Shown here piece after piece: positions 1-22,129 of a stretch of DNA of 22,129 bases (positions are counted from its first letter, which is position 1; every line of letters starts with the position of its first letter). Source of the DNA: a virus; the IMG/VR virus record IMGVR_UViG_3300020172_001575, positions 1 through 22,129 of that record. One strand, given 5' to 3'. Made by a program: the position numbers and the translations under genes. The notes under the pieces were generated by a model. It was not told the DNA's origin and searched no databases. It was given only the letters and a program-made list of their open reading frames with translations.

Positions 1-1
1 A

Positions 2-1678
2 AATAATCAAGGAGATTATGCCATATCTATTGGATGGGCTGCTGGTACAAACAATCAACCTGCCCGTACAATCATATTGAATGGCAGCGGTAGTGCAGTT
101 GGTGGTAATCCCACACAAACTGATCGTTTTTATGTTGCTCCAGTTCGCAACGATGTGGCCAATGTGGGCCAGGTCATGTTCTACAACACCACATCAAAAG
201 AAATCACTTACGGTAACACCATCAATATTGCTGGCAATATCAATGCCAATCAATACAATTTTGCCAATGGTGTCAACATATTAAGTGGTATCACTGCCGT
301 AGCCAATCTAAGCAATCTAACCGGTAATATTAGCTGGACTGCTGTTGGTGCTAATCCGCCAACATTTACAACAACCAGTAACGGAACCAAGATTGTACTT
401 TGGCCATCAATTAGCAGTACAATGGTTGACTATGCTATAGGTATTGAGGCTGGTAGTACTTGGTTTAGTATACCACAAGCTACCAATAACTTTGGCTACA
501 AATGGTATGCTGGTAATACAACCATTGCAACATTGTCAGGTAACGGCACATTAACAACTGGTAATATTACCACAACCGGGGATGTCTCGGCAACTAACTT
601 TGTTGGTAATGGAGTGGGCCTAACCAATGTGACAGTGAGTGCGGCTGGTAATATTGTTGGTACAAGTAGCAATGTAACCTTGGTGGCTGGTAACTATTCA
701 TATACGTTTGATAATACTGGTAATGTTACGCTACCGGCCAATGTGTTTGTTGGTGTGACCAACACCTTCTTACCAAACACTGTGACTAGTTTTAGTTCCA
801 ACGTCAATTACTATAGTCAGGTAACACTGCAAAACAAGAGCAGTGGTAACGATGCTACAGCAGATTACATTGTGACTGCCAATAACGGCAGTGACACAGT
901 TAACTTTTTAGATCTAGGTATTATCAACAGTGGATACGACAACACCACACCAAGTAATAGCCTGGGCAATATTGTATTTGCTGCAGATTCCTATATCTAT
1001 GCACAGGGCAACACCAGCAATGCAAATCAAAGTGGTGGTAACCTAGCAATTGGTACATCAACCACAGGCAAGGCTATTAAATTCTTTGCCGGTGGCACAA
1101 CATCATCGGCAATTGCCATGACAGTTGCTAATACTGGTGTTACAGTTGGCGGCAACTTGACTGCAACCGGTAACATCAGTGCCACTGGCAGTATTTTGGC
1201 AACTCCGGCTTGGACCAGTGCCGGAGCAATCACACTCACAGCAACCACTACCAATCCCACAAAAGGTACAACAACATACGACAATATCAGTTATCGTCAA
1301 CTTGGTGCAAAACAGTGGGAAGTGGTAATGACTTACATACAAACTGTTGCCAATGGTGTCAATGGCTCGGGAGATTACTTGGTCACATTGCCTAATGGTC
1401 TAAGTTTTGACACCACATTGCCAAGTCAACAAATTTACACAACCAATATTGGTACATATACCTTTGCTTTGATGTCTTACATAATTCCAAGTGGCAGTGG
1501 CTTGATCAACAACGATACGCTTGGAGGACAAGTTTATCCAATAGTGTATAATGCCACCAAGTTCCGCATATTGACAACAAGCTGGGGTAGTGCTATACAA
1601 TGTTGGGGTAGTGGGTATTATAGTTTAGGTGGTGATGACCCAAAAATACAATTGACATTTAGGTTTACATCCACATGA
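2..1678 (+). CDS. Phage tail fibre / receptor-binding protein, 5' partial
   Basis: The frame is open from the left edge, so the true start lies outside; a TTG at 77 is internal. The visible 558 residues begin with a 'YAISIGWAAG' repeat unit of the YadA-head-like type found in phage and algal-virus fibres, followed by the typical 'RTIILNGSGSA...FYVAPVRND' and 'YNTTSKEITYG' segments. The middle is low-complexity beta-rich sequence full of 'GNIT', 'ATGNISATG' and 'FVGNGVGLTNV' repeats, as in trimeric fibre shafts. The last ~150 residues are a distinct domain richer in Trp, Tyr and Cys, a plausible receptor-binding tip. No peptidase or chaperone motif was recognised. Its stop overlaps the next start by 4 bases, so the two are probably co-translated fibre components. 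The family level is confident; the receptor is unknown. Confidence 0.85.
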   Translation, partial: NNQGDYAISIGWAAGTNNQPARTIILNGSGSAVGGNPTQTDRFYVAPVRNDVANVGQVMFYNTTSKEITYGNTINIAGNINANQYNFANGVNILSGITAVANLSNLTGNISWTAVGANPPTFTTTSNGTKIVLWPSISSTMVDYAIGIEAGSTWFSIPQATNNFGYKWYAGNTTIATLSGNGTLTTGNITTTGDVSATNFVGNGVGLTNVTVSAAGNIVGTSSNVTLVAGNYSYTFDNTGNVTLPANVFVGVTNTFLPNTVTSFSSNVNYYSQVTLQNKSSGNDATADYIVTANNGSDTVNFLDLGIINSGYDNTTPSNSLGNIVFAADSYIYAQGNTSNANQSGGNLAIGTSTTGKAIKFFAGGTTSSAIAMTVANTGVTVGGNLTATGNISATGSILATPAWTSAGAITLTATTTNPTKGTTTYDNISYRQLGAKQWEVVMTYIQTVANGVNGSGDYLVTLPNGLSFDTTLPSQQIYTTNIGTYTFALMSYIIPSGSGLINNDTLGGQVYPIVYNATKFRILTTSWGSAIQCWGSGYYSLGGDDPKIQLTFRFTST

Positions 1679-2406
1679 TCATCCAAGGTGTAACTCTAAG
1701 GAATATAAATGTATATGATTCATCGTTCTCCAGTGTTACTGATAATTTAGTTGCCTATTACAATCCTGACTTGACTACAAGTTATCCAGGAACAGGAACC
1801 ACACTGTTTGATATTTCCGGCAATGGGCTGAACGGCACAATGAGCAACATCACTTACACTGATCCGTACTTTACTTACAATGGTACCACCAGTCAGGTCA
1901 ATATTCCGGATAATGCATTACTAGAACCCGGATCCGGAAGTTGGACCATGGAAGCCTGGGCTTATCTCGGCAATACAGGTGCAGGATCCAAAACTATTCT
2001 GGGTAAATTTGATCCGGGCGGTGGAGCACAAGATGTATCATATTCAATACGTATAAGTACAGCCGCCGTGTCTGCACAGATGGGTGATGGTCTAGGTAAC
2101 TACGTCAACAGTACAAGTTACACAATGTCGCTGAATACGTGGGTACAAATTGTTTATGTTTGGAAAAATGGTGCCACTAAAACACTAGAAACTTACATTA
2201 ACGGCGCAAGCATAGGATCTGTCAATCATAGTTTATCCAGTATCTTGAATACACCAGCTAACTTGTATCTGGGCAGTTACAACGGTGGAGAATATAGTCA
2301 GTATTTTACTGGCCGTATAGGTATAACAAGATTGTACAATGCCGCACTCACCAGCGCACAAGTGCTGCAAAATTACAATGCAAACAGATCCACTTATGGA
2401 CTGTGA
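1675..2406 (+). CDS. LamG/concanavalin A-like lectin domain fibre protein
   Basis: This 243-aa protein is almost entirely one LamG-like jelly-roll (Laminin_G_3/ConA-like) domain. Visible family signatures are 'LVAYYNPDL' (residues ~26-34), 'DISGNGLNGTMSN', 'FTYNGTTSQVNIPDN', 'SWTMEAWAYL', 'WVQIVYVWKNG', 'YINGASIGS', and the closing 'GRIGITRLYNAALTSAQVLQNYNA'. Such domains bind carbohydrate and occur at phage fibre tips or as accessory adhesins. There is no signal peptide. Its ATG overlaps the stop of the upstream fibre gene (ATGA, 1675-1678), so translational coupling is likely. It probably decorates or extends the fibre and contributes to surface-glycan recognition; this role is inferred from fold and context. 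Confidence 0.85.
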   Translation: MIIQGVTLRNINVYDSSFSSVTDNLVAYYNPDLTTSYPGTGTTLFDISGNGLNGTMSNITYTDPYFTYNGTTSQVNIPDNALLEPGSGSWTMEAWAYLGNTGAGSKTILGKFDPGGGAQDVSYSIRISTAAVSAQMGDGLGNYVNSTSYTMSLNTWVQIVYVWKNGATKTLETYINGASIGSVNHSLSSILNTPANLYLGSYNGGEYSQYFTGRIGITRLYNAALTSAQVLQNYNANRSTYGL

Positions 2407-2428
2407 TCAACTTGGTATATCATAACTG

Positions 2429-2457
2429 TTGATTTGTCATAGAATATACTGTATAAT
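2429..2457 (+). promoter_or_regulatory. Sigma70-like promoter for the replication operon
   Basis: TTGATT (2429-2434), a 17-base spacer and a perfect TATAAT (2452-2457) lie in the short gap before the primase gene. The -10 box sits inside an inverted repeat, ACTGTA-TAAT-TACAGT (2448-2463). With usual spacing, transcription would start at or next to the A of the ATG at 2464, giving a leaderless or nearly leaderless mRNA. No Shine-Dalgarno sequence is visible there. Confidence 0.6.
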
Positions 2458-2463
2458 TACAGT

Positions 2464-3489
2464 ATGCTAGAGTCCGTTCAACAAGCCGTCGTACAACTAT
2501 TACCCGCTCGACGTAAAGCCGGCCAAAACGGATGGACAAGTTTTAACGCACCTTGTTGCGTACATAATGGAGAAACCGCTGACACAAGGGGACGAGGCGG
2601 CATAAAAACAACAAATGGACAAATTTCCTATCATTGCTTTAATTGCGGTTATACTAGTAGTTTTATTCCGGGGCGGCATTTAACATTCAAATTTCGTAAA
2701 CTATTATCTTGGTTGGGTGCAGATGATTTAACTATAAGAAAATTAGTCATTGATGCAGTCAGATTAAAAGATCTGGTAGCACCCGAAGATCTAGTCAAAG
2801 AACCTGAAACAGAGATTAGGTTTGAAGCAAGAGCATTGCCTGAAGAAGCCAGGAATATAATTGACCTAGCATCATTCTATGCCACTGGTGATTACAACAA
2901 CGTGCCTGCTGCACTACTAGCTGGTATAGAGTATGTGCATCGTAGACAGATAGATATAGAAAAATATAAATTTTACTGGACTCCCGAAGAAGCATATAAT
3001 CTACATCGCAGAATCATCATTCCGTTTTATTATCAAGGTGAGACGATTGGGTATACCGCACGAGCCATGGTGGATGGTATTAAGCCCAAGTATTACAGTA
3101 GTCATCCTGCAGACTTTGTGTTCAACTTGGATATGCAACAACGGGATTGGCAGTTTGTCGTTGTGTGCGAAGGACCGTTTGACGCAATGAGCATTGATGG
3201 TGTTGCATTGAGTGGCAGTGAGGTATCGGACCAACAAGCCGAACTAATTGATCGACTACAACGTGAAGTTATAGTTGTGCCTGATGGTGATCGCGCCGGT
3301 AAGAAATTAATTGACCGTGCTATAGAACTAGGATGGACTGTGAGCTTTCCGGTGTGGTTAGAAACGTGCAAGGACATTAACGAGGCAGTAGTTAAATATG
3401 GTAAGTTGTTTGTGCTAAAGACCATACTAGATGCAAGAGAAACCAGTAAGTTAAAAATTGAGTTAAAGAAGAAACGTTTGTATGCTTGA
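2464..3489 (+). CDS. 61: DNA primase, T4 gp61-like (zinc ribbon + Toprim)
   Basis: Predicted primase that makes RNA primers for lagging-strand synthesis together with the replicative helicase encoded two genes downstream. The N-terminal zinc ribbon is visible as C31-x2-H34 and C58-x2-C61 ('CCVH...HCFNC'). The Toprim catalytic core is at about residues 230-300, with the invariant Glu in 'VVCEGPFDA' (E236) and the DxD in 'VVPDGDRAG' (D274, D276). Length, 341 aa, is close to T4 gp61 (342 aa, from memory). The ATG lies 6 bases after a sigma70-like -10 box with no ribosome-binding site, so initiation may be leaderless. The stop overlaps the next start by 8 bases (ATGCTTGA). The primase identity is confident; assignment to the gp61 branch rests on length and neighbours. 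Confidence 0.9.
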   Translation: MLESVQQAVVQLLPARRKAGQNGWTSFNAPCCVHNGETADTRGRGGIKTTNGQISYHCFNCGYTSSFIPGRHLTFKFRKLLSWLGADDLTIRKLVIDAVRLKDLVAPEDLVKEPETEIRFEARALPEEARNIIDLASFYATGDYNNVPAALLAGIEYVHRRQIDIEKYKFYWTPEEAYNLHRRIIIPFYYQGETIGYTARAMVDGIKPKYYSSHPADFVFNLDMQQRDWQFVVVCEGPFDAMSIDGVALSGSEVSDQQAELIDRLQREVIVVPDGDRAGKKLIDRAIELGWTVSFPVWLETCKDINEAVVKYGKLFVLKTILDARETSKLKIELKKKRLYA

Positions 3490-4384
3490 TAAAATAAAAG
3501 GGTTTCACATTGAACCAACAAATATCTGTACATTAAAATGTCCTAAATGTTCAAGAACAAAATTTATAGAACAGTTTCCTAGCAAATGGAAAAATCAACA
3601 ATTAAATTTAGAACATTTGAAAAGTTTCATTGACATTCCGTTAGATGGAAAATTAATTAGTCTATGTGGCGACTACGGAGATCCTATATACTACGATCAA
3701 TTATTTGATTTAGTACAATGGGTAAAACAAAATGGAGCAAATATATCTTTGCATACAAACGGAAGTTATAAAACTAAATCTTGGTGGCAGGAATTAACTT
3801 CGTATCTAGATAAAAACGATACCGTAATTTTTGCTATAGACGGTGTTCCGGAGAATTTTACCGAATATAGAATCAATGCAGATTGGGATTCAATTAAAAT
3901 TGGTATAGAAGAAACTACAAAAATAACTAAAACCGTATGGCAATACATACCCTTTAAGTACAATATTAATAGTATCAGTAGTGCAGAAAAATTAAGTCGT
4001 GAACTGGGATTTACAGAATTTAAACTACTTCAAAGTTCTCGTTGGGATTCAATTAATGATCCATATCGGCCTGCAAACGAATATCGTATTATACATGATA
4101 AAGAAATAAAATTTAAACAAAATGAAAGAGCAATAAAAATTGTACCTCGATGTAAAAATACAAATACTGATCATTTTATAACTGCTGGTGGATTTTATGC
4201 ACCATGCTGTCATGTACCAAATCATAACTTTTATTATAAAACAGAGTTCTATAAAGATAAAAACAAGTACGATATAAGTAAGACTACAATTACAGAAGTA
4301 CTCAGAGAAACTAAAAATTTTTTTAATAATCTAGAAACAACTAAACCAACATACTGCATTTACAATTGCCCTGATTATGACTAA
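3482..4384 (+). CDS. Radical SAM protein with SPASM-like C-terminus
   Basis: This 300-aa radical SAM enzyme has the cluster-binding motif C16-x3-C20-x2-C23 ('TNICTLKCPKCS'). 'CGDYGDPIYY' stands in the place of the usual GGEP SAM-binding motif, and 'ISLHTNGS' forms the next core strand. The C-terminal part has further cysteines ('PRCKNTN', 'YAPCCHV', 'TYCIYNCPDYD'), suggesting one auxiliary Fe-S cluster of SPASM/twitch type. Such enzymes generate a 5'-deoxyadenosyl radical and often modify peptides; the substrate here is unknown. The gene is wedged between primase and helicase with 8-base overlaps on both sides. It is much more AT-rich than its neighbours (17-28% GC on two hand-counted 60-base lines), which points to insertion of a foreign cassette into the primosome operon. 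Confidence 0.85.
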   Translation: MLDKIKGFHIEPTNICTLKCPKCSRTKFIEQFPSKWKNQQLNLEHLKSFIDIPLDGKLISLCGDYGDPIYYDQLFDLVQWVKQNGANISLHTNGSYKTKSWWQELTSYLDKNDTVIFAIDGVPENFTEYRINADWDSIKIGIEETTKITKTVWQYIPFKYNINSISSAEKLSRELGFTEFKLLQSSRWDSINDPYRPANEYRIIHDKEIKFKQNERAIKIVPRCKNTNTDHFITAGGFYAPCCHVPNHNFYYKTEFYKDKNKYDISKTTITEVLRETKNFFNNLETTKPTYCIYNCPDYD

Positions 4385-5804
4385 AGACTACAACGCCGAT
4401 ATACAAAAACTATTTTTAGAGATGATGCTGCAAGACGCAGAAACATATGTGCGTGTGCAGAACATTTATAATCCTGAAAACTTCGATCGTAGTCTACGTA
4501 CTACTGCAGAGTTTATTAAAAAACACAGCGATGATCATAAAACATTACCTACTAGGGATCAAATTAAAGCAACTACAGGGGTAGAACTACGCCCAGTCCC
4601 GGACATGATTGAAGGACACTATAACTGGTTCTTGGAAGAATTTGAAGGCTTTAGTCGTCGCAATGAACTAGAACGTGCTATCCTTAAAGCAGCAGACTTA
4701 CTAGAAAAAGGCGATTATGATCCAGTAGAAAAATTAATCAAAGATGCTGTACAGATTAGTTTAACTAAAGACATGGGCACAGACTACTTTGAAGATCCTA
4801 GAGCTCGACTAATGGCAATTAGGAGCAACAACGGGCAAGTAAGCACAGGATGGCCTACTATGGACGCTAGACTGTTTGGTGGTATGAATAGAGGCGAGCT
4901 TAACATCTTTGCTGGCGGATCAGGGTCTGGTAAAAGTTTGTTTATGCAAAACATTGCCATTAACTGGATGACTGCAGGACTCAATGGTGTGTTCCTTACA
5001 CTGGAACTTAGTGAAGGTCTTACTGCTATGCGTATGGATGCCATGGTAGCAAACTGCAGCACCAAGGAAATCTTTCGAGATCTAGACACATTAGAAATGA
5101 AGATTCGCATGGTGGGCAAGAAGTCCGGCAAGTTACGTATCAAATACATGCCAGCACAGAGCAATGTGAATCAAATACGTGCATACTTGAAAGAATTAGA
5201 AATACAAACAGGTATGAAGGCAGACTTTATCATGGTTGACTATTTAGATCTTGTTATGCCAGTTAGTGCCAAAGTCAGTCCCAGTGACCTGTTTGTCAAA
5301 GACAAATATGTGTCAGAAGAACTACGTAACTTAGCCAAAGAGTTTAACATCTTGATGATCACAGCGTCGCAGTTGAATCGTAGTGCAGTTGAAGAAATTG
5401 AGTTTGATCATAGTCATATTAGTGGTGGTATAAGTAAAATTAACACAGCAGATAATGTGTTTGGTATTTTCACCAGTAGGCAAATGAAAGAGCGTGGTCG
5501 CTATCAAATACAACTTATGAAAACACGCAGTAGCAGCGGCGTGGGTACCAAAGTAGATCTTGAATTCAACATTGAAAGTCTACGCATTACAGATCCTGGT
5601 GAAGATGCACAATCAGAAAACGGCGGCCATGGACACCAGACTGGTCGGGGTATCATGGATCAAATCAAGAGTACTAGTACAGTTACTCCCATGATTGCTG
5701 CTAAACCTCGGGAAGGCTTTAACATTGAAAATAAAGTTCAAGCCACCGTTGATAGTACTAAATTAAAAAATATGTTGGCCAGTTTAAAAACCAAAACAGA
5801 ATGA
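4377..5804 (+). CDS. 41: Replicative DNA helicase, DnaB/T4 gp41-like
   Basis: Hexameric replicative helicase of the RecA-fold DnaB family. The Walker A motif is 'GGSGSGKS' (residues 180-187), Walker B is 'FIMVDYLDL' (284-292), and the DnaB-type 'ASQLNR' sensor motif is at 330-335. 'MKTRSSSGVG' (381-390) is the likely arginine-finger/loop region. Residues 1-130 form a helical N-terminal domain. The total length of 475 aa equals T4 gp41 from memory. It should unwind DNA at the fork and partner with the primase at 2464. Its ATG overlaps the radical SAM stop by 8 bases (ATGACTAA), and its own stop overlaps the next gene by 4, so the whole block is one tightly coupled operon. Confidence 0.93.
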   Translation: MTKDYNADIQKLFLEMMLQDAETYVRVQNIYNPENFDRSLRTTAEFIKKHSDDHKTLPTRDQIKATTGVELRPVPDMIEGHYNWFLEEFEGFSRRNELERAILKAADLLEKGDYDPVEKLIKDAVQISLTKDMGTDYFEDPRARLMAIRSNNGQVSTGWPTMDARLFGGMNRGELNIFAGGSGSGKSLFMQNIAINWMTAGLNGVFLTLELSEGLTAMRMDAMVANCSTKEIFRDLDTLEMKIRMVGKKSGKLRIKYMPAQSNVNQIRAYLKELEIQTGMKADFIMVDYLDLVMPVSAKVSPSDLFVKDKYVSEELRNLAKEFNILMITASQLNRSAVEEIEFDHSHISGGISKINTADNVFGIFTSRQMKERGRYQIQLMKTRSSSGVGTKVDLEFNIESLRITDPGEDAQSENGGHGHQTGRGIMDQIKSTSTVTPMIAAKPREGFNIENKVQATVDSTKLKNMLASLKTKTE

Positions 5805-6286
5805 ATAGCGAAACTATAGACTTTGAATTTCATCTATTATCGGAGTATTGGAACCAACCACCTCAAGCAAAAATTGCAGTTGACAATATTGAATACTTCA
5901 ATGATGTTGTTCCTAAAGGACCACATGTTATAAAATTTACACATACTTGTGACTTCGATAAGCCACATCAATTAACCTTGACCAGATCCGGCAAAGATGA
6001 CAGACAATGTAAAACATTACCCAATGGAAAAAAGTTAGATCAAATTTTGATATTAGAAAAACTTAAAATTGATGGCGTAGATATACGAAACATTGTTTGG
6101 TCCAAGAGCATTAATGTAGCCGAGTACCCAGAGCCCTGGGCCACTGAACAACGTGCTGCAGGACACTTGCTAGAAGAAGAAGCCATAGGTGTCACAACAT
6201 TTGGGCATAACGGAACATGGTACTTAGATTTTACTAGTCCATTTTATGTTTTTATCATGCGCTGGATGGGCGGAGGTCCAGAATGA
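5801..6286 (+). CDS. Hypothetical protein, 161 aa, probably beta-sandwich
   Basis: I do not recognise a named family. The protein has alternating hydrophobic strands ('AKIAVDNIEYFNDVV', 'HVIKFTHTC', 'HQLTLTRSG', 'LILEKLKIDGVDI') suggestive of an all-beta fold. A conserved-looking aromatic tail follows ('EYPEPWATEQ', 'GHNGTWYLDFTSPFYVFIM'), similar to small conserved phage proteins I have seen in marine myovirus genomes. No signal peptide or transmembrane segment is evident. It overlaps both neighbours by ATGA and sits between the helicase and the aminotransferase-like gene, so it is expressed with the replication/modification operon rather than with late genes. The function is unknown. Confidence 0.75.
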   Translation: MNSETIDFEFHLLSEYWNQPPQAKIAVDNIEYFNDVVPKGPHVIKFTHTCDFDKPHQLTLTRSGKDDRQCKTLPNGKKLDQILILEKLKIDGVDIRNIVWSKSINVAEYPEPWATEQRAAGHLLEEEAIGVTTFGHNGTWYLDFTSPFYVFIMRWMGGGPE

Positions 6287-7098
6287 TTGAATATAACGGT
6301 ATACAATTAACTAAAAAGCTAATTCCTGTAACAGATACATATATGCAAGAGTTAAAAGAGGGATGGTATAATAACTCACAAACTACAGTTGGTAATAATG
6401 ACTTTATACCAATGGCCGACGAGTGGTTTAAGAGTACTCGTATCAACAACTTGCAGGGCTGGGATCAGTTTCCTTGTACAGATATTATATTAGGCTGTAC
6501 TCATTACATTGAATCTATTGTTTTAAAATACGGGTGGAATGGATTCCAAATCTTACCCGAAGATTATGCATACTACGGACTAATGGGTAAGTTTGGTATT
6601 GAAGTTGGCAATTTAGCACCTAATGTTCCTTTATTAGTATCTTTACCAAATTGGAAATATTCTGATCTACGTCCCGAGTGGGCGGCAGTATTACAGGAGT
6701 GCGAGCAAAAGAACATTGATATTCACATCGACATGGCCTGGATGACGACAGCTAAAGATATAGCGATAGATCTAAATCACCCCAACATAAAGTCCTTTGC
6801 AATGAGCATGAGCAAGTATAACATGCAATGGAATAGAATTGGATTACGCTGGACTAAACAACGAACCATGGATTCAATTACTATTTTTAATCACTATTAC
6901 GGAGATGTAAACAATGGTACTGTATCATGTGGTGCATATATGCTAAACAATATTTCACGTGATTATGTATGGGATACATACGGCACAAAATATAATTCTT
7001 TATGTGAAGATCATAATTTAATCAAGACCAAATTATTACATGTAGTTAAAATTCCTGGCAATGATTATCCTGTTGGAATTGGGCATTTATTAGCATGA
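6283..7098 (+). CDS. Short PLP-dependent aminotransferase-like protein (fold type I)
   Basis: The 271-aa protein carries the ordered signature of the large domain of fold-type-I aminotransferases. 'DIILGCTHYIESIV' (67-80) occupies the position of the cofactor-phosphate loop. 'LVSLPNWKYSDL' (118-129) resembles the NPxNPTG strand, with N123 as the ring-contacting Asn. 'IHIDMAWM' (147-154) matches the D-x-A-Y motif, with D150 to bind the pyridine nitrogen. 'SMSKYNMQWNRIGLRW' (175-190) matches SxSK...RxG, with K178 as candidate Schiff-base lysine. Usual family members are 350-400 aa; this one lacks most of the C-terminal small domain. Both ends overlap neighbours by ATGA. It may transaminate an unknown substrate with the next gene's oxygenase, or be a non-catalytic derivative. 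The fold call is fairly firm; activity is inferred. Confidence 0.65.
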   Translation: MIEYNGIQLTKKLIPVTDTYMQELKEGWYNNSQTTVGNNDFIPMADEWFKSTRINNLQGWDQFPCTDIILGCTHYIESIVLKYGWNGFQILPEDYAYYGLMGKFGIEVGNLAPNVPLLVSLPNWKYSDLRPEWAAVLQECEQKNIDIHIDMAWMTTAKDIAIDLNHPNIKSFAMSMSKYNMQWNRIGLRWTKQRTMDSITIFNHYYGDVNNGTVSCGAYMLNNISRDYVWDTYGTKYNSLCEDHNLIKTKLLHVVKIPGNDYPVGIGHLLA

Positions 7099-7694
7099 CA
7101 TTAGATTTTGCACTAATTGAAAAAAGTATCCAATATGCACTTGACAGTTTAAAATCAAGTGCAATTGTTTGTCCGGGACTATTACATGTATCAGAATTAT
7201 TGGATCCGGTATTACTTGTAAAATTACAAGATTATATATTTGATGATAGACTAGTATGGGAACGCCAAGAAGACCCACTTGCATTATCACGATACTTTGG
7301 TAGGAAAAAAATAAACTGGATTCCGGATTCTGTAATTGAGGAAACCCACATGGTACTTGATGGGCTCACTGACTATCTTAATCAACGTTTTAACAAACAG
7401 AATAAATTTGAAGGACTTTCCATATGGAAAGATGAGCACACATATCAGGTTTCCTTGCATACAGATAATCCCAAGATTGACATGTCTGTTCAAATTTACT
7501 TAGATGGCAATGATACAATGGATTTGGGTACAAGCTTTCAACTTGATGATACAGTAATTAAACTCCCTTACAAAACTAATTGCGGATACTTAATGGACAA
7601 CAGACAGAAGATCTCACATTTTTATAATGGAAAGTCACCTGAAAATTACCATCGTTACAGCCTTTATGCTGTTTGGGCTAACGCAAATAAATAG
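7095..7694 (+). CDS. Probable 2-oxoglutarate/Fe(II)-dependent oxygenase
   Basis: This 199-aa protein shows the double-stranded beta-helix signature of phage-type 2OG-Fe(II) oxygenases. The iron ligands would be H122 and D124 in 'SLHTDNP' and H175 in 'QKISHFYNG', with R187 in 'YHRYSLYAVW' to bind 2-oxoglutarate. The strands 'MSVQIYLDGND' and 'TNCGYLMDN' fit the core between them. Such enzymes hydroxylate proteins, nucleic acids or small molecules; the substrate is not evident. It is the last gene of the overlapping operon starting at 2464, overlapping the aminotransferase-like gene by 4 bases. Its TAG stop lies inside a late-promoter-like box that serves the next transcription unit. Confidence 0.7.
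   Translation: MTLDFALIEKSIQYALDSLKSSAIVCPGLLHVSELLDPVLLVKLQDYIFDDRLVWERQEDPLALSRYFGRKKINWIPDSVIEETHMVLDGLTDYLNQRFNKQNKFEGLSIWKDEHTYQVSLHTDNPKIDMSVQIYLDGNDTMDLGTSFQLDDTVIKLPYKTNCGYLMDNRQKISHFYNGKSPENYHRYSLYAVWANANK
7686..7693 (+). promoter_or_regulatory. T4-type late promoter box for the NTase/ligase-like operon
   Basis: AATAAATA lies 20 bases before the TTG at 7713, across the stop codon of the oxygenase gene. It differs from the T4 late box TATAAATA at the first base. Predicted transcription start is around 7699. The box is A/T only, and coding constraint contributes, so it is less certain than the boxes at 9808 and 10813. Confidence 0.45.
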
Positions 7695-7712
7695 CTAATA
7701 CTGGGGTAAATT

Positions 7713-7961
7713 TTGCAAAAAAAGACACGAAGTATCCTTGATGAGCTAGCACACATGCCTGTTAATAAAGACAGGGAAAATCTTGTGGAAAGCCGTGCTG
7801 GACATGTTATCTCGGGTGCTATCAATTTGATTAATTATATCAAAGAACATTATGATGCTGATCAAGCCGCTGAGTTAGAGCGTAGGTTATTAAATAGTAT
7901 TAGAGCACAGGACCCTGCAAAATTTAGTCGAGGCGTTAGGAGATTCAAAGATGGTAGTTAA
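7713..7961 (+). CDS. Small conserved phage protein, 82 aa
   Basis: The start is TTG because no in-frame ATG precedes the conserved-looking N-terminus, a TAA closes the frame at 7707, and GGGG (7703-7706) lies 6 bases upstream. The sequence 'TRSILDELAHM...NLVESRAGHVISGAINLINYIKEHYDADQAAELERRLLNSIRAQDPAKFSRGVRRF' is charged, mostly helical and lacks membrane segments. It resembles small conserved proteins of cyanophage-like T4 relatives, but I cannot name a family. The stop overlaps the next gene by 11 bases (7951-7961), tying it to the nucleotidyltransferase-like and ligase-like genes. It could be a partner or regulator of these two; that is inference from order only. Confidence 0.75.
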   Translation: MQKKTRSILDELAHMPVNKDRENLVESRAGHVISGAINLINYIKEHYDADQAAELERRLLNSIRAQDPAKFSRGVRRFKDGS

Positions 7962-8694
7962 TGAAGGCGGTAATGTATTTAAAGGGGCTAACAAAGAGCC
8001 TCTAACACAGCGTATTAATCGTGCGGATGTACCTGCCACTATTAAGTGGCTCGAAAGTGCTACTGGGCTAGCATTTCCTGAGTCAACTTGGCTAGGTACT
8101 ACAGGGCGGAAATCAAGCTCAGGTGACTTAGATTTATCAGTTGACGAGTCTAAGTTAGATAAAGACACACTAATTAACACTTTACTAGCCAACGGTCTAG
8201 ATAAAAATAGTATTAAAAAGTCTGGAGATAGTGTACACGTTAAAGCCCCTATTGCTGGTAACCCTGGCAACGGTTTTGTACAAGCTGATTTAATGTTTGG
8301 AGAACCAAACTGGCAATCGTTTAGTATGAGTGGGTCAGCAGAAGGCAGTCAACTAACTGGTATGAGTCGCCATATTATATTGGCTAGTATAGTTAGTGCA
8401 TTGCACCCGGGGCTTAAATGGAGTTACAAAAACGGTCTAGTGGATCGTGCGACAAACACCACTATAGAAAATGGTAAGAGTCCTGCTACACTGAGCAAAG
8501 TTACTGGCATACCTGTAGCCAAGTTAACCTCCGCTGATGATATTATTGATGCTGTTAGTAAACGACCCGACTATGCTCAATTGGTAACAGCAGCAAGAGA
8601 AACACTGGCACAGAGTGATATACAATTGCCCGAAGCAGCACCTACACCAGGCACAGCAGCATGGTTTAGAACATATAGTGATAAGTTTCAATGA
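7951..8694 (+). CDS. Pol-beta-superfamily nucleotidyltransferase-like protein
   Basis: The 247-aa protein has the helix-turn signature of minimal nucleotidyltransferases: 'LGTTGRKSSSGDLDLSVD' (48-65), with the two metal-binding aspartates D59 and D61. A third carboxylate is in the strand 'FVQADLMFGE' (D113). This arrangement (G-x-n-DxD, then D about 50 residues later) is typical for enzymes that transfer nucleotides to RNA, proteins or small molecules. The C-terminal ~100 residues ('MSRHIILASIVSALHPGLKW', 'TLSKVTGIPVAKLTSADDI') are helical and may bind the acceptor. It overlaps the 82-aa gene by 11 bases and the ligase-like gene by 4. The target is unknown. Function as an antitoxin, a toxin or a nucleic-acid-processing enzyme is open. 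Confidence 0.7.
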   Translation: MVVNEGGNVFKGANKEPLTQRINRADVPATIKWLESATGLAFPESTWLGTTGRKSSSGDLDLSVDESKLDKDTLINTLLANGLDKNSIKKSGDSVHVKAPIAGNPGNGFVQADLMFGEPNWQSFSMSGSAEGSQLTGMSRHIILASIVSALHPGLKWSYKNGLVDRATNTTIENGKSPATLSKVTGIPVAKLTSADDIIDAVSKRPDYAQLVTAARETLAQSDIQLPEAAPTPGTAAWFRTYSDKFQ

Positions 8695-9803
8695 TATTAG
8701 ATTTTATCAACATGCTTACCGAGGCAGCAGATCCTCGTACACCGCACCCCGAAGATGCTATCTTTCAAGGTAGTGCCGCAGCAGCACAACAAGTAGCCGG
8801 GCTTAAAGCAGTGATCGCCAATCCCACTAACTTAACAATTAAATGGGACGGCAAGCCAGCATTAATATTTGGTCGCGACAAAGATGGTCAATTGGCTGTA
8901 ATGGACAAGTATATGTGGGACGCTGGTGCCATGGCCAAGAGCGTGGAAGATTGGAAGACTTACGATGCTAATAAAGCGTCGGGCAATTTACGTGGCAGTT
9001 TGTACGATCTATTAGAAGTTGTATGGCCAGGATTAAATGCAGCAGTACAAGGACCTGGATTTTATTGGGGTGATTTACTATATGCCGGACAACTACAACC
9101 AGTCCAAGGCAAGTTTGTATTCCGTCCTAACCTAGTAGAATATCGTATTCCAATTGGTAGTCCTTTGGGCAAACAAATAGCCGGTACCGTAGGTGGAGTT
9201 GTGGTACATCAATATTACTCCGAGCGTGGTGCAACACCGGTGCAATGGAACGGCAAAGGATTGGCCACTGTACCCGGTGGTGTTGCTATTATAAGCCCAA
9301 CTGCAGGCAATAGATTTGCATTAAAAACTCCAGTACAACAAGAACGAGCTGCTGATGCTGCACTACAAAAGTATGGGGCTGCAGTTGACCAATTATTAAG
9401 CACCGTACCACAGAGTGCTAGAGATAGAATTAAAACATACTTTAATAAGTTTATTACAGGCCAGACCAGGGAAGCATTGCATGACTGGTTAGCAGCAAAT
9501 GTCAGTGCCAAACAATATCAGGCCCTAGCCGGCGACGATCATACGGGCAGTTTATTTGCACAAGATCAACAAGGACAGATTGTAGAAAGCCCAGGATATG
9601 CGGGCCTAAAAGCAATCTGGAACAGTATCTATGCATTTAAGCAAAATCTAGCAAAACAACTGGCGCCGCAGGTGCAGGGAATAGAAGAATACGTAAATGG
9701 ACAGCCCGCTGGAGAAGGATTTGTGTTTCCTACATCTAGTGGACTAGTAAAAATAGTAGATCGTGAAGTATTTTCTGCGGCTAATTTTGCGAAAAATGGC
9801 TAA
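8691..9803 (+). CDS. KxDG covalent nucleotidyltransferase (DNA/RNA ligase-like)
   Basis: This 370-aa protein shows the motif set of ATP-dependent ligases and capping enzymes. Motif I is 'TIKWDGKPALIFGRD', with candidate adenylylated K51 in K-x-D-G (51-54) and R62 downstream. The motif III position is 'FYWGDLLYAG' (124-133), with Asp where Glu is usual. Motif IV is 'GEGFVF' (341-346), and motif V is 'GLVKIVDRE' with K354. A long helical insertion (about 215-335) separates motifs III and IV. It should form a lysyl-AMP intermediate and seal or modify nucleic acid ends, but the substrate is not deducible. It overlaps the nucleotidyltransferase gene by ATGA, so the two likely act together. Similar pairs exist in T4-like marine phages as unnamed conserved proteins (from memory). 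Confidence 0.7.
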   Translation: MILDFINMLTEAADPRTPHPEDAIFQGSAAAAQQVAGLKAVIANPTNLTIKWDGKPALIFGRDKDGQLAVMDKYMWDAGAMAKSVEDWKTYDANKASGNLRGSLYDLLEVVWPGLNAAVQGPGFYWGDLLYAGQLQPVQGKFVFRPNLVEYRIPIGSPLGKQIAGTVGGVVVHQYYSERGATPVQWNGKGLATVPGGVAIISPTAGNRFALKTPVQQERAADAALQKYGAAVDQLLSTVPQSARDRIKTYFNKFITGQTREALHDWLAANVSAKQYQALAGDDHTGSLFAQDQQGQIVESPGYAGLKAIWNSIYAFKQNLAKQLAPQVQGIEEYVNGQPAGEGFVFPTSSGLVKIVDREVFSAANFAKNG

Positions 9804-9807
9804 CTGG

Positions 9808-9846
9808 TATAAATATTAACATGCGGGAACGCAAATAATTAAGGAG
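9808..9846 (+). promoter_or_regulatory. T4-type late promoter with leader and strong RBS
   Basis: A perfect TATAAATA (9808-9815) is followed by a ~33-base leader and the ribosome-binding site AAGGAG (9841-9846), 7 bases before the ATG at 9854. Box, leader and RBS are nearly identical to the copy at 10350-10388 (two differences from the ATAAATA core through the ATG). Confidence 0.8.
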
Positions 9847-9853
9847 AATTAAA

Positions 9854-10297
9854 ATGGCAATCGGAGTAACGAGAGTAAGCGGTGATTCGCAATTAGTAGT
9901 TAATGTTGGTGACGGATATACCAGAAATGCAAATGCACAAATTATTAACACAGGTATTGCAAGCCCAATCACAGCATTTAAAATTACAACACTAGGTATT
10001 ACAGCTAACCTAGCAAACGAACTAAAAGGTCCAAGCGGAGCAGGTGTTACTGGTGCAGTTGATACACTACTAAAAGTAGTTTCTTCAAACGCTTCTGTAC
10101 TAGCATATCAAGTTGACGCAGTTGGGGCAACAGCTCAATTGAGCGTTATTGTTGAGCGCAGTGGTTGGGACAGTGATACAAGTCTACAGAGTGTTATTCG
10201 TGCTTTAGCAGTTGCTTCAGGTAACATTGGTGCATACGGTAACGTATTCCCAACACTAGCAACAGTTACATCAACTGGCGGTATCAAAATAGCCTAA
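9854..10297 (+). CDS. Small late protein, 147 aa, probable virion component
   Basis: I do not recognise a named family. The protein starts 'MAIGVTRVSGDSQLVVNVGDGY', is rich in Ala, Val, Thr and Gly, contains one Trp and no Cys, and has no signal peptide or membrane helix. This is consistent with a compact, abundant structural protein. It is a stand-alone unit with its own perfect late promoter, a strong RBS and a strong intrinsic terminator directly after it, an arrangement typical of a highly expressed virion protein. The next gene begins with the same MAIG-[VI]-x-R start and carries a near-copy of the promoter-leader. Head decoration, tail tube or fibre-associated roles are all possible. 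Confidence 0.8.
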   Translation: MAIGVTRVSGDSQLVVNVGDGYTRNANAQIINTGIASPITAFKITTLGITANLANELKGPSGAGVTGAVDTLLKVVSSNASVLAYQVDAVGATAQLSVIVERSGWDSDTSLQSVIRALAVASGNIGAYGNVFPTLATVTSTGGIKIA

Positions 10298-10314
10298 TTG
10301 CTAACTAGCAATGT

Positions 10315-10341
10315 AAAAAAGCAGCTTCGGCTGCTTTTTTT
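10315..10341 (+). terminator. Intrinsic terminator with UUCG tetraloop
   Basis: AAAAAA-GCAGC-TTCG-GCTGC-TTTTTTT: a 5-bp GC stem closing the extra-stable C(UUCG)G loop, extended by an A:T stem and followed by 7 T. It lies 18 bases after the stop of the 147-aa gene and before the next late promoter. Confidence 0.93.
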
Positions 10342-10349
10342 ATGACTTG

Positions 10350-10388
10350 GATAAATATTAACATGCGGTAACGCAAATAATTTAGGAG
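10350..10388 (+). promoter_or_regulatory. T4-type late promoter with duplicated leader
   Basis: GATAAATA (10350-10357) is followed by the same ~33-base leader as at 9816-9846 and by an AGGAG RBS (10384-10388) before the ATG at 10396. The offset between the two copies is exactly 542 bases for both the box and the ATG. Confidence 0.75.
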
Positions 10389-10395
10389 AATTAAA

Positions 10396-10758
10396 ATGGC
10401 AATAGGAATCGCAAGAAGCGGAGGTTATAGTTATGCTGGTACAACTGGTGTGCTAAATGGTATTCAATATACCGAAGTTGGTCAAAGTGTAGTATTTTAT
10501 ATTGTTGCATCTGTAAACTTATCGGCTGAAGATGACGCATCAGATGAAGCGTTTGAAGCAATCATTCAACTTTTTCCACCTGTACTAGCATACTATGCTC
10601 ATGCCACTAGTGGTGCAATCAGTTTAATTTGCGACGGTGTTAATGCACCAGATGCAAGCGTACTACAAACAGCACTACAAGCAATTGCTGCTAGAAAAGG
10701 TGCAGTTAACCTATCAAGTGCAACTGTTACTAACGGTACAAGCTTCGTAGTAGCTTAA
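10396..10758 (+). CDS. Small late protein, 120 aa, probable virion component
   Basis: No named family is recognised. The N-terminus 'MAIGIARSGGYSYAGTTGVLNG' resembles the start of the 147-aa protein upstream (MAIGVTRVSG), while the remainder ('VVFYIVASVNLSAEDDASDEAFEAIIQLFPPVLAYYAHATSGAISLICDG') is unlike it on inspection. It has no membrane segment strong enough to call and no signal peptide. It has its own late promoter, a shared-type leader and its own terminator. Either an old tandem duplication has diverged strongly, or an expression cassette (promoter, leader and first codons) was copied in front of an unrelated gene. A virion role is inferred from late expression. Confidence 0.78.
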   Translation: MAIGIARSGGYSYAGTTGVLNGIQYTEVGQSVVFYIVASVNLSAEDDASDEAFEAIIQLFPPVLAYYAHATSGAISLICDGVNAPDASVLQTALQAIAARKGAVNLSSATVTNGTSFVVA

Positions 10759-10780
10759 TTTTAACTTGTATTAAAACTAG

Positions 10781-10806
10781 AAAGGCAGACTTGTTCTGCC
10801 TTTTTT
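10781..10806 (+). terminator. Intrinsic terminator
   Basis: AAAGGCAGA - CTTGT - TCTGCCTTT, a perfect 9-bp stem with a 5-base loop (10781-10803) running into a T6 tract (10801-10806). It follows the 120-aa gene by about 20 bases. Confidence 0.9.
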
Positions 10807-10812
10807 GTTGTC

Positions 10813-10820
10813 TATAAATA
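10813..10820 (+). promoter_or_regulatory. T4-type late promoter, apparently leaderless
   Basis: A perfect TATAAATA sits directly after the terminator and only 5 bases before the ATG at 10826. T4 late transcripts start about 6 bases beyond the box, which falls on the ATG itself. Confidence 0.7.
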
Positions 10821-10825
10821 TCTAT

Positions 10826-11260
10826 ATGAAATTCTTCACTGGAGTTACTTTAGTTGATATTACTGCAACTGGTGTTATTAGACACGTTGCAGAGCAAGAG
10901 CTTGAGCGCAACCAACAGCGCAATTGGGAAACCGTACTTCAAGTAATTGGCCTTAGAGCGCAACCACAGTTGATTGAAGGTCCTGTGGTTAGAGAATTAG
11001 AAGTAGACGAATCAAGCGGATTTGGAGAAATGTACTACGGAACACAGCGTGTCTGGATATTCTGCTTTGGTGTTGAGTACGAGGATGTTTTTTTAGATAG
11101 TAACGATCCTGTTGGCGGATTAGACAAAGATTTTGCCCAAGTTCCTATCGTTTGCGGGCTTAACGAAACTGCCCGTTTTATGCTACCAATTTTTTACCCC
11201 TATGGTGCAATTAAAAACATATACTTTAAACCTGGTAGAATTCACTTAAATACTATTTGA
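10826..11260 (+). CDS. Conserved phage protein, 144 aa, late-expressed
   Basis: No named family is recognised. The start was placed at ATG 10826 (MKFFTGVTLVDITATGVIRH) rather than at the in-frame TTG 10805, because the late promoter TATAAATA (10813-10820) lies between them and TTG 10805 is part of the terminator tail. The N-terminal half is charged and helical ('HVAEQELERNQQRNWETVLQVIGL'). The C-terminal half is aromatic and beta-like ('RVWIFCFGVEYEDVF', 'ETARFMLPIFYPYGAIKNIYFKPGRIHL'). There is no Shine-Dalgarno, which fits leaderless initiation. Position within the structural block suggests a virion or assembly role. Confidence 0.75.
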   Translation: MKFFTGVTLVDITATGVIRHVAEQELERNQQRNWETVLQVIGLRAQPQLIEGPVVRELEVDESSGFGEMYYGTQRVWIFCFGVEYEDVFLDSNDPVGGLDKDFAQVPIVCGLNETARFMLPIFYPYGAIKNIYFKPGRIHLNTI

Positions 11261-11286
11261 TTCATTGGCACACTCAGGCAACTCTT

Positions 11287-11427
11287 ATGGCACATTTTTT
11301 AGGCAACAACACAGAACCCTCTTTCTTTAACGAAACGGAAACAAAATGGCAGAGAGCGAAAGAACCAGCCTCGGGGCGCACGTGGATTTATGTGCTGAAA
11401 GATACCGAAGCTTGGAAAATAAATTAG
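11287..11427 (+). CDS. Possible small overlapping ORF, 46 aa
   Basis: An ATG at 11287 opens a 46-codon frame ending with TAG at 11425-11427, overlapping the first 82 bases of the 88-aa membrane protein gene in another frame. The predicted peptide (MAHFLGNNTEPSFFNET... ending ...YVLKDTEAWKIN) has a normal, Trp-containing composition. The only upstream RBS candidate is a weak AGG at 11277-11279. It fills the otherwise empty 85-base gap between two genes. It could equally be chance. Confidence 0.25.
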   Translation: MAHFLGNNTEPSFFNETETKWQRAKEPASGRTWIYVLKDTEAWKIN

Positions 11428-11612
11428 ATAAACTAGAAAATCGTATGAGTACAATGGAAGAGCATATCATCATCATACGAACGAAACTATCGGAGTCGGC
11501 TGCTGATGTGTCGGGTAAAACCAGCAATCAGCTGATTTCTATTGGCACAGTATTTGGGGCAGCATTACTGACAGGATTAATTACAGTATTCATTCAATTT
11601 ATATTAAAATAA
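11346..11612 (+). CDS. Small membrane protein: coiled coil + C-terminal TM helix (holin-like?)
   Basis: This 88-aa protein has a soluble N-terminal half with a heptad pattern ('CAERYRSLENKLDKLENRMSTMEEHIIIIRTKLSE', residues 16-50). One strong C-terminal membrane helix follows (about 62-86, 'NQLISIGTVFGAALLTGLITVFIQF'), ending in Lys. This tail-anchored layout is shared by XhlA-type hemolysin/holin accessory proteins in phages, and a lysis or membrane role is possible. No endolysin or spanin is visible next to it, so the lysis call is tentative. The upstream RBS is poor (CGGAA 11336-11340). It is followed after 2 bases by the next ATG. Its frame overlaps a possible 46-aa ORF beginning at 11287. 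Confidence 0.75.
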   Translation: MAESERTSLGAHVDLCAERYRSLENKLDKLENRMSTMEEHIIIIRTKLSESAADVSGKTSNQLISIGTVFGAALLTGLITVFIQFILK

Positions 11613-11614
11613 TA

Positions 11615-11821
11615 ATGAAGATAGTAGAACTCTTAAATAAAGTACATGTACCATTAACCAACGAAGAAGCAGACGTATTGGGACAATTTCATGATCGTGC
11701 AACTATTGCAAAAGAAGACTTTGATCATAGACAAACTGTAGTTGCAAACCACCTAGTTAATAAAGACGTACTGCTAAGAAAAAATGAAGAAGGCAAAATC
11801 TACTACAAAAAGAAAATCTGA
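11615..11821 (+). CDS. Hypothetical protein, 68 aa
   Basis: This is a small soluble protein, not assigned to a family. The sequence 'MKIVELLNKVHVPLTNEEADVLGQFHDRATIAKEDFDHRQTVVANHLVNKDVLLRKNEEGKIYYKKKI' (here in parts: 'VPLTNEEADVL', 'DHRQTVVANHLVNKDVLLR', 'GKIYYKKK') reads like helix-helix-helix followed by a short two-strand hairpin. That is the shape of a minimal winged-helix domain, but no DNA-binding motif is diagnostic. It starts 2 bases after the membrane-protein stop and overlaps the following gene by 38 bases (11784-11821), unusually long for this genome. Confidence 0.65.
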   Translation: MKIVELLNKVHVPLTNEEADVLGQFHDRATIAKEDFDHRQTVVANHLVNKDVLLRKNEEGKIYYKKKI

Positions 11822-12308
11822 ACTTGAGGCAGCTCAAAGTACATTCGCTGAATTTGGCACCAAATATATAAAACGCTGGACAGAACAAGAACTTAAACAA
11901 TATAGAACACAGCCCGTGGTTATCCCTGTTGGGAATCACGGGTTTTTTGTTGGGGGCTTTCGTATTAACGGAGTACACGCTGATTGCTGGGCTGTAGAAA
12001 AAATAGATGGGCGTCACGTACACAATTTTACATCAAAATCCGCAGCCATAATTTACTGCATTAGCGAAGTACGTGAAAAATACGAAGCAGCACAAACACT
12101 ATTAGACTTAGATACTAAACTAGGCCGATTAGATTTAGACATTGTACACTATGAGAATACTTTAACAAAAACACAAGATCTTGTTAGATCTGCAGCGGTG
12201 TTAAATAGATGTATAGATGCTAAAATAACCCGCCGACATCTTTTGAATATTTTGAAAAAAACTTTAAATTCGGCTAAATACTTGAACTTTGGGAAACAAC
12301 CACTATGA
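11784..12308 (+). CDS. Hypothetical protein, 174 aa
   Basis: The family is not recognised. The N-terminus is very basic ('MKKAKSTTKRKSELE'). A central compact region contains 'TQPVVIPVGNHGFFVGGFRI' and 'HADCWAVEKIDGRHVHNFTSKSAAIIYC'. The C-terminal ~75 residues are helical ('EKYEAAQTLLDLDTKLGRLDLDIVHYENTL') with a basic end. A later ATG would reduce the 38-base overlap with the previous gene, but none lies close, so ATG 11784 is kept. The 'PVVIPVGNHGFFV' codons form a terminator-like hairpin with a T6 tract (11913-11948). The stop overlaps the next start by ATGA, so it belongs to the same unit as the scaffold-like protein. Confidence 0.7.
   Translation: MKKAKSTTKRKSELEAAQSTFAEFGTKYIKRWTEQELKQYRTQPVVIPVGNHGFFVGGFRINGVHADCWAVEKIDGRHVHNFTSKSAAIIYCISEVREKYEAAQTLLDLDTKLGRLDLDIVHYENTLTKTQDLVRSAAVLNRCIDAKITRRHLLNILKKTLNSAKYLNFGKQPL
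11913..11948 (+). terminator. Terminator-like hairpin inside a coding region
   Basis: CCCGTG (11913-11918) pairs with CACGGG (11937-11942), with an inner CCC(TGTT)GGG stem-loop, and TTTTTT follows immediately (11943-11948). The geometry is that of a Rho-independent terminator, yet it lies within the 174-aa gene. It may partly attenuate transcription of the distal genes, or be silent when ribosomes cover it. Confidence 0.45.
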
Positions 12309-13009
12309 GATTAACAGAAATGGGCGTAAAGCCTTCCGCTAAAAAAATTAATAAAGTTATGGAAAGCCGCTTTGGCATTAAGATTGATTATGCTAATTTA
12401 GACTTCCCAAAAGCCTATAAATTAGCCCGTGGACTAACAGAAAGTCTGAATCAGATTAAAAGCAGCCACGGGGTACACCAAGCAGAAAAGAATCCAAAAT
12501 ACATGGAACTGCTAATGGTGCGCGAAGGCTTACATCGCTGGATGGTAGAGAATAAGCAACAGCTTATTATGGAAAGCGAAATGGGTAAGAGTCAAGCTAT
12601 TCTTGCTGCCAAGGACATGGTTGACAGTATCCAGGACATGCTAGAAGATGTAAGTAAAATGCAAAATGAGCAAATGCCTGCACTACTAGATACTATCCGT
12701 GACCAAATTGGTATGGAACAAGCAGATGCATTTAAAGCCAGTGTTGGTTCGTTATTGGCTAACATGGTTGAACAGTTAGGTTCGGCACGTGAAAGTGCAG
12801 ATCAAGCAGCCCGTGCATTAGCTGGCGAACAAGTTGCTCAGCCAATGGCAATGGGTGGCATGGGCGGTGGCATGCCAGCACCGGGTGGTATGGGCGGTGG
12901 TGACATGGGACTAGCGGCTGACATGGGTAGTGACCTTGATGCTGATGAGTTTGCTGCAACAGATGCAGCAGCAGGTGGTGATTTAGAACTAGGTAGAGAG
13001 AAGCGTTAA
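12305..13009 (+). CDS. Virion/prohead scaffold-like protein, Met-Gly-rich tail
   Basis: This 234-aa protein is predominantly helical over residues 35-175 ('KLARGLTESLNQIKSS', 'AILAAKDMVDSIQDMLEDVSKMQNEQMPALLDTIRDQI', 'LLANMVEQLGSARESADQAARALAGEQ'). A flexible linker follows (180-203) with repeated Met-Gly-Gly and Pro, then an acidic end ('DLDADEFAATDAAAGGDLELGREKR'). The DEFAATDAAAGG...GREKR ending is familiar to me from conserved structural proteins of marine T4-like phages. The helical, acidic, low-complexity character fits an internal scaffold or core protein (gp22-like role), but I cannot show homology. It overlaps the upstream gene by ATGA and the downstream gene by one base. Confidence 0.75.
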   Translation: MRLTEMGVKPSAKKINKVMESRFGIKIDYANLDFPKAYKLARGLTESLNQIKSSHGVHQAEKNPKYMELLMVREGLHRWMVENKQQLIMESEMGKSQAILAAKDMVDSIQDMLEDVSKMQNEQMPALLDTIRDQIGMEQADAFKASVGSLLANMVEQLGSARESADQAARALAGEQVAQPMAMGGMGGGMPAPGGMGGGDMGLAADMGSDLDADEFAATDAAAGGDLELGREKR

Positions 13010-13422
13010 TGCGTATACGCGATATCATCGTTGAAGATCATATTGACGATATGCTAGAAGATGAAGCCGACGGACGTGGTGATGCCAATTTAATCACCAC
13101 GTTGGAGTTTTTACGTAATCGCGCTCATGATACCCATGTACAACCTCGTGTACGTGCTGATAGCTTAATTAACCTCGTACAAAAAACTGGTGACCAACAA
13201 TTTACATTAGAAAATCTTCTTGACGCATACAGCGACAACGAAAACATCAAAGCATTAGTTAAAGACATCAAAGATGACTCTACTGGAGTCAAGTATGTCT
13301 ATCTCCAACCATTTGCTGATGATTCAGAAATGGCTGCGATTGGAGATGAAAATGCTCCACGTACTGCACCAGAAAAGACTGTAGATGCAATGGCTAAGTC
13401 TGCTCTTGCAAACCGCAGTTAA
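13009..13422 (+). CDS. Conserved phage protein, 137 aa
   Basis: No named family is recognised. The protein is acidic at the N-terminus ('IIVEDHIDDMLEDEADGRGD'), followed by a helical core ('LITTLEFLRNRAHDTHVQPRVRADSLINLVQKTGDQQFTLENLLDAYSDNENIKALVKDI'). A short hydrophobic strand ('VKYVYLQPF') and an Ala-rich tail end it. It is translationally coupled to the scaffold-like gene through TAATG. Similar proteins accompany that gene in related phages as far as I recall, so a structural or assembly-partner role is likely but unproven. It ends the structural block: the next gene has its own sigma70-like promoter. Confidence 0.72.
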   Translation: MRIRDIIVEDHIDDMLEDEADGRGDANLITTLEFLRNRAHDTHVQPRVRADSLINLVQKTGDQQFTLENLLDAYSDNENIKALVKDIKDDSTGVKYVYLQPFADDSEMAAIGDENAPRTAPEKTVDAMAKSALANRS

Positions 13423-13434
13423 ATAATTTATAAT
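13406..13434 (+). promoter_or_regulatory. Sigma70-like promoter for the iscU operon
   Basis: TTGCAA (13406-13411), 17-base spacer, TATAAT (13429-13434), overlapping the end of the 137-aa gene. The predicted start near 13441 gives a ~14-base leader carrying AGGAG (13443-13447), 7 bases before the iscU ATG at 13455. No late-promoter box is present here. Confidence 0.6.
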
Positions 13435-13454
13435 AATCCTTTAGGAGTACTAAT

Positions 13455-13838
13455 ATGGCTTACTCAGGGCAAGTCTTAGATCATTACGAAAATCCTCGCA
13501 ACGTTGGTAAACTTGACAAAACGGATCCCGCAGTAGGTACCGGATTAGTAGGTGCGCCGGCTTGTGGTGATGTATTGCAATTACAAATCAAGGTAGAACA
13601 CGATGTCATTACAGATGCAAAATTTAAAACCTATGGATGCGGTAGTGCCATTGCGTCGAGTTCGCTCATCACAACGTGGCTCAAGGGCAAAACGCTGGGT
13701 GAAGCTGCAAGCATCAAAAATACTGAAATCGCGGAGTCTCTTGCGTTACCTCCAGTCAAGATACATTGTAGTATCCTGGCCGAGGACGCTATTAAAGCCG
13801 CGCTAGCAGACTACAAATCCAAACATCAGAATGCTTAA
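13455..13838 (+). CDS. iscU: Fe-S cluster assembly scaffold IscU
   Basis: A full-length (127 aa) and apparently functional IscU. It holds the nascent [2Fe-2S] cluster on C37, C62 and C105, with D39 and H104 also in place ('APACGDV', 'YGCGSAIASSS', 'VKIHCSILAEDA'). The chaperone-recognition motif LPPVK (98-102) is intact, so transfer through host HscA/HscB is plausible. The sequence is very close to proteobacterial housekeeping IscU, including 'MAYSGQVLDHYENPRNVG' and the C-terminal 'AEDAIKAALADYKSKH'. No iscS, hscA or fdx gene is present nearby, so sulfur and chaperones must come from the host. It has its own sigma70-like promoter and AGGAG RBS. GC is higher than in the next gene (48% on one 60-base line), suggesting recent acquisition from a bacterium. 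The stop overlaps the next start by 8 bases. Confidence 0.96.
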   Translation: MAYSGQVLDHYENPRNVGKLDKTDPAVGTGLVGAPACGDVLQLQIKVEHDVITDAKFKTYGCGSAIASSSLITTWLKGKTLGEAASIKNTEIAESLALPPVKIHCSILAEDAIKAALADYKSKHQNA

Positions 13839-15513
13839 TGTTTTATTTTATCATGCAAATGATACTATCAACTTATCTATTTCGGATAAAGAGATTTGGC
13901 TAGGCACTGCAGCTCTTTATCTTAAAACACATATTGAAAATAACTGTAAGGATATTGCTGATAAAGTAAATTGGCTTTTGCCAAAGCAAAGAAAGATGTC
14001 CAATGATGCATTAATTGATTATTGCATCACTAATCGGGTTGATTTTTTATGTACCAGTCATTATATTTGGAATCATTCGTTTTTACTTAATCAATTGAAA
14101 TCTATTAGACAAATGTTACCTGGTGTAACATTTGTTGCCGGTGGGCCAAGTGTTGATGTTCACATTGCTGAAGATTTTTTTGCAACACATCCGTACATTG
14201 ATTATGCAATATACGGATCCGGTGAATTTGCATTTGCAGACTTAATTTCTAGTCTACTAGAAAATAAAAAATTAATATCATTCAACACATCAAATATTGC
14301 CTGGTTTGATGATCAAAAAAATAAAACAATAGTTGCCAATTTTAAATATGTTCCACAAACAAAAGTAAGTCCTTTTTGTGCCAATGAAGAGTTTTTTACT
14401 GACATGGTCAAGGAACAGCAGCAGGATAACATAAACGTGGTATTACCCTATGATTTAACAAGGGGATGTCCTTATTCGTGTACATTTTGTGATTGGAATA
14501 GTGGATTAAGTAATAAAGTCACCAGACGCAAGGAAACTTATCAACAGGAAATTGATTTGTTTCAAAAATTAGGCATACACAACATTTATCTGTCGGATGC
14601 CAATGTTGGTCAATACCTCGAAGATATTGACCTGATTGAGTACATGGCCAAAAAGAATATAGAAGAACAAGCAAGATTTACTATTGATGGCAATCTTAGT
14701 AAACTAAGAGTAGAAAACAATCTTAAGATATTTCATTTGGCAGCGCAGGGAAATTTAATGAATCCAGACTGGGGATTTATGATTTCAGTACAGGACATAG
14801 ATCGGTCTGTTTTGAAAAACATCGAACGACCAGATATTGGTTGGGAAAAATATAAAGAAGTTATTACAGAGCTTACTGTAACGTATCCACATATATCACC
14901 AGTGGTGCAAATGATCCAGGGCTTACCTGGGCAAACAGTGACTTCTTGGAGAAAATCACTAAGTGAGGTTATTAAATACAATGTAAAAATTTGTGTTTTT
15001 TTAAGCGAATTACTTCCCGCTAGCCCTGCAGTAATGGATCCTGAATATCAGAAAAATTTTAAATTCACGTATAGTAATAGTGAACGGTATGGTGGAAAAG
15101 AATTGTTTCGTGGAACATTCCCGGAATCATGCTATAGCTTTACTAAAGAAGATCAAGTTGAAATGACATTGCTAACAATGATCTATTCGTCATTGGCAAA
15201 CTTGAAAATATTAAATCCTGACGCTGTAGAACATATTAATATTGAGTATTTGATAGATAGATTTATACTTTCGCCGGAATATACAATACTTAAAGAAAAT
15301 TTGTACAATAATTGGTGTAACGACAAATTTTATTTTACAAAGAATTTTAACGGAAAATATGATACAAAGATATCTGCTTGTTCCTCAATGGCCACTTCCA
15401 CTGAATGGAGTTCTGACTTAGCATTTCTTTCTTTTGTATTAAAAAATAGTGGTACAAAATATAAAAAAATACTATTAGATATTATTAGTAATAACAAAAT
15501 GGAAATGGCATAA
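13831..15513 (+). CDS. Cobalamin-binding-type radical SAM protein
   Basis: This 560-aa enzyme has an N-terminal Rossmann-like B12-binding-type domain (about 1-150: 'VDFLCTSHYIWNHSFLLNQL', 'VTFVAGGPSV', 'IDYAIYGSGEFAFADLI'). The radical SAM core follows, with C213-x3-C217-x2-C220 ('TRGCPYSCTFCDWNSG') and 'NIYLSDANVG' and 'VQMIQGLPGQT' as later core strands. The DxHxxG cobalamin motif is not evident, so B12 may be bound base-off without a His ligand or not at all. The ~200-residue C-terminal region is unassigned. Family members methylate unreactive carbons or build thioether or ring structures; the substrate is unknown. It sits between iscU and iscA, overlapping them by 8 bases and 1 base, and is markedly AT-rich (22% GC on one line). 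Confidence 0.85.
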   Translation: MLNVLFYHANDTINLSISDKEIWLGTAALYLKTHIENNCKDIADKVNWLLPKQRKMSNDALIDYCITNRVDFLCTSHYIWNHSFLLNQLKSIRQMLPGVTFVAGGPSVDVHIAEDFFATHPYIDYAIYGSGEFAFADLISSLLENKKLISFNTSNIAWFDDQKNKTIVANFKYVPQTKVSPFCANEEFFTDMVKEQQQDNINVVLPYDLTRGCPYSCTFCDWNSGLSNKVTRRKETYQQEIDLFQKLGIHNIYLSDANVGQYLEDIDLIEYMAKKNIEEQARFTIDGNLSKLRVENNLKIFHLAAQGNLMNPDWGFMISVQDIDRSVLKNIERPDIGWEKYKEVITELTVTYPHISPVVQMIQGLPGQTVTSWRKSLSEVIKYNVKICVFLSELLPASPAVMDPEYQKNFKFTYSNSERYGGKELFRGTFPESCYSFTKEDQVEMTLLTMIYSSLANLKILNPDAVEHINIEYLIDRFILSPEYTILKENLYNNWCNDKFYFTKNFNGKYDTKISACSSMATSTEWSSDLAFLSFVLKNSGTKYKKILLDIISNNKMEMA

Positions 15514-15833
15514 TGATACAACTAACTGAAATAGCGGCAAAAAAAGTTTTAAAGCAACTAGAAAAAAGAGGACAGGGTATTGGTATACTAGTCGGTGTTC
15601 GTACTACTGGGTGCTCGGGTCTTGCTTACAAACTAGAGTACGTTGACAAAACAGCAGATGATATCATACAGTATGAAAGCCATGGTGTAACAGTTTTTGT
15701 AAGTCCCAAAGACCTTCCTTACATTGATGGTATGGTCATGGATTACAAACGTCAAGGTCTTAACGAAGGGTTTGACTTCATTAATGAAAAAGAACGCAAC
15801 CGTTGTGGATGCGGAGAAAGTTTCCAGATTTAA
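15513..15833 (+). CDS. iscA: A-type Fe-S carrier protein IscA
   Basis: This 106-aa A-type carrier receives a cluster from the IscU scaffold and passes it to apo-enzymes, especially [4Fe-4S] proteins such as radical SAM enzymes. The three invariant cysteines are present: C34 in 'TTGCSGLAYKLEY' and C98, C100 in the C-terminal 'RCGCGESF'. Full-length bacterial IscA is about 107 aa, so it is complete. IscA and ErpA are hard to separate by eye; position beside iscU favours IscA. The start codon overlaps the radical SAM stop (TAATG), and the next gene starts directly after its TAA, so it is co-transcribed with iscU, the B12-type radical SAM gene and the exonuclease gene. Confidence 0.93.
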   Translation: MIQLTEIAAKKVLKQLEKRGQGIGILVGVRTTGCSGLAYKLEYVDKTADDIIQYESHGVTVFVSPKDLPYIDGMVMDYKRQGLNEGFDFINEKERNRCGCGESFQI

Positions 15834-16532
15834 ATGATAATAGAAAAATTTAATTATACCCCCCTAGCTAGAGAAAGCGTAGAGGGCAAGCGCCATTACG
15901 CATTGCCCGATGGCAGTCGTGTGCCCAGTGTTACTACAATACTAGAACGTACTAAACCACAAGAAGCTCGACAAGCATTACAAGAATGGCGAAATCGTGT
16001 TGGCCATGAACGTGCTCAACAGATTACTACAGAAGCAGCCAATCGTGGAACACGTATGCATACCTATCTTGAGCGTTATGTTAAGAACGACGACCTAGGT
16101 GAATTTCCCACGAATCCATTTGCACAACCAAGTTGGTTTATGGCTGCACAAGTTATACTCGAAGGACTTAAACACGCCGACGAGTATTGGGGTAGCGAAG
16201 TGCCTTTGTATTACAGCGGTTTATATGCAGGTACAACAGACCTGGTGGGTGTTTGGAAAGGGCAACCTGCAATCATGGACTTCAAACAAACCAACAAGCC
16301 AAAAAAACGTGAGTGGGTCGATGATTACTTTTTGCAATTAGCTGCCTATGCCGTAGCGCACAACGACACACATGGTACTAATATAAATACTGGCGTTATC
16401 TTAATGTGTGCAAAACCCGCAGATGAAAACGACACACCAAAGTATCAAGAATTTGTTCTAGAACCCAAAGACTTTGCATACTGGAGTGATCAGTGGATGC
16501 GTAGGGTTGAACTTTACTATCTTACTGCATAA
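15834..16532 (+). CDS. PD-(D/E)XK exonuclease, RecB/MGME1-like
   Basis: A 232-aa nuclease of the PD-(D/E)XK superfamily. Motifs in order: 'RGTRMHTYLERY' with H76 and E80, E122 in 'WGSEVPLYY', the first catalytic Asp in 'AGTTDLVGVW' (D136), 'AIMDFKQTNK' with D149 and K151, and the RecB-type 'QLAAYA' (Q168, Y172). This matches single-domain phage exonucleases related to Cas4/RecB and mitochondrial MGME1, which trim single-stranded ends in recombination and replication. There are no Cys clusters, so it is not an Fe-S Cas4/AddB type. It is the only replication-type gene in the Fe-S operon. It starts immediately after the iscA stop, and its stop overlaps the third radical SAM gene by one base. Confidence 0.85.
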   Translation: MIIEKFNYTPLARESVEGKRHYALPDGSRVPSVTTILERTKPQEARQALQEWRNRVGHERAQQITTEAANRGTRMHTYLERYVKNDDLGEFPTNPFAQPSWFMAAQVILEGLKHADEYWGSEVPLYYSGLYAGTTDLVGVWKGQPAIMDFKQTNKPKKREWVDDYFLQLAAYAVAHNDTHGTNINTGVILMCAKPADENDTPKYQEFVLEPKDFAYWSDQWMRRVELYYLTA

Positions 16533-17509
16533 TGGATCGCATCAAATTTAAATTTTTAGATATCCCTATTATTAGATCCTGTAATCTAGGATGCGGTGGA
16601 TGTTTAACTTTTTCTGACAGTAAACAAATTAAAGGAACTGTGCGATTAGAAGATAGTTCGGGATGGCTAGAACACTGGGCAACTAAATTAGACCCCGAGA
16701 TTGTAACAGTATTTGGTGGAGAGCCATTGCTACACCCGCAATTTGTTTCGTGGTGTAAAGAAGTTAGAAGACTGTGGCCCAACTGCGAACTTAGGATTAA
16801 TACCAATGGATACTATCTTGACAAGTTATATGATAAAATACAAGAGTTATTCACCGAAGATATTAAACCACAGTTCATTGTAAGTATTCAAACAGGGCAT
16901 GAACCTTACTATAGTAACGTGGTAAAAAATATTGAGCATCTCAAAGATTTAGTACTAGCACATTTTCGAGCAAAATATCCAAATAAGACTGTAGTTTGGA
17001 ACTTATGGTTAGACGAAGAAGAAATATATAAAAAATGGTGGCGCATTGATATCAACGGAGTAGATTCCGGGATACGTATTACTCGCTGCGAACAGCACAA
17101 AATCCCATGGCAAGCACATTATCGAGGTGTCGAAGGCTCGCTGAAACCTTTTTACAATTACAATGATCTCTGGCACTCGGACAATCACAAATTTTGTCAA
17201 GCTAAAAACTTTGTAAATTTATACAAAGGCAAGTTATATAAATGCCCGACTGTGGCAGTTCTAGAGCACACACTTGAGACGTTTAATTTAACCGACGACC
17301 CGGATTGGTCTCCTTATCTAGAAAATTATCCCGGCTTAGATATAACAGCACAGAACGAACAAATTGCCGCATGGTTCGATGATCAAAAAAATCCAGAAAA
17401 AGTCTGCAACATGTGTGGGTTTTCGGGTCCAAAATACACAAATGGGCATTTAAATAGGCACGAACTTAAAGAGGGCTGGAAATATCAGGTCATTGACATT
17501 GATTCTTAG
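16532..17509 (+). CDS. Radical SAM protein with SPASM-type auxiliary cysteines
   Basis: A 325-aa radical SAM enzyme. The cluster motif is C17-x3-C21-x2-C24 ('IRSCNLGCGGCLTF'), with the SAM-binding 'VFGGEPLLHP' (G62-P65 region) and 'LRINTNGYYL'. The C-terminal cysteines 'KFCQAKNFVNLYKGKLYKCPTVAVLEH' and 'KVCNMCGFSGP' fit a SPASM/twitch auxiliary cluster, the class involved in peptide and sugar modification. The substrate is unknown and no obvious precursor peptide gene lies nearby. It shares the 7-residue string WFDDQKN, and a 21-base stretch with one mismatch, with the B12-type radical SAM gene. It is the last gene of the iscU operon; a late promoter for the spike gene follows. Confidence 0.87.
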   Translation: MDRIKFKFLDIPIIRSCNLGCGGCLTFSDSKQIKGTVRLEDSSGWLEHWATKLDPEIVTVFGGEPLLHPQFVSWCKEVRRLWPNCELRINTNGYYLDKLYDKIQELFTEDIKPQFIVSIQTGHEPYYSNVVKNIEHLKDLVLAHFRAKYPNKTVVWNLWLDEEEIYKKWWRIDINGVDSGIRITRCEQHKIPWQAHYRGVEGSLKPFYNYNDLWHSDNHKFCQAKNFVNLYKGKLYKCPTVAVLEHTLETFNLTDDPDWSPYLENYPGLDITAQNEQIAAWFDDQKNPEKVCNMCGFSGPKYTNGHLNRHELKEGWKYQVIDIDS

Positions 17510-17521
17510 AAGATATTCTGT

Positions 17522-17548
17522 GATAAATATCTAATAAACAGTTAAGGG
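17522..17548 (+). promoter_or_regulatory. T4-type late promoter and RBS for the spike gene
   Basis: GATAAATA (17522-17529) is followed by a ~19-base leader with AAGGG (17544-17548), 5 bases before ATG 17554. The box is embedded in the arm of a 7-bp inverted repeat, AGATATT (17511-17517) / AATATCT (17526-17532). Confidence 0.65.
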
Positions 17549-17553
17549 TACCC

Positions 17554-18942
17554 ATGGCAGTCACACAAATATCTAGAATACAACACCGTAGGGGGATGGA
17601 GCAAGACCTACCACAATTAGCATCGGCTGAATTGGGGTGGAGTATAGATACTAGAAAACTATACATAGGAAATGGTACTACAGAAGAAGGTGCTCCTTCT
17701 GTTGGGGTAACTGAAATTCTAACACAATATTCGCTTACTAATCTAGCTAGCCTATTGGGTACCTACATTTTTCAAGGTACACGAGCTAGTTATACTGTAC
17801 AAACTGGTCCTAGTTCCATTTATCCATCATACAGAAGCTTTCAAGACAAATTAGATGACTTTGTTAATATACGAGACTTTGGAGCTTTTGGTAACGGTAT
17901 TGATGACGACACCGATGCTATTAATCGAGCATTTTCACAAATATATAAAGCAGGCACAGTAGAAACTCAGCCACTAGCTCGTCGTACAATCTATTTTCCA
18001 GGCGGAACATATATTGTTAGTGACACTATAAATATTCCCACGTATGCTACTGTATCCGGGGAAGGATACAATTCAAGTATTATTAAACAAACTCAAGGTA
18101 ATAAACCATTAGCAAATATCACTGATAGTAAATTTCAAAGTGGTTCATCAATTGGATCGCTTAGTGCCACACTGCCTGATTCTGTCAAGATCACCGGCAT
18201 GCAATTTTGGAATGCTAACTCACAAATTACTCAGCCATTGTTAAATATTGACAGTGCTTCTAATTTACAAATTTCAGGTTCGTATTTTAGATCAAATGTT
18301 TCACCAGGGTATTATCCAAACTTAGTTCATATATCAACATCAGTTGGTTCAACAAAACAACTTTCAATTGAACGTTGTATTTTTGCTAGTGCCGGTAATG
18401 GTATTTCTGTTCTAGCCAGTGGCGTAAGTTCTATTCAATTGATAGGAACTCAATTTCATAATATATCAAACGTTGCAATTGACTACGGTGACTCGGACAA
18501 TATCAGTGGTCTCCAAAATTCATTTACTAACGTAAGGGTAATTTCTTCTGCAATAAAAGCAACCAATTGGTTTAATATTGGAGATAGATACACTAATTCA
18601 GGCCTGGCAGGATCAAGAGATGGTCTATCTCTTGGTAATCTTTTTATGGCCTACGGTAACGCTGCACCTATTAGTACCGTTACATCGGTCATTACTAGAA
18701 TCGTTGCCAATACCTCTGGGGAAATTAAATACGAAATGAGTAATTCCTCGGCTCGTAGATTTGGTATATTTTACTGGGCCAATGATGGGATCACTACTAC
18801 TTTTAGTGACAACTTCACTGAAACTACTACTAGTTTAGGTGCAAATATATTTGCTAATAGCAATTGCTTGATAGGTTCAATGACTACAGATGCAGCTAAC
18901 TTTAAGTACGGTATTACTCAATTCTTTACACCTACTCAATAA
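17554..18942 (+). CDS. Tail fibre/spike protein with pectate-lyase-like beta-helix
   Basis: This 462-aa late protein has two recognisable parts. Residues 6-45 ('ISRIQHRRGMEQDLPQLASAELGWSIDTRKLYIGNG' in pieces) are the short N-terminal attachment module found on many marine phage fibres. Residues about 103-380 begin with 'VNIRDFGAFGNGIDDDTDAINRAF', the signature opening of the Pectate_lyase_3 right-handed beta-helix. They continue with parallel-helix turns such as 'RTIYFPGGTYIVSDTINIPTYATVSGEG'. The C-terminal ~80 residues likely form the distal cap. Such proteins bind or cleave host surface polysaccharide, but active-site residues cannot be fixed by eye. It is transcribed from its own late promoter with a good RBS. 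Confidence 0.85.
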   Translation: MAVTQISRIQHRRGMEQDLPQLASAELGWSIDTRKLYIGNGTTEEGAPSVGVTEILTQYSLTNLASLLGTYIFQGTRASYTVQTGPSSIYPSYRSFQDKLDDFVNIRDFGAFGNGIDDDTDAINRAFSQIYKAGTVETQPLARRTIYFPGGTYIVSDTINIPTYATVSGEGYNSSIIKQTQGNKPLANITDSKFQSGSSIGSLSATLPDSVKITGMQFWNANSQITQPLLNIDSASNLQISGSYFRSNVSPGYYPNLVHISTSVGSTKQLSIERCIFASAGNGISVLASGVSSIQLIGTQFHNISNVAIDYGDSDNISGLQNSFTNVRVISSAIKATNWFNIGDRYTNSGLAGSRDGLSLGNLFMAYGNAAPISTVTSVITRIVANTSGEIKYEMSNSSARRFGIFYWANDGITTTFSDNFTETTTSLGANIFANSNCLIGSMTTDAANFKYGITQFFTPTQ

Positions 18943-19395
18943 TTGATATTTAAACTACCAGTTGCTGAACGGCTCGGCCGTTGGAAACAATTTCGGAATT
19001 CAATTAGCTCTTTACCTGTAACAGAGGCGTTAGAGCAAACTTTGAATCTCTGGAATTCGTGTCCTTTTATTCCCTTTTATCTCCCGCCCGATACACCCAA
19101 CCAATGGCCAGACCCATGGCAATTAATTAGTGAAAATTATTATTGTGATCTTGCAAAGACATTGGGTATAGTGTATACTTTATATCTAAGCGATCATAAA
19201 CTTACATTAGAACCTGAAATACGAGTATATTATGATCCAGATACAAGATACACTTATCATATAGCTTACTTTAACCATGGGAAATATGTTATTAATTTGG
19301 TTGAGGATGAGATTGTAAATAACACACACGTCGATCAAAGATTAAAATTAAAATATTGCTATACAGCAATAGACTTAAAATTAGAACAATACTAG
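18943..19395 (+). CDS. Hypothetical protein, 150 aa (TTG start)
   Basis: The family is not recognised. The frame starts with TTG directly after the spike gene TAA (no intervening base) and has no Shine-Dalgarno, so it depends on re-initiation by terminating ribosomes. It is rich in Trp, Pro and Tyr ('WNSCPFIPFYLPPDTPNQWPDPWQLI'). A 'YYCDLAKTLGIVYTLYLS' segment and a beta-rich tail ('EIRVYYDPDTRYTYHIAYFNHGKYVINLV') follow, giving the look of a small globular enzyme-like or chaperone-like protein. Position suggests a fibre chaperone or assembly factor, but nucleotide-metabolism genes follow directly, so this is open. Confidence 0.7.
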   Translation: MIFKLPVAERLGRWKQFRNSISSLPVTEALEQTLNLWNSCPFIPFYLPPDTPNQWPDPWQLISENYYCDLAKTLGIVYTLYLSDHKLTLEPEIRVYYDPDTRYTYHIAYFNHGKYVINLVEDEIVNNTHVDQRLKLKYCYTAIDLKLEQY

Positions 19396-19403
19396 AGGCA
19401 TCA

Positions 19404-21707
19404 ATGACACAGATTCAAGTTACAAAAAGAAATGGTACTAAAGAATTTTTAAACATAGAAAAAATGCACCGAGTGGTTATGTGGGCCACCGAGGGTATTA
19501 CTGGAGTAAGCGCCAGTGAAGTAGAAATAAAGAGTCACATTCAATTTTATAACGGTATTAAAACTGCAGATATTCAAGAGACAATAATTAAGTCGGCGGC
19601 TGATTTAATATCTGAGGAAACACCCAACTATCAGTACGTGGCCGGTAGACTAATCAACTATCATTTGCGTAAGCAGGTATATGGTAACTATACTCCTTGT
19701 TCACTGTTAGACTTGGTAAAAAAGAATGTGGAGTCTGGATTTTACGACGCAGGCCTTCTTGCCGCTTACACTGAAGATGAGTGGGAAACTTTAAATAGTT
19801 ATATCAAGCACGAACGTGATGAACAATTTACCTACGTGGCCATGGAACAATGGCGCGGTAAGTATCTTGTACAGAACCGTGTCACCAATGAAATCTTCGA
19901 GACACCACAGATAGCATATCTATTGATTGCAGCAACATTGTTTCAGAATTATTCTAAGGAAACCCGACTACAATGGGTAAAGGATTACTACGATGCTGTT
20001 AGCCTTCACGATATTTCTCTGCCTACTCCTGTCATGGCTGGTGTACGTACTCCACAAAAGCAGTTCTCAAGCTGCGTACTCATTGAAACTGACGACAGCC
20101 TGGATAGCATTAATGCTACTACAAGCAGTATTGTTAAGTACGTCTCCCAAAAAGCCGGCATCGGAATTGGTGCAGGTAGAATACGAGCCTTGGGTAGCCC
20201 AATACGAAGCGGAGATGCTTACCACACCGGCGTTATACCTTTTTACAAGTTGTTCCAAAGCGCAACACGGAGTTGTAGTCAAGGGGGTGTCCGTAACGGC
20301 GCTGCTACATTGTACTACCCAATCTGGCACCTCGAGATTGAGGACCTAATTGTATTAAAGAACAATAAAGGCACTGAGGATAATCGTGTACGTCACATGG
20401 ATTATGGCGTACAATTTAATAAATTAATGTATGAAAGATTAATTACAGGTGGCGATATTACCTGCTTTAGTCCCCATGATGTACCTGAAATGTTTGAGGC
20501 CTTCTTTAACGACCAAGAACGTTTTAAAGAGTTGTATGAGCGAGCAGAACGTAACACCAAGTTAAGAAAGAAAACTTTTAAAGCATCAGATTTGTTTAGT
20601 AGATTCATGCAGGAACGCAAGGATACCGGAAGAATATATTTGCAGAATGTAGATCATGCCAACACTCACAGTCCGTTTGACGAACATGTGGCCCCGGTTA
20701 AGATGAGTAATCTTTGCGCTGAAATAGATTTGCCAACCGTACCATTGAAAGATGTCAATGACGAGGATGGTAGGATCGCCCTGTGTACTTTATCAGCGAT
20801 CAATTGGGGCAATGTAAAAAGCCCACATGACTTCGAAAAGATGTGTCGTTTGGCAGTACGAGGACTGGATGCGTTACTAAGTTATCAGAACTATCCAATC
20901 CTGGCTGCTCGGCTGGCTACCGAGGAGTTTAGACCACTGGGCATTGGTATTATTAACTTTGCCTATTTCCTAGCTAAAAATGATGTTAGTTATAGTGATC
21001 CACGTGCATTACCGTTAGTAGATGAGTATGCAGAGGCCTGGAGTTATTATTTGCTCAAGGCTTCTGCGGACCTCGCGGAAGAACAAGGCGCATGTACTAG
21101 ATGGAACGACCTAAAGAGTGCAAAAGGCGTATTACCCATTGACACACGTAAACTAGATGTGGACGAGTTAGTTCCTTATGTAGAACGTATGCCATGGCAG
21201 AGTTTGCGTGAACAGGTACAACGTACTGGACAGCGTAATGCCACATTAATGGCACTGATGCCTGCAGAGACAAGCGCACAGATCAGTAATGCCACTAATG
21301 GTATTGAGCCACCGCGAAGCTATGTTAGCATTAAAGGTTCAAAACACGGCCAATTAAAGCAAGTTGTGCCTGAATATCGTCGTTTAAAGAACCGATATGA
21401 ACTACTTTGGGACCAAACTAACCCCGAAGGTTATCTCAAGCTATGTGCGGTGTTACAAAAGTATATTGACCAAGGTATTAGCGTAAATACTTCCTACAAT
21501 CCACAGCACTATGCAGATGAAAAGATTCCCATGAGCGAGATGTTACAACATCTCATAATGTGTTACAAATATGGATTGAAGCAATTGTACTACTTCAATA
21601 CCTTTGACGGACAAGGCGAAATCAATGTAGACAAAATGACTGCTGATATTAAACTAGAAGATGATGCAGCACAGAGCCAAGAAGATTGTGATAGTTGTGT
21701 AATTTAA
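19404..21707 (+). CDS. nrdA: Ribonucleotide reductase class Ia, alpha subunit
   Basis: The 767-aa catalytic subunit reduces ribonucleoside diphosphates to deoxy forms to feed phage DNA synthesis. The start was set at ATG 19404 (MTQIQVTKRNG), with AGAGG 5 bases upstream, rather than the in-frame TTG 19356 inside the previous gene. An ATP-cone is present at 1-90, so allosteric activity control is likely. The redox pair is C224 ('FSSCVLIE') and C461 ('ALCTLSAINWG'), and the thiyl cysteine is C438 in 'NLCAE', with E440. The radical-transfer tyrosines are Y729-Y730 ('QLYYFNT'). The C-terminal shuttle pair is C762/C765 ('CDSCVI'). All key residues are intact. nrdB follows 9 bases later. Confidence 0.97.
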   Translation: MTQIQVTKRNGTKEFLNIEKMHRVVMWATEGITGVSASEVEIKSHIQFYNGIKTADIQETIIKSAADLISEETPNYQYVAGRLINYHLRKQVYGNYTPCSLLDLVKKNVESGFYDAGLLAAYTEDEWETLNSYIKHERDEQFTYVAMEQWRGKYLVQNRVTNEIFETPQIAYLLIAATLFQNYSKETRLQWVKDYYDAVSLHDISLPTPVMAGVRTPQKQFSSCVLIETDDSLDSINATTSSIVKYVSQKAGIGIGAGRIRALGSPIRSGDAYHTGVIPFYKLFQSATRSCSQGGVRNGAATLYYPIWHLEIEDLIVLKNNKGTEDNRVRHMDYGVQFNKLMYERLITGGDITCFSPHDVPEMFEAFFNDQERFKELYERAERNTKLRKKTFKASDLFSRFMQERKDTGRIYLQNVDHANTHSPFDEHVAPVKMSNLCAEIDLPTVPLKDVNDEDGRIALCTLSAINWGNVKSPHDFEKMCRLAVRGLDALLSYQNYPILAARLATEEFRPLGIGIINFAYFLAKNDVSYSDPRALPLVDEYAEAWSYYLLKASADLAEEQGACTRWNDLKSAKGVLPIDTRKLDVDELVPYVERMPWQSLREQVQRTGQRNATLMALMPAETSAQISNATNGIEPPRSYVSIKGSKHGQLKQVVPEYRRLKNRYELLWDQTNPEGYLKLCAVLQKYIDQGISVNTSYNPQHYADEKIPMSEMLQHLIMCYKYGLKQLYYFNTFDGQGEINVDKMTADIKLEDDAAQSQEDCDSCVI

Positions 21708-21716
21708 GAGAGAACA

Positions 21717-22129
21717 ATGAGCGTATTCAATATCGATAATAAAACAGATCATACCAAGGCCTTGGCATTCTTGGATGAATCTGGTGCAGCACCCATACAG
21801 CGTTATGATGTATTAAAATATAGACAATTTGATAAACTAACAGACAAGCAATTGGGATTCTTTTGGCGACCCGAGGAAGTGGATGTATTACGTGATGCAA
21901 AAGATTTCAAGGAACTGACTGATCATGAACGACATATTTTTACAAGTAATCTTAAACGACAAATTCTTCTTGACAGCGTTCAAGGTCGCAGCCCCAATTT
22001 GGCTTTTCTCCCTCTTGCTACTATCCCTGAGCTTGAGACCTGGATCCAGACTTGGAGCTTCAACGAGACAATTCATAGCCGTAGTTACACTCACATTATA
22101 CGCAATGTGTATAGTGATCCAAGTGCCGT
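21717..22129 (+). CDS. nrdB: Ribonucleotide reductase class Ia, beta subunit, 3' partial
   Basis: The first 137 residues of the di-iron, tyrosyl-radical subunit that partners NrdA; the gene runs off the right edge. The ATG at 21717 follows a purine-rich AAGAGAG (21706-21712). '[13 protein letters not shown]', '[11 protein letters not shown]' and '[24 protein letters not shown]' are nearly invariant in class Ia NrdB. Iron ligands D86, E117 and H120, and the radical tyrosine Y124, are present, so this is a conventional iron-dependent class Ia protein and not a tyrosine-less variant. It lies 9 bases after nrdA in a classic nrdAB pair. It is another iron consumer beside the Fe-S genes of this window. 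Confidence 0.96.

Follow-up and report, generated by a model that had tools for sequence, protein, structure and literature searches.

A compact phage protein with a predicted fold-type-I PLP-enzyme fold, and the probably mobile gene cassette that carries it

The 271-aa protein described here, encoded in the IMG/VR virus record IMGVR_UViG_3300020172_001575 (22,129 bases, analysed over its whole length and hereafter called the window), shows a known fold, predicted to be that of the fold-type-I PLP enzymes, in a compact form that is new, and its gene sits in a probably mobile cassette larger than the pair of genes initially proposed. We think it rather probable that this protein is a catalytically competent, size-reduced PLP enzyme, that it is the component met most regularly in a small phage cassette which is itself mobile, and that it takes part in amine-making chemistry of the kind outlined below. 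The cassette most likely consists of a 161-aa partner, the PLP enzyme and a 2OG/Fe oxygenase-like protein, often joined by a GATM-type amidinotransferase and sometimes by a radical SAM protein. The relevant features of the window are the following.

2464-3489, same strand as the PLP-gene run: Toprim primase, replication context
3482-4384, plus strand: radical SAM protein, member of a cluster found near the PLP gene in other loci
4377-5804, plus strand: DnaB-like replicative helicase, a context gene thought to lie outside the cassette
5801-6286, plus strand: 161-aa partner protein, its gene overlapping the PLP gene that follows by ATGA
6283-7098, plus strand: predicted compact fold-type-I PLP enzyme, 271 aa, ATG start, identified from its model, fold matches and conservation
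7095-7694, plus strand: 2OG-Fe(II) oxygenase-like protein, 199 aa, with the motif H122-x-D124, H175, R187
3482-4384, 13455-13838, 13831-15513, 15513-15833 and 16532-17509: radical SAM and Fe-S gene group, within one 22-kb phage stretch

The first six of these genes are all on one strand. Between 4377 and 7694, three successive stop/start overlaps of 4 bp, each reading ATGA, are found at 5801, 6283 and 7095, and because the same overlap recurs at each junction, the helicase, 161-aa, PLP and oxygenase-like genes can be regarded as a chain of four, in a manner that suggests translational coupling. The overlap between the PLP-like and the oxygenase-like genes, which had been pointed out in the first-pass annotation of this DNA, is therefore real, with ORFs at 6283-7098 and 7095-7694 and a junction reading GC-ATGA-CATT. 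Besides the three radical SAM genes, one of them with a B12-binding domain, the window also encodes a NifU_N/IscU-type scaffold and an A-type Fe-S carrier. The replication genes are flanked by a Concanavalin-A-like (Laminin_G_3) protein at 1675-2406 and by a pectate-lyase-like protein with an Mtd_N domain at 17554-18942, both of which are probable tail or receptor-binding genes.

Assignment of the 271-aa protein to the type I PLP fold relies on structure prediction. The AlphaFold2 model built with 55 homologues reached a pLDDT of 95.8 and a pTM of 0.92, and a Foldseek search of the PDB with this model returned 684 matches at E<=0.001, of which the best 50 were all fold-type-I PLP enzymes with a probability of 1.00. 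With VIA-align 2, the best 1000 chains all scored Z>=8, and the best 50 rows, with 240-263 residues aligned, ranged from Z 17.1 to 16.0, so that no closest subfamily can be named. The best of them, MppQ (PDB 8tn2; Z 17.1, rmsd 3.8), aligned over 262 of the 271 residues, model residues 6-271 being matched to chain residues 35-388. Class I/II aminotransferases, C-S lyases, HisC (2f8j), CobD (1lc8) and MalY (1d2f) share the fold as MppQ does (up to 262/271 residues, Z about 16-17), and the order Asp...SxSK...RxG is common to the aminotransferase-type enzymes and the window protein, which however is approximately 100 residues shorter than the aminotransferase, C-S lyase, HisC and CobD chains, and only 7-15% identical. 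The fold originally suspected from sequence motifs is thus what the model predicts, but the accompanying statement that the protein lacks most of the small domain was too strong: because the model aligns through to the C-terminus of full-length enzymes, this C-terminal domain is trimmed but still present. An earlier model, based on 14 sequences and with a pLDDT of 66.7, likewise showed only type I PLP folds among the matches displayed. O2/PLP arginine oxidases ranked first with that model and were no longer top matches with 55 sequences, and therefore no inference was drawn from that ranking.

Conservation points to an active site retained within this reduced frame. D150, K178, S175, H148, W153, G71, T73, Y95, Y98, G187 and R189 do not vary among the 55 sequences aligned, whereas R185 is replaced by Lys in 2 of them (Arg in 53/55) and A152 is Ala in 53/55. 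The residues originally singled out (N123, D150-M-A152-W153, S175-M-S177-K178 and R185-I-G187) all occur at the positions given for them and in the right order, and K178 and D150, on whose conservation the first-pass annotation had staked its interpretation, are never substituted. N123, which had also been taken as a fold-type-I residue, is present in the window protein but is not invariant, as its column holds Asn in 33, His in 12, Asp in 7 and Ser in 3 sequences. K178 is predicted to be the Schiff-base lysine and D150 the pyridine-N aspartate, while S175, R185 and G71-x-T73 would be the probable phosphate pocket. The same D150/K178 register was obtained in two independent comparisons: with E. 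coli GadB by hhalign (E 1.2e-4), where the two residues fall on the GadB HxD and HK positions and hence on the catalytic Asp and Lys, and with the class I/II aminotransferase profile (E 0.15, itself not significant), which aligns N123 with the NPTG Asn in addition to D150, K178 and R185-x-G187. The fold and the lysine together support the 271-aa protein as a PLP enzyme; PLP binding itself is what we infer.

The initial label of PLP-aminotransferase-like was right as far as the predicted type I PLP fold goes, but the aminotransferase part was not borne out. In aspartate aminotransferase (AAT), R386 is the C-terminal Arg that binds the substrate alpha-carboxylate, and N194 is the Asn of the NPxNPTG region, a residue that the family, with N123 in 33 of 55 sequences, does not consistently keep. 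No alignment column past residue 226 of the window family has Arg or Lys in at least 44 of the 55 sequences, and hence the carboxylate-binding Arg of aminotransferases has no conserved counterpart; because of this, and because none of 41 family members matched Aminotran_1_2 (PF00155) in Pfam, we did not file the protein as an aminotransferase. Loss of that Arg hints at an unusual substrate. It is possible, if doubtful, that the protein is instead a decarboxylase proper, namely a trimmed relative of the group II PLP decarboxylases (GAD/AADC type) that would make a free amine or a polyamine analogue. GadB is indeed the best sequence-level match; Pyridoxal_deC (PF00282) is the sole recurrent Pfam match, seen weakly in 19 of the 41 members (best E 0.0013); and the invariant H148-x-D150 followed by A152-W153 resembles the HVDAA(W/Y) signature of the PF00282 set. 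These matches are however local, covering about 60 residues of proteins of very different size (466 aa for GadB, 271 aa for ours), an E of 0.16 against the PF00282 set as a whole falls short of significance in profile comparison, and structurally the class I/II aminotransferases and C-S lyases rank first, tied within 1 Z. Apart from GadB and the weak PF00282 hits, no PLP-enzyme sequence profile matched significantly.

When searched alone against Pfam, PHROGs, NCBIfam and PDB sequences, the window protein gave no match above noise, yet relatives are plentiful among viruses: successive pattern and tblastn scans of IMG/VR yielded 18, then 67, then 110 of them (80 kept), with identities to the window protein as low as 46%. 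The PLP-protein and oxygenase-like genes were both absent from INPHARED phages by tblastn, and a family profile search found no member in GTDB genome contigs; because of the many IMG/VR relatives and the lack of any in GTDB, the family is viral, and indeed phage-only, in the collections searched. One member had already been deposited, as the BFVD entry A0A6J5KXV0, an unnamed protein of an uncultured Caudovirales phage (282 aa, 34% identity, TM 0.91, E 1.6e-30), an uncharacterised entry that carries no functional assignment. Reduced size, noticed at first in the window protein, is a trait of the whole family, whose members measure 264-302 aa as called (median 275, 55 sequences), and pairwise dN/dS values of 0.064-0.075 between the window protein and relatives 85-87% identical to it show that the gene is under purifying selection. 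A phage-only PLP family of approximately 275 aa would show how far a large enzyme superfamily has been pared down in nature, to a minimal form.

The 199-aa product of the downstream gene is best called 2OG oxygenase-like. H122-x-D124, H175 and R187 are invariant among 28 homologues, and the HxD...H...R spacing is typical of 2OG-Fe(II) oxygenases. Searches of Pfam, PHROGs and PDB sequences gave no significant match to a 2OG family, nor was hhalign comparison with two putative phage 2OG proteins significant, and it is for this reason that the protein is filed by its motif.

To see how these genes travel together, genes were re-called around 77 PLP loci, which were reduced to 50 at 90% identity, partners were located by tblastn, and linkage was defined as presence within 4 kb of the PLP gene, with tallies counted from locus rows; the loci come from metagenomes, with some redundancy among them, and most lie on incomplete contigs. 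Co-occurrence of the two genes in other phages, proposed as a check on the original idea, was confirmed, as an oxygenase-like gene was found in 37 of the 50 non-redundant loci and, conversely, among the 23 loci in the closer oxygenase clade that extend at least 1.5 kb each way, 20 carry a PLP gene (loci as counted, not de-replicated). In the three exceptions (L313, L317 and L321), where the oxygenase-like gene lies beside a helicase, no PLP gene was found anywhere in the record. The proposed pair is therefore genuine but too narrowly drawn, since it omits the 161-aa gene, which lies directly upstream of the PLP gene, adjacent and codirectional, in 37/50 loci, and the amidinotransferase, linked in 23/50. 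Either the oxygenase or the amidinotransferase is present in 45 of the 50, and at L064 every partner is absent. As to the 161-aa family, 2 of 28 members gave a CBM60 match that was weak and not significant (E 0.041). Some loci also have, no more than 4 kb from the PLP gene, a relative of the radical SAM cluster represented at 3482-4384.

The cassette is shared among unrelated phages, and its surroundings vary. Among the 50 loci, the PLP gene was found next to the helicase/82-aa gene in 33, next to gp46/47 with a SegE-like endonuclease family in 9, next to a terminase in 2 and next to a DNA polymerase in 1, as well as in others; the DnaB-like helicase is the commonest neighbour and is missing from the other contexts. 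Gene order and strand within the cassette differ among loci; where the helicase is the neighbour, the 161-aa and PLP genes are in many cases antiparallel to everything around them. The position in a replication operon noted at the outset is thus true of the window, given the primase at 2464-3489 and the helicase at 4377-5804, but it is one of several contexts across loci. Because the helicase-side site is one of several insertion contexts, no role in replication is implied; because the cassette is kept independently at different sites, a shared function can be argued.

The amidinotransferase, absent from the window and roughly 380 aa long in other loci, is GATM-like. In PDB-profile comparisons it matched human arginine:glycine amidinotransferase (AGAT, E 2.1e-23) as well as SxtG, HsvA and StrB1-type enzymes (E 2.1e-23 to 1.4e-16 over the whole set), and the catalytic Asp, His and Cys are kept (D190, H225 and C363 in the numbering of L052). 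In L001 and L021-L023, whose PLP proteins are 85-87% identical to that of the window, the amidinotransferase gene sits between the PLP and oxygenase genes, whereas in the window these two meet directly at the ATGA of 7095-7098, which suggests recent loss or gain. This link is weaker than that of the oxygenase, because the gene is very common in IMG/VR viruses (593 of 600 pattern matches confirmed) and a PLP gene lies within 4 kb in only 12 of 75 amidinotransferase loci; the amidinotransferase is hence a frequent but non-exclusive partner.

Based on the fold, the invariant active-site residues, purifying selection, linkage across unrelated contexts and the amidinotransferase catalytic residues, we propose that the PLP enzyme, through a Schiff base at K178, would produce or rearrange an amine by decarboxylation or transamination, starting from an amino acid or an amino-acid adduct; that the amidinotransferase, where present, would transfer a guanidine group from arginine onto this amine; and that the oxygenase would hydroxylate the product, the amine ending up guanidinylated, hydroxylated or both. 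PLP binding apart, we infer here the type of reaction and also the order of steps, which is taken from the enzyme classes. The carrier phages would thus probably hold a small portable chemistry kit, and the faithful linkage to an oxygenase-like gene together with the frequent linkage to an amidinotransferase point to an undescribed phage biosynthetic pathway. A bolder version, which we consider unlikely, is that the cassette makes a new modification, both guanidinylated and hydroxylated, on a nucleobase or on some other molecule of phage or host, with the minimal PLP enzyme acting on a bound, rather than a free, amino substrate. The amino-acid or nucleobase adduct suggested in the first-pass annotation may be what the enzymes make.

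It is similarly unlikely, in our opinion, that the cassette serves DNA hypermodification, with a nucleobase adduct in phage DNA as the substrate of both the PLP enzyme and the oxygenase. PLP-dependent steps do occur in the thymidine hypermodification of ViI/M6-like phages, the cassette genes adjoin helicase/primase, gp46/47, DNA polymerase or terminase genes, and the lack of a conserved C-terminal Arg/Lys would fit a substrate other than a free alpha-amino acid. Early-gene neighbourhoods are however general insertion sites, as a SegE GIY-YIG endonuclease-like family neighbours the gp46/47 context, and no gene of the thymidylate-synthase/dCMP- or dUMP-hydroxymethylase family was found in 20 cassette records, including contigs of 209 kb and 315 kb, all possibly fragments, which weakens the classical 5-hydroxymethylpyrimidine route, while other routes may apply. 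Modification of a peptide or a virion protein, with radical SAM enzymes as extra partners, seems less probable still: a radical SAM gene of the window cluster touches the PLP gene in five loci (L047, L067, L051, L015 and L093) and the window has three radical SAM genes along with Fe-S assembly genes, but the cassette does not always include a radical SAM protein, and no gene for a precursor peptide was identified. That the protein binds PLP as a sensor or scaffold without catalysis, as its reduced size, the lost carboxylate-binding Arg and the variable N123 might suggest, is very improbable given the invariance of K178, D150, S175, H148, W153 and G71-x-T73 and the enzyme partners that the gene keeps.

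With the size-reduced PLP enzyme and its partners as the preferred reading, the cassette also places viral "glycine amidinotransferase" genes, treated in surveys as isolated auxiliary metabolic genes, in a concrete setting. Viral amidinotransferase (GATM, K00613) has been recorded for viruses of green sulfur bacteria (PMC8226683), and creatine-pathway genes in ocean viruses, where GAMT is enriched, are treated in PMC11360552; the amidinotransferase is shared with the cassette loci, but no PLP or oxygenase partner was found described for these genes. The cyanophage clusters described as secondary-metabolite-like in PMC7824862 (section 3.4.10) combine 2OG oxygenases with carbamoyltransferases and a halogenase. 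They resemble the proposed cassette in being phage-borne and biosynthetic, and in having 2OG oxygenases whose substrates are amino-acid or sugar products, although that paper makes no mention of a PLP enzyme or an amidinotransferase. A phage cassette combining PLP enzyme, oxygenase and amidinotransferase was not found described in the open-licence literature. The usual neighbours of the viral amidinotransferase are a 167-aa family (31 of 75 loci) and a 145-aa family (26 of 75), seen in L234 and others of L229-L303. Finally, on a phage-like contig titled as a Bacteroidetes MAG (L129, 851-6106), an amidinotransferase gene precedes a run of several putative 2OG-oxygenase genes.
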